Notes under the pieces: model-generated
Databases searched by the model: none
Seen by the model: only the letters and a program-made list of their open reading frames with translations
Told to the model about the DNA's origin: nothing
Shown: piece after piece, positions 1-64,000 of the stretch
How the letters are laid out: every line of letters starts with the position of its first letter
Position numbering within the stretch: the first letter of the stretch is position 1
Origin: Sphingomonas arvum
Lineage (GTDB): Bacteria; Pseudomonadota; Alphaproteobacteria; Sphingomonadales; Sphingomonadaceae
DNA length: 64,000 nt
NCBI RefSeq assembly: GCF_026013565.1
Contig: NZ_JAPDOB010000001.1
Coordinates: forward strand, 496,001-560,000
Reading direction: 5' to 3'
Translations under genes and position numbers: made by a program

Positions 1-1
1 G

Positions 2-457
2 TTCGAAGTGCGCCTGAGCGAGTTGCTCGACCTGCCGGAAGAAGACGTCCGCGTCGCGCCCGGAGACCGCATCACCGTGGTCAGCCGGCCGCAGAGCTTC
101 TCGGTGCTCGGCGCTGCGAACCGTGCCGAGGAAATCAGCTTTCCCCGCTCGAACCTCAGCCTGGCTCAGGCCGTGGCATTGTCGGGTGGGTCAAACCCCA
201 ACCAGGGTGATCCAAGCGCCATTTACGTCTTCCGGTTCGTCCCGGGCCCGGACGGGCGCGAGCAGCCGACGGTGTACAATCTGAACATGATGCGGCCCGG
301 CGCTTACCTGCTGTCGCAACGTTTCATGATGCGGGACCGCGACCTGCTGTTCGTCGGCAACGCCCGGGCCAACCAGGTCACGAAATTCGTGCAGCTGGTC
401 AGCCAGCTGTTCGTGCCGGTCGCTACGGTGGGATCAACCGTCAGCGTCGTCCGCTAG
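2..457 (+). CDS. Polysaccharide export protein, C-terminal part (Wza/KpsD-like, SLBB domain)
   Basis: The reading frame is open from the first complete codon at base 2, so only about 151 C-terminal residues are present and the start lies upstream. The segment reads 'VAPGDRITVVSRPQ' followed by 'FSVLGAA', the pattern of a soluble-ligand-binding beta-grasp (SLBB) repeat in periplasmic or outer-membrane polysaccharide export proteins. A C-terminal segment, 'TKFVQLVSQLFVPVATVGS', could be the membrane helix or amphipathic end of such proteins. It heads a same-strand run of capsule genes (kdsA, glycosyltransferase, rfbCBDA, kpsC/kpsS-like), which fits a role in moving capsule polymer across the envelope. 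The family is fairly clear; the exact subfamily is not, because the N-terminal export domain is missing. Confidence 0.8.
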   Translation, partial: FEVRLSELLDLPEEDVRVAPGDRITVVSRPQSFSVLGAANRAEEISFPRSNLSLAQAVALSGGSNPNQGDPSAIYVFRFVPGPDGREQPTVYNLNMMRPGAYLLSQRFMMRDRDLLFVGNARANQVTKFVQLVSQLFVPVATVGSTVSVVR

Positions 458-534
458 CCGGGACCGTCACTGCTTAGCGCCGTCGGCGTGATAGCCTGGC
501 GCTTTGTGCCTGTGCTTGGATTGGAGATTGAAGG

Positions 535-1359
535 ATGCAGCTTTGCGGAACGCAGGTCGGCCAGGGTGAGCGGCTGTTCCTGATCGCAGGTCCGTGTGTC
601 GTCGAGAGTGAGGCGCTCTGCCTGCAGGTCGCGGAAGAGCTTCGCCGGCTGGCCGATCGCCTGGAGCTGACCATTGTGTTCAAGGCCAGCTATGACAAGG
701 CCAACCGTACTTCCGGCCAATCCTTCCGCGGACCAGGTGCTGACGAGGGGCTGCGAGTGCTGGAGAAGGTGCGCAGCGAAACTGGCCTGCCGGTCCTTAC
801 GGACGTCCATTCGCCCGAGCAGGTCCGGGCAGCCGCGCAGGTTGTGGACGTGCTGCAGACGCCTGCCTTCCTGGCGCGTCAGACGGACCTCATCGAAGCG
901 GCGGCGGTGTCCGGCAAGCCGGTCAACTTCAAGAAGGCGCAGTTCATGGCGCCGGCCGATACCAAGCCGATGATCGAGAAGGCTCGCGCGGCGGCGCGCC
1001 GGGCAGGAGTGCCTGACGCCTTCATGCTGTGCGAACGGGGGACCAGCTTCGGCTACAACAACTTGGTGGTTGACATGCGGAGCCTGGTGCTGATGCGCGA
1101 CGCGGGCTGCCCGGTCGTATTCGATGCCACCCACAGCGTTCAGCTGCCCGGCGGCATGGGCGACAAGTCGGGCGGGCAGCGCGAGTTCGTGCATCCGCTT
1201 GCGCGGGCCGCCGTGGCGGTCGGGGTCGATGGCTTGTTCATGGAATGCCATCCCAATCCCGAGCAGGCGTTGTCGGACGGGCCCAATGCGGTGCCGCTGG
1301 CCGAGCTTGGCGGGATCGTCGAGGACCTGTTGTCCATCCCTTCGCGCCGTACGTCGTAG
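535..1359 (+). CDS. kdsA: 3-deoxy-8-phosphooctulonate (Kdo-8-P) synthase, metal-dependent class
   Basis: This 274-residue protein condenses phosphoenolpyruvate with arabinose-5-phosphate to make Kdo-8-phosphate in the cytoplasm. It carries the family landmarks '[10 protein letters not shown]', 'TDVH', 'LARQTDL', 'KKAQF', '[15 protein letters not shown]' and '[14 protein letters not shown]'. The N-terminal motif reads 'AGPCVVESE', with Cys21 where the E. coli enzyme has Asn, which marks the metal-dependent class. It begins 77 bases after the export-protein stop and is followed closely by a glycosyltransferase. In E. coli, Kdo is needed both for lipid A core and for the Kdo linker of group 2 capsules; the kpsC/kpsS-like genes downstream suggest that it serves the capsule here, although it may be the only copy. 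Identification is strong. Confidence 0.96.
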
Positions 1360-1365
1360 TCCGTC

Positions 1366-2529
1366 GTGGCCGGTTCGCCGGAGCGGCGTTATCTGCTGGA
1401 TGTATCGCGCCTGGTCTGGCGTGTCTGGCGCGGCGGCCTGCCGACCGGCATTGATCGCGTCTGCCTGGCCTATCTCGAACAATTCGAGGACCGCTCGCTT
1501 GCCGTGGTACAGCGCTCCGGCGTCCAGCTGGTGCTCTCCGCAAGCCACTCCGCCTGGCTGTTCCGAATTCTACGGGAAGCGGGGCCTGCCGCTCGCCGCC
1601 GGCTGATCATGTTGGCGGCGTCGGCAGGCCCTCGCGCGCTCCGCAGCAAGCCAACGGCTGGCAGCATCTACCTTAACGTCGGGCACACGGGGCTGAACGA
1701 GCCCTCCCTTCCTGCGTGGGTGCGCCGACACAGGCTCCGAGCAGTGTACCTCATCCACGATCTGATCCCGCTTACGCATCCCCAGTTCTGCCGGGCGGGC
1801 GAGGCCGCCAAGCATGAGCAGCGGATGGACACTGTGCTCAGCAGCGCCGCGGGGGTCATCGGCAACTCGCAAGCAACGCTTGACGAACTGGCCATGTTCG
1901 CCCGCGCCCGCGGCGTCGCGATGCCGGCATCGTTGCCTGCGCTGATCAGCGGAATACCGGCTGCGACCAAGGTTCTGCCGCGAATGCAGGATCGGCCGTA
2001 CTTCGTTACCGTCGGCACCATCGAAGGCCGCAAGAACCACAAGCTCCTGCTTGAAGTGTGGCGCAGCCTCGTCAGCCAGCTTGGGGCAAACGCACCCATG
2101 CTGGTGATCATTGGCACCCGCGGTTGGCAGGCCGAGGAGACCTTTGAACAACTGGACAGATTGGGCGATCTGGCGGGTCACGTTTGGGAACTTGGTCGGT
2201 GCGGGGACGAGCAGCTTGCTGCCTGGATCGCCGGCGCGCGGGCGGTCCTGATGCCGTCATTTGCGGAGGGCTTCGGCTTGCCTGTGATCGAGGCGCTTCA
2301 ACTCGGCACCCCGGTGATTGCGACCGATCTCCCTGTCTACCGTGAAATTGCGGGCGAGATCCCGTGCTACCTTAAGGCGGACGACTGCGAGGGCTGGAAG
2401 CAGGCGGTTGTTGGCTATTGCACGGATGATCCTGACCGCGTTCGGCAAGTCAGTGCGGCCCAAACCTATGTCGCGCCTTCCTGGCCGATGCATTTCGATC
2501 TGGTAGAACGGTGGCTCGACAAGCTCTAG
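1366..2529 (+). CDS. Glycosyltransferase, GT4 family
   Basis: The product is 387 residues with a GT-B fold. The C-terminal half has 'PYFVTVGTIEGRKNHKLLLE' and the EX7E motif in 'EGFGLPVIE' (Glu301 and Glu309), diagnostic of retaining GT4 (group 1) glycosyltransferases. The N-terminal half includes 'LIHDLIPLTHPQF', common in mannosyl- and rhamnosyltransferases. The predicted start is GTG six bases after the kdsA stop, implying translational linkage. It probably adds one sugar to the capsule repeat unit at the inner face of the cytoplasmic membrane. With the dTDP-rhamnose genes directly downstream, rhamnose is an attractive donor, but donor and acceptor cannot be read from the sequence. Confidence 0.88.
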   Translation: MAGSPERRYLLDVSRLVWRVWRGGLPTGIDRVCLAYLEQFEDRSLAVVQRSGVQLVLSASHSAWLFRILREAGPAARRRLIMLAASAGPRALRSKPTAGSIYLNVGHTGLNEPSLPAWVRRHRLRAVYLIHDLIPLTHPQFCRAGEAAKHEQRMDTVLSSAAGVIGNSQATLDELAMFARARGVAMPASLPALISGIPAATKVLPRMQDRPYFVTVGTIEGRKNHKLLLEVWRSLVSQLGANAPMLVIIGTRGWQAEETFEQLDRLGDLAGHVWELGRCGDEQLAAWIAGARAVLMPSFAEGFGLPVIEALQLGTPVIATDLPVYREIAGEIPCYLKADDCEGWKQAVVGYCTDDPDRVRQVSAAQTYVAPSWPMHFDLVERWLDKL

Positions 2530-2625
2530 CCACGGCAGCAGCCCAGCTTATAGCTTTGCTCCGGCGGTGCAGCTCATTAAGCGGGCTGGCGTCGAGCGCG
2601 ACTGGCCAAACTACATAGGACGGGC

Positions 2626-3207
2626 ATGGAATTTCGGACCTTCGACGTGGACGGTCCCGTCGAGATCATCCCAAGGAAGATCCAGGACGAGCGGGGATAC
2701 TTCTCCGAAATCTTCCGTGCATCCGATTTCATGAAGCGGGTTGGTGACGTCGACTTCGTCCAGGAAAATCAATCGCTGAGCGCACGGGCCGGCACCATCC
2801 GCGGCATCCACTTCCAGATTGCACCCTTTGTGCAAGCAAAGCTGGTTCGGTGTACCGCCGGCAAGATGCTCGACGTTGCCGTGGATCTTAGGCGCGGTTC
2901 TCCCACTTTCGGGCGCTGGGTCGGAACAACGCTGACCGCCGATGAGAACAATCTTCTCTGGATTCCGGCGGGATTCGGGCATGCCTTCTGCACGCTTGAG
3001 CCCAATTCGGTGATCACTTATCGCGTGTCCAACTACTATAGCGCAGAGCATGACAAAGGGGTAGCCTGGAACGATCCTCAGATCGGTATCCGTTGGCCCG
3101 AACTGGCTGACCCGGGAACTCTCTCCGCCAAAGATGTGGCTCAGCCGAAACTGGCTGACCTCCCACCTTATTTCACCGTGGAAAAGAACAAATGCGGGTC
3201 CTTGTAA
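2626..3207 (+). CDS. rfbC: dTDP-4-dehydrorhamnose 3,5-epimerase
   Basis: The 193-residue cupin-fold enzyme epimerises dTDP-4-keto-6-deoxyglucose at C3 and C5, the third step of dTDP-L-rhamnose synthesis. It shows '[11 protein letters not shown]', 'QENQSLS', the 'RGIHFQ' motif containing the catalytic base (His62) and '[14 protein letters not shown]'. Length is typical (180-200). The start ATG lies 97 bases after the glycosyltransferase stop, and the stop overlaps the start of rfbB by 16 bases, so the two are translationally coupled. The operon order here is C-B-D-A. Confidence 0.96.
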
Positions 3208-4250
3208 CCGGGGGTGCAGGCTTCATCGGCTCTGCCCTGGTCAGGCACTTGGTGCTTGAGAAGGGCTATGACGTCCTCAACGTTGATGTGCTGACCTACG
3301 CGGGCAATCTCGCTTCACTTCGCTCTGTGGAGGACAAGCCAAACTATCGCTTCCTGCGCGCCGACATCAGCGACGCGGGAGCGATGGCTCGGGCCTTCTC
3401 CGATTTTGCTCCTACGCGCGTGATGCATCTCGCCGCGGAAAGCCATGTCGACCGGTCGATCACGGGGGCCGCCGACTTCGTGCAGACGAACGTGCTCGGT
3501 ACCTTCACCTTGCTGGAGACGGCGCGGGCCCACTGGTTGGCGCTGGACGAAGATGCCAGAGACGCCTTTCGCTTCCTGCATGTGTCGACCGATGAGGTCT
3601 ATGGATCCTTGGGCGCGGAGGGGCTGTTCCGGGAGGAAACGCCCTATGATCCAAGTTCGCCATATTCGGCATCGAAGGCAGCCTCGGATCATCTGGCGAA
3701 GGCTTGGCACCGCACCTATGGCTTGCCGGTGGTAGTTTCCAACTGCTCGAACAATTACGGGCCCTACCATTTTCCCGAGAAGCTCATCCCACTGACGATC
3801 TTGAATGCCCTCGCAGGCCAGAAGCTGCCGGTGTATGGCAAGGGCGAGAATGTCCGGGACTGGCTATTCGTCGATGATCATGTGCGCGCGCTGGACCTGA
3901 TTGCGGAGCGTGGCCGCCTGGGCGAGACCTACAATGTCGGTGGACGCAACGAGCGTCGCAACATCGAGGTAGTGGAGCGGATTTGCGCTGTGCTGGATCA
4001 GCTGGTGCCAGCCGAGCGCCCGCGGCGCGAACTCATCGAGTTCGTCAGCGATCGTCCTGGTCATGACGCACGTTACGCCATCGATGCCACGCGGCTGGAA
4101 ACCGAGCTCGGTTGGCGCGCCCGGGAAGACTTTGACAGCGGCATCGAGAAGACGGTCGCCTGGTACCTTGAAAACGAGTGGTGGTGGGGGCCCTTGCGCC
4201 AGAGCTACGCGGGCGAGCGGCTCGGGCTCGTTTCGCCACAGGCGGCCTGA
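3192..4250 (+). CDS. rfbB: dTDP-glucose 4,6-dehydratase
   Basis: The 352-residue extended short-chain dehydrogenase converts dTDP-glucose to dTDP-4-keto-6-deoxyglucose using bound NAD+. The nucleotide-binding 'GGAGFIG' occupies residues 7-13. '[12 protein letters not shown]', 'STDEVYG' with the catalytic Asp-Glu pair, and the Tyr158-x3-Lys162 dyad in 'YSASKAASD' follow. '[17 protein letters not shown]' and '[10 protein letters not shown]' are signatures specific to RmlB. The start ATG lies inside the 3' end of rfbC. Full length and all catalytic residues are visible. Confidence 0.97.
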
Positions 4251-4258
4251 CGTCCATC

Positions 4259-5146
4259 ATGCGCGTGGTGGTTACGGGAGCCAAGGGCCAGGTTGCTGCG
4301 TCGCTTGCTGAACTTGCCCCGGAAGTCGGCCACGAGTTGGTCGCCATTGGACGGCCTGAACTGGAGCTTGGCGGCGAGCGCTTGGCGATCGCACTGGCAC
4401 TGGAGCGGGCGCGCCCCGACGTGATCGTGTCCGCGGCCGCCTACACCGCGGTTGACCGGGCGGAGGCGGAACCGGACCTGGCCTTCGCGGTGAATGCGCG
4501 TGGTGCGGGGAGCGTCGCCGCTGCTGCCGCGGCCCTCGGCGTGCCCCTCGTCCACCTCTCGACGGACTATGTGTTCGACGGCCGCAAGCTGGAGCCCTAC
4601 GTCGAGGAGGACCCGGTCGGTCCAACCGGCGTCTACGGGCGATCCAAACTGGAAGGCGAGGAGCTTGTCCGTGCCGCGCACCACGACGTCGCAATTCTCC
4701 GCACCGCGTGGGTGTACAGTCCGTTCGGCGCCAATTTCGTGAGAACCATGCTGAAGGTGGCTGAGAGCCGGGACCAGGTGTCAGTGGTGGCCGACCAGTA
4801 CGGCAACCCGACCAGTGCGCTGGACATCGCCCGCGCCGTCCTGGCCATCGCCGAGCAACTGACAAGGTCGAAGTCGCCGCAGCTGCGAGGGATCTTCCAT
4901 ATGACGGGAAGCGGCGAAGCGAGCTGGGCCGAACTGGCCGACCATGTCTTCGCAGCTTCCGCAGCGCTTGGAGGACCATCGGCCCGCGTCCATCGCATCC
5001 CCACCGCCGATTATCCCACTCCCGCTCGACGCCCCAGCAACTCTCGCCTGAACTGCCAACGCTTGAGCACGGCCTATGGGGTGACCTTGCCTGACTGGCA
5101 TCAGTCAGTATCGGAAGTCGTAAGACGGCTTGTGCAGTCGAATTGA
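4259..5146 (+). CDS. rfbD: dTDP-4-dehydrorhamnose reductase
   Basis: This is the NADPH-dependent last step that yields dTDP-L-rhamnose. The start was set at ATG 4259 ('[12 protein letters not shown]'), eight bases after the rfbB stop, rather than at the longer in-frame extension inside rfbB, because the nucleotide-binding loop belongs at the N terminus. The 295-residue protein has '[11 protein letters not shown]', 'LSTDYVFDG', the Tyr-x3-Lys dyad in 'YGRSKLEGE', and '[18 protein letters not shown]'. The final segment 'RPSNSRL' also matches the family. Identification is secure. Confidence 0.96.
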
Positions 5147-5165
5147 TCAAGAAGGTACTGGAGCA

Positions 5166-6035
5166 ATGAAGGGAATCATTCTCGCGGGCGGAACCGGTTC
5201 GCGACTTTTCCCGATGACTCTCGCCGTCTCCAAGCAGTTGATGCCGGTTTATGACAAGCCGATGATCTACTACCCGCTGACCACGCTGATGCTGGCCGAG
5301 ATCCGCGAGGTGCTGATCATCACCACGCCGCAGGACGCGGCCTCGTTCCAGCATCTGCTCGGAGACGGGTCGCAGTGGGGCATGGAGTTGAGCTATGCCG
5401 TGCAGCCCGAGCCCAGGGGTCTGGCGCAGGCGTTCACGATCGGCGCAGATTTCGTCGGCGGGAACCCGTCCTGCCTTATCCTGGGCGACAACATCTTCTA
5501 CGGCCACGGCCTCTGGGACCTGCTGACCTCGGCTCGCGCCGGTCCGAAGGGGGCAACGGTGTTCGCCTATCAAGTGGCTGATCCGGAACGCTATGGCGTA
5601 GTCGAATTCGACAGCAGCATGCGTGCGCTCAGCATTGAGGAGAAGCCGGTCGTCCCGAAGTCGAAATGGGCCGTCACCGGCCTCTACTTCTACGACGAGC
5701 AGGTCGTCGACATCGCCGCAGACATCAAGCCGTCCGCACGGGGTGAGCTGGAGATTACGGAGGTTAATCGCGCGTACCTCGAGCGGCAGCAGCTGAGCGT
5801 CGAGACCCTGGGGCGCGGCTTTGCCTGGCTCGATACCGGTACCCCCGACAGCCTGATGGAAGCGAGCGAGTTCGTCTCCACCCTGGAACGCCGGCAGGGC
5901 ATGAAGATCGCTTGCCCCGAGGAGATTGCCTGGCGGCAGGGCTTCATCGACGATGCTGGTCTGCAACGGGCTGCGGAGCGCCTCGGCAAGAGCGATTACG
6001 GAACCTACCTGCGTCGCTTGCCGGAACTGAGCTGA
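5166..6035 (+). CDS. rfbA: Glucose-1-phosphate thymidylyltransferase
   Basis: The 289-residue enzyme makes dTDP-glucose from dTTP and glucose-1-phosphate, the entry step of the rhamnose pathway. The N terminus '[18 protein letters not shown]' contains the nucleotidyltransferase loop, followed by '[16 protein letters not shown]', '[11 protein letters not shown]' and 'EEKP', and later '[14 protein letters not shown]'. I chose ATG 5166, preceded by a GGAG ribosome-binding site, over an upstream extension that adds only an unconserved peptide. It closes the rfbCBDA block and precedes the kpsC-like gene by about 30 bases. Confidence 0.97.
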
Positions 6036-6067
6036 GGCGTGGCTGTCGCCATTTCAGGCCTTTGAGA

Positions 6068-7753
6068 ATGAGCCGGTGGTTCTCCATGCCTACCGCGACC
6101 GCCGCCTCATGCTTCCTGAGGATGCCGCCCTTCCCGGGAGCGACGGTCAGCCCCTTGTTCCGGCCCGGGATCGCAGGGAGCGCGTCCGACGAAGAGCTTG
6201 ACGAACTCGCCATGCAGTTCAGGATCGACAGGGTGGGGGGCACCTATTGGGCGGCTCAGCCTCGGTTGCCCGCTAGCCCTTATACGTTGGTGAGACTGCA
6301 AGTCAGCGACGCCTTGACGTCGCTCGCCGAACGCGTCGGCGGTCAGCTTCTCTGCTGGGCGGACCGGGCCGAAGGCATCGCCTCCAGGACGGCGCGATGC
6401 GCTTGGGTCACCGGAGATTGCGATCCGTGGCACCTGCTCTCAGCAGCGGACGCTGTCTTCTGCAGCCCTGCTGACGAGCTGGTGCTGGTGGCCGGTATCC
6501 TTGGAGTGCCCGTCGGCATGCAGGGCGATGACGGCAGCTTGGCTGCTCCGCGACTGCTTAGAGCCGCGGAGGTGCGCGAGCTCCTGCGCGAGCGCCTGCT
6601 CGACGACCGTCAATTCATCGATCCGTTCTCCGGAGCGCCCGTCGGCGCGCCGGCCATCGCCGCCCTGTGCGCTTCGTGGCGCCGCCTGATCGACAGCAAC
6701 CGTGACTTGGCGGGCGCATTCGGGTTTGCCCCGTGGAAGCGTAAGACCACCGAGGCCCTGCTGTGGGGCGGCTCGGCAGCGGTGGCGTTCGACCCGCCGG
6801 CGGAACGCCTTCCGCCAGGGTCCACGGCGGCTATCTGGGTGGCCCGAACGGCTCCCGAGACGATCGGGGCGCTGGATCGACGAGGCGTCAGCCTGGTCGA
6901 CGTGGAGGATGGCTTCATCCGCTCGGCGGGCCTCGGGGCGAACTGCGTTCCTCCGCTCTCCATTGTGGTGGATCGCTTGGGCGCTCATTTCGATGCGCGG
7001 ACTGAAAGCGAACTGGAGCGGCTGCTGCAGGAATCCGAGTTCGCCCCTCCATTGCTCGAGCGGGCGGAAGCCGTCCGCCGCGAGATCGTCGCTAGAGGCC
7101 TCAGCAAGTATGATGTCGGCCAAATAGCGATGGAGCGCCGGGGTGCGCGGCGCCACATCCTTGTTCCGGGGCAAGTCGAGGACGATCGCGCAGTCCTCTC
7201 CACTCCAGGCGAACCGCTCGCGAACCTGGCGATGTTGCGTCAGGTACGAGATGCGGCGCCCAATTCCTATCTGATCTACAAGCCGCATCCGGACGTCGAG
7301 GCGGGCCACCGCAAGGGTGCCATCCCTGATGATGTCGCTCGAACCTTGGCTGACGAGATCGTGCGGGACCAGAGTATCACGTCGCTCATCGCCATGGTCG
7401 ACGAAGTCCACGTCAACAGCTCGCTGGCCGGGTTCGAGGCTTTGCTGCGCGACAAGGCCGTTACTACGTACGGCGTGCCCTTCTATGCCGGCTGGGGACT
7501 GACTACCGATCGCGGAGTGGTGCCGGAACGACGCACTGCCAAGCGGACATTGCCCGAACTCGTGGCTGCCGCCTTGTTACTCTATCCTCGCTACGTCGAT
7601 CCGGTTACTGGTCTACCGTGCTCAGCGGAAGTGGTCATATGGAGGCTGTCCGAGCCCGGGCAGATGAGCGGTCGGAGCCCGCTGATTTCGTTGCGGCGCC
7701 TGCAAGGCCGTTTCAAGAAGGCCGCGACGTCCCTGCTGTCCAGGCGGCGGTGA
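6068..7753 (+). CDS. kpsC: Capsule beta-Kdo transferase, KpsC-like with degenerate N-terminal half
   Basis: The C-terminal ~300 residues match the KpsC retaining Kdo transferase: 'VEDGFIRSAG' (Glu280-Asp281), 'PGQVEDD' (367-373), 'KPHPD' from Lys405, 'VHVNSSLAGFEALL' and 'YPRYVDPVTGLPC'. KpsC normally has two such modules (about 670 residues), one per Kdo linkage. Here the protein is about 561 residues. The N-terminal half keeps only the later part of a module ('DPWHLLSAADAVFCSPADEL', 'IDPFSGAP', 'FGFAPWKR') and lacks the EDGF and PGQ motifs. The start is uncertain: ATG 6068 is used, with ATG 6086 as an alternative. The family acts at the inner membrane, building the Kdo linker on lysophosphatidylglycerol. 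The stop overlaps the next gene by four bases. Confidence 0.85.
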   Translation: MSRWFSMPTATAASCFLRMPPFPGATVSPLFRPGIAGSASDEELDELAMQFRIDRVGGTYWAAQPRLPASPYTLVRLQVSDALTSLAERVGGQLLCWADRAEGIASRTARCAWVTGDCDPWHLLSAADAVFCSPADELVLVAGILGVPVGMQGDDGSLAAPRLLRAAEVRELLRERLLDDRQFIDPFSGAPVGAPAIAALCASWRRLIDSNRDLAGAFGFAPWKRKTTEALLWGGSAAVAFDPPAERLPPGSTAAIWVARTAPETIGALDRRGVSLVDVEDGFIRSAGLGANCVPPLSIVVDRLGAHFDARTESELERLLQESEFAPPLLERAEAVRREIVARGLSKYDVGQIAMERRGARRHILVPGQVEDDRAVLSTPGEPLANLAMLRQVRDAAPNSYLIYKPHPDVEAGHRKGAIPDDVARTLADEIVRDQSITSLIAMVDEVHVNSSLAGFEALLRDKAVTTYGVPFYAGWGLTTDRGVVPERRTAKRTLPELVAAALLLYPRYVDPVTGLPCSAEVVIWRLSEPGQMSGRSPLISLRRLQGRFKKAATSLLSRRR

Positions 7754-8943
7754 GCGAACGCCGGGCGTACCTACTTCTTCAAGGACCGCCAGGTCCCCTG
7801 TTCAAGCGGCTTGGGCAGGCACTCGAAAAGCGTGGCCATGCCGTTCACCGCATCAATCTTAGCGGCGGTGACCGTCTGGATTGGCCAAACGGGGCGATCG
7901 ACTACCGCGGCAGGTTCTCCGGCTGGGCGGTATTCGTAGACCGGGTCCTTCGCGACAAGGGCATCACAGACATCCTGCTCTACGGGGATTGCCGCCCTTA
8001 CCATCTCACCGCCCATCGCATCGCGGCACTCAGGAACGTTCGGACCCATGTGCTGGAAGAAGGGTATATTCGACCGCACTGGATGACGCTGGAGCCAGAC
8101 GGAGTGAATGCGCGCTCATCGCTGAGCCGCAGCAAGGGCTGGTTCCGGCGCGAAGCGGAGCGGCTCGAGCCGGAGCCTGACTTCAACCCGATCACATCGG
8201 ATTTTCGCCGCCGCGCCCGGGATTCCTATTGGTATTACCATCACATTATCACCGGCCGGTGGCGGTACCCGCACTACCGTTCTCATCGGCCGGGCTCCAT
8301 CGTGATGGAGGGCCTGGGTTGGCTCTGGAAGTTCGCCAATCAGAAGCGAGCGGCCGCACAGGCGGAGGAGGTGCTGGCGGAGATCAAGGGCGAGCCGTTC
8401 TTCGTCTTTCCACTGCAGCTGTCGGGCGACTACCAAATCCGTGCGCACAGTCCGTTCCGCGACATGCAAAGCGCGGCGTCCTACGTGATCGAGAGCTTCG
8501 CCAGGAACGCTCCTGCTGATCGCCACCTGCTCCTGAAGTGCCATCCGCTTGATTGCAGCTTTTTCAACTGGACGCAGTTCGTTGAGACCTTGGCCGAGCG
8601 CTGTGACGTGGCCGGCCGCCTGCACCTTATCGACGGGGGCGATCTGGAGGCGATCACTCGGGACGCCGAGGGGCTGGTCTGCGTGAACAGCACATCCGCG
8701 ACCCTGGCGTTGGCTCAGGAACGGCCGGTCTGCACCATCGGCGAGGCAATCTACGACATCGGCGGACTTACGCACCAAGGCCATGTCGACAGCTTCTGGA
8801 AGTCGCCGCAGCCTCCCGAGCCGGGGCTTTATGATGCGTTTCGGCGCGTTCTAGTCGATCGCTGCCTGGTGCGTGGTGGTCTGGCCAGCGAGTCCGCAGT
8901 CGATATCCTGGTTCACTCCTTGATCGATCGTCTCAACGCCTGA
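7750..8943 (+). CDS. kpsS: Capsule polysaccharide Kdo transferase/export protein, KpsS-like
   Basis: The 397-residue protein fits the KpsS family, which places the first Kdo on the lipid acceptor of group 2 capsules. Visible features are 'LLLQGPPGPLFKRLGQAL', 'LYGDCRPYH', 'VLEEGYIRPHW', 'FVFPLQLSGDYQIRAHSPF', 'KCHPLD' (Lys263) and 'CVNSTSATLAL'. I set the start at GTG 7750, which overlaps the kpsC stop as GTGA and implies translational coupling; the longer in-frame extension lies inside kpsC. It closes the capsule operon, and the next gene is a secreted protease after a 176-base gap. No ABC exporter (kpsMT) is in the window. Confidence 0.88.
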   Translation: MSERRAYLLLQGPPGPLFKRLGQALEKRGHAVHRINLSGGDRLDWPNGAIDYRGRFSGWAVFVDRVLRDKGITDILLYGDCRPYHLTAHRIAALRNVRTHVLEEGYIRPHWMTLEPDGVNARSSLSRSKGWFRREAERLEPEPDFNPITSDFRRRARDSYWYYHHIITGRWRYPHYRSHRPGSIVMEGLGWLWKFANQKRAAAQAEEVLAEIKGEPFFVFPLQLSGDYQIRAHSPFRDMQSAASYVIESFARNAPADRHLLLKCHPLDCSFFNWTQFVETLAERCDVAGRLHLIDGGDLEAITRDAEGLVCVNSTSATLALAQERPVCTIGEAIYDIGGLTHQGHVDSFWKSPQPPEPGLYDAFRRVLVDRCLVRGGLASESAVDILVHSLIDRLNA

Positions 8944-9119
8944 CAGTTAGGTGCGGGACCGAGTGTAGCCCTGCGTGCAAGCTTCGAGACTTACTTAATT
9001 TCGATCGCTGATCCGACGTTAGCCGGTCATCCTCTTGACCTATCCTTAACCATACGGGGTCGACATGATCACCGCAAAATCGGTCTGGTTTGCCTGACCT
9101 GCGTTGATGAGGTTTCCAA

Positions 9120-11939
9120 ATGGTCGACATTCCCGCGAGCACAAGCACAACTGCGAGAATCAACGTCGGAGGGACATTGTCCGACGTCCTTGAAAGTCCT
9201 GCAGATCACGACTGGTTTCGAATTCAACTGACCGCCGGCGACGCGGTCGTTATCACGCTGAATGGCGCGGGCGGCGCCCCGCTCGCCGACCCATATCTAC
9301 GTCTCGTTGATTCGTCGGGAACGGCGATCAAGGCGAACGACGACGGTGGCACGGGACTGAACTCGCGTCTCGTATTCACGCCTACTATCACCGGCACATA
9401 CTTCATAGACGTTGGATCATACGCCAACCAGACAAGTGGTACGTACGAGCTCTCGGTGAGCCGCTACGTCCCTCCACCGTTATGGACGCTCGATCAGATC
9501 GCGAGCGAGCTGGTTACTGGTTACTGGGGCGGAAATGGACATCACTTCGGCCTGACTGCTGAAGCAAGTCTGACCGTGAACCTCACGGCACTGAACCCGA
9601 ACGGGCAAGCTCTGGCCAGAGCAGCGCTGGGCATGTGGTCAGACGTAAGCGGCCTGCAATTCGTGGAGGTAGTGACAGCCGGTCAGATCATCTTCAGCGA
9701 GAACGGAGATGGTGCTTTCACCACTTCAGAACCCGCTGATGGCATCATAACAACATCGCGGGTGAACGTTTCGACTCAGTGGCTGATCGAAAATGGAACG
9801 GGCCTCAATAGCTACTCATTCCAAACATACCTGCACGAGATCGGTCATGCACTAGGACTGGGACATGCCGGCGACTATAACATAGAAGCAACTTATCCAG
9901 ACGATGCCCTTTATCCAAATGACAGCTGGGCAAACAGCGTTATGTCATATTTTGGACAGGCCGAGAACGACTACTTCAACGACCTCGGCTTTACGCAGAA
10001 CTATGTCGGATCGCCAATGGGCGCCGATATCTTGGCAATTGCCAGCATCTACGGCTTATCAACCAACGTTAGAACGGGTAACACAACTTACGGCTTCAAC
10101 AGCAACGCAGGACGTGAAATATTCTATTCAGATCGTTACCCCCAGGCGGCGTACACGATCTTCGACAATGATGGCACGGATACGCTCGACTTCTCAGGTT
10201 TCTCCAGCGCTCAGGTCATCAATCTGAACGCCGAAAGCTTCTCGAGTGTAGGTGCCAATGTCGGCAATGTTTCGATCGCGCGGGGGACGGTGATCGAAAA
10301 CGCTATAGGCGGAGGTGGCGACGATACGCTGATCGGCAACTCGGTCGCCAATCTGCTGAATGGCGGTCCAGGAGCAGACACCATGTCCGGCGGCGCCGGC
10401 GACGACATCTTCATCGTGGACAATGCGTCCGATGTAGTTATCGAGTTGCCGGCCGGAGGCCGTGACGAGGTCCGTGCTAGTGTCAGCTACGCCCTACCGT
10501 CACTGGCGGATGTCGAGTTGCTTCGTGCGCTCGAACCGTCGTCAACGACTAGCCTGATCCTGACCGGGAATGGCCTTGGCCAAACGCTGATCGGCAACTC
10601 AGGCGACAACATCCTCAAAGGGCTCGATGGCGATGACATCCTCATCGGCGGCGCTGGTAAGGACTGGCTTGAAGGTGGCTCTGGCAACGACACGTTCATG
10701 GACACGAAAACGGGCCTGAACGGTGATCGTGTTGCAGACTTCAAATTCGGTGATCGGATTGTCTTTACGGATGCTACAATCGCGAACTTCACGTTCAGCA
10801 TCACGGGATCTACGCTGGCCTACTCTGGCGGTAGTCTCTCATTTGGCTATGAACACAGCAGCAAGTTCGTTGCGAGTGCGGCCGCAAATGGCGGCGTCGA
10901 GTTGGTGATATTCAACCAGTTCGCCAGCCCGGGCAGCGTTCTGTTGAGCAACTTCGCCGTTGGTGCGGGTGGCTGGGCTAGTCAGGATCTATACCCTCGG
11001 CACATTGCGGACGTGAACGGCGACGGCTCCAATGACATCGTGGGGTTTGGTCAGGCGGGCGTCTGGGCGTCCTTCGGCTCGGCCAGCGGCAGCTTCACCG
11101 CTGCTGTCCTAGTCGGGTCTACCTTCGGACAAACGACGGGTTGGGCAAGCGATAACCAATTTCATCGCGAACTAGCCGACGTCAATGGCGATGGCCGCAG
11201 CGACATAGTCGGCTTTGGCCTCGCAGGCACATACGTCTCGCTTGCTAAGGCGGACGGCTCCTTCGCCAACCCCATGCTGGGGCTTACGGACTTCGGTACT
11301 ACCCAGGGGTGGGCGACGCAGGAGGGCTTCGCGCGGATGGTGGGGGACGTGAACGGCGATGGAAAGGCCGATGTCATCGGCTTTGGCCGCGCTGGCACCT
11401 TGGTCTCAATAGGCAATGGCGATGGCACCTTCCAAAATCCGACGCTCGCTCTTGCCAACTTCGGCGTCGAGCAGGGCTGGACCAGTAATAATGCTCTGCA
11501 CCGGACGGTCGCTGACGTGAATGGTGACGGCGCCGATGACATCATCGGTTTCGGCTATGCTGGCACCTTCGTTGCGCTCTCCAACGGCAACGGCACCTTT
11601 CTCCCGCCTCAGTTGGCAGTGAACAATTTCGGCAGGGACCAGGGCTGGGCAAGCCAGAACGGCTTTGCTCGCGATGTAGCCGACGTAAATAGGGACGGTC
11701 ATGCAGACATCGTGGGGTTTGGTGTTGCCGGTACCTATGTTGCCTACGGACAAGGCAATGCGTCCTTCTCAGCACCCACCTTCGATGTTGAAGGGTTCGT
11801 TGCAAGTCAGGGCTGGACCAGTGACGCCACCTATCATCGAGAAGTTGCTGACATCAATAATGATGGCATGAATGACATCGTGGGTTTCGGTTTCGCCGGT
11901 GTGTACGTAGGGTACAGCCAGGGTGCTTGGCTCGTCTGA
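9120..11939 (+). CDS. Secreted M10 (serralysin-type) metalloprotease with RTX and FG-GAP repeats
   Basis: The 939-residue protein has no Sec signal, as expected for a type I secretion substrate. Residues ~10-115 form a PPC-like beta-sandwich ('DHDWFRIQLTAGDAV' to 'GTYELSVSRY'). The catalytic domain has the zinc motif 'HEIGHALGLGH' (His239, Glu240, His243, His249) and the Met-turn 'SVMSYF' (Met275). RTX nonapeptides such as 'GGGGDDTLIG' and 'GGAGDDIF' follow at roughly residues 395-530. The C terminus is six units of exactly 56 residues with 'DVNGDGxxDIVGFG' calcium-binding loops (FG-GAP type). It likely degrades extracellular protein. Base composition looks less GC-rich than its neighbours. 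No T1SS genes lie nearby. Confidence 0.93.
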   Translation: MVDIPASTSTTARINVGGTLSDVLESPADHDWFRIQLTAGDAVVITLNGAGGAPLADPYLRLVDSSGTAIKANDDGGTGLNSRLVFTPTITGTYFIDVGSYANQTSGTYELSVSRYVPPPLWTLDQIASELVTGYWGGNGHHFGLTAEASLTVNLTALNPNGQALARAALGMWSDVSGLQFVEVVTAGQIIFSENGDGAFTTSEPADGIITTSRVNVSTQWLIENGTGLNSYSFQTYLHEIGHALGLGHAGDYNIEATYPDDALYPNDSWANSVMSYFGQAENDYFNDLGFTQNYVGSPMGADILAIASIYGLSTNVRTGNTTYGFNSNAGREIFYSDRYPQAAYTIFDNDGTDTLDFSGFSSAQVINLNAESFSSVGANVGNVSIARGTVIENAIGGGGDDTLIGNSVANLLNGGPGADTMSGGAGDDIFIVDNASDVVIELPAGGRDEVRASVSYALPSLADVELLRALEPSSTTSLILTGNGLGQTLIGNSGDNILKGLDGDDILIGGAGKDWLEGGSGNDTFMDTKTGLNGDRVADFKFGDRIVFTDATIANFTFSITGSTLAYSGGSLSFGYEHSSKFVASAAANGGVELVIFNQFASPGSVLLSNFAVGAGGWASQDLYPRHIADVNGDGSNDIVGFGQAGVWASFGSASGSFTAAVLVGSTFGQTTGWASDNQFHRELADVNGDGRSDIVGFGLAGTYVSLAKADGSFANPMLGLTDFGTTQGWATQEGFARMVGDVNGDGKADVIGFGRAGTLVSIGNGDGTFQNPTLALANFGVEQGWTSNNALHRTVADVNGDGADDIIGFGYAGTFVALSNGNGTFLPPQLAVNNFGRDQGWASQNGFARDVADVNRDGHADIVGFGVAGTYVAYGQGNASFSAPTFDVEGFVASQGWTSDATYHREVADINNDGMNDIVGFGFAGVYVGYSQGAWLV
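10941..11936 (+). repeat. Six in-frame 168-bp FG-GAP repeats
   Basis: Units begin at 10941, 11109, 11277, 11445, 11613 and 11781, each exactly 56 codons; the last is cut four codons short by the stop. Each unit has the form 'GW(A/T)S...ADVNGDGxxDIVGFGxAGTxVxxxxGxGSF'. The units have diverged in sequence but not in length. Confidence 0.9.
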
Positions 11940-12361
11940 CCTGTTGGAGATTGCCCGTTCGGCAGGGTCAGCGATCCAAGGTTCTGACAGGAAGGTGGAA
12001 CCCTTATATTTGCAGATCGACGATGGGCACCTACTCCGGCCACTGCTGGGGTAGCGGCCTTCCGCGTCTGACCTGCGTCGATCAACCAGAGCGAAGTAAT
12101 CTGTCCTTCCAATCGGCGCGCGCGTCGTGCGTACATTCTGTAGGCTGGTGTTCGAGAGGACTCGCGAGCGGTTCGCCGCTCCAGTATGCGGTGGTAAGTC
12201 GGCCGTTTGCTCTCCATCCGCTCAAGCGCGACACGGACGTCTCAGCAATCGCGGTCTGACGACTAGCCCCGCAGTGATGCGCTCGCAGCCACCTTTTTTC
12301 CGCGGTTAGGACCGGGCGCCGCTTGCGTGTGGGTTGAACCCAACGCAAGCGGCGCTCGCCG
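11940..12361. other. Intergenic region between convergent RTX protease genes
   Basis: About 420 bases separate the stops of the two convergent protease genes. The open frames here have no recognisable domains or start signals. The only structure I see is the strong inverted repeat at its right end, listed separately. Confidence 0.6.
12316..12355. terminator. Strong stem-loop at the 3' end of the giant RTX gene
   Basis: A 13-bp perfect stem (GCGCCGCTTGCGT paired with ACGCAAGCGGCGC) is extended by a nested TGGGT/ACCCA pairing. It sits seven bases beyond the minus-strand stop at 12362 and also downstream of the plus-strand protease. Neither side has a clear T run, so it may act as a bidirectional transcript-end or stabilising hairpin rather than a classical intrinsic terminator. 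Confidence 0.6.
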
Positions 12362-15300
12362 TTAGAGGTATTGCACGGTGTTGATCGAGCCCGCGCCGAC
12401 CAGGCTGAGGGACGACACATCGTGATAGCCGACGTCGGCGACCATGGTCGTGGAGGTCGCGGGCGCAGTTGCTGTGGTTGCCGTCACGAAGTCGGCTTTG
12501 GTGACCGTCTTGGTGCCGAGCAGCGCCACTGCGAAATCCGCCACGCCGTCACCATTGGAGTCACCATATACAACCGTGGTGAAGGTCTTGGTGTCGAGCT
12601 TAGTGCTGCCATCGAGGTCGATGCCCAGAGCCTTCTCGGCGGAGTTGATGTTGCCGAAGGTCTCCCAGCTGAGAACCTTGGCGGTGCCGAAGTCCAGGCT
12701 GTCGTTGCCGATCTGCTCGAAGTCGAACACGACGTCCACCGCGAGGCCGCCCTTGGCGCCCGACGTCGGGGTGCCGGCACCGAAGACGAAGGTGTCGTTG
12801 CCCCCGTCGCCGTACAGCTTGTCGAACCCGTTGCCGCCGATGATGACGTCGTTGCCGGCGCCACCATGAAGCGTGTTCGACAGGCCGTTGCCTTCGATGC
12901 GGTTGGCGAGCTCGTTGCCGTTGCCCGTCAGCGCGCCGCCGGTGAGGACCAGGTCCTCGATGTTGGTGCCGAGGCTGTAGTTCACCGAGCTCACCACCGT
13001 GTCGCGTCCGGCGTTCAGACCTTCCGTCACCACGTCGCCGGCATCGTCGACGATGTAGCGATCGTTGCCGAGCCCGCCAGCCATGGTGTCGGCACCCACG
13101 CCGCCGTCAAGAATGTTGGCTCCGGCGTTGCCGATCAGGCTGTTGGCGAGGCCGTTACCCGTCCCGTTGAGGTTGGCCGCGCCGGTCAGTTCCAGGTTCT
13201 CGACCTCGGCACTCAAGGTGTAGCTGACGGAGCTCACGACGGTGTCGAGGCCGCCGTTGGCAGCCTCGGTCACCAGATCGCCAGCATTGTCGACGAAGTA
13301 GCGGTCGTTGCCGCCGCCACCAGCCATCGTGTCCGCACCCGCGCCGCCGTCGAGGACGTTGGCGCCCGAATTCCCGATCAAGCTATTGGCGAGATCGTTA
13401 CCCGTGCCGCTGAGGTCCGCCGTTCCGGTCAATTGGAGGTTCTCGACTGCCGCGGTTAGCGTGTAGCTGATCGAGCTCTGGACCATGTCGATGCCCTCGC
13501 CGGCAAGCTCGGTCACCACGTCGCCGGCATTGTCGACCACATAGCGGTCGTCGCCGGCGCCGCCGATCAGAGTGTCGGCACCAGCACCGCCGTCGAGGAC
13601 GTTCGCATTGCCGTTGCCGGTAATCCGGTTGGCAAGCTCGTTGCCTGTGCCGTTTAGGGCGGCTCCGGTCAGTTCGAGGTCTTCGACGTTCGTGCCTAGC
13701 GCGTAGCTGATGGAGCTGGTCACCGTGTCGCGGCCAGCGTCCGCAAGCTCGGTAACCTGGTCGCCGGCGTCGTCGACCACATAGCGATCGTCGCCCGTCC
13801 CACCCACCAAGGTGTCGGCCCCGGCACCGCCGTCCAGCAGGTCGTCACCGGCGCCGCCATCAATCACGTTGGCGCCCGCGTCACCCTTGAGCGTGTCGTT
13901 GAAGGCCGAGCCGGTCAGGTTCTCAAGCTGACTGAGCGTATCGGAGCCCGCGCCCGTGGCCTGCGGCCCAGTCAGGCTCAGATCCACGGTCACGCCGTTC
14001 GCGGCATCGCTGTAGCTGGCGGTGTCGATACCCTCGCCGCCGATCAGCGTGTCGTCGCCGGTGCCGCCACGAAGCAAGTCGTTGCCGCTGCCGCCGTCGA
14101 GCGTGTCGTTGCCCGCCAGGCCTACCAGCACGTCGTTGCCGGCGCCGCCGTTCAGCACGTCGTTGGCGGTGGCGCCCGTGATGGTCTCATCGCCGTCGAA
14201 GCCGGTCAGGTTGAGGCTGCCGATGAAGCCATCGAAGTTGAAGGCCGTGAAGCCACCGGTGTAGCCGTTGCTGATCGTAAAGACGGTCACGAAGCCGTTG
14301 ACCCCGGCCGACCCGTCACGATCGACCTGCACCAGCAGGTCCGTGCCCGATTGGACCAGGCGCAAGTGGCCGCTGGCGAACGCGTTGCTGTTCTGCGCGT
14401 AGCCGGTCAGGCCGAGGTTCAGGAAGGTCGTCATCTCGAACCGGTCGCCCGAGTTGCCGACCTGGAAGTCCGTGACAACGTTGGTGCGAGCAGTCGTGGC
14501 AACGTCGGTCGAGGCCGCCGCCGTGGCGCCCACGCCGAGTTGGATGATGTCGGCTCCCTCACCAAGGGTGATGCGGTAGTTGTTGACGGTGGATGCCCCG
14601 CGCATGCTGATGCTGATGAGGTCATTCCCCGAGCCCGCGTCGATCGTGGCACTGGCAACACCGGTCAGGATGACCCGGTCGTTACCGGCGCCGCCGCTGA
14701 CGGTGACCGTATCGAGGTTGCGGTCGTTGGAGGTGGCACCCGGCGCCAGATAAGTGGCGGTGGACAGGCCGCCGACGTAGGTGGCCAGGGCGGTCGACAA
14801 CGTGCCGCCGCGCAGCTCGATGAGGTCGTCACCGTCGCCGCCGTCCATGGTGACGTTGGTGGCGACGTTGGTCGTGCCGCGGGTGACCAGGATGCTGTCG
14901 TTACCGCCGTAGCCGAACAGGCTGTCTGACTGGCCGGCGGGCCCTGACACGGCATTGTCGATCAGCAGGTTGAAGTCGTCGTTGCCGCGCAGGGTGTCAC
15001 CGAAGTTCGAACCGGTAAGATACTCGATGCCGATCAGCGTGTCGGTGCCTTCGCCGCCAGTATTCTGCGCATTTCCCTCGCCCTGGATGCGGAGGTCTAC
15101 CGTGACGCCCGCCGTCGAGTTGACGTAGGTCGCCGTGTCGAGGCCCTCGCCGCCGATCAGCGTGTCGTTGCCGAGGCCGCCCGATAGGGTGTCATTGCCG
15201 TACCAGCCGTCGAGCACGTCGTCGCCGGCATTGCCGACCAACGTGTCGAGCGTGCCGCCGCCATGGACCACGTCATTGCCCGAACCGCCGCGGAAGATGA

Positions 15301-18300
15301 CCCGTTCGATGCTGATGAAGGAGCCGTAGTCCGCGCCGTCCTGGGTGATGGCGCTGTTGCCCGCGACGTTGCGCAGGTCGAAGGCGATGCCGCCAGTCTG
15401 GTCGGTGTAATAGGCGTAGGCGATGTCGGTCCCGTCGCCGCCATCGAACACGTCCATGCCGCCGTCATTGGTGTATACGGTGGATAGGCCCGCGGCGGTG
15501 CCGTTGGCGATGCCGCCGACCAGGATGTCGTCGCCTTCGCCGCCGCGCAGGACGTCGTTGCCCAGACCGCCGACCAGGCTGTCGCTGCCCGCGCCACCCT
15601 CGAGCACATCATCGCCGTCGGCGATGCCGGCCGCGGTGCTGAGCGTGTTGACGTAATCGCCGAAGATCACGTCATTGCCGCCGCCGCCAACGAGCGTGTC
15701 GCCGAGGCCGCCGCCGACCAGGAAGTCGACGGCCGCGCCGCCGACTAGTCGGTTGACCGTGCCATTGCCGCCGGTAAGCGTGTTGGCGAAGGTAGCAGAG
15801 CCGACCACATTCTCGACGTTGGTGATGGTGTCAGAGCCGCCGTAGCTGCCGGTGTTCTGAGCGGCGACGGTGTTAAGGTTGACGGTCACTGTCGAGGTGG
15901 CAGCGGAATAGTCCACCGTGTCGGAGCCGCCCGCGCCATTGTAGACGTCGTTGCCGCCACCGTCGAAGAGGACGTTGTCGTTGCCGTCGCCCGTGACGGT
16001 GTCCGCGCCTGAGCCCGTCCGGACATTCTCGAAGCCGCTGATGGTGTCGTTACCCTGGCCCGTGTTCTGCGCCGTTGTAGTCGCAAGATTCACGGTGACT
16101 CCCGTGGTTCCGCGAAACACTAGTGTGTCCACGCCGCCGCCGCCGATGAGCGTGTCATCACCGAGGCCGCCATCGATATCGTTGGCGCCATCGTCACCGG
16201 TCAGGGTGTCATTGCCGGCACCACCTTGCAGGTTCTCGATGCTGTGGAGGGTCGCGATCGCTTCGCCACCTACGCTCGCAGTCCCGTCCGCAACGCCGTT
16301 GAGCGTTGCGGTGACCGCGGCCGTGAAGCCCGCGAACGACGCCGTATCGCGGCCGGCACCGCCATCGAGCAGGTCCACCGCGCCAGGGCCGTTGGCCCCC
16401 GGGTTGAGCATGTCGTCGCCCGCGCCGCCCGAGATGGTGTTGGCGTCGGCGTCGCCCGTCAGCGTGTCGTTGAACGCCGAGCCGAGCAGGTTCTCGAACC
16501 CGCTGAGCGTATCCAGACCGGCGTTGACCGTGTTCTGGGCGGCCCCCTGGCCGGCCAGGCTGACCGTCACGCCTGCTGCAGCGCCGGCATAGGACGCGGT
16601 ATCGTTGCCAGCTCCACCGACCAGGGTGTCGTTGCCGAGTCCGCCTTCGATGACGTTGTCGTTGCTGTCGCCGGTCAGCGTGTCGTTCAGCGCCGAGCCG
16701 ATCAGATTTTCGATGCCGGTCAGCGTGTCCGACCCGGCCGCAACCGTATTCTGAGCGGCGCCCTGCACGTTAAGGTCGACCGTGACGCCCGTGGCAGAAC
16801 CACCGGTAAAGGCGTTCACGAAAGAAGCGGTATCATTGCCGGCGCCGCCGGTCAGGATGTCGTTGGAGATCGTACCCTGCAAGAGGTCGTCGCCGTCGCC
16901 GCCGTTCGCCACCAGGCTGCTGGTGTTGTTGGCGGTGACCGTGGTGGTGACGTCCGCCGCGCCCTGCAAGGAGATGTTGAGCTGGTAGGTCTGACCCGCC
17001 GTCAGCGCTTGCGCGGTGGCGGCTCCGGTCCATTGGCCGACCCGGATGTAATAGGTCCCTGGGGCGGCGAAGGTGTAGACGAGGTAGGCGTCGTCATGGC
17101 CAGGCGGGGAGGCATCGCCGGCACCCGTGTCGTTCGACGCGAGCACCGTGCCGGCGCTGTTGACCAGTTCGATGAAGCTGTCGAGCAGCGTGCCGTTTCC
17201 GTCGATGTCGAAGATCGCCTGCGCACCGGCCTGGGTTACATCGACGCGGTAGTATTCGAGCACACCACCGGTCGCGGTTGCGTTGATCGTCGCATGCGGC
17301 AGGCTCGTCGAGTTGGTGATGTTCGGATTGGCATCGACATCGTACGCGCCCGCAGTGCTTACCGCCGTGGCAATCGAGCCATTGTTGGTCGACTGCGCCT
17401 TGGTGATGTCTTCCTTTGAGGGTGCCGAGTAGGTCGTGGTCGTGGTGAAGCCACCACCGATCAACCGATCGTTGCCGCCGCCACCGGACAGGGTGTCCGC
17501 GCCGCCCGAACCGCCGGTCAACGTGTTGTCCTCGCTGTTCCCGGTCAGCGTGTCGGCGCCGGCGGTGCCGCCGATGTTCTCGATGCTGCGCAGCGTGTCG
17601 GTCTCACCATCGTGGTTGACGATCACGTCGGCGCCCGAGTCGTTCAGCGTGACGCTGACGCCGCTCGGATTGGTGAAGATAACCGTGTCGCTGCCGCCGC
17701 GGCCATCAAGGACGTTGTTGGCGGTGTTGCCGATGAACACGTCATTGCCTGCACCGCCGGTGGCGTTCTCGATGAGGGAGCGCGAGTCGTTGTTGTAAAG
17801 CAGCGACATGGCGATGTTGCCGGGCGCCAGCGACGTCAGGTTCTGGTAGGCCAAGCTGTTGGCGAGCTGCGCCTGATCTACCGTCGAGAACTCGCCCGGT
17901 CGCAGGTCGACGCTGACGCCGTTGGCGTAGTTGCTGGCATCGATCGTGTCGTTGCCGCCGCCATCCCAAATCGTGAGAAAGATCTTGTTGCCGGCCGGCG
18001 TGCCCTGGCTCACCCCGTTGATGAACATCTCGCCGGTGGTCTGGCTGAAGGTGTACACACTATCGGTGTTGTTGGTGTTGTAGTTCGCACCATACATGTA
18101 CTGCAGCGCCGCGAGGTCGTACTGCATGTAGGTCTGCGGCTGGTTGATCTTCTCGCCGGCGAAGTTGCTGTTGGTGAACGGTGCCGGCGTGTAGGTCATC
18201 AGCGACCAGGCTTGCCCGTCTCGATCCGGAGTGAGCGACTGGGTGCCGGCGCGCGGGCTGGTCCCGAAGTATGAGGACAGGTCGCTGTTTGTGTAATCCT

Positions 18301-18997
18301 GGTGCCCGTGCTTCAGCCCCATCGTGTGGCCGATCTCGTGCATCATGGTGGCGAAGCCCCACGTGCCCTGCACGGCGAGGTCGTAATAAGGCTGGTTGGT
18401 GCGGCCGAACCAGATATCGCCCGCCACCCCACGGGTGTCCGACGGGAAACCGCCGTAGGCCGAGGGAGCATCCTGATCCGCGGTCTGTGAGATGCGGATG
18501 TTGGCGTGCACCGTGTCGGTTTCGGTGATCTGGGTGAAAATCAGGCCCGTTACGGCAGACAGCTGCGCAAAGGCGGCCTTGGCGGCGTTCTGCTGCTGCG
18601 TGCCGAGATCAAGGTGGAGGAGGCTGACGCCGTTCGCATCATAGCCCGTGCCGTTGTAATTCGAACCCGACGTGGGGAAGCTGTAAGTGAGGTTCAGCGT
18701 GCCCCACTTGGAGCCGATCAGGGTCGCATCGATGTTGCGATTCCCCGTGAAATAGTGACTGCCGTCCGAATTCGTGCCGAGCGTCAGCACGTTGCCGATG
18801 CCGCCGCTTTCCGGGTTGGCGTCGTTGATCCCGCCTTTCGCCGGAGACCCTTCGATCGCAGAATCATGAGCACCCTGGCAGAATGGGCAGCTGCAGCCTT
18901 CCACCACCGCGACATGAACGATTTCGCTCAGCGGGTCCCAGGTGAGGGACGCGTCATTGTTGGCAGGCGCGTGAAAGTCGCTGACGGAATCGGTCAT
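12362..18997 (-). CDS. Giant secreted M10 metalloprotease with extended RTX region (2211 aa)
   Basis: The catalytic domain contains the zinc motif '[13 protein letters not shown]' (His220, Glu221, His224, His230) and the Met-turn 'SLMTYTP' (Met267). Before it, a short N-terminal region carries an unusual '[10 protein letters not shown]' cluster (Cys35, Cys37, Cys40, His44). From about residue 385 to the end the protein consists of RTX blocks ('[11 protein letters not shown]', '[13 protein letters not shown]'), interrupted near residues 565-680 by a PPC-like domain ('[11 protein letters not shown]', '[10 protein letters not shown]'). Late units repeat '[17 protein letters not shown]'. The end includes '[13 protein letters not shown]', consistent with a C-terminal secretion region. 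There is no Sec signal, so type I export is likely. It converges on the other M10 gene. RTX counts this high also suggest a surface or biofilm role. Confidence 0.93.
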
Positions 18998-19156
18998 GTA
19001 TCGAAGCCCCTACTGGTACGCAGATGGCATGGTTGTGACGAGCGATTCAGGTCTATGCAATTAGTTTTACGTATGCTTAACTTTTTTATGCACCGTGTGT
19101 CGTGACTTGCGAAAAGCCTCGGCTTAACAAGGCGATGCTTGAGCCCGGAGGAGCGC

Positions 19157-19645
19157 ATGGTTCGCCTTTTGCTACCCGCCGCGGCGGCGCTTGCCGCCTG
19201 CACCGCGGCGCCTCAGAATGATGCCATGACGAGCCCTACGTCGCCCTCGCAAGCGCCTGCATCGAGCGCGCAGGAGAAGTCGCAGCGGGCGGGCGCGGCG
19301 GTGGCGCCCAGCCAGGAGCCGGTCTCGGCCGCAGCCAATCCGTTGCCTGCTCGACAGGTCGATGCAGCGGCTGCGGCGGAGGGTCGTCGAGCGCTGTCGA
19401 CGGCGTTCGTGCGCGTTGGACCGGACGGACTGCTGACGGTTGAAAAGCGCGGTGGACAGGTGCTGACTCTCAGGGCCGTGGTGATGGGCCCGGACAGCTA
19501 TTGCGGCATTCCTGCGGGGACCGCGAAGGGCAAGTATTGCGGCAGCTATGCGGAAGTCGCCGCGGCGCGGCCCGGCGGAGCTCCGCCCCCAGCACAGCCC
19601 GACCTTGCCGCACCCAACCCGGCACCGACCGGCGAGCGGAGATAG
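19157..19645 (+). CDS. Small lipoprotein, function unknown
   Basis: The 162-residue product starts at ATG 19157, preceded by GGAGGA. The N terminus 'MVRLLLPAAAALAACTAAP' is a short lipoprotein signal with lipobox LAAC, so the mature protein should be membrane-anchored. A Ser/Ala/Pro-rich spacer of about 60 residues precedes a compact region ('FVRVGPDGLLTVEKRGGQ', 'DSYCGIPAG', 'YCGSYAEV') with two cysteines that may form a disulphide. The tail is again proline-rich. It is divergent from the giant RTX gene across 159 AT-richer bases that should hold both promoters. I do not recognise the family. Confidence 0.75.
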   Translation: MVRLLLPAAAALAACTAAPQNDAMTSPTSPSQAPASSAQEKSQRAGAAVAPSQEPVSAAANPLPARQVDAAAAAEGRRALSTAFVRVGPDGLLTVEKRGGQVLTLRAVVMGPDSYCGIPAGTAKGKYCGSYAEVAAARPGGAPPPAQPDLAAPNPAPTGERR

Positions 19646-19663
19646 CTTCTCCCCGACACCGGC

Positions 19664-19686
19664 GGAGCGCTTGGGGCCGGCGCTCC
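19664..19686. terminator. Stem-loop between convergent genes
   Basis: GGAGCGC pairs with GCGCTCC around a nine-base loop, between the lipoprotein stop (19645) and the minus-strand receiver gene stop (19727). There is no T tract, so termination activity is only a possibility. Confidence 0.35.
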
Positions 19687-19726
19687 AACCTTCAAAGCAT
19701 GGCACCGTGCCCGGACGAGAGCGCGA

Positions 19727-20182
19727 TCAGCCGCAGAGGTGAAGTTCGGCGGCTTGTCGCAGAAGGGCTGCGGTGAACGGCTTCGCCAGCTTTGGGGCGC
19801 TGGCCAGATGAGGGTCGGACAGGGCAAGGTCGACGTAGCCGGTGACCACCAGGTGTCGAATGCCGAGCTCCTGCAAATATCTTGCGACCGGGCCGGACAG
19901 TTCCCCGTCAAGGTTGCCGTCCAGGGTCACGGCATCGGGTGCAAGCTCTGCCACCATCGACAGCGCGTCGCGCACGGTGGACGCGATTCCGAGCACCGTT
20001 GCTCCCGCGTCGGCGAGGGCCTCCTCGATGTTCATGGCGACCAGCGCCTCATCCTCGACGATCAGAATCCGTCGCCCGGTCAGGCAGGAATGGTCGATGT
20101 CACGCACTGGCGGCCCCTTTTTCTCGCCGGCGAGCGGCTCGCTGCACGCCGGCGGTGCGAATTGTTGCACAGGCGCTGCCAT
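19727..20182 (-). CDS. Stand-alone response-regulator receiver protein
   Basis: The 151-residue protein is a CheY-like receiver: 'RRILIVEDEALVAMNIEEAL' supplies the acidic pocket, 'AVTLDGNLDGE' the phosphoacceptor region, and 'KLAKPF' the conserved lysine. There is no output domain. The start at ATG 20182 is preferred over a longer frame that would run into the divergent heme oxygenase gene; a GTG about 24 codons further in is an alternative. It faces the heme oxygenase gene across only 18 bases. Receivers of this type often accompany phytochrome-like HWE/HisKA2 kinases in alphaproteobacteria, but no kinase is in the window. Confidence 0.85.
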   Translation of the reverse strand: MAAPVQQFAPPACSEPLAGEKKGPPVRDIDHSCLTGRRILIVEDEALVAMNIEEALADAGATVLGIASTVRDALSMVAELAPDAVTLDGNLDGELSGPVARYLQELGIRHLVVTGYVDLALSDPHLASAPKLAKPFTAALLRQAAELHLCG

Positions 20183-20200
20183 CAACCTAGAGGCCCAGCG

Positions 20201-20815
20201 ATGCAGCCCACGACCATCGCCGCGGCGGACGAGCCTGACCGCGGCGTCCGCGGCGCATTGAAATCGGCGACCCGCGCGGCGCACGACCGGGTGGACCAGG
20301 CGTTCGGAGCGTTCGACCTAGCCGATGCCGCAGATTATCGTGACTTCCTGGCCGCGCACCACGCCGTGATCCCGGGCGTGGAGCGTTCCCTCACGATGTC
20401 GCGGGTGGGGCGTGTTCTGCCCGACTGGAACGACCGGCGACGTGGGGAAGCATTGGCGGCCGATCTCGACGATCTCGGTCTGCCGCGCGCCGCACCGGAC
20501 GGTCCCATCGTGGTCGTGGAACCCGCGCGGGCGCTCGGCTGGCTGTACGTCCTGGAGGGCTCCCGGCTTGGTGCGTCGGTCCTCGCCGGCCGGCTGCTCG
20601 CCAACCCCGACGAGCAGTGCCGGCGGGCGAGCCGTTACCTGCGGCACGGCCGCGGTGGAGGCCTCTGGCCCAGCTTCCTGTCGGTGCTCGAGGCATCGAA
20701 GCTTTCGCACGTCGAGTTCGATGCGGCCCTCGCGGGCGCCCTTGAGCTCTTTGCCCTGTTCGAGGCTGCAGCCGTTGCGGCGCTTCGCAACTCGGCAGCC
20801 CACCCTGATCAGTAG
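20201..20815 (+). CDS. bphO: Heme oxygenase, bacterial BphO/HmuO-like
   Basis: The 204-residue protein fits the alpha-helical heme oxygenase family that opens heme to biliverdin, CO and iron. 'SATRAAHDRVDQAF' places the likely proximal heme ligand at His28, and 'GWLYVLEGSRLGASVL' is the family's distal-helix signature. The start is ATG 20201; upstream in-frame sequence overlaps the divergent receiver gene. In many bacteria this family supplies biliverdin to bacteriophytochromes; the adjacent receiver gene points that way, but no phytochrome gene is visible. An iron-acquisition role is the alternative. Confidence 0.87.
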   Translation: MQPTTIAAADEPDRGVRGALKSATRAAHDRVDQAFGAFDLADAADYRDFLAAHHAVIPGVERSLTMSRVGRVLPDWNDRRRGEALAADLDDLGLPRAAPDGPIVVVEPARALGWLYVLEGSRLGASVLAGRLLANPDEQCRRASRYLRHGRGGGLWPSFLSVLEASKLSHVEFDAALAGALELFALFEAAAVAALRNSAAHPDQ

Positions 20816-21267
20816 CAGGCAGCTACAATCCGTTGGTCGTCGCCATCAATGGGCGGACACTCGACCTGTGGCTCGACTACTGGGAAGCGCAGTTGGAACG
20901 ATGCGAGGCGGGGCAAGACGGGCTGGGCCGGGCGATCGGCGCTTACTTCGAGTTCGCCCTGGTTCATCGGCACGTGTAAGCAGCGATCTACGAATTCCGA
21001 CTGCCCGACGACACCCACCCGGGCGACGGCTATCGCGACAAGGTGCGTGCGATCATGGCGGTGGTGCAGCGGGAAGTGGCGGCGGTCGTGCCGGCCGCGC
21101 GGCGCGAGGAAAGCGCGGCGTTGACGCGTTCCCTGCTGGCGACCGTGCGTGGCCGGTGCTCCTTCACGATCAAAGGGACGTTCCGGATCCTAGGCGAAGA
21201 CGATTCGCTGGCCGCTGCGCGCGCCCGGGTAGCGGCCGCCAAGGCGCGTTACGATGATCCGGCCTGA
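20816..21267 (+). pseudogene. Decayed TetR-family regulator gene
   Basis: One frame reads 'YNPLVVAINGRTLDLWLDYW', continues through 'FEFALVHRHV', meets a TAA stop at about 20978-20980, then carries on in the same frame with 'AAIYEFRLPDDTHPGDGYRD' and 'GRCSFTIKGTFRILGEDDSL' to a TGA at 21267. This resembles the C-terminal ligand domain of a TetR regulator. The DNA-binding half is absent: after the heme oxygenase stop only 'GSYN' resembles the end of an HTH, joined directly to 'PLVVAI', as if the HTH and linker were deleted. At least two lesions make function very unlikely. Confidence 0.7.
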
Positions 21268-21300
21268 CATGAGCGCGGATCGGTGCGAGGGAGTGGTCGC

Positions 21301-22644
21301 TTGACCGGACATATTGTGCATCCTCATCTACCCGCCGCTCCGCCGCGCGCGCTGCCCTGGTACCGCCACCTCTACGCGCAGGTGATCGCCGCCATACTCG
21401 CCGGGGCGCTGCTCGGATACCTGGCGCCGCAAACCGCCGAGGCGATGAAGCCGCTCGGCGATGCGTTCATCAAGTTGGTGAAGATGGTCATCGCGCCGGT
21501 CATCTTCTTGACGATCGTTACCGGCATCGCCGGGATGCGCGACCTGGCGCGGGTCGGCCGTGTGGCGGGCAAGGCCTTCGCCTACTTCCTGTTTTTTTCC
21601 ACCCTGGCGCTGCTGATCGGCCTGGCGGTCGCCAACCTCGTCCAGCCGGGCGCCGGGCTGAACATCGATCCCGCAACGCTGGATGCCGGCAAGGTCAACG
21701 ACTATGCCACGAAAGCGCATGCCAGCACGGTGACCGACTTCCTGCTTGGCATGATTCCAGACACGGCCGTTTCGGCGCTGACCTCTGGCAACATCCTGCA
21801 GACACTGCTGGTGGCGGTGCTGTTCGGCATCTCGCTCGCCCTGATCGGAAGCCGGGGCGACCGGATCCTGGGAGCGCTGGAGGACCTGTCAACGATCGTT
21901 TTCAAGCTGGTCGCCATTGTCATGAAGGCAGCCCCGATCGGCGCGTTTGGAGCCATGGCGTTCACCATCGGCGCCTACGGCATCGGCACGCTGGCCAACC
22001 TCGCCAGCCTTGTGGCGACCTTCTACCTGACCTCGCTGGTGTTCGTGCTGGGCGTGCTTGGGATCGTGGCCAGGCTGGCCGGCTTCTCCATCTTCCGGCT
22101 GATCGGTTACCTCAAGGACGAGCTGCTGCTGGTGCTCGGTACGTCATCGTCCGAAAGCGCCTTACCATCGCTGATCGAAAAGCTGGAGCGCGCCGGCTGC
22201 CCCAAGTCGATCGTCGGGCTGGTCGTGCCGACTGGCTATTCGTTCAACCTGGACGGCACCAACATCTACATGACGCTGGCGGCGCTCTTCATCGCCCAGG
22301 CGACCGGTGTGCAGCTTTCGTTCGGCGAGCAGCTCCTGCTGCTGTCGGTCGCGATGCTGTCGTCCAAGGGCGCGGCGGGAGTGACTGGCGCCGGGTTCAT
22401 CACGCTTGCCGCCACCTTGTCGATCGTGCCGTCGGTGCCCGTCGCCGGCATGGCCCTGATCCTGGGGGTGGATCGGTTCATGTCGGAATGCCGTTCGCTG
22501 ACCAATTTCATCGGCAATGCGGTCGCGACGGTCGTGGTGGCGCGGTGGGAAGGCGCGTTCGACCAGGCCAGGTTCGACGCCGCGGTCGCCGGCGAACTGC
22601 CGAGTGTCGACGAACTGCCGGACGGAGCGGTGCAGGCCGACTGA
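21301..22644 (+). CDS. dctA: C4-dicarboxylate:cation symporter
   Basis: The 447-residue protein belongs to the DAACS/SLC1 family. It shows '[17 protein letters not shown]', '[17 protein letters not shown]', the re-entrant serine-rich loop '[17 protein letters not shown]', '[17 protein letters not shown]', and '[19 protein letters not shown]' lining the substrate site. These match DctA, which imports succinate, fumarate and malate with protons or sodium. A TTG start at 21301 is chosen because GAGGGAG lies seven bases upstream; GTG 21283 would add six residues. It follows the TetR remnant and converges on the oxidoreductase gene. Confidence 0.93.
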
Positions 22645-22755
22645 TCCGGAAGAGTTTCGCCGAGGCGGTCGGGCCTTGAGCAGAATGCGGCAGCTGCACA
22701 CCCGGCGCGGCTGGTGCAGCAGGGTCAGCCGCCGCGGGAGCCGGACGACTTCACT

Positions 22756-23502
22756 TCAGATGCCGGCGTACCATTCGTAGTCGCCGCTATCCTCCCAATA
22801 GCCGCCGCGACCGCCGTGGATGCCGGCGAGGCTCTCCACGGCCTCGATCCGCTCCACGAACTTGGCATGCTTGTAGCCCAGTTGCCGTTCCACCCGCAGG
22901 CGCAGCGGGGCTCCGTGCGGGACTTCTAGCGCCCGGTTGTTCATGCCCCAGGCGAGGATCGTCTGCGGGTGGAAGGCGTCCACCAGGTCGATGCTCTCGT
23001 AATAAGGACGGCCGCCCAGCCGGTCCATGCAGTGGAACACGACAAACCGCGCCCGGCTGCTGAGCCCAGCGCCCTTCAGCAGCAGGCCGAGCGGCACGCC
23101 ATGCCATTTGCCGATCGCACTCCAGCCCTCGACGCAGTCGTGCCGCGTGACCTGGGTCCGCACGGGCAGCGCCCTGATCTGCTCCAGCGACAGCGACAAC
23201 GGCTTCGTCACCAGTCCATCCACTCGCAGCCGGTAGTTGGTGAAGCGCTCCGCCAGGTGCCGGGCGTAATCCGGCGTGTCCGGCAGGCGGGTGCCGTTCG
23301 ACCGGAAGATCGGCGACATGTCGGCCTCGCTGTATTCACGCGCGAGGGCGGTCCGGTCGGTGACTAGCCGCTGCGCGCGCATCGTCAGGCCCTCAGCGGA
23401 GCGAAGCACCTGCCGGAACGCGGGGTTGCCGTTCAGCCGATCGCACCCGCTCAGCAGCAGGGCGCTGCCCGAAGCCAGGATAAGTTGCCGCCGATCGATC
23501 AC
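22756..23502 (-). CDS. Molybdopterin-dependent oxidoreductase (sulfite oxidase/YedY fold), Tat lipoprotein
   Basis: The 248-residue protein has the sulfite-oxidase-type molybdopterin domain. 'TRHDCVEGWSAIGKW' contains the predicted molybdenum-ligating Cys123, and 'YYESIDLVDAFHPQTILAW', 'HGAPLRLRVERQLGYKHAKF' follow as in the family. The N terminus 'DRRQLILASGSALLLSGC' combines a twin-arginine motif with a lipobox, suggesting export by Tat as a folded, membrane-anchored enzyme. The start is GTG 23502, overlapping the cytochrome gene stop as GTGA, so the two are translationally coupled. The cytochrome is the likely electron partner. Substrate is unknown; methionine-sulfoxide or other S/N-oxide reduction is possible. 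Confidence 0.88.
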   Translation of the reverse strand: MIDRRQLILASGSALLLSGCDRLNGNPAFRQVLRSAEGLTMRAQRLVTDRTALAREYSEADMSPIFRSNGTRLPDTPDYARHLAERFTNYRLRVDGLVTKPLSLSLEQIRALPVRTQVTRHDCVEGWSAIGKWHGVPLGLLLKGAGLSSRARFVVFHCMDRLGGRPYYESIDLVDAFHPQTILAWGMNNRALEVPHGAPLRLRVERQLGYKHAKFVERIEAVESLAGIHGGRGGYWEDSGDYEWYAGI

Positions 23503-24233
23503 CGCGCTCGCTCCCGCGGCAGGCGGAAGCGCCCAGTGATCATGGACCGGATCTCGTTGACTGGCCCGGACAACAGCACGGCGGTGAGATGGACGACGAT
23601 AAAGCCGGCGATCAGCGCAGCGCAGATGAAGTGCACCGACCGGGCGGACTGCCGCCCCATGAACAGGTCGAGCAGCCACGGCCAGGCCGCATCCATGGCG
23701 GGTGACATGGCCAGGCCGGACAGGATCAGCAACGGCAGCAGCACCAGGATGACGGCGAAGTAGCTCAGCTTCTGCAGTGTATTGTAGCGCACGGCGTCCG
23801 CGCCCGTCGGAAAGCGAAGGCGCGCATGATCCTTGAGGTCCTGCCACAGGTGCCGGGGCCGAAGTTCCTCTCCGCGGGGCACGATGTCGCGGCGCAGGTG
23901 GCCGTTCAGCAGCGACCAGAGCAGGTAGGCGACCAGGCTGGCGCCGAGCACCCAGGCGAAGGCGAGGTGCCAGCGCCTGGCGCCGGCCAGGTCATAGGAA
24001 GACGGGATGGTCGCCCAGCCGGGAAATTGAGGGAGCTCCAGCCAAGCCGGGTCGAAATTGGCGCCGTACTGGCCCCAATAGAGCCGCGGGTGCGCGTTGA
24101 AGATCATCATGCCGCTCATCAGCATCACGAACACCGCGAGCGCGCTGAGCCAGTGCCACAGCCGCGTCGACAACCGGTGCCGCTGGACGACGACTCGCTT
24201 GTCCGCGGGCGCGATGGGATGAGGGTCGTTCAT
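23499..24233 (-). CDS. Cytochrome b561/thiosulfate-reductase-type membrane cytochrome b
   Basis: The 244-residue integral membrane protein has about four hydrophobic helices and histidines suited to b-heme binding ('QRHRLSTRLWHWLSALAVF', 'RRWHLAFAWVLG', 'RSVHFICAALIAGF', 'VVHLTAVLL'). This pattern matches the cytochrome b subunits of formate dehydrogenase, thiosulfate reductase and Ni-hydrogenase. It is followed with a 4-base overlap by the molybdopterin oxidoreductase. Together they form a probable quinol-linked periplasmic redox pair. It is not the YedZ/MsrQ type. Confidence 0.87.
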   Translation of the reverse strand: MNDPHPIAPADKRVVVQRHRLSTRLWHWLSALAVFVMLMSGMMIFNAHPRLYWGQYGANFDPAWLELPQFPGWATIPSSYDLAGARRWHLAFAWVLGASLVAYLLWSLLNGHLRRDIVPRGEELRPRHLWQDLKDHARLRFPTGADAVRYNTLQKLSYFAVILVLLPLLILSGLAMSPAMDAAWPWLLDLFMGRQSARSVHFICAALIAGFIVVHLTAVLLSGPVNEIRSMITGRFRLPRERAR

Positions 24234-24435
24234 CTGTCCGGGCCACAGCCGCTGTAACAGGTCCGGTCAGGCCCCGACAGGGCAAAGGCGGGGGCCGCTG
24301 CCGGCAAGTCGGCCCAACGGTCGTAAAATCTTCGAAGTGTTAACCACCTCTGTTTGTTGATCAGCCGCAAATACCAGCGATTATCCGTGGCTCGACCGGC
24401 CGAACGACACGCGGGCCCGGCGAGCCGGGGGAGCC

Positions 24436-27400
24436 ATGACAGTCATTATTTCGGGGTCGGATTCGACGCAGCGTACCTTGGCTGGCACCGAACTGCTGTG
24501 GGTCAGCTCGGCCACGGCCAAGTACCGCGCCAACGGACCGGTGGTCACCTGGAGCTTCGCGACGCCCAGCAGCAGCGGCGTGCGGGTCGACAATTACGGA
24601 CTGATCGAATCGCTGAACGGCCGGGTGTTCGACACTGGCGTGACGGCCGCCACGGCCGCAACCAGCTTCGACCTGCGCAACCAGGCAGGTGCCTCGATCA
24701 TCGCGGCGACCGACGTCATGCGTGTCCAGGCATCGATCGCGGGCGGCAAGATCACGATCAGCAATAGTGGCCTCATCCAGGCCAACGCGGGCCGCGGATT
24801 CGACATCCAGGAATATCAGGGCCTCGCCAGTTTCTCGTTCACCAACAACACCGGTTCCTCGCTGCAAAGCACGGACGATGGGTTCCATTTCGGCAGCGCG
24901 ATTGCCGGCTCCGCATTCACCGGAACGATCGCAATAACCAATAGCGGAACGATCAAGGCGGTCGGGGCGGCCAGCGGCCAGGCCATCGATCTGTCTGAGG
25001 TGATCGCGTCCGTCGACAACCGGGTGACGGTCACAAACAATGCCGGCGCGACGATCGAAGCTGCCGACTCGGACGCGATCCGTGGCGGGCGCGGCACGAA
25101 GATCGTCAACTCGGGTACCATCCGCAGCCGCAACTTCGATGCATCCTCTACCGGCAACGACGCGATCGATTTCGGGGACAACGCCCGGGGCGCCGTCAAC
25201 AACCTGGCGGGCGGGCAGATCATCGGTGCGCGCCACGGCATCACTGGCACGCAGGCCGTGACGATTAGCAACAGCGGGGCGATCACCGGCCAGGCGGGCA
25301 GCGGAATCCGGCTCGACACGGCGGCCACGGTGACGAGTTCGATCACCAGCAATTCCGGCGCGTCGATCACCGGCAACGCTGCCGCGGGAACCGATGGGGA
25401 CGCGATCCACGTCGGCGGGCTGATCTCCCTTGATAATGGTGGCACCATCAGCGCCATTGGGGGCGGCACCACCGGGCTGACCGAGGCGATCTCGGCTGGC
25501 GGCGGGCAGATCTACAACTACAGTTCGGGCCTGATCGTCAGCAGCCAGCGCGCGATCACGATCGACGACGGCTTCGGGGGCAGCGCTTTCGCCGCGGTTC
25601 GAGTCATCAATTACGGGACGATCACGGGTCAAAATGGGGAAGCCATCTCGATCACCGGATCGTTCGGCGACACCATCTACAACTACAAAGCGATCAACGG
25701 CAGTATCTCGACCGACGGCGGCAATGACCAGATCGTCAACTATGGCGTGATCAACGGTGCCATCTCCCTTGGTGCTGGCGACGACAGCCTGAGCCTGCTG
25801 GTGGGCACCGTCGGAACCGTGGACGGCGGCGCGGGTACCGACTCCATCACCGTTGTCAGCAGCGGCACGATCAACGGCGCCCTGACGGGCGTCGAAACGA
25901 TCGTGCTGGGCTCCACCGTCTACGGAACGCTGGCGACCCTTGACGTCAACGCCAGCCTCGGGGGCGCCGAGATCAGGTTCATCGAGAACGCCCAGACGCT
26001 GAAACTCGGCGCGGGCGCGTTCACGCTCGGCGGCCTGAGCGCCAGGCTGACTGGCTTCTCGGCCGAGGATCGGATTGATCTTGCGGGGTTCGTCGCGACC
26101 AGCGCGACGTTAGGGGCCGGGAATGTCCTGACGGTCACCGGCGCGAACGGGTCGCTGACCATCCAGCTTGACCCAGCCCAGGACTTCAGCGGCAGCCGCT
26201 TCGCCATTACGAGCGACGGCGCCGGTGGCTCGCTGCTCGCCCTGGTCGCGAACGCCGCTCCCGTGGCAAGCGCGTCGGCCAACGCCGGCAACGAGGACGC
26301 GGTGATCAGCGGCAGCGTCGCCGCAACGGACCCGAACGGCGACGTGCTGAGCTACGCCCTGGTTAGCGGGCCGCAGCATGGAACGCTTACTTTCAACCCG
26401 GACGGCACCTATTCCTATGCGCCGGACGCCGACTTCAACGGCACCGACGCGTTCAGCTTCAAGGCTGGCGATGGGGCGCTGGACAGCGCGCCGGCCACGG
26501 TCAGTCTCACGGTCAATCCGCTGAACGATGCGCCGGTCCTGTCCGGAACGCCAGCCACCCTGCCGACCATTGTCGAGGATCAGGCGTTCACCGTCACCGC
26601 GGCGGACCTGCTGGCGGGCTTCAGCGACGTCGACGGTGACGGGCTGTCTGTCGCCAACCTGTCGGCAAGCAGCGGCACGGTGACCGACAATGGGGACGGC
26701 ACCTGGACGGTCAGGCAGGCCGCCGACGTCAACGGTATCGTTGCGCTCGGCTACAGCGTGGTCGACGGTCACGGCGGCAGCGTCGATGCGTCCCTCCGGT
26801 ACGTCATCACCGCGGTGAACGACGCGCCCGTTCTCAGCGGAGTCCAGGCGGCATTGGCCTCCGGCACTGAGGATGCCCCGTACGCGGTGACCGCAGCGCA
26901 GCTGCTCGAGGGCTTCAATGACGTTGATGGCGACACCCTCTCGGTCGCCAACCTGATGGGCAATTCCGGCACCATCACCCGAAACGGCGACGGCAGCTGG
27001 ACCATCACCCAGGCGCCCGACGCAAATGGCCCGGTGACGCTTGGCTACGATGTCGTGGACGGCAACGGCGGCGCTGTCACTGCAACGCGCACCTTCATGG
27101 TCCAGCCGGTCAACGACAACCCTATCCAGGCGGGACAGCCCGCGGCACTCCCGAACGGCTCGGAAGACGTCGCCTACACCGTTTCCGCCGCGCAGCTCCT
27201 GTCAGGCTTCACGGACGTGGATGGTGACCCGTTGTCGGTCGCGGATCTCACCACTGGTCGCGGCACCGTCCAAGACAATGGTGACGGCAGCTGGACCATT
27301 ATGATGCCTGCCAACGGCAACGGGACGGTGACGCTCGATTACCGCGTCGTGGATGGTCGTGGCGGGTCAGTGGCGGCCTCACTCACTTACGAGATCGAGG

Positions 27401-28962
27401 CAGTGAACGATGGCCCCGCACTGACGGGCGCGCAGGCGGTGCTGGACCACGGCACCGAGGACGTCGCCTACACGGTAACTGCCGCCCAGCTATTGGCCGG
27501 TTTCACGGACGCCGACGGCGACGCGCTGGCGGTCGCCGGCCTGACCGCCAGCCGCGGGTCGGTGGTGAACAACGGCAATGGCACGTGGACGGTCACCCAG
27601 GCCCGCGACGCTAACGGTCCGGTGACGCTCAGCTACAACGTCGTGGACGGGCATGGCGGAAGCCTTGCCGCGTCGGTCGGCTACACGGTCGATGCGGTGA
27701 ACGACGCGCCGATTGCGCCTGCCACGCCGACGGTCCTCGCCAATGGGACCGAGGACGTCGCCTACACGGTGAGCGCCGCCCAGCTGCTGGCCGGGTTCAC
27801 CGACGTCGACGGCGATGCCCTTGCGGTCGCCGGCCTGACCGCCAGCCGCGGGTCGGTGGTGAACAACGGCAATGGCACTTGGACGGTCACCCAAGCCCGC
27901 GACGCTAACGGTCCGGTGACGCTCAGCTACAACGTCGTGGACGGGCATGGCGGAAGCCTTGCCGCGTCGCTCGGCTACACTGTCGATGCGGTGAATGACG
28001 CGCCGACCGGCGGGGTCACGATTGCTGGCACCCCCGCCACAGGGCAGCAACTTCGCGCCTCGTCAACCATCGCCGACGCGGACGGGCTTGGACCCGTGTT
28101 TTATCAATGGCTGCTCGACGGCAGGCCAATCATCGGCGCCACGGGCCAGAGCTACGTAATCGCGGCAAACGACCTCAATCACCTGATCAGCGTGACGGCC
28201 AGCTACACGGACGGTGGCGGCGTCCTTGAACGCGTCACCAGCTCGGTGACGCCGGCGATCGTGCTTGGCGCCGGCACCTTCACCGGCACGGCCGGCGCCG
28301 ACACGCTGACGGGCAGCAACTTCGACGATGCGTTGAAGGGCCTTGCCGGCAACGACGTCCTGCGGGGACTCGACGGCAACGACGTGCTGAACGGCGGCGC
28401 CGGCAACGACACGCTGGACGGCGGGTTGGGCAACGACACCGGAAGCTATGTCGATGCGACCGCCGGCGTGAAGGTCAGCCTGGCGGTGTCCGGCGCGCAG
28501 AACACCGGCGGGTCCGGCTTCGACACCCTGATCGGTATCGAGAACCTGCTTGGCTCAGCTTACGGGGACACGCTCACCGGTGACGCGGGTGCCAATCGGC
28601 TGACCGGCGGCGGCGGGGCCGACACGCTGACGGGCGGCGGGGGCGCCGATACATTCGTATTCGACCTGCTCACGACGATCGCCGACAAGGATACGATCAA
28701 GGACTTCGTGTCGGGCGTCGACCATCTGGAGCTGAGCCTCAGCGCCTTTGCCGGCCTTGCCGGCTACGGTGGCGGACAGATGGGCGCTGGCGAGCTCACA
28801 TTCGGCAAGGTGGCTACGTCGACCAACCAGCACCTTCTCTACGACGCGTCCACCGGTGCCCTGATCTACGATGCCGATGGCTCGGGAGCGGGCGCGGCCG
28901 TCACGATCGCGGTCCTGAGCGGTCAGCCGACGCTCGCGGCCAGCGACATCTACCTGATCTGA
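24436..28962 (+). CDS. Large RTX adhesin-like protein with beta-helix and cadherin-like repeats
   Basis: The 1508-residue product starts at ATG 24436 behind GGGGGAG. Residues 1-600 are a beta-helix-like array with many 'NSGTI', 'NYGTITG' and 'ISNSG' turns. A cadherin-type unit (about 606-696, 'NAAPVASASANAGNEDAV') precedes five exact 98-residue repeats (697-1186) of the form 'NDAPxLSG...DVDGDxLSVANL...NGDGTWTV...VVDGHGGS'. An Ig-like segment with 'YQWLLDGRPIIGATGQSY' comes next, then RTX nonapeptides ('LAGNDVLRGLDGNDVLNGG') and a C-terminal 'GGGGADTFVFD...IKDFVSGVDHLELS' region typical of type I secretion. There is no Sec signal. It probably acts in adhesion or biofilm matrix. Confidence 0.9.
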   Translation: MTVIISGSDSTQRTLAGTELLWVSSATAKYRANGPVVTWSFATPSSSGVRVDNYGLIESLNGRVFDTGVTAATAATSFDLRNQAGASIIAATDVMRVQASIAGGKITISNSGLIQANAGRGFDIQEYQGLASFSFTNNTGSSLQSTDDGFHFGSAIAGSAFTGTIAITNSGTIKAVGAASGQAIDLSEVIASVDNRVTVTNNAGATIEAADSDAIRGGRGTKIVNSGTIRSRNFDASSTGNDAIDFGDNARGAVNNLAGGQIIGARHGITGTQAVTISNSGAITGQAGSGIRLDTAATVTSSITSNSGASITGNAAAGTDGDAIHVGGLISLDNGGTISAIGGGTTGLTEAISAGGGQIYNYSSGLIVSSQRAITIDDGFGGSAFAAVRVINYGTITGQNGEAISITGSFGDTIYNYKAINGSISTDGGNDQIVNYGVINGAISLGAGDDSLSLLVGTVGTVDGGAGTDSITVVSSGTINGALTGVETIVLGSTVYGTLATLDVNASLGGAEIRFIENAQTLKLGAGAFTLGGLSARLTGFSAEDRIDLAGFVATSATLGAGNVLTVTGANGSLTIQLDPAQDFSGSRFAITSDGAGGSLLALVANAAPVASASANAGNEDAVISGSVAATDPNGDVLSYALVSGPQHGTLTFNPDGTYSYAPDADFNGTDAFSFKAGDGALDSAPATVSLTVNPLNDAPVLSGTPATLPTIVEDQAFTVTAADLLAGFSDVDGDGLSVANLSASSGTVTDNGDGTWTVRQAADVNGIVALGYSVVDGHGGSVDASLRYVITAVNDAPVLSGVQAALASGTEDAPYAVTAAQLLEGFNDVDGDTLSVANLMGNSGTITRNGDGSWTITQAPDANGPVTLGYDVVDGNGGAVTATRTFMVQPVNDNPIQAGQPAALPNGSEDVAYTVSAAQLLSGFTDVDGDPLSVADLTTGRGTVQDNGDGSWTIMMPANGNGTVTLDYRVVDGRGGSVAASLTYEIEAVNDGPALTGAQAVLDHGTEDVAYTVTAAQLLAGFTDADGDALAVAGLTASRGSVVNNGNGTWTVTQARDANGPVTLSYNVVDGHGGSLAASVGYTVDAVNDAPIAPATPTVLANGTEDVAYTVSAAQLLAGFTDVDGDALAVAGLTASRGSVVNNGNGTWTVTQARDANGPVTLSYNVVDGHGGSLAASLGYTVDAVNDAPTGGVTIAGTPATGQQLRASSTIADADGLGPVFYQWLLDGRPIIGATGQSYVIAANDLNHLISVTASYTDGGGVLERVTSSVTPAIVLGAGTFTGTAGADTLTGSNFDDALKGLAGNDVLRGLDGNDVLNGGAGNDTLDGGLGNDTGSYVDATAGVKVSLAVSGAQNTGGSGFDTLIGIENLLGSAYGDTLTGDAGANRLTGGGGADTLTGGGGADTFVFDLLTTIADKDTIKDFVSGVDHLELSLSAFAGLAGYGGGQMGAGELTFGKVATSTNQHLLYDASTGALIYDADGSGAGAAVTIAVLSGQPTLAASDIYLI
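26524..27993 (+). repeat. Five tandem 294-bp repeats coding for cadherin-like domains
   Basis: Units start at 26524, 26818, 27112, 27406 and 27700 and are all exactly 294 bases. Units 4 and 5 are nearly identical over their last ~175 bases (about 27525-27699 and 27819-27993), differing at only a handful of positions, mostly silent. This suggests recent duplication or gene conversion. Confidence 0.92.
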
Positions 28963-29528
28963 GGTCGCCTGGGGGCAGCCGTTTGGGTGGGGCCGGGCGG
29001 CCGGTTCCACCTCGACTTCACGGAAACCGAGCCGGCCTGCAAGGATCCGGAGCTGGGCGGCTTGGCGCAATAGTAGCGCGGCCGTCTGATCCGATCGTTG
29101 CCGCTTAAATGTGACCAAGCACCTGGGAAGCCAGATGCCCAATGAGCGCGCGGCCGCGGTGTAGCTCCCGACGAGCTCCACAAGCGCGAAGGCGATCAAG
29201 CCCGTCAGGCGTTCGAGGCCGACCTGATTGACAGCGCTCGCAGCGCCGTTGACGAGAACCCGCTTGCCGCGAAGGGATCCGCTGGTGCTGGGGCGGCTGT
29301 GGCGGGTTCGCCTGTCATGGCCGAGACCGATCAGGGATGCCGGCGGGTTTGCGGTCTAGTTCTGACACCGGACCAGTCACATAGTGGAATGGGAACAGGC
29401 TTGCCGCGGTCACACGAACTGCCGCCCACACCGCTGCGGCCTCCCCGCACCCGATCCGTGGTGCAGGCGCGAAGCCCGCCGCTGAGTAGTTCCAGTAGGC
29501 CCACCGGGGCGAGCCATCGGTTCCACTT
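28963..29528. other. Gene-free region between convergent genes
   Basis: This 566-base stretch lies between the stops of the RTX adhesin-like gene and the amidohydrolase fusion. Short open frames on both strands show no recognisable domain, good ribosome-binding site or codon pattern. I see no transposase remnant, tRNA or convincing terminator. Confidence 0.6.
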
Positions 29529-32500
29529 CTACTGCTTGTGGCTGTGCACCTCCGCTGAGGCCCGGCCGGGAAGCGGTTCGTTGCTCAGCTCCCACCAGTA
29601 GGGCTGGCGCTGCCGGTTGCCGGTCACCCGCTCGTTGAGCGTCGCGGCGTCGTACAGGCGACCGCCAAGCATGACTTGCGCCACGCGCTCAGTGTTGCGG
29701 ATGTTGTCGAGCGGATTGGCGTCGAGCACGACCAGGTCCGCCAGCTTGCCAACCTCGAGCGAGCCCAGGTCGCGGTTGAGGCCCAGCGTGCGGGACGGGT
29801 TCACTGTCGCGGCCTGCAGCGCCTGAAGCGGAGTCCAGCCACCCTTTACGAAGCTCCACATCTCCCAATGCGCGCCGATGCCGTCCTGCTGGCCGTGCGC
29901 ACCGATGCTCACCTGGATGCCGCGATCAGCGAGCTTGCGGGCCTCACGAGCCGACCAGGTGTCTGAGTAATCTTCTTCCGGGGCGATCTCACGCCGAGCG
30001 TTGGCCGCCGCCAGAGTTCCGGGCGGGATGTGCGCCTTGAGCAGTGGCTGCTCGTACACGTTGGTGTGCGAACGCCAGTAAGGATCGCCCGCCGGACCGC
30101 CGTAGGTGACCACTAGCGTCGGCGTGTAGTTGGTCTTGGTTTGAGACCACATCTGGAGCACGTCATTGTAGAAGGTGCTGCCCGGGACGTTGTGCTCGAT
30201 CGTGGCGTTGCCGTCCTGGATCAGGCTCATGTCCATGTTGAACAGCGAGCCGCCCTCCGGAACTACCAGCATACCTTCCGCCTGAGCGGCGGCGACGACC
30301 ATCTGCCGCTGCTCGCGCCGGGGCTGATTGTAATTCTTGACGCTCCATGCCCCTTGCGCCTTCAGGCGGCGCACGTGGGCTAGCGCATCGTCGAACTTGC
30401 CGACGTCAGCGAACGCACCCGCCGCCTTGGCGCCGTAGATGATCTCGCCCGTGGAGAAGATGCGGGGGGCAAGGATCAGGCCGGCTCGCTGCATTTCGGA
30501 CGCGGCGAAGACTTCCGAAGCACGGTTCGACGGGTCGTGAATGGTGGTCGTGCCCAGCGCCAGGTTTGCCATGGTCGACCAGTTCTGTTGCGGCACGAAG
30601 CCGTTCTCGCCCTGCGGGCCGTGCGCGTGAGCGTCGATGAACCCAGGAACGATCGTCTTTCCACCGACGTCCACGGTCGGGGTTCCGGCCGGCACGGGCA
30701 CCTCGGCGCGCGTGCCAACGGCAGCGATCCGGTCTCCGCGAATCAGAATGACGCCATCCTCGATGATGCCACCGTCATCTCCGCGCATGGTGATGATGCG
30801 GGCGCCGGTCAGCGCGACCGCTCCGGCAGGCTTGCTGGCGCGGACAGTCTGGGACAAGCTCAGTGCGCTCGCGGGCGCCTTGTAGCTCCCGGCATATTGG
30901 TTGCGGGTATCGGCCGTATAAAGGGAGGGACCGATGCTCCAATGCACGCGCGCGCCGCCCTGCGAGAAGTGGATGAAGTCACCGCCACCCGTGCTGAGGC
31001 GCACCGCCGGAAGCGCGCCCTTGTCGGTCGCTGCCGTGACGTCCTGCGCGCCCGGAAGGAGCGGCATCAGGAAGGCTTCGTAATTCTCGCGAAAGGCGAC
31101 GGAGTGACCGTCAGGCGAGACTTCGAAGTCGCTGGTGAGGTCGCCGGACGCATGGACCCGGCGGCGCTCACCGGTCAGGTCCATGCTGACCAGCTGAAGC
31201 TTGTCGTCGGCTTGCACCGTCGCGAACAGCCGGTCGTTGGCGGAGCCGAACTGCGGGTTACTGGCATCACGCCGGACGAGTTGAGGCGCGCCCCCGTTCG
31301 TGGCCACGATGTAGACGCCGGAGTCACGTCCCCACTTGTCCGAAGTTACGCCGCCGCCCGACCGCGCCTCGAAGGCAATGGTGCGGCCGTCCGGTGAAAA
31401 GCGGGGCAAGGAATAGTGACCGGGCTCACTGGTGACCGCACGCGCGCTTCCGCCCCGAGCCGGCGTGGCCATGATGCGTCCCAAACCAGCATCGGTCCAG
31501 CTGACGAAGGCGATGGAGCGGCCGTCACGAGACCAGCTCGGCCAAGCTTCAAACGAGGCTTGCTGGCCGCGCGTCAGCCGGCGGGCCTCCCCGCCAGGCG
31601 CGGGCTTAACCCATAGCTTGCCGAGGCTTTCAAATACGACCGACCGACCGTCAGGCGACACCTGCGCCCAGCGCACCATCTTCGTCTGGAAGCTGTCGGG
31701 GGCGACATCCACTGTCGGGTGCAGTGACTCGGCCACAACCCGGTCATCGGCCACCCGGAAAGGGATGTCGCGCGGCGCCCCGCCGCTCACCGGCACTCGG
31801 CGGAGCTTGCCGCCCGCCCACAGCACGACCTCACGACTGTCGGCTGTCCAATCCATGTTCGGGTAGACGCCGGTGACCGCCCAGGTCTCCTGCATGTCCT
31901 GGTCCGGCAGGTCGTAGACCTTGCGCTCGTTGCCGCTGGCAAGGTCGCGTACATAAAGCTTCGACTTGGCACGTTCCCGGCGGACAAACGCGAGATACTT
32001 GCCGTCTGGCGAAGGTGTCGGGCGAACGGCGCCGCCGTTGCCGGCGGTCACACGATGGGTTTCACCCGTATCCAGCTCATAGCGTTCGATCGCAAACAGC
32101 TCGCCATTGGAATCCTGCGCGTACTGGAAGACGCCCCCGGGCGTGATGTTGCGCGTGAAATAAACGCTCTGGCCGTCGGCGGCGAAGATCGGCTCGCCCA
32201 ATTCTTTCTGGTGCTTCTCGTTCACTCGCTTGACCAGCTGCACGCCGGTTCCGCCATCGACATGGTACAGCCACACTTCCCCGGTGCCGAGCGAGCGGGT
32301 GGTCGTGAAATGCTTCTTAGCCACGATGTAGCGGCCGTCCGGGCTCCAGCTGGGCTGGTTCAGGAGCCGGAAGTCCTCCTTTGTCAGCTGCCGCTTGTTG
32401 GAGCCGTCGGCGTTCATGATCCAGATGTTGTCCCCGCCGCCACGGTCCGACACAAACGCGATCCGAGTGCCATCTGGGGACCAGCGCGGCTGCTGCTCGT

Positions 32501-32849
32501 AGGAGAGCCCTTCGGCGATACGGGTCGGGGTGCCGCCGTTGATCGGCATGATGTAGACGTCGCCGAGCATGTCGAACGCAACGCGCGATCCATCGGGCGA
32601 GACGTCGACGTTCATCCACGTGCCCTCGTCCGTGTCGATGCGGACCTTGCGGAGGGTCAGCCCCCGCGGATACTCGACGTTCCACTTGGGTGCGGCGGGG
32701 CTGGCGCTTGCAGGGCTTTGCGGCGTCTGGGGCGCGAGGTGCTCACTTGCCGCTTGGCTTGGGGAGGTTCGAGTCTCGCTCTGCTCCTGCGCATGGGCGA
32801 GCGACGTCGAGGCAAGCAGGAGACAACTGAGGATTGAGCCGCGGATCAT
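29529..32849 (-). CDS. TolB-like beta-propeller fused to amidohydrolase
   Basis: The 1106-residue protein begins at ATG 32849 with a Sec signal ('MIRGSILSCLLLASTSLAHA') behind AAGG. Residues ~60-680 are WD40/PD40 repeats ('VSPDGSRVAFDMLGDVYIM', 'WSPDGTRIAFVSDRGG', 'FSPDGRTIAFEARSGG'). Residues ~700-1090 form an amidohydrolase: 'PGFIDAHAHGPQG' supplies the HxH metal motif (His741, His743), 'TIEHNVPG' another ligand, and 'TLGLNRDLGSLEVGKLADL' is the family's C-terminal signature. Such fusions are periplasmic and thought to act on peptide-like or lactam substrates; the substrate cannot be read here. It precedes prfC on the same strand with 215 bases between. Confidence 0.92.
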   Translation of the reverse strand: MIRGSILSCLLLASTSLAHAQEQSETRTSPSQAASEHLAPQTPQSPASASPAAPKWNVEYPRGLTLRKVRIDTDEGTWMNVDVSPDGSRVAFDMLGDVYIMPINGGTPTRIAEGLSYEQQPRWSPDGTRIAFVSDRGGGDNIWIMNADGSNKRQLTKEDFRLLNQPSWSPDGRYIVAKKHFTTTRSLGTGEVWLYHVDGGTGVQLVKRVNEKHQKELGEPIFAADGQSVYFTRNITPGGVFQYAQDSNGELFAIERYELDTGETHRVTAGNGGAVRPTPSPDGKYLAFVRRERAKSKLYVRDLASGNERKVYDLPDQDMQETWAVTGVYPNMDWTADSREVVLWAGGKLRRVPVSGGAPRDIPFRVADDRVVAESLHPTVDVAPDSFQTKMVRWAQVSPDGRSVVFESLGKLWVKPAPGGEARRLTRGQQASFEAWPSWSRDGRSIAFVSWTDAGLGRIMATPARGGSARAVTSEPGHYSLPRFSPDGRTIAFEARSGGGVTSDKWGRDSGVYIVATNGGAPQLVRRDASNPQFGSANDRLFATVQADDKLQLVSMDLTGERRRVHASGDLTSDFEVSPDGHSVAFRENYEAFLMPLLPGAQDVTAATDKGALPAVRLSTGGGDFIHFSQGGARVHWSIGPSLYTADTRNQYAGSYKAPASALSLSQTVRASKPAGAVALTGARIITMRGDDGGIIEDGVILIRGDRIAAVGTRAEVPVPAGTPTVDVGGKTIVPGFIDAHAHGPQGENGFVPQQNWSTMANLALGTTTIHDPSNRASEVFAASEMQRAGLILAPRIFSTGEIIYGAKAAGAFADVGKFDDALAHVRRLKAQGAWSVKNYNQPRREQRQMVVAAAQAEGMLVVPEGGSLFNMDMSLIQDGNATIEHNVPGSTFYNDVLQMWSQTKTNYTPTLVVTYGGPAGDPYWRSHTNVYEQPLLKAHIPPGTLAAANARREIAPEEDYSDTWSAREARKLADRGIQVSIGAHGQQDGIGAHWEMWSFVKGGWTPLQALQAATVNPSRTLGLNRDLGSLEVGKLADLVVLDANPLDNIRNTERVAQVMLGGRLYDAATLNERVTGNRQRQPYWWELSNEPLPGRASAEVHSHKQ

Positions 32850-33024
32850 CTGAAGACCTTGAGAAGGAGCGAAGCTAGCCCACGCTGGCGCGACGTAACG
32901 AAGTTGGCAAGACTGGCTTGGCTGTGCCGATCCGATCTTCACCCTTTGCCGAACCTCGGAACGCACGCTTTCAAGAATCCGGCCGCTTACCGGGATCATC
33001 TTCGGTTGGGCCACCTGTCTGTTT

Positions 33025-33045
33025 GAAAGCAGATGGTCTGCTTTC
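33025..33045. terminator. Perfect hairpin downstream of prfC
   Basis: GAAAGCAGA-TGG-TCTGCTTTC is a nine-base-pair palindrome with a 3-base loop, 20 bases past the minus-strand prfC stop. No T tract follows. It may be a transcript-end hairpin or a copy of a short intergenic repeat, since AAAGCGGA-like words recur near 35518 and 35866. Confidence 0.4.
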
Positions 33046-33064
33046 GGCCAGCTCTTGCCTCCAT

Positions 33065-34714
33065 CTAGTTGCGCTCGCGCACGGCGCTAAAGATGATCCC
33101 CGGCCAGTCCTGCTGAAAGCGTCCGAACTCCCAAGCGTTGCGAGCTAGCAGGACGGGCACCTCGTCTTGATCGTCAGCCATGTTGGAGCGAAGCGTTTCC
33201 GTCAGTCTCTTGAGCAGCGCCGGATCATCTGAACGAACCCAGCGCGCCACTTCGTAGGGTGACGGTTCGAAATCGAGGCTGACTCCATACTCCTGCTCAA
33301 GCCGGGTCTGCAGGACATCGAGCTGCAGCTCGCCAATAACCCCGACGATCCATTGCGAGCCAATCAGGGGCTTGAACAGGCGGATCACGCCTTCCTCGGC
33401 GAGATCAGACAATCCCCGGCGCATTTGCTTCACCTTCATTGGATCGCCCAACCGCACTCGCCGCAAGATCTCTGGTGCGAAGTCGGGCAGCCCGGTGAAG
33501 GTCACGTCGCCTCGTTCCGTTAGCGTATCGCCCACGCGGAGAATGCCGTGGTTCGGTATGCCGACGATGTCGCCGGCGACCGCTCCGTGCGCAAGCTCAC
33601 GGTCCCGTGCGAAGAATGTGATTGGGTTGTGCAGAGCCATGGGTTTGCCCTGCCGGGTGTTCAGCACCTTCATGCCACGCTGGAGCTTTCCGGAGCAGAT
33701 CCTAACGAAGGCGACCCGGTCCCTGTGGTTGGGATCCATGTTCGCCTGCACCTTAAACACAAAGCCGGTGAGCCGCGGCTCGTCGGGTGTCACTGGCGCG
33801 GGCCTGGCCGGTTGTGCCTGCGGCGGCGGTCCATCATCGGCGAGTATGTCGAGGAGTTGCTCGACTCCGAAAGCCTTCAGCGCGCTGCCGAAGATCACGG
33901 GTGTGAGGTCGCCTTGCTGGAAGGCAGCGAGATCGAAGGCAGGATAGGATGCTACGGCCAGGCCGCCGTCTTCGCGCAGACTCTCGACCGCCGGTGCCGG
34001 GATGACCTCGGCAATGGCTGGATCATCGATACCGCTGGTATCGAACCATCGCCCTGGCACGACACCATCGCTACGGTCGGCGACCAGCAGCTGAGCCCGC
34101 CGCAGATCATAGAGGCCGTGGAATAGACCACCGATGCCGGTTGGCCAATTCTGCGGACTGACATCAAGTTGAAGGACTTCGGCGATCTCGTCGAGGAGCG
34201 TGAATGGACTCAGTCCTTCCCGATCCACTTTGTTGATGAAGGTGATGATGGGAACGTTGCGCAGTCGGCATACCTCGAACAGCTTGCGGGTCTGCGGCTC
34301 GATGCCTTTTGCGGCGTCGATCACCATGATCGCGCAATCAACTGCTGTCAGGGTTCGGTAGGTATCTTCGGAGAAGTCCTGGTGCCCAGGTGTGTCCAGG
34401 AGATTGAAGAGGATGTTCGACCGCTGAAACGTCATGACAGAGCTGGTCACTGAGATGCCGCGCTGCTGCTCGATCTTCATCCAGTCGGACCGAGCTCGGC
34501 GGCGATCACCACGCGCCTTCACCTCTCCAGCTTCGTGGACTGCTCCGGCGGCTTGCAGCAGGCTCTCGGTAAGCGTGGTCTTGCCGGCGTCGGGATGCGA
34601 GATGATGGCGAATGTTCGCCGCTCCAGCTCGCTGAACGACGTTGAATTTGAAGTTGGATGGTCGGTGCTCGCGCGAACGGCCTCGCCGACCGGGGGATTT
34701 TCGAGACTCAACAT
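33065..34714 (-). CDS. prfC: Peptide chain release factor 3
   Basis: The 549-residue GTPase recycles RF1/RF2 from the ribosome after termination. G-domain motifs are clear: 'SHPDAGKTTLTE' (P-loop, residues 39-47), 'QQRGISVTSSVM', 'LDTPGHQDFSEDTYR', and 'FINKVDREG'. Later segments 'RDRVAFVRICSGKLQRGMK' and 'GVIGELQLDVLQTRLEQEY' are typical of RF3 rather than EF-G. I chose ATG 34714 with AGGAG four bases upstream; the longer frame lacks support. It is divergent from kptA across about 250 bases. Confidence 0.96.
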   Translation of the reverse strand: MLSLENPPVGEAVRASTDHPTSNSTSFSELERRTFAIISHPDAGKTTLTESLLQAAGAVHEAGEVKARGDRRRARSDWMKIEQQRGISVTSSVMTFQRSNILFNLLDTPGHQDFSEDTYRTLTAVDCAIMVIDAAKGIEPQTRKLFEVCRLRNVPIITFINKVDREGLSPFTLLDEIAEVLQLDVSPQNWPTGIGGLFHGLYDLRRAQLLVADRSDGVVPGRWFDTSGIDDPAIAEVIPAPAVESLREDGGLAVASYPAFDLAAFQQGDLTPVIFGSALKAFGVEQLLDILADDGPPPQAQPARPAPVTPDEPRLTGFVFKVQANMDPNHRDRVAFVRICSGKLQRGMKVLNTRQGKPMALHNPITFFARDRELAHGAVAGDIVGIPNHGILRVGDTLTERGDVTFTGLPDFAPEILRRVRLGDPMKVKQMRRGLSDLAEEGVIRLFKPLIGSQWIVGVIGELQLDVLQTRLEQEYGVSLDFEPSPYEVARWVRSDDPALLKRLTETLRSNMADDQDEVPVLLARNAWEFGRFQQDWPGIIFSAVRERN

Positions 34715-34964
34715 GGACTCCTGACCGACGGGAACTTGCGCCGGGTGATTCTTCGGCTCCCGCTTAGAGCAAGGCCGCACTTACGCGAAGCGCTCGATCG
34801 GGTTAGCGCCCGAGGCCTGACTGCTGGCAATGTCTGAGTTTTAGCGGATTACGCCACAAGCGGACGATCCTCTGTCGGCCAAAGCCGTCGTAGGGGCGAC
34901 CGGCTTATGTCCGGGTATCCGCCCCTTGCTGATCTCCGAGGGAAGACAGCCTAGTTACGGACCG

Positions 34965-35504
34965 GTGGTGAACATTCGAAAGTCGAAGCGCCTGGCTTAC
35001 TGGTTAAGACATGCTCCCGACGCTGCCGGTCTGCAGCTCGACGCGGCCGGATGGGCGCCGACTGGCGTAATCCTGGAAGCGCTCGCCGCCCAGCGGTTGC
35101 CGACTACCTATGCCGAACTCGAAGCGCTCGTTAACGAGAACGATAAGCAGCGGTTCGAATTGTCGGAGGATGGCAACCGCATCCGTGCTCGGCAGGGCCA
35201 CTCGATCACGGTCGAGGGAGACTGGCCTGTTGCCTCGCCACCCAAGTTACTCTTCCACGGAACGACCGAGAAGTTCCTGCCCGCGATCCTAGAGGACGGC
35301 TTGCTGCCCGGCGCAAGGCACCACGTCCACTTGTCCCCAACAGTCCAGACCGCGCGAGCCGTGGGCGCCCGTAAGGGCCGTGCTGTCATCCTCGAAATCG
35401 CAGCCCGCAGGATGACGGCTGAGGGTTTCGAGTTCCGCATGTCCAGCAATGGCGTGTGGCTGGCCGACCATGTTCCTGCGGCCTACCTTGTGTTGCTCCC
35501 CTGA
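34965..35504 (+). CDS. kptA: RNA 2'-phosphotransferase (Tpt1/KptA)
   Basis: The ~179-residue protein belongs to the Tpt1/KptA family, which moves an internal RNA 2'-phosphate to NAD+, giving ADP-ribose 1'',2''-cyclic phosphate. Catalytic-site motifs are present in order: 'LAYWLRHAP', 'LLFHGTTEKFLPAILEDGL', 'HHVHLSP' and 'FEFRMSSNGVWLADHVPAAY'. The start is uncertain: GTG 34965 or the adjacent GTG 34968 gives a normal-length N terminus, whereas a TTG at 34926 adds 13 unconserved residues. Bacteria generally lack the tRNA splicing that makes the eukaryotic substrate, so its role here is unknown. It stands alone, divergent from prfC. Confidence 0.93.
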   Translation: MVNIRKSKRLAYWLRHAPDAAGLQLDAAGWAPTGVILEALAAQRLPTTYAELEALVNENDKQRFELSEDGNRIRARQGHSITVEGDWPVASPPKLLFHGTTEKFLPAILEDGLLPGARHHVHLSPTVQTARAVGARKGRAVILEIAARRMTAEGFEFRMSSNGVWLADHVPAAYLVLLP

Positions 35505-36085
35505 AGAAGGCCGACGTCCGCTTTCAAACCACTCCGGACATTAGCTCGCCGACTGCTGTGTATTCTGCCGACCTTTCCGGCCTCCTGATGGAGCAGCGCA
35601 TTGACAGGGGCTTTGCCGCGCTTGGCCAGTTGATTACGCACTCCGTTAACGCCCGGGTTCTTCGGAAAAAGCGTTTCTTGTCGTGCCGGCTGCTGAAGCC
35701 ATTCCCGCCGACATCTCGGCCGCCATAAAAGATCTGAACTTCATAGTCGCAAGGTTTGCCGCAAAGGCTGTCGGCAGCAAAACTCAGGTCATGGTATCAA
35801 GCTAAGTGTCGCTCCACGATGACAACATGATCGATCAGGTAAGTGCCTGCGGGAACATGATCCTGGCTGAAAGCGGATACGCTCACGCGGCCCAAGCAAC
35901 TTATGGCCAAAATCTGCTAAAAGCCTGACGTTCGGATCTCAAGAGAGGAGTGGGCAACAACGTCATCCAACCAGATATTTGGGGCGATCGATCGCGAAAC
36001 CGTTCATGTCCGCACCGGACCGCTGGTGCATCTTCGCTGAGACCAAGCGTTAGGCTGAGCGTGCCAGCGAAGTGCCTGAAAAGAT
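35505..36085. other. Gene-poor, lower-GC region before tRNA-Glu
   Basis: This 581-base stretch looks less GC-rich than the surrounding genes. It holds a possible decayed reading frame (35588-35928) and, at 35517-35540, a GTCCG...CGGAC inverted repeat with an internal CTTTC. No integrase, transposase or copy of the tRNA 3' end was found by eye. Confidence 0.55.
35588..35928 (+). pseudogene. Possible decayed reading frame of unknown family
   Basis: One frame from ATG 35588 reads 'MEQRIDRGFAALGQLITHSV' and 'NARVLRKKRFL'. At an A-run near 35670 a neighbouring frame takes over with 'KAFLVVPAAEAIPADISAAI' and 'KDLNFIVARFAAKAVGSKTQ', meets TAA at 35803-35805, and continues in frame with 'NMIDQVSACGNMILAESGYA' and 'HAAQATYGQNLLKA' to TGA 35928. 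The composition in each piece is protein-like, and the frames join plausibly through one frameshift and one nonsense codon. I do not recognise the family, so this is a pattern-based guess. Confidence 0.4.
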
Positions 36086-36161
36086 TGGTGACCCCTACGG
36101 GACTCGAACCCGTGTTTTCGCCGTGAGAGGGCGACGTCCTAGACCGCTAGACGAAGGGGCC
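36086..36161 (-). tRNA. tRNA-Glu (anticodon CTC)
   Basis: The reverse complement begins GGCCCCTTCGTCTAGCGGTC and ends with an encoded CCA. The acceptor stem GGCCCCT pairs with AGGGGTC, the TPsiC arm contains GGTTCGAGTCC, and the anticodon loop is CTCTCAC with CTC at the centre. The sequence is close to the standard bacterial tRNA-Glu pattern. Confidence 0.96.
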
Positions 36162-36210
36162 AGCGCGGCGGCGAGGCGGGGCATATGGCGGGGCTTGGCG
36201 GCTTCGTCAA

Positions 36211-37329
36211 TCATGCGCGCAGCCGGACGGCGTCGCGGTGCCGTGCAGGCAGCCAGAGAGCGATCGACTGCACGATGCGCCCGGCCGCATGGCCATCGCC
36301 GTACGGCAGGGACGGGGTCGCCATGGACGCATAATGGTCGGGGTCGTCGAGCAGCCGCTTGACCTCCGTCACGATGAGCTGCGTCTCGCGCCCGAGGAGC
36401 TTCATGTTTCCGGAAGCGATGCCTTCCGGACGTTCGGTCTTAGACCTGAGAACCAGCAGCGGAACACCAAGCGCGGGCGCCTCCTCCTGCACGCCGCCCG
36501 AGTCACTCAGGATGACGCTGGCCTGCAGCATGGCCTGGATCATGCCGGGGTAGTCGAGCGGTGGGAGCAGCCGGACACGGGTATTTCCGGCCAGCAGGTC
36601 GCGCATGACGCTGGCCTGCTGCGGGTTGGGGTGTAGCACCACGTCGATGCCCAGCCATGGCGAACGGGCGAGTTCGAGAAGCGCCAGCGCGATCGGCAGG
36701 AAGGCAGTGCCCCAGTTCTCGCGTCGGTGGCAGGTAACCAGCAGGCGCGGCAGCCCGCCCGCGCGAGGTCGCCGCAGCGGCAGGTCGCCGACTTGTCGGC
36801 GCAGGGCATCGATGCCGGTATTTCCGGTGATGTGAATGGTTCCGGGTACCCCTTCCGCGCGCAGGTTGGCGGCGCTGGTCTCGGTCGGCGCGAACAGCAG
36901 CTCGGCGCCCGCATCGATGGTGACCCGATTGTCCTCCTCGGGCCAGGGCAGGGCGGGATCGAAGGTCCGCAGGCCCGCTTCGACATGCGCGACGGGCACG
37001 CCGGTGCGAAAGCCGGCGAGGGCACCGCCAAGGGCGCTTGCCGTGTCGCCCTGGACGATCACCAGGGCCGGGCGCACCGCGTTGAGTTCCCGACCAATCG
37101 CTGCCGCGAGCGCATCGGCATAGGCGTGCGGATCGGCGCCCGCCTTGCGGTGCAGCTGCCGGGTCGGCAGGTCGCCGAGCCCGAGTGCGGTAAGGTCAAG
37201 CCGCGGATGCTGGCCGGTCAGCAGCAGCTGCGGGTGGAGGCCGGCCTGTTCCAGCGCCAGCGTCACTGGCGCAAGCTTGATGGCTTCCGGCCGAGTGCCG
37301 ACAACGATGGTTAAGGGCGCAACGAACAC
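36211..37329 (-). CDS. wecB: UDP-N-acetylglucosamine 2-epimerase (non-hydrolysing)
   Basis: The 372-residue enzyme interconverts UDP-GlcNAc and UDP-ManNAc for polysaccharide synthesis. Signatures include 'VVGTRPEAIKLAPV', 'QGDTASALGGALAGF', 'VAHVEAGLRTFD', 'PEEDNRVTIDAGAELLFAPT', 'TCHRRENWG' and 'ILSDSGGVQEEAPALGVP'. I set the start at GTG 37329 behind a purine-rich GGGGGAG; the longer frame adds 44 residues reading back toward the metallophosphoesterase gene and looks non-coding. It is divergent from that gene and just downstream of tRNA-Glu. The product could feed capsule or exopolysaccharide made elsewhere. Confidence 0.95.
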   Translation of the reverse strand: MFVAPLTIVVGTRPEAIKLAPVTLALEQAGLHPQLLLTGQHPRLDLTALGLGDLPTRQLHRKAGADPHAYADALAAAIGRELNAVRPALVIVQGDTASALGGALAGFRTGVPVAHVEAGLRTFDPALPWPEEDNRVTIDAGAELLFAPTETSAANLRAEGVPGTIHITGNTGIDALRRQVGDLPLRRPRAGGLPRLLVTCHRRENWGTAFLPIALALLELARSPWLGIDVVLHPNPQQASVMRDLLAGNTRVRLLPPLDYPGMIQAMLQASVILSDSGGVQEEAPALGVPLLVLRSKTERPEGIASGNMKLLGRETQLIVTEVKRLLDDPDHYASMATPSLPYGDGHAAGRIVQSIALWLPARHRDAVRLRA

Positions 37330-37481
37330 CGGGCATGCTCCCCCCGAGAGCGATCCGGCACCAGCCAGCGTGGAGCCAAAGGTTGCGCGTGGCAACTGGT
37401 GATTACCGGTGGAACGGCTATACCTGCCGCGGGGCAGTTCGGACGGGGGTAAGCGATGCATTCGGGCAACGGTGGGCGGTC

Positions 37482-38339
37482 ATGCTGATCGCGCACATCA
37501 CGGATCTCCACATCGGCTTCGACCGCGGCAATCCGCATGAACTCAACGTGCGCCGATTGAACATGGTGGTCGACCAGATCCGCGAACTGCGGCCCCGGCC
37601 GGACCTGCTGATCGTGTCGGGCGACTTGGTCGAGCATTCCGACGACCCGCACGCCTACGATCACGCCCATGCCCTCGTCGGGCGGTTCGAAGGGCCGACG
37701 CTGTTCGCAGTCGGCAATCACGATGGGCGGGCGGCGTTCTCGGCGGAGCTGCCGCAGGTGCCGCGCGATCCGAACGGGTTTGTTCAATATGAGGTAGAGC
37801 ATGGTGGCGTGCGGTTCATCGTGCTCGATACACTGGACGAGGGGCGGCACGGCGGTGCCTTCTGCGAGGCCCGCGCGGGCTGGCTGGCGGAGCGGCTGGC
37901 GGAGCGGACTGACCAGCCGACCCTGCTGATGCTGCACCACCCCCCGCTGGATACCGGCATTCCGTGGATGAGTGCGCTGCCAGGCGAGGCGTGGGTGGAG
38001 CGGCTGCGGGCGGTCGTGGAGCCAGCGCGGCAGGTCAGGGCCATGCTGTGCGGCCATGTTCACCGGCCGATCGCCGCCACCTTCGCCGGCAAGCCGCTGG
38101 TTGTCGCGCCGTCAACGGCGCCGCAGATCGCGCTGGATCTAGAAGACGTCGACCCGACCTACCCCGACGGGCGGGCGCTGATCATCGCCGATCCGCCAGC
38201 CTATGCCCTGCACAATTGGGATGGCGAGCGGCTGCTGACCCACTTCGAGGTGGCCGGTCCGCGCCACGTGCTGGCGACCTATAACAGCAACCTGCAGCCG
38301 ATGATGCGCGCGTTTCTGAAGGAACGCGGGACCGGCTAG
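37482..38339 (+). CDS. Calcineurin-like metallophosphoesterase (CpdA/GpdQ type)
   Basis: The 285-residue protein has all five metallophosphoesterase blocks: 'DLHIG', 'VSGDLVEH', 'VGNHDGR', 'MLHHPP' and 'LCGHVHRPI'. These coordinate a two-metal centre that hydrolyses phosphodiesters. Overall layout matches cyclic nucleotide or glycerophosphodiester phosphodiesterases, but the exact substrate is open. The start is ATG 37482, 49 codons into the longest frame, because the D-x-H block sits at the N terminus in this family. There is no signal peptide, so it is likely cytoplasmic. It converges on the NDUFS4-like gene with three bases between stops. Confidence 0.9.
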   Translation: MLIAHITDLHIGFDRGNPHELNVRRLNMVVDQIRELRPRPDLLIVSGDLVEHSDDPHAYDHAHALVGRFEGPTLFAVGNHDGRAAFSAELPQVPRDPNGFVQYEVEHGGVRFIVLDTLDEGRHGGAFCEARAGWLAERLAERTDQPTLLMLHHPPLDTGIPWMSALPGEAWVERLRAVVEPARQVRAMLCGHVHRPIAATFAGKPLVVAPSTAPQIALDLEDVDPTYPDGRALIIADPPAYALHNWDGERLLTHFEVAGPRHVLATYNSNLQPMMRAFLKERGTG

Positions 38340-38342
38340 CCC

Positions 38343-38624
38343 TTAGCGGAAGTTGTCGGCGTAGGCCTGAAGCTTGAGCTTCACCGGCGGGGCGGGGACG
38401 ATGTGGTAGTCGAGCCCGTGCTTTTCCGCATAGGCGATCGCCGCTTCCTTGGTGTGAAAGGCCAAGCGGACCTGGGTGCGGGTGTCGGCGGCGCCGACCC
38501 AGCCGGTCAGCGGGTCGTGCGCCTGCGGCCGCGCGCTTTCGAATTCCAGCGTCCACTTGCCGGCCTTGGCCCGGCCGGACTGAGTGGTCTTGCGTTCGGT
38601 CTCGAGAATGCGCGCGGTAGCCAT
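38343..38624 (-). CDS. NADH:ubiquinone oxidoreductase accessory subunit, NDUFS4/ETC-C1 family
   Basis: This 93-residue protein matches the ETC complex I subunit (NDUFS4, 18 kDa) family found in alphaproteobacteria and mitochondria: 'TTQSGRAKAGKWTLEFE', 'DPLTGWVGAADTRTQVRLAF' and 'AIAYAEKHGLDYHI'. The start is ATG 38624; the in-frame extension upstream lies antisense within hrpB and is not coding. It probably stabilises the N-module of complex I at the cytoplasmic membrane. It follows hrpB on the same strand by 32 bases. Confidence 0.92.
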   Translation of the reverse strand: MATARILETERKTTQSGRAKAGKWTLEFESARPQAHDPLTGWVGAADTRTQVRLAFHTKEAAIAYAEKHGLDYHIVPAPPVKLKLQAYADNFR

Positions 38625-38656
38625 GGGGCGGGAGGTGGCGGATGGCGCTGGGGAAA

Positions 38657-41140
38657 TCAAGCGCTCGCCCGCTTGGTGCGCAGCGTTGGTGGGGCGGCGG
38701 CTGGGTCGTCGGGCCAGGGGTGGCGGGGATAGCGGCCGCGCATCTCCTTGGCGACGTCGCGCCAGCTGCCGGCCCAGAAGCTGGGCAGGTCGCGGCTGGT
38801 CTGGATCGGGCGGCCAGCCGGCGAGGTGATGGCGAGGGTCAGCGGCACTCGGCCGCCGGCGAGCATAGGATGCTGGGCAAGGCCGAACAGCGCCTGGGCG
38901 CGGACCTCGACCATCGGGCCGCCGGGCGCAAGGTAATCGATGGCATGGCGGCTGCCGGCGGGGGAGCCAAAGTCGGGCGGGGCCAAGCGGTCGACGGTGC
39001 GAGCGGCTTCGTACCCCAGCAGGTTGTCGAGTGCCTGGCGGAGCGCGCCCAGGTCGATGTCGCGCAGGCGGCGCTTGCCCGCGACCAACGGCGGCAGCCA
39101 CTCGTCGAGGCGGTCGAGCAGGGCCTGGTCGTCGAGCGATGGAATGGCCGGATCGTGCTCGCGGGCGAAGGCGGCGCGGGCGCGGAGCTGGCGGGCGCCG
39201 TCCGTCCAAGGCAGCAGGTCGAGCCCGTAGGTGCGGACCCCCTCGACCAATGCGGCCTCGATCGCGGCTGGGTCGGGCTTGGGGTCGGGACCGGTCGACA
39301 GGCGGATACTGCCGAGCCGGCGCGAACGGGTCGGGGTGACTGCCCCGGTGGCAGGGTCGAAGGCGCCGTCGTGGCCGGTAACGATGCGGTCGGCGAAAAA
39401 CGTTAGTGTGTCCACTTCGTCCACTTCAACCGCGGCGAGGATCCGGGCGCCCGCCGCCGCGCCGGCGACTTCGGCCACGGCCAGCCATTCGGCGCGGGCG
39501 AGCGAGGAGGCGGGGTCGAGCCGGAAGCCGCGACCGCCGACAGACTGCCAGCGCTGGCCGGAAGGATCGCGGCGGCGGGCGACGCGATCGGGGAAGGCGA
39601 GGGCAACGGCTAGCGCGAGGTTAGAACCGGTTGGTTCAAGCGCCCCGCGACTGCGGCCTTCGGCCTCCGCTCGGGACGAGCGGACCTGTTGGGTCCACCT
39701 CTTGGCAAGACCGCGTGCCGCCTCAGCACGCGGCGAGCGATCGCTGCGCCAGCGTCGCCAGCGCAGTTCGAGGTCGGCGTCGGTGCCGCCGAGGCCGCGT
39801 TCGGTGAGGAGGACGGCGGCTTCGGCGGCGACCTGCGGGAAGCCGCGTGCGGCGGCTTCGAGAAGCATGTGGGCGAGGCGGGGTTCGAGCGGTAGCCGGG
39901 CGACCGCGCGGCCATGGGCGGTGACCCGGCCCTCGGCGTCGATTGCGCCGATGGCGGTCAGGCGGCGACGCGCCTCGTCCAGCGCGGCGGCCGGCGGGTG
40001 GTCGAGGAAGGGCAGCCGGCTGGGGTCGTTCTCGCCCCATAGCAGGCAGGTCAGGAGGAGGCTCGACAGGTCGGCTTCGAGGATCTCGGGCGGGTCGTGA
40101 GCCGGGAGGGCCGCGGTCGCCGCTTCCTCCCACAGGCGGAGGGCGACGCCGGGCCGCTGGCGGGCAGCGCGGCCGGCGCGCTGGGTGGCGGCGGCGCGGC
40201 TGGCCCGCTCGGTGACCAGGCGGGTGAGGCCGGCGCCGCGGTCATAGCGCGGGCGGCGGGCGAGGCCGCTGTCGACCACGATCGCGACATCCTCCAGCGT
40301 GACACTGGTCTCGGCGATGCTGGTGGCGAGGACCAGCTTGCGGGTGCCGGATGCGGGCGCAGCGAGCGCGGCGCGCTGATCGCGTGGGTCGACGCCGCCG
40401 TGGAGGCGATGGAGGACGACGTCCGGCGGCAGGGACCCGAGCGCGTCGGCGGTGCGCTCGATCTCCGCCACGCCGGGGAGGAAGGCGAGCAGCGAGCCGG
40501 GGTGCTCGGCGAGTGCGCGGCGACAGGCGGCGGCGACCTGCGGTTCGATCCGGCCGGCGGGATCGCGGCCGAGGTGACGGAGGGTGAGCGGGAAGCTCTT
40601 GCCCTCGCTCTCGATGCGCGGCGGGTCACCGAGCAGCCGGGCGAAGCGCTCGCCATCGAGGGTCGCGGACATGGCGAGGATGCGCAGATCATCGCGCAGG
40701 GCGGCGGCGGCGTCGAGGGTCAGAGCGAGCGCCAGGTCGTTGTCGAGGCTGCGCTCATGCACCTCGTCGAACAGCACGGCGGAGATCCCGGCGAGTTCCG
40801 GGTCGGCCTGAATGCGAGCAAGGAACACGCCATGCGTCATGACGACCACACGGGTCGCCTGGCCCGTGCGGCTGTCCAGACGGGTCTGATAGCCGATCGT
40901 GCCGCCGGGCTGCTCGCTCAGCTGGCGCGACATAAACTCGGCGGCGGCGCGAGCAGCGAGGCGGCGCGGGACCAGCAGCAGGACCTGGCCGTCGCACCAG
41001 GGCTGGCCAAGCAGGGCGGGGGCGACGCTGGTGGTCTTCCCAGCGCCTGGGGGCGCGATCAGCAGGGCGCGGGTGTTGTCGCGCAGGGCGACGAGCAGGT
41101 CGGGCAGGACGGCGTGGATCGGCAGCGCGGGCCCGGTCAT
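38657..41140 (-). CDS. hrpB: ATP-dependent RNA helicase HrpB
   Basis: The 827-residue DEAH-box-type helicase has Walker A 'APPGAGKTTS' (residues 29-38), 'TQRAGRAARQRPG' (motif VI), 'SATLDGERFA' (motif III), and the Walker B box reads 'DEVHERSLDNDLAL'. 'ATSIAETSVTLEDVAIVVD' is motif V. The C-terminal domain 'LPSFWAGSWRDVAKEMRGRY' and 'RHPWPDDPAAA' is characteristic of HrpB. Length matches the family. The exact cellular role is poorly defined even in E. coli. Confidence 0.95.
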   Translation of the reverse strand: MTGPALPIHAVLPDLLVALRDNTRALLIAPPGAGKTTSVAPALLGQPWCDGQVLLLVPRRLAARAAAEFMSRQLSEQPGGTIGYQTRLDSRTGQATRVVVMTHGVFLARIQADPELAGISAVLFDEVHERSLDNDLALALTLDAAAALRDDLRILAMSATLDGERFARLLGDPPRIESEGKSFPLTLRHLGRDPAGRIEPQVAAACRRALAEHPGSLLAFLPGVAEIERTADALGSLPPDVVLHRLHGGVDPRDQRAALAAPASGTRKLVLATSIAETSVTLEDVAIVVDSGLARRPRYDRGAGLTRLVTERASRAAATQRAGRAARQRPGVALRLWEEAATAALPAHDPPEILEADLSSLLLTCLLWGENDPSRLPFLDHPPAAALDEARRRLTAIGAIDAEGRVTAHGRAVARLPLEPRLAHMLLEAAARGFPQVAAEAAVLLTERGLGGTDADLELRWRRWRSDRSPRAEAARGLAKRWTQQVRSSRAEAEGRSRGALEPTGSNLALAVALAFPDRVARRRDPSGQRWQSVGGRGFRLDPASSLARAEWLAVAEVAGAAAGARILAAVEVDEVDTLTFFADRIVTGHDGAFDPATGAVTPTRSRRLGSIRLSTGPDPKPDPAAIEAALVEGVRTYGLDLLPWTDGARQLRARAAFAREHDPAIPSLDDQALLDRLDEWLPPLVAGKRRLRDIDLGALRQALDNLLGYEAARTVDRLAPPDFGSPAGSRHAIDYLAPGGPMVEVRAQALFGLAQHPMLAGGRVPLTLAITSPAGRPIQTSRDLPSFWAGSWRDVAKEMRGRYPRHPWPDDPAAAPPTLRTKRASA

Positions 41141-41360
41141 CGGGCGGGTCGCGCTGTGCGGAAGGCGACAAAGGAGACACCTAAACGCCTACAGTCCGCG
41201 GACCCGGTTAAGTCAGGAATGGTCATCATTGAGACATTAGCCGGACGAACTGGCGCGGGCACCCGGCGGCTATGTCAGATCGGGGCCGTGTAGGACAAAT
41301 TTATGTCGGCCTGACCTCACCGAAGAGGGCCCGACAGCAACGGGCAGGCGTTGGGCAGCG

Positions 41361-41447
41361 ATGAGTGAGCGTGGCGTATTCCGGGAAGCCCTTATTTTCC
41401 TTGTGTTTCTGATCGTGTTGGCAGTGGTCCTGGCGATGTTCGAATAG
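41361..41447 (+). CDS. Possible 28-residue single-span membrane peptide
   Basis: The frame reads 'MSERGVFREALIFLVFLIVL' followed by 'AVVLAMFE' and a stop. A charged N terminus leads into about 17 hydrophobic residues, a classic small transmembrane peptide layout. There is no strong ribosome-binding site, and composition in GC-rich DNA can give such runs by chance. Function unknown. Confidence 0.4.
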   Translation: MSERGVFREALIFLVFLIVLAVVLAMFE

Positions 41448-41561
41448 CCGGCCCGTACGCCAGGCGAGCGCATCAGCCCGTGCCAGATTGGCGCGAAGCC
41501 GGCCGTTCCTGAGTGTGGCGGACAAGCCCGAGCAACCTAACCGAGTGGAAAAACCCCTCTG

Positions 41562-41711
41562 TTGACGCCCGGTGAACGCCAACTCTTATGCGAACGCGTT
41601 TGCGCACTGCTATGCGCCACGGCCTTGCTGTCTGCCTGCCAGTCCGAAGGCGGTGTCGCCACGTCGGTGGTGCAGGGTGGCGACGAGACCATGGGCACAC
41701 ACGACGGCTGA
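41562..41711 (+). CDS. Possible 49-residue lipoprotein
   Basis: From a TTG at 41562 the frame encodes 'RVCALLCATALLSACQSEGG' and ends 'QGGDETMGTHDG'. The LLSAC lipobox after a hydrophobic run suggests a tiny lipoprotein. The start codon is weak, and an ATG two bases downstream opens a different frame antisense to the neighbouring genes, so the call is tentative. Confidence 0.35.
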   Translation: MTPGERQLLCERVCALLCATALLSACQSEGGVATSVVQGGDETMGTHDG

Positions 41712-41758
41712 ACCTGGCTGAAGGCTCCGGCGTCCGATTGCGGGCGCCGAGCTGCCGG

Positions 41759-41971
41759 TCAGTTACGGCTGGGGCAGCCGCTGGCGCCGATAATGGAGCC
41801 GGTGTCGTTGTCGGCGTGGCAGGTGGTTTTCTTGGTCTTGGCGGTCTTGGGCTGGGCCTTTTGGGCAGGAGCCGCGGTGGCGGCGGTCTGCTCGGTGGCG
41901 GCGGTCTGGGCGCAGGCGGACAGGAGAGCGGCCGAGGCCACCAGGGCTGCAAACGCTGCGCTACGAACCAT
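41759..41971 (-). CDS. Small lipoprotein, function unknown
   Basis: The 70-residue protein starts at ATG 41971 with 'MVRSAAFAALVASAALLSAC', a lipoprotein signal with lipobox LSAC. An Ala/Thr/Lys-rich spacer follows, then a short cysteine-bearing end 'CHADNDTGSIIGASGCPSRN' whose two cysteines could pair. Similar short 'C...TGSxxG...C' tails occur in other sphingomonad small proteins as far as I recall, but no function is known to me. It sits downstream of the alcohol dehydrogenase on the same strand, 132 bases away. Confidence 0.75.
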   Translation of the reverse strand: MVRSAAFAALVASAALLSACAQTAATEQTAATAAPAQKAQPKTAKTKKTTCHADNDTGSIIGASGCPSRN

Positions 41972-42103
41972 GCTTCACTCCCGAACCTTGCCGTTGAATG
42001 GCGCGTTTCCAAGCAGAAGAGTCGGGATTTCGCAACCGGCGGTGAGCGCGCGGCCGCCGCCTATTCGACGAACGGCGGAAGCGCGGTTCACCTTGGCCGA
42101 GGC

Positions 42104-43225
42104 TTATTCGTCCTCGTCGCCGCCGTCCTCGTCCTTCAGCGAGGCCATGTCGATCACGTAGCGAAAGCGGACGTCGCCCTTTTCGACCTTTTTCATCGCC
42201 TGGTTGATCTGCTGAATGGGGATGATCTCGATTTCCGGCGCGATGCCGTGCTCGGCGCAGAAGTCGATCACCTCCTGCGTCTCCCTGATGGAGCCGATCA
42301 GCGAGCCGGATACGGAGCGGCGGTGGAAGGCAACGGCCTGGTTGTCGACCGGCGCCATCGGCTCCAACGCACCGACGATGACCAGCGACTTGTCGCGCTT
42401 CAGCAGGGCAACGAAGGCGTTGATGTCGTGCTTCTCGGGCACGGTCGACAGGATGAAATCGAACGTACCGGGGGTGGTGGCGAGCTCCTCGGCCTTGCTC
42501 GTGACCTCCTTCTCGATGGTGACGTGGGTCGCCCCGAGCGCTTCGGCATCGGCCTTCTTTTCGGGCGAGGTGGTGAAGACGGTGACCTCGGCGCCAAGCG
42601 CCTTCGCCAGCTTCACGGCCATGTGGCCGAGGCCGCCCAAGCCGACCACGCCGACCTTGTCGCCCTTCTTCACGCCCCAATGGCGCATGGGCGAGAAGGT
42701 GGTGACACCGGCGCACAGGATGGGCGCGGCCTCCTCCGGTTTGAGCTTGTCGGGGATGCGGATGGCGAAGTCCTCGCGGACGTTCAGCAGGTTCGCATAG
42801 CCGCCATAGGTGTTGTCGCGGCCGTAGATGTTCTCACCGGTGGGCGCCTTCTTGGCCGGGATCATCGGGCCGTTGTAGGTCGCGAGCCAGCTGTTCGGGC
42901 CTTCGCAGTAATTCTCGTCGCCTTCGCGGCAGGGTGCGCAGGACTGGCAGCTGTCGATCATGCAGCCGACCCCAACCAGGTCGCCGACCTTGAACTTGCC
43001 CCCGTCAGCCGCCTTGGTGACGCGGCCGACGACCTCGTGGCCGGGCATGCAGGGGTAGACCGTGTTGCTCCACTCGTTCTTCACCTGGTGAATGTCGGAG
43101 TGGCAGACGCCGCAATAGAGCACCTCGAGCTGGAGCTCGTGGGGCTTGGGCTCGTCGCGCTGGAAGCGGAGCGGCTTCAGGCGGCTGAAACTGTGCTTGG
43201 CGGCGTAACCGATTGCGTCGACCAT
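42104..43225 (-). CDS. Zinc-dependent alcohol dehydrogenase (YahK/cinnamyl alcohol dehydrogenase type)
   Basis: The 373-residue medium-chain dehydrogenase shows the catalytic zinc block 'CGVCHSDIHQVKNEW', 'PGHEVVGRV', the structural zinc cysteines in 'CQSCAPCREGDENYCEG', and the cofactor loop 'VGVVGLGGLGHMAVKLA'. It resembles YahK-like NADP(H)-dependent aldehyde reductases. The start is ATG 43225; the longer frame adds 14 residues without support. An acidic tail 'KDEDGGDEDE' is unusual. Likely cytoplasmic, substrate unknown. Confidence 0.93.
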   Translation of the reverse strand: MVDAIGYAAKHSFSRLKPLRFQRDEPKPHELQLEVLYCGVCHSDIHQVKNEWSNTVYPCMPGHEVVGRVTKAADGGKFKVGDLVGVGCMIDSCQSCAPCREGDENYCEGPNSWLATYNGPMIPAKKAPTGENIYGRDNTYGGYANLLNVREDFAIRIPDKLKPEEAAPILCAGVTTFSPMRHWGVKKGDKVGVVGLGGLGHMAVKLAKALGAEVTVFTTSPEKKADAEALGATHVTIEKEVTSKAEELATTPGTFDFILSTVPEKHDINAFVALLKRDKSLVIVGALEPMAPVDNQAVAFHRRSVSGSLIGSIRETQEVIDFCAEHGIAPEIEIIPIQQINQAMKKVEKGDVRFRYVIDMASLKDEDGGDEDE

Positions 43226-43294
43226 GAGTGGGGCTCGCTTGTGCTTGGGGGATGAAATCCCAAGCAAGCAGGGCGCCGATCGTTCCTACGTCGG

Positions 43295-43477
43295 TTAGCC
43301 TAGCTTGGCGGCCTCGTTCACTTCGCGCTGTTGCTGGGCGCGGCGCATGCGGAGCGCCATGGCGTCCCACGCATCGGCGGCCGTGGCATTGCGCTGGCGA
43401 ACGTTCTCGAGGGTGGCGGAGTCGGCATCGCGGCGGCATTCGGCGGCGCGCTCGGTGTAGAATTGGAGGGTCGACAT
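43295..43477 (-). CDS. Small conserved-type hypothetical protein (60 aa)
   Basis: The 60-residue protein reads 'MSTLQFYTERAAECRRDADS' then 'ATLENVRQRNATAADAWDAM', predicted to be mostly alpha-helical and charged. GGAG lies upstream of the start. Small proteins with the 'FYxxRAAECRRDA' opening are, to my recollection, common in sphingomonads, with no assigned role. It lies between adh and cspA on the same strand. Confidence 0.7.
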   Translation of the reverse strand: MSTLQFYTERAAECRRDADSATLENVRQRNATAADAWDAMALRMRRAQQQREVNEAAKLG

Positions 43478-43505
43478 TCGCGGGGGACTCCTTGGCGCCA
43501 GCAGG

Positions 43506-43537
43506 AAAACGCCCGCCCGACGGATGTCGGACGGGCG
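43506..43537 (-). terminator. Intrinsic terminator of cspA
   Basis: On the minus strand CGCCCG-T-CCGAC pairs with GTCGG-G-CGGGCG around a four-base loop, with one mismatch, and is followed directly by TTTT. It begins nine bases past the cspA stop, as expected for Rho-independent termination. Confidence 0.75.
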
Positions 43538-43545
43538 GAAAAGCG

Positions 43546-43752
43546 TCAGGCGGACTGCAAGTTCACTGCGCTGTTGCGGCCGTCGCGGCCGGACTGGAGC
43601 TCGTATTGGACGCGCTGCTCCTTATCGAGCGAGCGCATACCCGCCGCCTCCACCGCCGTGATGTGGACAAAGGCGTCGCCGCTGTTGTCATCCGGCTGGA
43701 TGAAGCCATAGCCCTTATCGGCGTTGAAGAATTTGACGGTTCCGGTGATCAT
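43546..43752 (-). CDS. cspA: Cold-shock domain protein (CspA family)
   Basis: The 68-residue protein is a single cold-shock domain: 'TGTVKFFNADKGYGFIQPDD' contains RNP1 (KGYGFIQ), and 'DAFVHI' is RNP2. Such proteins bind single-stranded RNA or DNA and melt secondary structure. AAGGAACG precedes the ATG. About 160 bases of non-coding DNA lie upstream, enough for a structured leader as in other csp genes, and a clear terminator follows. Which paralogue it is cannot be told. Confidence 0.94.
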   Translation of the reverse strand: MITGTVKFFNADKGYGFIQPDDNSGDAFVHITAVEAAGMRSLDKEQRVQYELQSGRDGRNSAVNLQSA

Positions 43753-43912
43753 GTATTCGTTCCTTCTCGTAAGCGCACCGAAGTGCCGGCACGCCTGCTA
43801 CAAGCGGCGAAGAGAGAGGAAAGAAGGAGCCGCAAAGCACCAAAAGACCGTCAACTTGCGACTGATAGCCAACCCCATATGGGGGTTCGTTACGTGTTTG
43901 TAAGGGGCACCC

Positions 43913-44926
43913 CTAATAAGCGCGCGCGACGGCGAAGGCGACGGCTTCGGACAGGGCGGCCTTCGCCTTGCCGCTGGGAAAAGGGGCGAGCGCATCGAGC
44001 GCGCGGCGGGCGTAAAGGCGGGCGCGCTCCAGCGTGTCGCCGATCGCGTCGGTCGAGCGGAGCAGGGCAATGGCATGGGCGAGGTCGTCGTCCGCAACCC
44101 GGTCGCCGCTGACCGCTTCCTTCCAGAACCGCCGGTCGGCCTCGCCACCGCGGGCGTAGGCGAGAATTATCGGCAAGGTCATCTTGCCCTCCCGGAAGTC
44201 GTCCCCAAGGCTCTTGCCGGACGTGCCTTCGTCGCTGGTGTAGTCGATGGCGTCGTCGACCAGCTGGAAGGCGATGCCGAGGTTGCGGCCGAAGGCCTCC
44301 AGCGCCAGCTCCGCGTCCTCGCCGGCTTCGGCGACAACCGGCGCGATGCGGCAGGCGGCGGCGAACAGGGCCGCGGTCTTTGCCTCGATGATGTGGAGGT
44401 AGGTGTCCTCGCCGGTCGCGATCTGGCGCTGGGCGGTAAGCTGCGCCACTTCGCCTTCCGCGATGACGGCGCTGGCGTGGCTGAGGATCTTCAGCACCTT
44501 CAAGGAACCGTCCTCGACCATCAGCTCGAACGAGCGGGAGAAGAGGAAGTCGCCGACCAGGACGCTGGCGGGGTTGCCCCAAATGATGTTGGCCGTGCGC
44601 TTGCCGCGGCGCATGCCGCTCATGTCGACCACGTCGTCATGGAGCAGGGTGGCGGTGTGGATGAATTCCACCGCGGCGGCGAGCTTGTGGTGGCGGGTGC
44701 CGGGGTAGTCACACAATGCGGCGGACGCGCAGGTCAGCATGGGCCGCATCCGCTTGCCCCCGCCGGCGATCAGGTGGCCGGCGAGCTCGGGAATGAGCGG
44801 GACCTCCGACTGCATGCGGGCGAGGATCACCTGGTTCACCGCATTCATGTCGGCGGCGGTGAGGGCGATCAGCGGCTCGAGGGTGGGCGCGCGGTCAGGG
44901 TGCAGCTGGTGGACGGAAGCGGTCAC
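43913..44926 (-). CDS. ispB: Polyprenyl diphosphate synthase (octaprenyl/decaprenyl type)
   Basis: The 337-residue trans-isoprenyl synthase makes the ubiquinone side-chain precursor. It has 'GGGKRMRPMLT', the first aspartate-rich motif 'LHDDVVDMSGMRRGK' (Asp97-Asp98...Asp101), 'GDFLFSRSFELM', and the second motif 'FQLVDDAIDYTSDEGTSGK'. I place the start at GTG 44926; upstream in-frame sequence overlaps the sensor kinase gene on the same strand and is not conserved. Chain length cannot be predicted with certainty, but sphingomonads make ubiquinone-10. Confidence 0.93.
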   Translation of the reverse strand: MTASVHQLHPDRAPTLEPLIALTAADMNAVNQVILARMQSEVPLIPELAGHLIAGGGKRMRPMLTCASAALCDYPGTRHHKLAAAVEFIHTATLLHDDVVDMSGMRRGKRTANIIWGNPASVLVGDFLFSRSFELMVEDGSLKVLKILSHASAVIAEGEVAQLTAQRQIATGEDTYLHIIEAKTAALFAAACRIAPVVAEAGEDAELALEAFGRNLGIAFQLVDDAIDYTSDEGTSGKSLGDDFREGKMTLPIILAYARGGEADRRFWKEAVSGDRVADDDLAHAIALLRSTDAIGDTLERARLYARRALDALAPFPSGKAKAALSEAVAFAVARAY

Positions 44927-44972
44927 GGGTGCGCGGGTAGAAGGGGATTGGGGCGAGGGCAAGGCGGGCGGA

Positions 44973-46406
44973 TCAGCCCAGCGGAAGGCTGAGGCGAGCG
45001 AGCAGGCCGCCGAGGTCTTCGCTCTCCTCCAGGCTGACGGTGCCGCCGTAGATTTCCGCGACATCGCGGACGATGGCGAGGCCGAGGCCGGTGCCGGGCT
45101 TGCCGGTGGTATCGAGCCGCTTACCCCGGGTGAACAGCTCGCTGCGCTGCGCCTCGGGGATGCCGGGGCCGTCGTCCTCGACCAGGATGTCGACGGTGGA
45201 CTCGCGTCGTTCCACGGTGACGAACACGCGGCCGTGGCCGTATTTCGCGGCGTTCTCGACCAGGTTGCCGAGCATCTCGTCGAGGTCCTGGCGCTCAACC
45301 CGGGCGCTGGCGGTCTTGTCGCCGGCAATATCGACCGTGACTTCCTCGTACATCCGGTCGACCGCGCGCTGCACCGCCTGCAGGCTTTCCCAAACGCGGG
45401 CGCGGGCCTGAGCGGAGGCGCGCCGGCCGATGGCGCGGGCGCGGGCGAGATGGTGGTCGACCTGCCGCCGCATGGTGGTCGCCTCGCGGCAGACGGTATC
45501 CGACAGGTCGGGGTCCCTGGCGGTGGCGGCGTTGGTGATGACGGTGAGCGGGGTCTTCAGCGCATGGGCGAGGTTGCCGGCGTGGCGGCGGGCTTCCTCG
45601 GCCTGTTCCTCCGAATGGGCGAGCAGCTGGTTGATCTCTTCGGTAAGGGGCCGGATCTCGTCCGGGAAGGCTTGGGGGACGCGGGTCCGGTTGCCGGAAC
45701 GGATCGCCGCCACGGCCTGGCGCACGCGGCGCAGCGGCCACAGGCCGTAAACCGTCTGCAGCGCGGCGAGCACCACCAGGCCCAGGCCGAGCACGGCGAA
45801 GCTCCAGATCAGGGTGTTGCGCAGCTCGCGGATCTGGGCGTCGAGGCCCTCGCGGCTCTGTGCCACCTGGAACCGCCAGCGGATGGCGGAGCCGGGCAGG
45901 ATCACGTCGCGCTCGACGATGCGTAGCGGCTCGCCCTCGAATTCCTGGCTGTCATAGAAATGCGGGCGGACGTGGAAGTAGTTGTCGTCGATCCGCAGCC
46001 GCCGGTCCCACAGCGAGCGGGACGGATAGCAGAGCGGCGATTCCGCCTGCTGCCGGCAATGGTTTGCGGGGACGTCCGTGATCTGGAAGTAGAGGCCGGA
46101 ATAAGTCTCGATGAAGCGCTGGTCGGCGGGCGGCCGGTTGAACCGCACCTCGCCCTCGGGCCCGATCTCGGACGCGGCGATCATCGCGTTGACGACATAT
46201 TCGAGCTGGGAATCGAAGTTGCGCACCAGGCTGCCGGTCAGCACGCGGTCGAGCGCGAAGCCGCCGGCGAACAGCAGGATGGAAATCCAGATCGTGGCGA
46301 CCACGATCATGCGCTGGGTCAGCGAGCCCGTGCCGCGCGTTCGGCGCGGGCGGGCTGCGGAACCTGCAGAGCCCGCGGCGGCGATGCCGGGGCCGGTCAC
46401 TTTCAC
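44973..46406 (-). CDS. Sensor histidine kinase (PhoQ-like)
   Basis: The 477-residue kinase has an N-terminal transmembrane helix ('MIVVATIWISILLFAGGFAL'), a periplasmic domain of about 150 residues with two cysteines ('NHCRQQAESPLCYP'), a second helix ('LIWSFAVLGLGLVVLAAL'), a HAMP-like stretch, and an H-box 'NLAHALKTPLTV' with His281. N, G1 and G2 boxes are 'NLVENAAKYG', 'VEDDGPGIP' and 'GTGLGLAIVRDV'. Its ATG overlaps the regulator stop as ATGA. The acidic periplasmic domain resembles PhoQ-type metal or peptide sensors, but the signal is unknown. Confidence 0.93.
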   Translation of the reverse strand: MKVTGPGIAAAGSAGSAARPRRTRGTGSLTQRMIVVATIWISILLFAGGFALDRVLTGSLVRNFDSQLEYVVNAMIAASEIGPEGEVRFNRPPADQRFIETYSGLYFQITDVPANHCRQQAESPLCYPSRSLWDRRLRIDDNYFHVRPHFYDSQEFEGEPLRIVERDVILPGSAIRWRFQVAQSREGLDAQIRELRNTLIWSFAVLGLGLVVLAALQTVYGLWPLRRVRQAVAAIRSGNRTRVPQAFPDEIRPLTEEINQLLAHSEEQAEEARRHAGNLAHALKTPLTVITNAATARDPDLSDTVCREATTMRRQVDHHLARARAIGRRASAQARARVWESLQAVQRAVDRMYEEVTVDIAGDKTASARVERQDLDEMLGNLVENAAKYGHGRVFVTVERRESTVDILVEDDGPGIPEAQRSELFTRGKRLDTTGKPGTGLGLAIVRDVAEIYGGTVSLEESEDLGGLLARLSLPLG

Positions 46407-47068
46407 GCCGCCGGTTCCTCCAGGCTGTAGCCGAGGCCGCGGATGGTGGTGATCACGTCGGGACCAAGCTTCTTGCGGATGCGGGTGACGAACACCTCAA
46501 TCGTATTGGAGTCGCGGTCGAAGTCCTGGTCATAGATATGCTCGATCAGCTCGGTGCGGCTGACCACCTTGCCCTTGTGGTGGAGCAGGTAGGAGAGAAG
46601 CTTGTACTCCTGCGCGGTGAGCTTCACCGGCTCGCCATCCTTGGTGACCTTGCCCGAGCGGGTGTCGAGGCGGATATCGCCGGCAATCAGTTCGGACGAG
46701 GCGTTGCCGCTGCTGCGACGAATGAGCGCGCGGAGGCGGGCGATCAGCTCCTCCGTCTGGAACGGCTTGGCGAGATAGTCGTCGGCGCCGGCGTCGAGCC
46801 CAGCTACCTTGTCCGACCAGCTGTCGCGCGCGGTCAGCACCAGCACGGGCATCTTGCGCCCCTCCTTGCGCCAGCGGTCGAGCACGGTCAGGCCGTCAAC
46901 CTCGGGCAGGCCGAGGTCGAGCACGACCGCGTCGTAGCTTTCCGTGGTGCCGAGGTAGTGGCCGTCCTCGCCATCGGTCGCGAGGTCCACGGCATAGCCG
47001 GCGCCTTCCAGCGTGGAACGGAGCTGGCGGCCCAGGTTGGGTTCGTCCTCGACGATCAGCACGCGCAT
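46403..47068 (-). CDS. OmpR/PhoP-family response regulator
   Basis: The 221-residue protein begins 'MRVLIVEDEPNLGRQL' with the phosphoacceptor Asp51 in 'VVLDLGLPE', Thr in 'LVLTARD' and Lys in 'YLAKPF'. The C-terminal winged helix reads 'LTAQEYKLLSYLLHHKGKVV' and 'SNTIEVFVTRIRKKLG'. The longest open frame extends far upstream, but ATG 47068 is the clear family start. It is co-transcribed with the histidine kinase (4-base overlap) and divergent from the DUF4893 lipoprotein gene. Confidence 0.95.
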   Translation of the reverse strand: MRVLIVEDEPNLGRQLRSTLEGAGYAVDLATDGEDGHYLGTTESYDAVVLDLGLPEVDGLTVLDRWRKEGRKMPVLVLTARDSWSDKVAGLDAGADDYLAKPFQTEELIARLRALIRRSSGNASSELIAGDIRLDTRSGKVTKDGEPVKLTAQEYKLLSYLLHHKGKVVSRTELIEHIYDQDFDRDSNTIEVFVTRIRKKLGPDVITTIRGLGYSLEEPAA

Positions 47069-47201
47069 TTTGGTTTCGTCCTCTCGGGTCGTTCGCTTGC
47101 CCCGGTTAACCCGCGCCAAGCTGAACGGTTGCTTAGACGCAACGAACCGGAGTGGGGAGAGGGCGCTTGTCGGCGGCCGCGCGGCGCGTACAAGGGGCGG
47201 C

Positions 47202-47819
47202 ATGTGGCGCCTGTTCCTCGCCCTGTCGCTCCTGCCGCTGACCGCGTGCAGCACCATTGCGCCTAAGGGGGTGATCACCCGGTCGACCCGCGACTGGCGG
47301 CAGGTGGCAACCGCGGCCGACCGGCAGCGGCTGCGCAACTGGCGAACGGTGTGGATCAACGCGCTGCGGCAGGCGGAGGCCGGTGGCCATGGTGCCGAGG
47401 TGCGCAGGGAAGGCGTGCTGCTGCAACCCGATGCGGCGCTGGGCGGGGCGGGCGTGGCGAACGGTGCTTACCGCTGCCGGCTGATCAAGCTGGGTTCGCG
47501 GGCCCAAGGGCTGCTGCCATTCGTCGCCTATCAGCCGTTCGCCTGCCGCGTGAAGCAAGAGCGCGACCTGCAAGGCTTCGCCAAGCTGAGCGGGTCGCAA
47601 CGGCAGGTCGGGCTGATCTTCCCGGGCGACCAGCTGCGGCAGGTATTCCTGGGGACGCTGGTGCTGGGCGACGAGGCTCGAGCGATGCAGTACGGCGTCG
47701 ACGATGCGCGCGACTTGGCTGGCTATGTCGAGCGGATCGGGCCGCAGCGCTGGCGGCTGGTGCTGCCCTCGCCGAGATACGAAAGCCTGGTCGACGTGCT
47801 GGAGCTGGTGCCCGCTTGA
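47202..47819 (+). CDS. DUF4893-type lipoprotein
   Basis: The 205-residue protein starts at ATG 47202 with AAGGGG upstream. 'MWRLFLALSLLPLTACSTIA' is a lipoprotein signal with lipobox LTAC. The mature part has 'RLRNWRTVWINAL', 'GAYRCRLIKLGS', 'FACRVKQERDLQGFAKLSGS' and 'GPQRWRLVLPSPRYESLVDV', which I associate with the DUF4893 family. Two cysteines may form a disulphide. Function is unknown. It is divergent from the PhoP-like regulator and may be controlled by it. Confidence 0.82.
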   Translation: MWRLFLALSLLPLTACSTIAPKGVITRSTRDWRQVATAADRQRLRNWRTVWINALRQAEAGGHGAEVRREGVLLQPDAALGGAGVANGAYRCRLIKLGSRAQGLLPFVAYQPFACRVKQERDLQGFAKLSGSQRQVGLIFPGDQLRQVFLGTLVLGDEARAMQYGVDDARDLAGYVERIGPQRWRLVLPSPRYESLVDVLELVPA

Positions 47820-47858
47820 GCCACTGGACGGTTGCTGCCGGCAGGTTACAACCTTCGC

Positions 47859-49163
47859 ATGAAAACGCTTCTCCTTACCGCCGCCGCGCTCGCGGCGCCG
47901 GCCTCCCCCGCCACGCTGCGCGAGAGCATCGCGGCGGACATGCCGCAGCTGATGACGCTGTACCGCGACCTCCATGCCAACCCCGAGCTGTCGATGCAGG
48001 AAGTGCGCTCGCCGGCGAAGCTGGCGGGGGAGCTGCGCAAGCTCGGGTTCAGGGTGACGGAGAAGGTCGGCAAGACCGGGGTGGTAGCGGTTCTCGCGAA
48101 CGGGCCCGGCAAGACGGTGCTGATCCGCGCCGACATGGACGCACTGCCGGTGGTCGAGCAGACCGGACTGCCGTTCGCGTCCAAGGTGCGGGCGGTGGCG
48201 AACTCGGGCGTGGAGACGGGCGTGATGCACGCCTGCGGCCACGACACGCACATGACGGCGTTTCTTGGCACTGCGCGACGACTGGCGGCGAGCAAGGGGC
48301 AGTGGTCGGGCACGCTGGTGATGATCCTGCAGCCGGGCGAGGAGACCAGCGAAGGCGCCAAGGCGATGCTGGCCGACGGGCTGTTCACCCGCTTTCCAAA
48401 GCCCGACGTGGCGCTGGCCTTTCATGACAGCGCCACGCTGCCCGCGGGGGCGATCGGCGTGTCGCCGGGGTATGTCATGGCGAACGTCGACAGCGTCGAC
48501 GTGCTGGTGAAGGGCGTCGGCAGCCATGGCGCAGCGCCGCAGAACGGGCGTGACCCGATCGTGCTGGCCAGCCGGATCGTCACCAGCCTGCAGACCTTGG
48601 TCAGCCGCGAGCGCAACCCGCTTGATCCGTCGGTGGTGACGGTGGGCAGCTTCCACGCGGGCGCGACCCACAACATCATCCCGGACGAGGCGAAGCTGCA
48701 GATCACGGTGCGCAGCTATACGCCCGAGGTGCGCAAGGCGCTGCTGGACGGCATTGCCCGGGTGGCGCGGGGAGAGGCGATCGCGGCGGGCATGCCGGAG
48801 GACAGGATGCCAGTGGTGACGGTGGAGGACCGCTCCACTCCGTCGACCATGAACACGGAGGCGATCACCGCACGGACCGCGCAGCTGTTCACGGCCCAGT
48901 TCGGGGCCGAGCGGGTGAAGACGGTGCCGCCGTCCATGGTCGGGGAAGATTTCGGCCGCTATCGCCTGACCGATCCCAGGATGGAGAGCCTGATCTTCTG
49001 GGTGGGCGGCGTGCCGCAGGCCAAGTGGGACGCGGCTGGTGGCGATCCGGCCAAGCTGCCCAGCCTCCACTCGCCGTTCTGGGCGCCCGATGCGGAGAAG
49101 GTGATCGGCACCGGCGTGGAGGCGATGACGGTCGCGGCGCTGGACGTGCTGAAGCGGAGCTGA
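47859..49163 (+). CDS. Secreted M20 family amidohydrolase/carboxypeptidase
   Basis: The 434-residue protein begins with a short signal ('MKTLLLTAAALAAPASPATL'). It shows M20D signatures: 'RDLHANPELSMQE', 'IRADMDALPVVE', the metal-binding 'MHACGHDTHMTAFLG', 'QPGEETSEGAKAM', 'GSHGAAPQNGRDPI' in the dimerisation domain and 'VTVGSFHAGATHNIIPDEA'. Such enzymes hydrolyse N-acyl amino acids or hippurate-like amides with a two-metal centre. Start ATG 47859 follows the DUF4893 gene by 39 bases. Location is probably periplasmic; the substrate is unknown. Confidence 0.93.
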   Translation: MKTLLLTAAALAAPASPATLRESIAADMPQLMTLYRDLHANPELSMQEVRSPAKLAGELRKLGFRVTEKVGKTGVVAVLANGPGKTVLIRADMDALPVVEQTGLPFASKVRAVANSGVETGVMHACGHDTHMTAFLGTARRLAASKGQWSGTLVMILQPGEETSEGAKAMLADGLFTRFPKPDVALAFHDSATLPAGAIGVSPGYVMANVDSVDVLVKGVGSHGAAPQNGRDPIVLASRIVTSLQTLVSRERNPLDPSVVTVGSFHAGATHNIIPDEAKLQITVRSYTPEVRKALLDGIARVARGEAIAAGMPEDRMPVVTVEDRSTPSTMNTEAITARTAQLFTAQFGAERVKTVPPSMVGEDFGRYRLTDPRMESLIFWVGGVPQAKWDAAGGDPAKLPSLHSPFWAPDAEKVIGTGVEAMTVAALDVLKRS

Positions 49164-49233
49164 TCGCCTGCCGTTCACCCTTCCTTTGTAAATGTCCCCG
49201 ACACTCTCCGACCATGTCGGTGGAGCTTACAAC

Positions 49234-51303
49234 GTGACGGCGCTTCTCGCTTTCTGGAGCCATGCGCTCGCCGCGTGCCTGTTCGGTGCGCTGCTGATCT
49301 GGCAGTTGCGCGAGGGCGTGGGGGCGACGGTGCAGCGGCTGCTGCTCGGCGGGCTCCTGCTGACGCTGCTATGGGCTTGGCTCACCGCCATCGCGCCTTT
49401 GTCCGTGATCGCCGCGCATGCGGAGAGCGCGCGCAACCTGCTGTGGGTCGGCCTGCTGTATAGCCTATCAGCGGGCAGCCGCGGCGACGACCGGCAATTG
49501 CAGGGCGTGGGCTCGGTCTACGCCGCCGTCTCCGCCGTGCTGGCGCTGCAGTTCGTCACCGACCAGCTTGCAGCAGGGGCGAGCGGTGCCACCGCGACAG
49601 CGCTGGCGACCACCGCCATGTTGTTGCGCGGAACGGCGGCGGCGGGGGCGTTGGTGCTGGTGCACAATCTTTACGGGCAGGCGGCGCCGGCGAGCCGGTC
49701 GTCGATCCGGCTGGTCATGCTCGCACTCGCCTGGCTGTGGCTGTACGACCTGAACCTCTACACGCTGGCTTACTGGCAGGGTGGTGTGGCCGGTACGCTG
49801 TACGAAGGCCGCGGCGCCGCCGTGGCGCTGGCGGCGCCGCTGTTCGCCCTGGGCGGGCAGCAGATCGACGGCTGGCGCCTGAAGCTGTCGCGCGCCGCGA
49901 CCTTCCAGTCGCTGGGGCTGGTGGCGCTCTGTTCCTACTTCGGCCTGATGGCCGTGCTCGCGACGGCGTTGCGCGGAACGGACTGGAGCTGGCTCAAGTC
50001 CGCCGCGCTGCTGCTGTTGGCCGGGATGACGGTGGCGGCGGTGGTGCTGCTGCCGTCCGCGCGGCTGCGCGGCTGGTTCAAGGTGACCGCCGCCAAGCAC
50101 CTGTTCGAGCACCGCTATGATTATCGTGCCGAGTGGCTGCGGGTGGCGGACACATTGGGCCGCAGCGGTCCCGATGCGCCGCCGCTTACGGAGCGGGTGA
50201 TCCGGGCACTAGCCGACATGGTCGACGCGCCAGCCGGATTGCTGCTCGCCCGCGACCACGGCGGCATCGGCTGGCAGGGCAGTTGGCGCTGGTCCGGGCG
50301 GCTACCGGAAGCAGGTGACGGCCCGGTGCTGGAGGCGCTGTGGTCGGCACTGGGCGAGACCGGCCGAGTGGTCGAACTCGACCCGACGGGCGCGGCGCGC
50401 GGTTCGGCGCGGGACCGGGCGGTGCCGCTGCCGCCGGAGTGGCTTGGGGACGAGCGCCTTTGGACGGGCGTGCCGCTGTTGCACGGGGAGCGGCTGGTTG
50501 GCCTGGTGCTGCTGGCGACGCCGGAGGTGCGCCGGCCACTCGATTGGGAGGATTTCGACGTGCTGCGGACGGCCGCGCGCCAGGCGGCTTCCACCTTGGC
50601 GGAGGCGCATGGGCAGCAGGCGCTGACCACCGCGCGGGCGTTCGAGGACTTTAACCGGCGGTTCGCCTTCATCCTGCACGACGTGAAGAACCTGGTCAGC
50701 CAACTGAGCCTGCTGACCCGCAACGCCGAGCGGCACGCTGACAATCCCGAGTTCCGGGCCGACATGATCGCCACGCTGAAGAGCTCGGCCGGCAAGATGA
50801 ACGACCTACTCGCCCGGCTCGCCCCCGCGCCGTCGGCGGCAGCCCGCGAGGGTGCCGTGACCTTCGCGCTCCGCCCTGTGCTGGCAGCGGCGGTTGCGGG
50901 CAAGCGCGCGGCCCACGAAGTGCGCCTGCTGGGACCGACGGCGCTGCGCGTGCGCGGCGATCCGGGCGGCCTGGAGCAAGCGATCGCCCACCTGCTGCAG
51001 AATGCGGTCGACGCCAGCCCGGCGCACGAGCCGGTCACCGTGCATGTCGCCGAAGCCGGCGAGCGCGTGCGGATCGAGGTAATCGACCGCGGTGCCGGCA
51101 TGGACCCGGAGTTCGTGCGCCAGCGCCTGTTCCAGCCGTTCGCCTCGACCAAGCCGGGCGGCTTCGGCATCGGCGCCTACGAGGCGCGCTCGCTGATCGA
51201 GGGCATGGGCGGGAGCCTGGCCGTGGACAGCCGCGTCGGCGGCGGCACCCGCTTCACCATCGATCTTACCGCCGCTCCTCACCGTGAAAGCGTACCCGCA
51301 TGA
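49234..51303 (+). CDS. prsK: XrtA/PEP-CTERM system histidine kinase PrsK
   Basis: The ~689-residue kinase has about eight N-terminal transmembrane helices starting 'ALLAFWSHALAACLFGALLI', a GAF-like cytosolic domain, and a kinase core with H-box 'FILHDVKNLVSQLSLL' (His482), N-box 'HLLQNAVDASP', 'VIDRGAGMD' and 'GGFGIGAYEARSLIEGMGG'. This arrangement is that of PrsK, which with PrsR controls exosortase-linked exopolysaccharide genes. I chose GTG 49234 with GGAG upstream; ATG 49192 would add 14 residues. The stop overlaps the prsR ATG as ATGA. Confidence 0.93.
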   Translation: MTALLAFWSHALAACLFGALLIWQLREGVGATVQRLLLGGLLLTLLWAWLTAIAPLSVIAAHAESARNLLWVGLLYSLSAGSRGDDRQLQGVGSVYAAVSAVLALQFVTDQLAAGASGATATALATTAMLLRGTAAAGALVLVHNLYGQAAPASRSSIRLVMLALAWLWLYDLNLYTLAYWQGGVAGTLYEGRGAAVALAAPLFALGGQQIDGWRLKLSRAATFQSLGLVALCSYFGLMAVLATALRGTDWSWLKSAALLLLAGMTVAAVVLLPSARLRGWFKVTAAKHLFEHRYDYRAEWLRVADTLGRSGPDAPPLTERVIRALADMVDAPAGLLLARDHGGIGWQGSWRWSGRLPEAGDGPVLEALWSALGETGRVVELDPTGAARGSARDRAVPLPPEWLGDERLWTGVPLLHGERLVGLVLLATPEVRRPLDWEDFDVLRTAARQAASTLAEAHGQQALTTARAFEDFNRRFAFILHDVKNLVSQLSLLTRNAERHADNPEFRADMIATLKSSAGKMNDLLARLAPAPSAAAREGAVTFALRPVLAAAVAGKRAAHEVRLLGPTALRVRGDPGGLEQAIAHLLQNAVDASPAHEPVTVHVAEAGERVRIEVIDRGAGMDPEFVRQRLFQPFASTKPGGFGIGAYEARSLIEGMGGSLAVDSRVGGGTRFTIDLTAAPHRESVPA

Positions 51304-52667
51304 CTGACACCGCCGACCTTCCCGTGCTGCTCGTCGTGGAGGATGACGAGGGGCTGCAGCGGCAGCTTAAATGGGCTTATGACGGCTATCGCGTGGTCGC
51401 CGCTCACAACCGGGCGCAGGCGATCGAAGCGCTGCGGCTGCATGAGCCGGCGGTGGTGACGCTGGACCTGGGCCTGCCGCCGGATCCGGACGGCACCAGC
51501 GAGGGCTTCGCTTGCCTGGCCGAGATCCTCAGTCTGAAGGCGGACGCCAAGGTGATCGTCGCCTCGGGCCATGGCGCGCGGGAGAGTGCACTTCGGGCCA
51601 TCGCGCTCGGCGCCTATGACTTCTATCGCAAGCCGGTAGACATCGACGAACTCGGCCTGATCGTCGCGCGGGCATTTCAGCTGCATGAGCTGGAAGCGGA
51701 GAACCGGCGCCTGGCTGAGGAGACAGGGGGCGGAACGGTGCTCGGCTCCATTGTCTCCGCGGCGCCAGAGATGCTGAGCGTCGCGCGCACGGTGGAGCGA
51801 GTCGCGCCGGCCGACGTGTCCGTTATGCTGCTGGGCGCGAGCGGTACAGGCAAGGAACTGCTCGCCCGCGCGGTGCACGAGAAGAGCCGGCGGGCAAACG
51901 GCAGCTTCGTCGCCATCAACTGCGCCGCGATCCCGGAGAACCTGTTGGAGGCCGAGCTGTTCGGCTACGAGCGCGGAGCCTTTACCGGGGCGGTCAAGAC
52001 CACGCCAGGCAAGATCGAGCTGGCGCAGGGCGGGACCCTGTTCCTGGACGAGATTGGCGATGTGCCGCTGCCCTTGCAGGTCAAGCTGCTGCGCTTCCTC
52101 CAGGAGCGGGTGGTCGAGCGGATTGGCGGGCGCGCGCCGATCGCGGTGGACACGCGGATCGTCTGCGCGACGCACCAGGACGTTGACGCGATGGTGGCCG
52201 ACGGGCGGTTCCGCGAGGATCTGTACTATCGGCTGGCCGAGATCGTGGTGCGGATCCCGAGCCTCAAGGAACGCTCAGGCGACGCGGTGCTGCTGGCGCG
52301 GCACTTCGTCGGTCGGTTTGCGCGCGAGCTCAACCCGGCAGTCACTTCGCTCGGCGACGACGCGGTGGCGGCTATCGAGGCGCACGGCTGGCCGGGCAAC
52401 GTCCGGGAGCTCGAGAACCGGATCAAGCGGGCGGTGATCATGGCCGAGGGCAAGGCGCTAACGGCGGCCGATCTCGACCTGCGCTTACCGGGCGGGGCTG
52501 AGCCGGCGGCGATCAACCTGCGGGCGGCGCGCGAAGCGGCTGACCGACGAGCGATCCGCCAGGCGCTGGCGCGGACGGAGAACAACATTTCCGGCGCAGC
52601 CAAGCTGCTGGGGATCAGTCGGCCGACACTGTACGATCTGCTGAAGCAATATCAGCTGACCGCCTGA
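51300..52667 (+). CDS. prsR: PEP-CTERM-box sigma-54 response regulator PrsR
   Basis: The 455-residue NtrC-type regulator has a receiver (Asp56 in 'VVTLDLGLPPDPDG'), an AAA+ sigma-54 activation domain with Walker A 'LGASGTGKELLARA', the 'GAFTGA' loop at residues 226-231, 'GGTLFLDEIGDVPLPLQVKL', and a C-terminal Fis-type HTH 'NISGAAKLLGISRPTLYDLL'. It pairs with the overlapping upstream prsK. Known PrsR proteins activate sigma-54 promoters for exopolysaccharide and PEP-CTERM genes. No exosortase cluster is present in this window. Confidence 0.95.
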   Translation: MTDTADLPVLLVVEDDEGLQRQLKWAYDGYRVVAAHNRAQAIEALRLHEPAVVTLDLGLPPDPDGTSEGFACLAEILSLKADAKVIVASGHGARESALRAIALGAYDFYRKPVDIDELGLIVARAFQLHELEAENRRLAEETGGGTVLGSIVSAAPEMLSVARTVERVAPADVSVMLLGASGTGKELLARAVHEKSRRANGSFVAINCAAIPENLLEAELFGYERGAFTGAVKTTPGKIELAQGGTLFLDEIGDVPLPLQVKLLRFLQERVVERIGGRAPIAVDTRIVCATHQDVDAMVADGRFREDLYYRLAEIVVRIPSLKERSGDAVLLARHFVGRFARELNPAVTSLGDDAVAAIEAHGWPGNVRELENRIKRAVIMAEGKALTAADLDLRLPGGAEPAAINLRAAREAADRRAIRQALARTENNISGAAKLLGISRPTLYDLLKQYQLTA

Positions 52668-52672
52668 GCCCA

Positions 52673-53785
52673 TCAGGCGACGAGGCGGATCGGCACGCGC
52701 TGGCCATCCAGGGTAGCCAGCACCGGCACGGGACGGACCTGCACGGCCTGCTCGAAGCCGCTGACGCGCAGGTACCAGGCGACGGCCTGCCAGATGCCGT
52801 ACATGGCCGCCCAGGCGACCAGGCCGTCTGACAGGTAGTGCCAGCCCAGGTGCACGGACCCGATCAGGATCAGGCCGGCGAAGGTCCAGCCAAGCGCGGC
52901 CATCTTCCAGCCCAGGCGGCTGGCGGCCAGCGCGTAGAGGAAGGCGATGGCGTTGTGCATCGACGGCATGGCCGAGATGCCGAGCCCGAAGCCGAACTCG
53001 CGCTGCTGATAGGCATGCCAAAGCTCGTTCTGGAAATGTACGGCGCTGAGATTGTAGCCGGCCGCGTCGATGGCGTGGAGCCTGCTCATCAGCTCGACGT
53101 AATTGCCTGCGCTGCGGGTCCCGATGAGCGTCGCGAAGCAAGGCCCGGCGGAGCTGAAGAGAAAGGCGCCGACCACGCCGATCAGCACGAAGGCGCCGGC
53201 GAAGCTGAGGAAGAATTGCGCCCGCAGCAGCCGGGGGGCGGCGAAGGCCACGCACGGAACGACCAGGAACAACAGCGGCACCCAGGCAAGGTAAAGCCGG
53301 TCGAGGAAGACCGTCGCGAGCGGCGAGCCGAACACCGCATGCGTGAGCTGCCAGGGAGTCCAGCCGAAGCAGAGGGTCTGGCCCAGTTTGGCCCAAATGT
53401 CGTCCCAGCTGAATGGATTGTAGAGGGGGATCATCTGCTTGAGCGTGCCGAAGCCGCCCATCAGCAGTGGAAGCAGCAGCAGTGGGCCGAAGCTGGCCGC
53501 CGCATCGGCATGCGTGTTCAGCCGCTCGTTACAATAGGTGCGAAAGGCATGAAGCGGCCGTTGCTCGCCGCGGGCCAGCAGGATCACGCTGGCGATCGCT
53601 CCGCCTAAGGCTAGCAGCACTGGGGCCAGCAGCCATATCCGGCTGACGTACAGCAGGTAGATGTCGGCCGCCGGCACATGCGCGCCACGGCCGAGCGCAA
53701 AGGCGGCGCCGGTGACCACCGTGGTCAGTGCGAGCAGAATGGAGAGCCAGCCAAGCTCTGGCCAATGGCGTCCGCCGATCATCAT
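52673..53785 (-). CDS. PAP2-superfamily membrane protein, Aur1/Ipt1-like
   Basis: The 370-residue integral membrane protein has many hydrophobic helices and the PAP2 C2/C3 motifs 'SAMPSMHNAIAFLYAL' and 'GSVHLGWHYLSDGLVAW', where the two histidines and Asp form the active site. The layout fits the PAP2_3 branch that includes inositol phosphorylceramide synthases. Sphingomonads make sphingolipids, so head-group transfer to a ceramide-like lipid or lipid phosphatase activity are both possible. It converges on prsR and is divergent from the DUF885 gene. A second such protein lies at 59308-60432. Confidence 0.87.
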   Translation of the reverse strand: MMIGGRHWPELGWLSILLALTTVVTGAAFALGRGAHVPAADIYLLYVSRIWLLAPVLLALGGAIASVILLARGEQRPLHAFRTYCNERLNTHADAAASFGPLLLLPLLMGGFGTLKQMIPLYNPFSWDDIWAKLGQTLCFGWTPWQLTHAVFGSPLATVFLDRLYLAWVPLLFLVVPCVAFAAPRLLRAQFFLSFAGAFVLIGVVGAFLFSSAGPCFATLIGTRSAGNYVELMSRLHAIDAAGYNLSAVHFQNELWHAYQQREFGFGLGISAMPSMHNAIAFLYALAASRLGWKMAALGWTFAGLILIGSVHLGWHYLSDGLVAWAAMYGIWQAVAWYLRVSGFEQAVQVRPVPVLATLDGQRVPIRLVA

Positions 53786-53922
53786 TCCCGCGATTTCCCC
53801 GAAGGCCTTGCCGAGACCGCGGACAATGACCGAACAGGGTTAACAAACCGCTTGCGGCCGCTTGGCGCTTGCAGAGCCGTGGCGGTCGGCTAGGCTCCCG
53901 TGCTTGCTTGCCAGGAGTTGTC

Positions 53923-55740
53923 ATGGACCGTCGCGCCTTTCTTTCGACCGCCGGGGCGGTCACCGCCACCGCCGCCATCGCCCGCCCGGCGGGCGCGGTC
54001 GCACCCGCCACGACCGGCGGCGATGCCCGGCTCAACGAGACCTTCGACGCAATCTTCCAGGAGCAGGTGCGAGAGTCGCCCGAACTGGCAACCTCGCTCG
54101 GGCTCGACAAAGGGGAACTGGCAGGGCTCAAGGCCAAGTTTGACACCCGCCCTGCACTGCAGGCGAGGCAAGAGGAAGTCGCCCGCGCCCGGCGCAACAT
54201 CGCCAGGCTGCGCACGATCGCACCGGGTGGGCTGTCGGACAGCGGGCGGCTGAACCGCGAGATCGTGCTCTACCAGCAGGAAATTGGAATTGTCCCGGCG
54301 GCTCGCTTCGGCATCGATTCCGCGGTGAGGCCCTATCCGATCTTCCAGCAGGGCGGCGCCTATTTCTCGACGCCAGACTTCCTCAACACCGCACACACGA
54401 TCGAGACGGCGGGGGATGCCGAGGCGTACCTGTCGCGGCTGGAGCAGTTCGCGACCCTGCTCGACAACGACACGGCGGAGCAGCAGCGGCAGGCGGCGCG
54501 CGGTTTTCTGGCGCCGGCCTGGTCGCTGGACCTGACGCTGGGGCAGATGCGCAAGCTGCGCGGGCAACCGGCCGAGACCAGCACCATGACCCAGTCGCTG
54601 GTGACGCGGGCGGCGGCGAAGAGCTTGGCCGGTGACTGGCAGCGGCGTGCGGCGGCGATCGTCGGGCAGAAGGTCTACCCGGCGCTCGACCGGCAGATCA
54701 GCGCGATCGAGCGGCTGAAGCCGACCAGCCGCCCGGGCGACGGTGCATGGCGGCTGCCGAACGGCGAGGCGATCTACGCGGTGGCGCTGGAGCAGATGAC
54801 GACCACCCGCTTCACGCCGGACGAGGTGCACCGGCTGGGCTTGGCGCAGGTGGCGGAGATCAGCGCCGAGCTGGACAAGATCCTCAAGGGGGCGGGCTAC
54901 ACCAAAGGTAGTGTGGGCGAGCGGCTGGCGGCGCTGAACGTGGAGGCGAGCCAGCTGTATCCCAACACGGACGAGGGCCGCACCGCGCTGCTCGCCAGCC
55001 TCAACGCCGGCGTCAAGGCGATGTACGGGCGCCTGCCGCAGGCGTTCGCCACCGTGCCGACCCAGCCGCTGGAGATCCGGCGGGTGCCGCCGGAGATCCA
55101 GGACGGCGCGTCCAACGGTTATTACAACCGCGCCTCGCTAGATGGCTCGCGGCCCGCCATCTATTTCATCAATCTCAAGGACACCGGCGACTGGCCGAAG
55201 TACAGCCTGCCCGCGCTGACCTACCACGAGGGCGTACCGGGGCATCACTTGCAGATCAGCCTGGCGCAGGAGTCCAAAGACATCCCGACGCTGCGCAAGA
55301 TCGGCTTTTTCTCCGCCTATTCCGAGGGCTGGGCGCTTTATGCGGAGCAGTTGGCCGATGAGCTTGGCGCGTATTCAGGGCTGGAGCGGGCGGGGTACCT
55401 GCAATCCTTCCTGTTCCGGGCGGCGAGGCTGGTGGTCGACACCGGCATTCACACCAAGCGGTGGAGCCGGGAGCGGGCGACCGACTATATGGTGGCGACC
55501 ACCGGCTTCGCCCGGCCGCGCAGCCAGCGCGAAGTGGAGCGCTACTGCACCCAGCTGGGCCAGGCCTGCACCTACAAGATCGGGCACATGGCATGGAACC
55601 GGGCGCGGGCAGATGCGCAGAAGAGCCTGGGGAGCCGGTTCGACCTCAAGGCGTTCCATGAGGTACTGAAGGAGGGAGCCATGCCGCTGACCATCCTGGA
55701 ACGGCGGGTGAAAGAGCGGACCGCGACCATGCGCGCGTGA
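53923..55740 (+). CDS. DUF885 family putative metalloprotease, Tat-exported
   Basis: The 605-residue protein starts at ATG 53923 behind AGGAG. 'MDRRAFLSTAGAVTATAAIA' is a twin-arginine signal. The DUF885 domain contains the zinc-type motif 'YHEGVPGHHLQ' (His435, Glu436, His441, His442) and 'FFSAYSEGWALYAEQL' downstream, with 'AGYLQSFLFRAARLVVDTGI' and 'CTYKIGHMAWNRAR' also typical. It is probably a periplasmic peptidase, but no substrate is established for the family. The gene stands alone. Confidence 0.92.
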   Translation: MDRRAFLSTAGAVTATAAIARPAGAVAPATTGGDARLNETFDAIFQEQVRESPELATSLGLDKGELAGLKAKFDTRPALQARQEEVARARRNIARLRTIAPGGLSDSGRLNREIVLYQQEIGIVPAARFGIDSAVRPYPIFQQGGAYFSTPDFLNTAHTIETAGDAEAYLSRLEQFATLLDNDTAEQQRQAARGFLAPAWSLDLTLGQMRKLRGQPAETSTMTQSLVTRAAAKSLAGDWQRRAAAIVGQKVYPALDRQISAIERLKPTSRPGDGAWRLPNGEAIYAVALEQMTTTRFTPDEVHRLGLAQVAEISAELDKILKGAGYTKGSVGERLAALNVEASQLYPNTDEGRTALLASLNAGVKAMYGRLPQAFATVPTQPLEIRRVPPEIQDGASNGYYNRASLDGSRPAIYFINLKDTGDWPKYSLPALTYHEGVPGHHLQISLAQESKDIPTLRKIGFFSAYSEGWALYAEQLADELGAYSGLERAGYLQSFLFRAARLVVDTGIHTKRWSRERATDYMVATTGFARPRSQREVERYCTQLGQACTYKIGHMAWNRARADAQKSLGSRFDLKAFHEVLKEGAMPLTILERRVKERTATMRA

Positions 55741-55926
55741 GTTACCTTCGAGTTGCTCCCCAGCCGCGACGAGCGGCGCGGAGTCACTCCCGCTTATCGT
55801 TCGGCCGTTTGGACTAGGGGACGAACCAAGCCACAACTCAAGGACTTGGGCGTTTTACCTCCCGTGACTGCCCCGCTGAGGGCAGCGCGCCCTTTCGCCC
55901 TGTGTGGGGCGAACGCATGGAGATTC

Positions 55927-56454
55927 ATGATGATCAAGTCCGCCCTTTTCGGCCTGATGCTGACCACCAGCGCTGCGGCCTTCGCCCAGTCGACTACGAC
56001 CACGACCACGACCGGGCAGGGTCAACCGACCACCCAAACCCAGCCGTCATCCCCGGGCGCGGCGCAGCCCGCCACGCCGGCCGACCCGGCCACGGCCGCC
56101 GATCCGAGCATTGGCACGGCCGCCACGCCGGCGAGCCCGGCTACGCCGTCGTCCAACTCGACGGGCGGAACGACCACGGACACCAGCGGCTCGGCGGGCA
56201 CGACCGGCGGCACGACGTCGGGCAGCACCGCCACGGCTGAGTCGGTCGTGCAGGCTGACTGGGCCAAGTATGACACCAACAAGAACGACGGGCTGAGCAA
56301 GACCGAGTTCAACAAGTGGGTCGGTGACCTGCAGTCGGCGGCCGGGCAGAAAGCCCCGACCAAGAGCTATCTGAGCTCGGCATTCCGCAAGGCCGACACC
56401 GACAAGAGCGGCAGCGTGTCGCAGACCGAGCTGCAGGCGTTCCTTGGCTCGTAA
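55927..56454 (+). CDS. Secreted EF-hand protein
   Basis: The 175-residue protein begins with a Sec signal ('MMIKSALFGLMLTTSAAAFA'), has a ~90-residue Thr/Ser/Pro/Gly-rich linker, and ends with two EF-hands: 'DTNKNDGLSKTEF' and 'DTDKSGSVSQTEL'. It should bind calcium in the periplasm or outside. The ATG at 55927 has GGAG upstream; a second ATG follows immediately. The 186-base upstream gap likely holds its promoter, and a hairpin terminator follows. Confidence 0.87.
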   Translation: MMIKSALFGLMLTTSAAAFAQSTTTTTTTGQGQPTTQTQPSSPGAAQPATPADPATAADPSIGTAATPASPATPSSNSTGGTTTDTSGSAGTTGGTTSGSTATAESVVQADWAKYDTNKNDGLSKTEFNKWVGDLQSAAGQKAPTKSYLSSAFRKADTDKSGSVSQTELQAFLGS

Positions 56455-56464
56455 GTGAGCGAAA

Positions 56465-56490
56465 GCGGGCGGCGCTTCGGCGTCGCCCGC
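56465..56490. terminator. Bidirectional UUCG-loop hairpin between convergent genes
   Basis: GCGGGCGGCGC and GCGTCGCCCGC pair (one G-U) around a TTCG tetraloop, 10 bases past the EF-hand gene stop. On the minus strand, for the gene ending at 56500, the hairpin is followed by TTT. It probably ends transcripts in both directions. Confidence 0.65.
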
Positions 56491-56499
56491 ACCATTTCG

Positions 56500-57213
56500 T
56501 CAGCGAGTGGAGCCGGCGTCCTCGTGGTCGTCGGCTTCGTCGTGTCCGGCCGCGAGGCCGATCCCGAGGCCGGCACCGCCGCCGGCCGCGCCGGCCATCC
56601 CGCCGCCGCCGCCGCGCCCTCCGCGGGAGCCCTCTTCACCGCCACCACCACCACCGTTGCCGCGCCCGCCCTTGCCGCCGCCGATTGAAACCGGGCGGAG
56701 CGGGCCCTGCCTTGGGATCGCCAGGCCGGTGGTGATCGCGTCGAGGTCGAGCGCCTGACGGATGAAGTTGCGCAGGCTGACGACCAGCTCGGCGGTATGA
56801 ACTGGTCGGCCGGCCACCATTTCCTCGGCCGCCGCGGCGGCCAGGCGAACCTGCTCGTCGGTGCCGAGCAGGATGATGTCGGAGAAGGCCGCTTCGACCT
56901 GGTCGCGCATGCGGCGAAGGCGTTCGTTGTCGAGCGTGGCCTGCACCGCCGGATCGTCGGCGGCAAGCCGGCGGAGGTCGCGCAGGTGGCGCGGATCGAC
57001 GGACAGTTCCCCGGTGAACGAGCCGCCCAGCGTCTTGTAGGCGGCAATGAGGGTCTTAAGCCGCTCGTTGATCTGGCGATTCTCCCGCTCGCGGCGCTGC
57101 TGGATGGTGGCCATCACCAGCAGCCGGATGCCGACGCCGATCAGGGTGATCAGCGCCAACCCGGCGAGGGTCGACAGGATCGACGACCAGCTGCTGAAAT
57201 CCAGGCCGCGCAC
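56500..57213 (-). CDS. Membrane-anchored protein with glycine-rich tail, function unknown
   Basis: The 237-residue protein has one N-terminal helix ('ILSTLAGLALITLIGVGIRL'), then a charged, likely coiled-coil cytosolic region ('QQRRERENRQINERLKTLIA', 'DNERLRRMRDQVEAAFSDII') and an unstructured Gly-rich C terminus from about residue 175. It begins with GTG 57213, three bases from the stop of the ABC-F gene, so it is probably translated from that transcript. I do not recognise the family. The tail is so GC-rich that its exact end should be treated with caution. Confidence 0.75.
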   Translation of the reverse strand: MRGLDFSSWSSILSTLAGLALITLIGVGIRLLVMATIQQRRERENRQINERLKTLIAAYKTLGGSFTGELSVDPRHLRDLRRLAADDPAVQATLDNERLRRMRDQVEAAFSDIILLGTDEQVRLAAAAAEEMVAGRPVHTAELVVSLRNFIRQALDLDAITTGLAIPRQGPLRPVSIGGGKGGRGNGGGGGGEEGSRGGRGGGGGMAGAAGGGAGLGIGLAAGHDEADDHEDAGSTR

Positions 57214-57215
57214 GG

Positions 57216-59009
57216 TCAGCCTGCGGCCAGCGCTTCGGACAGTTCCGCGACCTCAAGCCAGCGCAGTTCGGCGGCTTCCTTGTCGGCACGCAGCCTGGCC
57301 ACCTGATCCATGAGGGAAGCGAAGCGCTTCGGATCGCGGGTATAAAGGTCGGGATCGGCGAGGGCCGCTTCGGCGGCGGCGATTTGCGCTTCTATCTTTT
57401 CGATCTCGGCCGGCAGGCGGTCGAGGTCGCGTTGGTCCTTGTAGGACAATTTCTTCGCAGCCGCCGGCGGCGCCGCGTTGGCGACCGGGGTGGTCGCCCT
57501 AGGCTTGGGCTGCGGCCGGGCGGCTTCGCCTCGCCGCCTGGCCCAGTCCTCATAGCCGCCAGCGACGATGTCGACCTTGCCCGAGCCGTCGAGTCCAAGC
57601 GTGACCGTGACCGTTCGGTCCAGGAAGTCGCGGTCGTGGCTGACGATCAGGACGGTGCCTTCATAGTCGGCGATGACCTCCTGCAGCAGGTCGAGGGTTT
57701 CGAGGTCGAGGTCGTTGGTCGGCTCGTCGAGCACCAGCAGGTTGGAAGCCCGGGCGAACTCGCGGGCGAGCAGCAGGCGCGAGCGCTCGCCGCCGGACAG
57801 GCTGCCGACCGGGGCTTCCGTCATCTCTGGATTGAACAGGAATTCCTTGAGGTAGCCTTTGATGTGCTTCTTGGTACCGCGAACGTCGATCCAGTCGCCG
57901 CCTTCAGCCAGCACGTCGCGCACTCGCTTGTCGGGCGACATAAGCTTGCGCTGCTGGTCGATGACGATGCCGGACAGCGTTCTTGCGAGGGTCACCTTGC
58001 CCCCGTCCGGCGCCAGTTCCCCGGTCAGCAGCTTGAGCAGAGTCGTCTTGCCAGCCCCGTTCGCACCGACCAGGCCGATCCGATCGCCGCGCTGGATGCG
58101 CAGGGTGAAGTCGCGGATAATGGTGCGGTCGCCGAAGGCCTTGGTAACATTCTCCGCGTCGATCACGGTCTTGGTCTTGCTGTCGTCGCGGGCAAGGCCG
58201 AGCTTGGCCGAGCCGGTAGGCCCGAGCATGGACGCGCGCTGGGCGCGCATCTCCTGCAGCTTGGCGAGGCGGCCCTGGTTGCGGCGGCGGCGGGCAGTGA
58301 CGCCGCGCTGCAACCAGTGGAGCTCGATTGCCAGCTTGGCGTCCAGCTTTTCGGCCGCGCGCTCCTCGTCGGCGTAGACCTTCTCGGTCCAGGCATCGAA
58401 GCCGCCGAAGCCGATCTCGGCACGGCGGATCTGGCCCCGGTCGAGCCACAGGCAGCTTTTGGTCAGCCGGGTGAGGAAGGTGCGATCGTGGCTGATCACC
58501 ACGAACGCGCCGGAAAAACGGCCGAGCCAATCCTCCAGCCAGTCAATCGCGGCGAGATCGAGGTGGTTGGTCGGCTCGTCCAGCAACAGCACGTCGGGGT
58601 CCTGCGCAAGCGCACGGACGATCGCCGCTCGCCGCCGCTCGCCACCGCTCGCGGTGGCCGTGGTGCGGAGGAGGTCGATGCCCAGCTGGTCGGCGATGGC
58701 GGCAGCTTCGTGCGCCGGCGGCGCGTCGGCGCCATGCAGCACCCAGTCCTCCAGCGTGGCATGGGCGCCCATCGGCGGATCCTGCTCCAGCAGCACGACT
58801 TTGGTGCCGGGCACGATGGTGCGGCGGCCAGCGTCGGTGTCGACGGTCCCGGCCAGGCACTTCAGCAGCGTGGTCTTGCCCGCACCGTTGCGGCCGATCA
58901 GCGCAAGCCGGTCACGCGGGCCGAGGTAGATGTCGAGGTTGCGGAACAGCCAGCCCTCGCCTTGAATAAGGCCGAGGTCTTCGAAGGAGAGGATGGGCGG
59001 GGCAGCCAT
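57216..59009 (-). CDS. uup: ABC-F ATPase, Uup type
   Basis: The 597-residue protein has two ABC domains and no membrane helices: Walker A 'GRNGAGKTTLLK' and 'GANGAGKTTLLKLL', signatures 'ASGGERRRAAI' and 'LSGGERSRLLLA', Walker B 'VLLLDEPTNHLDLAA' and 'LLVLDEPTNDLDLET'. The linker 'RGVTARRRRNQGRLAKLQEM' and the C-terminal coiled coil ('AEIEKIEAQIAAAEAAL') match Uup. ABC-F proteins act on the ribosome; Uup also affects transposon excision in E. coli. It precedes the glycine-rich membrane protein gene on the same strand. Confidence 0.93.
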   Translation of the reverse strand: MAAPPILSFEDLGLIQGEGWLFRNLDIYLGPRDRLALIGRNGAGKTTLLKCLAGTVDTDAGRRTIVPGTKVVLLEQDPPMGAHATLEDWVLHGADAPPAHEAAAIADQLGIDLLRTTATASGGERRRAAIVRALAQDPDVLLLDEPTNHLDLAAIDWLEDWLGRFSGAFVVISHDRTFLTRLTKSCLWLDRGQIRRAEIGFGGFDAWTEKVYADEERAAEKLDAKLAIELHWLQRGVTARRRRNQGRLAKLQEMRAQRASMLGPTGSAKLGLARDDSKTKTVIDAENVTKAFGDRTIIRDFTLRIQRGDRIGLVGANGAGKTTLLKLLTGELAPDGGKVTLARTLSGIVIDQQRKLMSPDKRVRDVLAEGGDWIDVRGTKKHIKGYLKEFLFNPEMTEAPVGSLSGGERSRLLLAREFARASNLLVLDEPTNDLDLETLDLLQEVIADYEGTVLIVSHDRDFLDRTVTVTLGLDGSGKVDIVAGGYEDWARRRGEAARPQPKPRATTPVANAAPPAAAKKLSYKDQRDLDRLPAEIEKIEAQIAAAEAALADPDLYTRDPKRFASLMDQVARLRADKEAAELRWLEVAELSEALAAG

Positions 59010-59127
59010 GGCGGCGCTGTCTAGCGGCGAGAAGGGCCCTCGTCACCAACGCCGGTGGACAGGCCCCCTCGCTTCCGTTCACAAGCTATTCAATGGCTTG
59101 TGCTACACCGTGCCTCAAGAGATTCGC

Positions 59128-59424
59128 ATGAGCCTGTTCCGTTCCCTTCTTGCCGCGGCTGTTGCCGCCGGCCTGTTCGCCAGCCCGGCGCTGGCCGACC
59201 GGCCGCGCGACCAGGACCGGGCCTTCCAGGCGTTTCGCCAGGGCCGGTCCATGCCGTTGCCGATGATCGAGCGGCGGGTCATGCCGCACATGGGCGGCGC
59301 CGACTATCTAGGACCTGAATTCAACGGTCAGACCTACCGCTTGAAGTTCATGCGCGACGGGCGTGTGATCTGGGTCGATGTGGATGCCGCCACCGGCCGG
59401 ATTCTCGGTCGCAGCGGAGATTGA
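59128..59424 (+). CDS. Small secreted PepSY-domain protein
   Basis: The 98-residue protein starts at ATG 59128 with a Sec signal ('MSLFRSLLAAAVAAGLFASP', cleaved after ALA). The mature part ends 'TYRLKFMRDGRVIWVDVDAA' and 'TGRILGRSGD', the typical PepSY hairpin thought to inhibit or modulate proteases in the periplasm. Its last 117 bases overlap the 3' end of the convergent PAP2-like gene on the other strand. Confidence 0.85.
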   Translation: MSLFRSLLAAAVAAGLFASPALADRPRDQDRAFQAFRQGRSMPLPMIERRVMPHMGGADYLGPEFNGQTYRLKFMRDGRVIWVDVDAATGRILGRSGD

Positions 59425-60432
59425 GCCGCCGCTCCGTTGCGGAGTGGCCATCTGCTTTTGCAGAGCTTTCGAGGCGGCGAACCACCCTGCCCACACGACC
59501 AGGCCGGCGAGCATGTCGACGACATAGTGGCCGCCGCCCGGGAAGATCGACAGCAGCATGACCGCGAGCCACGCCCCGGCGGCGATCCGCGCCCACCGAT
59601 AATTCCGCCACGCGGCCATCACGAGAAAGCCGACGATCGAGTGGAACGAGGGAAAGGAGATCACTCCGTCGATGACCTGCAGCCGCAGGACCGGGTGGTT
59701 GCCAAGGTAGAATTCGTCGAAGTGAGGCCAGAAGTTCCGCATGGCTTGGGGCGGCAGCTGTGCCAGTAGATCGGCCGAGGCCCATGTGCCGAGCCCCTTG
59801 GCCGGGACAAATGCTGCAATCAGGCAAGTCGTCAGGAGCGTGCCCATGAAGCAGAAGGTGCCGCGCCACGCCTCGATTCGGTCGCCGCGCAGCGACAGGA
59901 TGACCAGACTGATGAAGAAGATCTGCAGCGTGTAGTTGTACGCTGGTGGCATCAGCCAAGTGAGAATTGCGCCGGCGCGGAGTTCGGCGGCGATGATGGC
60001 CAGCCCGTCGACGCCCAGTGCATGATCGAGTGACTGCAGCATGCCGTCCGCGATCGGGTAGCCAAGCCGCAACTCCAGCATGGCGATGGCGCCGCAGGTC
60101 ATCCCGGCGAGCGAGGCCAGTGCGAACGTGCCGGACGCGTCGGCGAGCCGCTGATTTGACAGCTTCAGCCACCAGATGCGGGAGACCAGCAGCAGGGTCG
60201 CCAGCAGCAAGTCGATCACCAGCGTGCCGTGAGGATCGATCGGGACCCTGAAGCGCAGCGCCAGGGCGATGGCAGCCATCGTGCTCGCCAGGAGCAGCCA
60301 GACCGTGAGCTGGCGCAAGCGGTCGACGAAAGCGTCGGAGGTCGCGACGGGGATGCTCGCCGGAGTACTGCCGGAGGCTTCGGGAGCCGCATACGATGGA
60401 CGGCGTACTGCCAGCAGCGCTTCCCTGAACAA
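59308..60432 (-). CDS. PAP2-superfamily membrane protein, Aur1-like
   Basis: The predicted 374-residue protein has about eight hydrophobic helices and PAP2 motifs 'SFPSFHSIVGFLVMAAW' and 'FPGGGHYVVDMLAGLVV', with the catalytic His and Asp pattern of the PAP2_3/Aur1 branch. The start is uncertain: TTG 60432 has GGAGG upstream, and the frame extends further into the osmC-like gene without a good start. Some 40 residues after the last helix extend across the PepSY gene. It is last in the minus-strand operon with the diiron and OsmC genes, so lipid modification or phosphatase activity may be part of that unit. Confidence 0.82.
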   Translation of the reverse strand: MFREALLAVRRPSYAAPEASGSTPASIPVATSDAFVDRLRQLTVWLLLASTMAAIALALRFRVPIDPHGTLVIDLLLATLLLVSRIWWLKLSNQRLADASGTFALASLAGMTCGAIAMLELRLGYPIADGMLQSLDHALGVDGLAIIAAELRAGAILTWLMPPAYNYTLQIFFISLVILSLRGDRIEAWRGTFCFMGTLLTTCLIAAFVPAKGLGTWASADLLAQLPPQAMRNFWPHFDEFYLGNHPVLRLQVIDGVISFPSFHSIVGFLVMAAWRNYRWARIAAGAWLAVMLLSIFPGGGHYVVDMLAGLVVWAGWFAASKALQKQMATPQRSGGSISAATENPAGGGIHIDPDHTPVAHELQAVGLTVEFRS

Positions 60433-60587
60433 GACACCCTCCGGCCACGCGCTGGCGCACGCCACTGCCTGGCGCTGCGGGCCGAGCCCCCGGTTGAAGG
60501 TGTAGAGGCTGTTCGGGATGTCCGGCAAGTGGGTGCTGCGGGTCGGTCCGGCCGGCGCACTGCCGCCCGCCGGACCTACCCCGCTAA

Positions 60588-61148
60588 TCAGGCGATGTTG
60601 AGCGTGCCGTTGAGCCTGATCGGGCGCCCGAGATTGTAGTAGTTGGGCGAGGTCTTCATCACCGCCTGGTGGATTTCGGCGAATTGCTCGGGCGTGCCGT
60701 CGCCAGCGATGGTCACCTCGTAGTCGACGCTCTCGTAGCCGGGCGCGACCTGATCGGACAGGCCGAGGAAGCCGCGCAGGTCGAGCGTGCCGCTCGTGCG
60801 GATCTCCAGTCGCTCGAGCTTGATGCCCTTGGTGGCCGCGCCGGCGACATAGCCGACCGTAATGCAGGCATTGAACGCCGCCATCAGCAACTCCTGCGGA
60901 TTCGGCGCCTGGTCGGTGCCGCAAATCTGTGTCGGCTCGTCGGCCTCGATCAGATAATCGCGCGGAATACGCTGCCCGCCGAAGCGGATGTCCTCGACGG
61001 TCGCTTCGCTACGCGTGCCGCCGGTCCAGCGGGTGGTCACGGCGAATGCCAATGCGCCGTTATCCGGGTCCTGCTGAATACGGTCGACGATCTCGCCGAG
61101 CATGCCGAGGTCGATGCCGTTGACCTGGGTGGTGGTGGTGTCGAGCAT
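60588..61148 (-). CDS. OsmC family protein
   Basis: The 186-residue protein fits the OsmC/Ohr superfamily, which reduces organic hydroperoxides through two cysteines. 'GTDQAPNPQELLMAAFNACI' is the classical motif preceding the second cysteine, and an earlier Cys is in 'PTQICGTD'. A C-terminal 'FAEIHQAVMKTSPNYYNLGR' is also family-like. The spacing of the cysteines differs from classical Ohr, so peroxidase activity is inferred. AAAGGA precedes the ATG. It lies 30 bases downstream of the diiron gene. Confidence 0.9.
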   Translation of the reverse strand: MLDTTTTQVNGIDLGMLGEIVDRIQQDPDNGALAFAVTTRWTGGTRSEATVEDIRFGGQRIPRDYLIEADEPTQICGTDQAPNPQELLMAAFNACITVGYVAGAATKGIKLERLEIRTSGTLDLRGFLGLSDQVAPGYESVDYEVTIAGDGTPEQFAEIHQAVMKTSPNYYNLGRPIRLNGTLNIA

Positions 61149-61178
61149 GATGCTGGTCCTTTCGGGTGGAAGTGTCGG

Positions 61179-62084
61179 TTACGCGAACATCGGGGCTGCT
61201 TCGGCAACCCGCCGAGCAGCGGCGGGGGAGTGCGCCTGGAGCGTCGAGACAAAGCGGTCGTGCACCATTCCCGAGCCGAGATAGGTCCAGCGGGCAGCCT
61301 GGCGCTGCTGGGCGGCCACGGCCTCGCGGTCGGGCACCGCACGGCCAGTCACGGCTTCGAGCGCATCGAGGTTGAACTGGGCCTGCGTGGCGAGCCCCGC
61401 GTCCAGGAACCCGCCGATGGCGAAGAACTGGTCCATCACCCGGCCCCAGACCTCGTCCGAGCGCCCTTCGGCCAGCGCATCCACGATCAGCGTGTCGAGC
61501 TTGGCGTGCTGCGCTTCCTCGATCCAATGGTTGCGCATCAGGCTCTTGAACAGCGGGTCAAGATCCCCGTCGTCGCGGATGGAGCCGAGGTAATGGCCCT
61601 GCGTCATCCACTCGATCATCAGGATGACCAGGGCGACGCTGAGCGGGTCATGGCGCAACACCTCGGCGCCGATCGCCTCCGACGGACCGATCATCTGCGG
61701 CTGCACCGGGAAGCCGCGGACGAACGCTTGGTGAAAGCGCTTGAACAGGTGGATGTGCTTGGCTTCCTCTGACGCGAAGTTGAGCAGGGCGCGGACCCGC
61801 CAGTCGTCCTCCCGCAGGTGCGGACGGGCATGGTCCAGCACAAATGGGACGATGAATTCCTCCACCACGCCGAAGATGCAGAGATATTGGTGGCCGCTGA
61901 TCTGGTTGAGGAGCTTCTGCTCCGCCGGGCTGAGCTGGGTCAGCGCGGCGGTGCGGGCGAGGCTCTCCGGCATGAAGCGGAGCGAGAAGTCGAGCTCCTG
62001 GTCAGGCGCAAGCACCTCGTCCAGTTCCCAGTTCCCGCGCAGCGACGAGGCGAGCGCCTGTTGAAAGGTGAAGTCGTGGTACAT
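61179..62084 (-). CDS. Ferritin-like diiron protein (AurF-like oxygenase)
   Basis: The 301-residue helical protein carries diiron-carboxylate ligands in a four-helix pattern: 'GVVEEFIVPF' (Glu75/76), 'SEEAKHIHLF' (Glu107, His110), 'MIEWMTQGHYL' (Glu158) and 'IEEAQHAKLD' (Glu190, His193). The two ExxH pairs resemble the AurF/CmlI N-oxygenase or related ferritin-like oxygenases. The substrate is unknown. It sits between a 36-residue membrane peptide gene and osmC on the same strand with short gaps, so an operon is likely. Confidence 0.8.
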   Translation of the reverse strand: MYHDFTFQQALASSLRGNWELDEVLAPDQELDFSLRFMPESLARTAALTQLSPAEQKLLNQISGHQYLCIFGVVEEFIVPFVLDHARPHLREDDWRVRALLNFASEEAKHIHLFKRFHQAFVRGFPVQPQMIGPSEAIGAEVLRHDPLSVALVILMIEWMTQGHYLGSIRDDGDLDPLFKSLMRNHWIEEAQHAKLDTLIVDALAEGRSDEVWGRVMDQFFAIGGFLDAGLATQAQFNLDALEAVTGRAVPDREAVAAQQRQAARWTYLGSGMVHDRFVSTLQAHSPAAARRVAEAAPMFA

Positions 62085-62109
62085 GGCGGTCCTCCGGCCC
62101 TCCCGGCCG

Positions 62110-62220
62110 TCAAAGCAGGAAGGGTGAAACGGCGAGGGCGGCGGTGGTCAGGCCGCTGATGAAGGCGCAGGCGAGGACCAGCAGGGCCCGGCCGCGCAGT
62201 TCGTAGGTCAGTTCGTCCAT
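62110..62220 (-). CDS. 36-residue single-span membrane peptide
   Basis: The frame reads 'MDELTYELRGRALLVLACAF' then 'ISGLTTAALAVSPFLL' and stops. Its ATG at 62220 is preceded on the minus strand by AAGGGG at good spacing. The layout, a charged N terminus and about 22 hydrophobic residues, suggests a small membrane protein. It lies 25 bases before the diiron gene in the same direction, as the first gene of that operon. I know no family for it. Confidence 0.65.
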   Translation of the reverse strand: MDELTYELRGRALLVLACAFISGLTTAALAVSPFLL

Positions 62221-62397
62221 GTCTTGTCCCCTTGGTGGCCAGGTACGGGATCGGCGATCTCGCGAACCCCATGTCCGCAAGTTGTTCGCTGCTGTTCGTC
62301 CGTGGCTGGGGATGATTTACGCCGGCCGATGCGCTACTGATATGACCGGGCAACCGGATGAATTGACCGAAACGCCGGAACCCACGAGGAAACCGTC
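62221..62397. promoter_or_regulatory. Divergent control region with a 10-bp-spaced direct repeat
   Basis: These 177 bases separate the diiron operon from the AraC-hydrolase gene. TGTTCG occurs at 62283-62288 and again at 62293-62298, one helical turn apart, an arrangement compatible with tandem AraC half-sites. I could not assign -35/-10 elements with confidence. Confidence 0.4.
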
Positions 62398-64000
62398 ATG
62401 GATGTCCTCAGCGACATTCTGTCCTCACTGCACTTGACCGGCGGGGTGATCCTCGAAGGGGAGGCGCACGGCGACTGGTGCGTTTACTCCCAGCTGAAAC
62501 CGGAAGACATCGCCGCATTGTTTCCGAACGGCGGTCCGGTCATCGCCTATCACTACGTCAAGCAGGGCCGCTTGTTCGCGCAGGTAGAAGGGCAGCCGCC
62601 GGTGAAGGCGGACGCGGGCTCCATCCTGCTGTTCCCGCGCAACGTCCGGCACCGGCTGTTCACCAGTGATGCGCCGAAGCCAATCGACTCGCACGACTTC
62701 ATCCGGGGCGCGACCGAACGTGGGCTGGCCCGCTTCACGATCGACGGGAGTGGCGACGCGGTGGAGTTCTATTGCGGCTTCCTTGGCGTAGAGGCGGGCG
62801 AGCACCCGCTGCTGGAATGCCTGCCGGCCATGCTGAAGGTGGAGGACATCAGCGAGGTGCGGGAGCGCTGGCTGGAGCAGAACCTGGCTTTTCTGACGAC
62901 CGGGCAGCCGAGCGACGAGGTCGTGACCCGTATTGCCGAGCTGCTGTTCGCGGAAGCCGTGCGGGCCTATGTCGACGACCTGCCAGAGGGAGACAACGGC
63001 TGGCTCGACGGGCTGCGTGACCCGGCGGTCGCCCGCGCGCTGTCGATCATCCATGCCCGCTTCGCCGACGACCTCGACATCGAGTTGCTGGCGCGGGAGG
63101 CGGGCGTGTCGCGAACCGTGCTTGGCGAGCGCTTCTCGGCGCTGCTGGGCGAATCGCCCATGCGTTACTGCGCCAAGTGGCGGATGCGGCAGGCGGCAAA
63201 CCTGCTGCGCGAGGGCAAGGAAAATACCGCCAACATCGCCTATCGCGTCGGCTTCAACTCGGAAGCGGCGTTCAACCGGGCGTTCAAGCGCGAGTTCGGC
63301 CTCCCGCCCGCGGCTTGGAAACGGCTGGGGCAGCGTGAAGCGGATGCGCACGCCGGGCCGCAGCCCGCTCCGATCCGCTTCGCCCACTCGGCCGACGGCA
63401 CGCGGATCGCGTGGACTGTGTCGGGCCAGGGCGACCCGCTGCTGATGCCGGGCGTCTGGTTCCACCAGATCGCGGAGGACGGCAACAGTCCGTTGTGGGG
63501 CCACTGGCTGACGCTGGCGACGCACGGGCACCGGGCTTATCGGGCGGACACCCGCGGCTGCGGCCAGTCGGAGTTGCACCCGGCCCGCTGGACCTTCGAC
63601 GCCGTAGTCCAAGATCTGGAGTGCCTGGCGTCTCAGGCGGGAGACGGGCCGGTCGACCTTCTGACTTTCTCCAACAGTGCGGCCATCGCACTCGCTTATG
63701 CGGCGCGGCATCCGGAGCGGGTTAAGCGAATGGTGCTGGTAGCAGGCTACGCGCAGGGCGTGCTGGCGCGCGGCGATCCGAGTGAGATCGGTGTCCGCAC
63801 GGCGGCGGTGGAGATGGGCCGGCAGATGCTGGACCGCGATCCGCAGGCGTTTGGCCGGATGATCGGCGCCCTGGTCGTCCCGCAGGCCAGCGACGAGCTG
63901 CAAGAGTGGTGCTCGGCCCGCTTCTGCCACCCGGTGTTCCTCAATCCGGACGCGCAGCGCTGCTACGGCGAGATCGACGTGCTGGACGTGCTGCCTACCA
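62398..64000 (+). CDS. AraC-family regulator fused to alpha/beta-hydrolase domain (partial at 3' end)
   Basis: The frame from ATG 62398 (AGGA upstream) stays open to the window end, giving at least 534 residues. Residues ~1-120 look like a cupin-type sensor ('VIAYHYVKQGRLFAQVEGQP', 'LLFPRNVRHRLF'). Residues ~207-305 are a double-HTH AraC domain ('IELLAREAGVSRTVLGERF', 'ANIAYRVGFNSEAAFNRAFK'). From ~325 an alpha/beta-hydrolase fold follows ('GDPLLMPGVW', 'ADTRGCGQSE', 'IALAYAARHPERVKRMVLVA'). The nucleophile elbow reads 'TFSNSA' (Ser425) in place of GxSxG. It is divergent from the diiron operon and likely regulates it. The C-terminal His is beyond the window. Confidence 0.88.
   Translation, partial: MDVLSDILSSLHLTGGVILEGEAHGDWCVYSQLKPEDIAALFPNGGPVIAYHYVKQGRLFAQVEGQPPVKADAGSILLFPRNVRHRLFTSDAPKPIDSHDFIRGATERGLARFTIDGSGDAVEFYCGFLGVEAGEHPLLECLPAMLKVEDISEVRERWLEQNLAFLTTGQPSDEVVTRIAELLFAEAVRAYVDDLPEGDNGWLDGLRDPAVARALSIIHARFADDLDIELLAREAGVSRTVLGERFSALLGESPMRYCAKWRMRQAANLLREGKENTANIAYRVGFNSEAAFNRAFKREFGLPPAAWKRLGQREADAHAGPQPAPIRFAHSADGTRIAWTVSGQGDPLLMPGVWFHQIAEDGNSPLWGHWLTLATHGHRAYRADTRGCGQSELHPARWTFDAVVQDLECLASQAGDGPVDLLTFSNSAAIALAYAARHPERVKRMVLVAGYAQGVLARGDPSEIGVRTAAVEMGRQMLDRDPQAFGRMIGALVVPQASDELQEWCSARFCHPVFLNPDAQRCYGEIDVLDVLPT

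What the first reader, a model, noticed from the sequence alone, without database searches (positions are those of the whole stretch)
62398..64000. AraC-type regulator fused to an alpha/beta-hydrolase domain
The sequence shows, in one open frame, a cupin-like sensor, a double-HTH AraC domain and an alpha/beta-hydrolase fold. AraC proteins normally sense ligands with a non-enzymatic domain. A hydrolase module after the HTH could bind or cleave the inducer, giving a regulator that senses and consumes its own signal. I know of no characterised example, but cannot rule one out.
Basis: partly seen in the sequence, partly recalled or inferred. Interest (0 to 1): 0.75.

Follow-up and report, generated by a model that had tools for sequence, protein, structure and literature searches.

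The report
Gene switch with hydrolase-type sensor
A bacterial gene switch carries, joined to its DNA-binding part, an enzyme-like domain that probably recognises, and may also break down, the chemical signal it responds to; the design is common in sequence databases, but we found no studied example.

Summary
The fusion is real. Beyond the window edge the frame ends normally: one 596-aa protein with an RclR-like cupin, an AraC double HTH and a complete alpha/beta hydrolase (ABH) with a predicted Ser425-Asp547-His575 triad. It is not a one-off: sphingomonad cupin-AraC regulators end in nothing, one ABH, two ABHs, a LysR substrate-binding domain, or ABH plus LysR domain. Related ABHs sit on SARP/BTAD regulators, winged-helix regulators and nucleotide cyclases. 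Exchange with a dedicated ligand-binding domain suggests that the ABH is the effector sensor. The triad is complete in 32 of 32 single-ABH cupin-AraC database proteins and in 162 of 163 first ABHs of tandem proteins, but in only 106 of 163 second ABHs, so one reactive site seems to be needed. The gene diverges from a small membrane ORF, an AurF-type diiron protein and an OsmC protein, across a conserved 21-bp direct-repeat operator found once in this genome. Best reading: a one-component regulator with a hydrolase-type receptor. Ligand and hydrolysis are unproven. New variant of a known kind.

The parts
62398..64000 (+). Regulator gene: cupin - AraC double HTH - alpha/beta hydrolase; runs on to 64188 in the genome (596 aa)
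62401..62976 (+). Cupin_6 sensor domain (residues 2-193); Cys126, His52 and His85 align with RclR Cys89, His42 and His75; Cys28 also conserved
63088..63324 (+). AraC-type double HTH (HTH_18, residues 231-309)
   Evidence: model
63376..64000 (+). alpha/beta-hydrolase domain (residues 327-596; goes on to 64185 in the genome); most like the second ABH of tandem relatives P0006 and P0007
63670..63672 (+). Ser425, predicted nucleophile (elbow TFSNS); Asp547 and His575 lie beyond the window end
62342..62377 (.). Conserved operator-like element: direct repeat, period 21 bp (ATGACCG... / TTGACCGAAACGCCG...), ending 20 bp before the regulator start codon
   Evidence: binding not tested
62110..62220 (-). 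Small hydrophobic ORF, 36 aa, first ORF on the divergent side; a hydrophobic ORF of 34-40 aa at the same place in 14 of 15 AurF-linked intergenic regions
61179..62084 (-). AurF-type diiron protein, 301 aa; E75, E107, H110, E158, H186, E190 and H193 in 27 of 27 proteins aligned
60588..61148 (-). OsmC-family protein, 186 aa; Cys95 in 19 of 19 proteins aligned, its only other Cys (76) not conserved

Best explanation
The protein is a one-component transcription regulator whose C-terminal alpha/beta hydrolase is the effector-sensing module. Its AraC HTH pair binds the 21-bp direct repeat at 62342-62377 and controls its own gene and the divergent unit small-membrane-ORF - AurF-type diiron protein - OsmC. 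The cupin, with RclR-like Cys/His positions, gives a second, probably redox or electrophile, input. A small ester, lactone or similar acyl compound linked to the diiron/OsmC pathway is proposed to bind in the ABH pocket next to Ser425, change how the HTH holds DNA, and be slowly turned over so that the receptor resets, as in plant D14-type receptors. SHOWN by sequence: domain layout, complete triad, divergent gene order, conserved repeat element, exchange of the C-terminal module among relatives. INFERRED: that the element is the operator, that the ABH senses, that it turns the ligand over, the direction of regulation, the ligand class, the role of the cupin.
For: (1) Module exchange: the 120 listed relatives of the G036 regulator (a capped list) are 42 cupin-AraC-LysR_substrate, 31 cupin-AraC, 31 cupin-AraC-ABH, 12 cupin-AraC-ABH-ABH, 3 cupin-AraC-ABH-LysR_substrate and 1 AraC-LysR_substrate. 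LysR_substrate is a ligand-binding domain. (2) A related ABH sits on SARP/BTAD-type regulators beside AurF-OsmC in five genomes (G014, G086, G064, G065, G098; the G014 and G098 N-termini are homologous to the BTAD-bearing one of G048), and one AraC protein (P0047) has a second ABH 86% identical to the G014 one. (3) Of 12 loci given from a 289-genome class sample I scanned 10; all 10 carry an output domain: 3 BTAD, 4 cyclase, 3 winged helix. (4) Triad complete where a protein has one ABH: cupin-AraC 32 of 32 database proteins and 7 of 7 genome loci (these may overlap), cupin-less AraC 3 of 3, ABH-LysR 3 of 3, BTAD type 9 of 9, cyclase 6 of 6, winged helix 2 of 3 with one Glu for Asp. (5) Of 27 AurF loci at 53% identity or more, 19 have an ABH-bearing regulator alongside, 1 the LysR variant, 7 something else or nothing recognised. 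(6) In the operator-based sample, which does not depend on AurF, cupin-AraC genes with a C-terminal module have AurF in 14 of 14 and those without in 0 of 4. (7) Operator-like element: 20 sites in 19 of 71 genus genomes, 19 of the 20 just upstream of an AraC-type regulator; reversed-pattern control 0 in 71; self-identity 0.60 at offset 21 against 0.36 or less at other offsets from 8 to 26.
Confidence: 0.55

Rival explanations
1. Bifunctional pathway enzyme: the ABH is a working hydrolase of the AurF/OsmC pathway, joined to the regulator for co-expression or channelling; the effector is sensed by the cupin alone.
For: Complete triad and close fold match to esterases and perhydrolase-type enzymes; best curated ABH match is to 3-oxoadipate enol-lactonase models, far below cut-off; the cupin has conserved RclR-like Cys/His; cupin-AraC without ABH also stands beside OsmC.
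Against: The ABH is replaced by a LysR substrate-binding domain in many relatives and related ABHs occur on cyclases and other regulator types, which suits a sensor better than a pathway enzyme; second ABHs lose the nucleophile while Asp and His stay.
Confidence: 0.27
2. The ABH is a structural or dimerisation element, its triad a leftover.
For: Second ABHs tolerate loss of the serine; copy number varies among close relatives.
Against: Triad complete in 32 of 32 single-ABH cupin-AraC database proteins and 162 of 163 first ABHs; a bare scaffold would not be expected to hold it.
Confidence: 0.08
3. The cupin is the only working sensor, and the ABH lowers the effector concentration (signal quenching), so the protein both senses and consumes the signal, but with the two jobs in different domains.
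For: Both domains keep their key residues.
Against: Cupin-less AraC-ABH regulators exist with a similar operator-like element (G015; G020 and G026 read by eye), so the ABH can serve without the cupin.
Confidence: 0.08

Closest known systems
RclR (E. coli, AraC family, cupin sensor, responds to hypochlorous acid)
   Same: Cupin plus AraC HTH; Cys89, His42 and His75 equivalents at Cys126, His52 and His85
   Different: 25% identity; RclR Cys21 not aligned to a Cys (Cys28 is near by); RclR has no ABH; different neighbours; NCBIfam score 55 against cut-off 400
Rv1900c/LipJ type cyclase-ABH proteins
   Same: Related ABH joined to a signalling output (LipJ model matches 326-574 of P0001, 4e-13); cyclase-ABH proteins found in G045, G051 and class-wide
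   Different: Output is a nucleotide cyclase, not a DNA-binding domain; score 49 against cut-off 800
D14/DAD2/KAI2 plant receptors and bacterial RsbQ
   Different: Stand-alone proteins acting on partner proteins, not fused to a DNA-binding domain; 14-19% identity
AraC/XylS regulators in general
   Same: Double HTH and 21-bp direct-repeat element
   Different: Sensor normally N-terminal and non-enzymatic (recalled); here an extra C-terminal ABH

Membership tests
AraC/XylS transcription regulators | Double HTH domain (HTH_18) | tested here: met
   Pfam HTH_18 5e-21; helices in model
AraC/XylS transcription regulators | Two direct-repeat half-sites about 21 bp apart next to the gene (recalled for araI1-I2) | tested here: met
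   as a sequence feature only, binding not tested
AraC/XylS transcription regulators | Ligand-dependent control of transcription | not testable with these tools
   needs bench work
alpha/beta hydrolase superfamily | Canonical fold with nucleophile elbow | tested here: met
alpha/beta hydrolase superfamily | Ser-Asp-His triad | tested here: met
   S425, D547, H575 by alignment
alpha/beta hydrolase superfamily | Hydrolytic activity | not testable with these tools
RclR | Redox pair Cys21/Cys89 (PMC7464077, passages) | tested here: inconclusive
   Cys89 = Cys126 in 235 of 237; Cys21 not aligned, Cys28 in 220 of 237
RclR | NCBIfam equivalog cut-off NF040475 | tested here: not met
   55 bits against 400
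LipJ/Rv1900c cyclase-hydrolase | Class III cyclase domain with ABH | tested here: not met
   no cyclase domain in P0001; 49 bits against 800
D14/KAI2/RsbQ hydrolase receptors | ABH used as signal receptor, serine needed | not testable with these tools
   fold and triad agree; function untested

The most novel reading that the evidence does not exclude
These regulators are bacterial one-component counterparts of plant D14/KAI2 receptors: an alpha/beta hydrolase joined directly to a DNA-binding domain that reacts with its ligand through Ser425 and destroys it as part of signalling, in tandem proteins with a second, partly serine-less ABH as a plain binding partner. The module is plugged onto AraC, SARP, winged-helix and cyclase outputs and can be exchanged for a LysR ligand-binding domain.
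Probability: 0.3. Interest if true: 0.82.

Novelty: new variant of a known kind. Interest (0 to 1): 0.56.

Why it matters
If right, it gives a widespread bacterial class of transcription factors in which an enzyme fold is the sensor, with a natural series among close relatives (no module, one ABH, two ABHs, LysR domain, ABH plus LysR) in which 'receptor, enzyme or both' can be tested by swapping modules over one operator. It would also point to an unknown acyl or lactone metabolite tied to AurF-type diiron and OsmC proteins.

Tried and rejected
Rejected: artefact of the window edge or a frameshift. Rejected: a one-off fusion. Rejected: strict ABH-AurF coupling. It holds for the cupin-AraC regulators looked at in and near the genus (15 of 15 with a C-terminal module beside AurF, 0 of 5 without, counting G375 and the distant G002; three cupin-less regulators left out), but fails for those three cupin-less regulators, for seven AurF loci with another or no recognised regulator and for two distant AurF loci. 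The formal test on the HTH tree had only 1-2 usable pairs and decides nothing. A chimaeric join between first-type and second-type ABH in the window protein was looked for; identities by block are ambiguous over the first 100 residues, so it is not claimed. A solved relative of the AurF-type protein was sought by sequence and by profile without a convincing hit. Further targets: one operator-like site in this genome; one site in G078 stands before an ORF that looks like GalE (recalled from its sequence, not tested). The tree of ABH domains was a quick one of 81 thinned domains with a midpoint root and a long-branch warning; single-ABH proteins fall in several places, the window, G062 and G375 with second-type ABHs. 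A first triad tally had lumped a few proteins without a seen AraC part under AraC; it was recounted by architecture, whose numbers are used. E. coli RclR was fetched as a yardstick. Papers: only the open-access library was searched (10 searches); subscription journals were not seen. Read only as passages found by terms: PMC3466318, PMC2447327 (one passage, in its references), PMC1183210, PMC7464077, PMC3531792, PMC4886424; the rest only as search listings.

Full report

A COMMON, SHUFFLED FAMILY. A protein search gave 843 relatives at E 1e-3 or better among 8000 scored candidates; of the 120 listed, 119 are cupin-AraC-ABH-ABH and one is the window protein, with a single ABH. In a quick tree of 81 ABH domains the window's ABH groups with the second ABH of P0006 (Sphingomonas arenae) and P0007 (support 100), not with first ABHs, so the window protein is probably a one-ABH derivative of a two-ABH ancestor (inference; the tree carries a long-branch warning). 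A second search, with the regulator of genome G036, found 1489 relatives among 8000 scored candidates and listed 120: 42 cupin-AraC-LysR_substrate, 31 cupin-AraC, 31 cupin-AraC-ABH, 12 cupin-AraC-ABH-ABH, 3 cupin-AraC-ABH-LysR_substrate, 1 AraC-LysR_substrate; some rows may be cut at contig ends. The window's genus also has cupin-less AraC-ABH proteins (G015, G020, G026). Outside AraC a related ABH stands on SARP/BTAD-type regulators and on nucleotide cyclases. In a class-wide sample searched with the cupin-less AraC-ABH protein of G015, 28 of 289 genomes, the window's included, had a match at 1e-30; of the 12 loci handed out I scanned 10, and these carried BTAD (3), cyclase (4) or winged-helix (3) domains. 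One AraC protein (P0047) has a second ABH 86% identical to the SARP-borne ABH of G014. These are signs of an input module that moves between outputs.

WHY A SENSOR, AND WHY A REACTIVE ONE. LysR_substrate is a ligand-binding domain, and in many relatives it takes the place of the ABH. At the same time the triad is held: single ABH on cupin-AraC 32 of 32 database proteins and 7 of 7 genome loci (possible overlap), first ABH of tandem cupin-AraC proteins 162 of 163, ABH-LysR 3 of 3, cupin-less AraC 3 of 3, BTAD type 9 of 9, cyclase 6 of 6, winged helix 2 of 3 (the third has Glu for Asp). Second ABHs keep Asp and His in 163 of 163 but Ser in 106 of 163, with Ala 40, Thr 8, Gly 7, Cys 2. Of 212 HTH-bearing ABH proteins tallied, all have at least one Ser nucleophile and 211 at least one complete triad; in P0009, whose first ABH lacks Ser, the second has it. 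These are the best-listed hits of three capped searches plus genome loci, not a random sample. Plant DAD2 offers the model: a hydrolase receptor with slow turnover, not functional as S96A (PMC3531792, passages). This step is by analogy.

THE LOCUS. Facing the regulator are a 36-aa hydrophobic ORF, an AurF-type diiron protein and an OsmC protein. I examined 27 AurF loci at 53% identity or more (21 from 71 genus genomes, 6 more from a 396-genome order sample; a contig-end fragment in G085 and hits of 46% and lower set aside): 14 face a cupin-AraC-ABH regulator (8 with one ABH, 6 with two; two of the latter, G010 and G076, have reading-frame breaks), 5 a SARP-type ABH regulator, 1 the LysR variant, 7 another or no recognised regulator: LuxR-type with AAA domain in G071, winged-helix in a second G014 locus, Crp-like in G045 and, by near-identical sequence, G051; none recognised in G048, G289 and a second G078 locus. 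OsmC is next to AurF in 24 of 27. A hydrophobic small ORF occurs in 14 of 15 intergenic regions between AurF and cupin-AraC-type regulators (not in G036) and in 2 of 3 such regions without AurF. E75, E107, H110, E158, E190, H193 and H186, which fit a diiron site, are in 27 of 27 AurF-type proteins aligned, three of them distant; that H186 matches an extra His of AurF is recalled. Cupin-AraC regulators without a C-terminal module (G014, G007, G086, G091 and the distant G002) stand beside OsmC without AurF, 5 of 5. In G014 and G086 such a locus coexists with a SARP-ABH regulator beside AurF-OsmC. Taking only the cupin-AraC genes found through the operator, a sample not chosen by AurF, AurF is there in 14 of 14 with a C-terminal module and 0 of 4 without.

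THE OPERATOR-LIKE ELEMENT. Fifteen intergenic regions share a nearly invariant block just before the regulator. It is a direct repeat with period 21 bp, TGACCG-N4-GCCGGA twice in its commonest form: self-identity 0.60 at offset 21 and 0.36 or less at other offsets from 8 to 26, over 19 sites. In the window alone the repeat is 11 of 17 and would not stand out without the relatives. With two mismatches allowed it is found 20 times in 19 of 71 genus genomes and never with the reversed control; 19 of 20 sites precede an AraC-type regulator (with gene places). In the window genome there is one site, so the regulator looks local. It is kept before ABH-less and cupin-less regulators. In G014 and G086 it lies at the AraC-OsmC locus and not at the SARP-ABH-AurF locus, and G064 and G065, with SARP-ABH-AurF, have no match: it goes with the AraC HTH, not with the ABH.

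THE CUPIN. RclR Cys89, His42 and His75 correspond to Cys126 (235 of 237), His52 (231 of 237) and His85 (233 of 237); Cys28 is in 220 of 237 but is not aligned with RclR Cys21. RclR is activated by oxidation of Cys21 and Cys89 (PMC7464077, passages). With an OsmC protein as a likely target, an oxidant or electrophile input is plausible (inference). The family is not RclR: 25% identity and far below the curated cut-off.

AGAINST A SIMPLE STORY. The three cupin-less AraC-ABH genes face a PEMT/ICMT-like membrane protein (53-60% identical among the three loci; Pfam matches just below the curated cut-off), not AurF. Two distant AurF genes face cupin-AraC without ABH. One AurF-OsmC pair in G014 faces a winged-helix regulator without ABH. 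So ABH and AurF travel together often, not always, and the tree-based test had no power.

KNOWN OR NEW. Databases hold the architecture under enzyme names. Cyclase plus ABH is in print (PMC4886424, passages; LipJ model). In the open-access searches I saw no characterised AraC-ABH or other DNA-binding-ABH regulator; papers behind subscriptions were not seen. I file it as a new variant of a known kind: a one-component regulator with an enzyme-type sensor.

Noticed in passing
window 62110-62220 (-): 36-aa hydrophobic ORF with a ribosome-binding-like sequence; hydrophobic ORFs of 34-40 aa stand at the same place in most related loci looked at. Probably an unannotated small membrane protein of the operon.
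   Followed up: partly
L032:7506-9191 (-): Cupin-AraC regulator with a LysR substrate-binding domain at the ABH position; 42 such rows among 120 listed relatives, and three with ABH and LysR domain together (P0163, P0165, P0166).
   Followed up: yes
L034, L035, L038: Cupin-less AraC-ABH regulators, all three facing a PEMT/ICMT-like integral membrane protein (possible methyltransferase), with a similar operator-like element between.
   Followed up: partly
L098:7125-7796 with L042:7537-9138; L099:5629-6303 with L041:7852-9297: In G045 and G051 the AurF-OsmC pair has a Crp-like cNMP-binding regulator next to it, while the same genomes carry a cyclase-ABH fusion elsewhere: the ABH signal might reach AurF through a cyclic nucleotide. 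In L099 a further cyclase-like ORF (4572-5618, by eye) lies alongside.
   Followed up: partly
related intergenic regions (e.g. G010, G094, G062), middle part: A second conserved element, an inverted repeat like GGAAGC-N4-GCTTCC, between small ORF and operator in several relatives (by eye); not clear in the window.
   Followed up: no
L002:8229-12791 (-) and 13113-14984 (+): Downstream of the regulator: two GH5 cellulase-type proteins with RTX repeats, the larger (1520 aa) also with Calx-beta domains.
   Followed up: partly
L037 (G010) and L075 (G076): Cupin-AraC-ABH-ABH regulator genes with reading-frame breaks in these two genomes; in G076 also in the AurF gene. Assembly error or decay not settled.
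   Followed up: no
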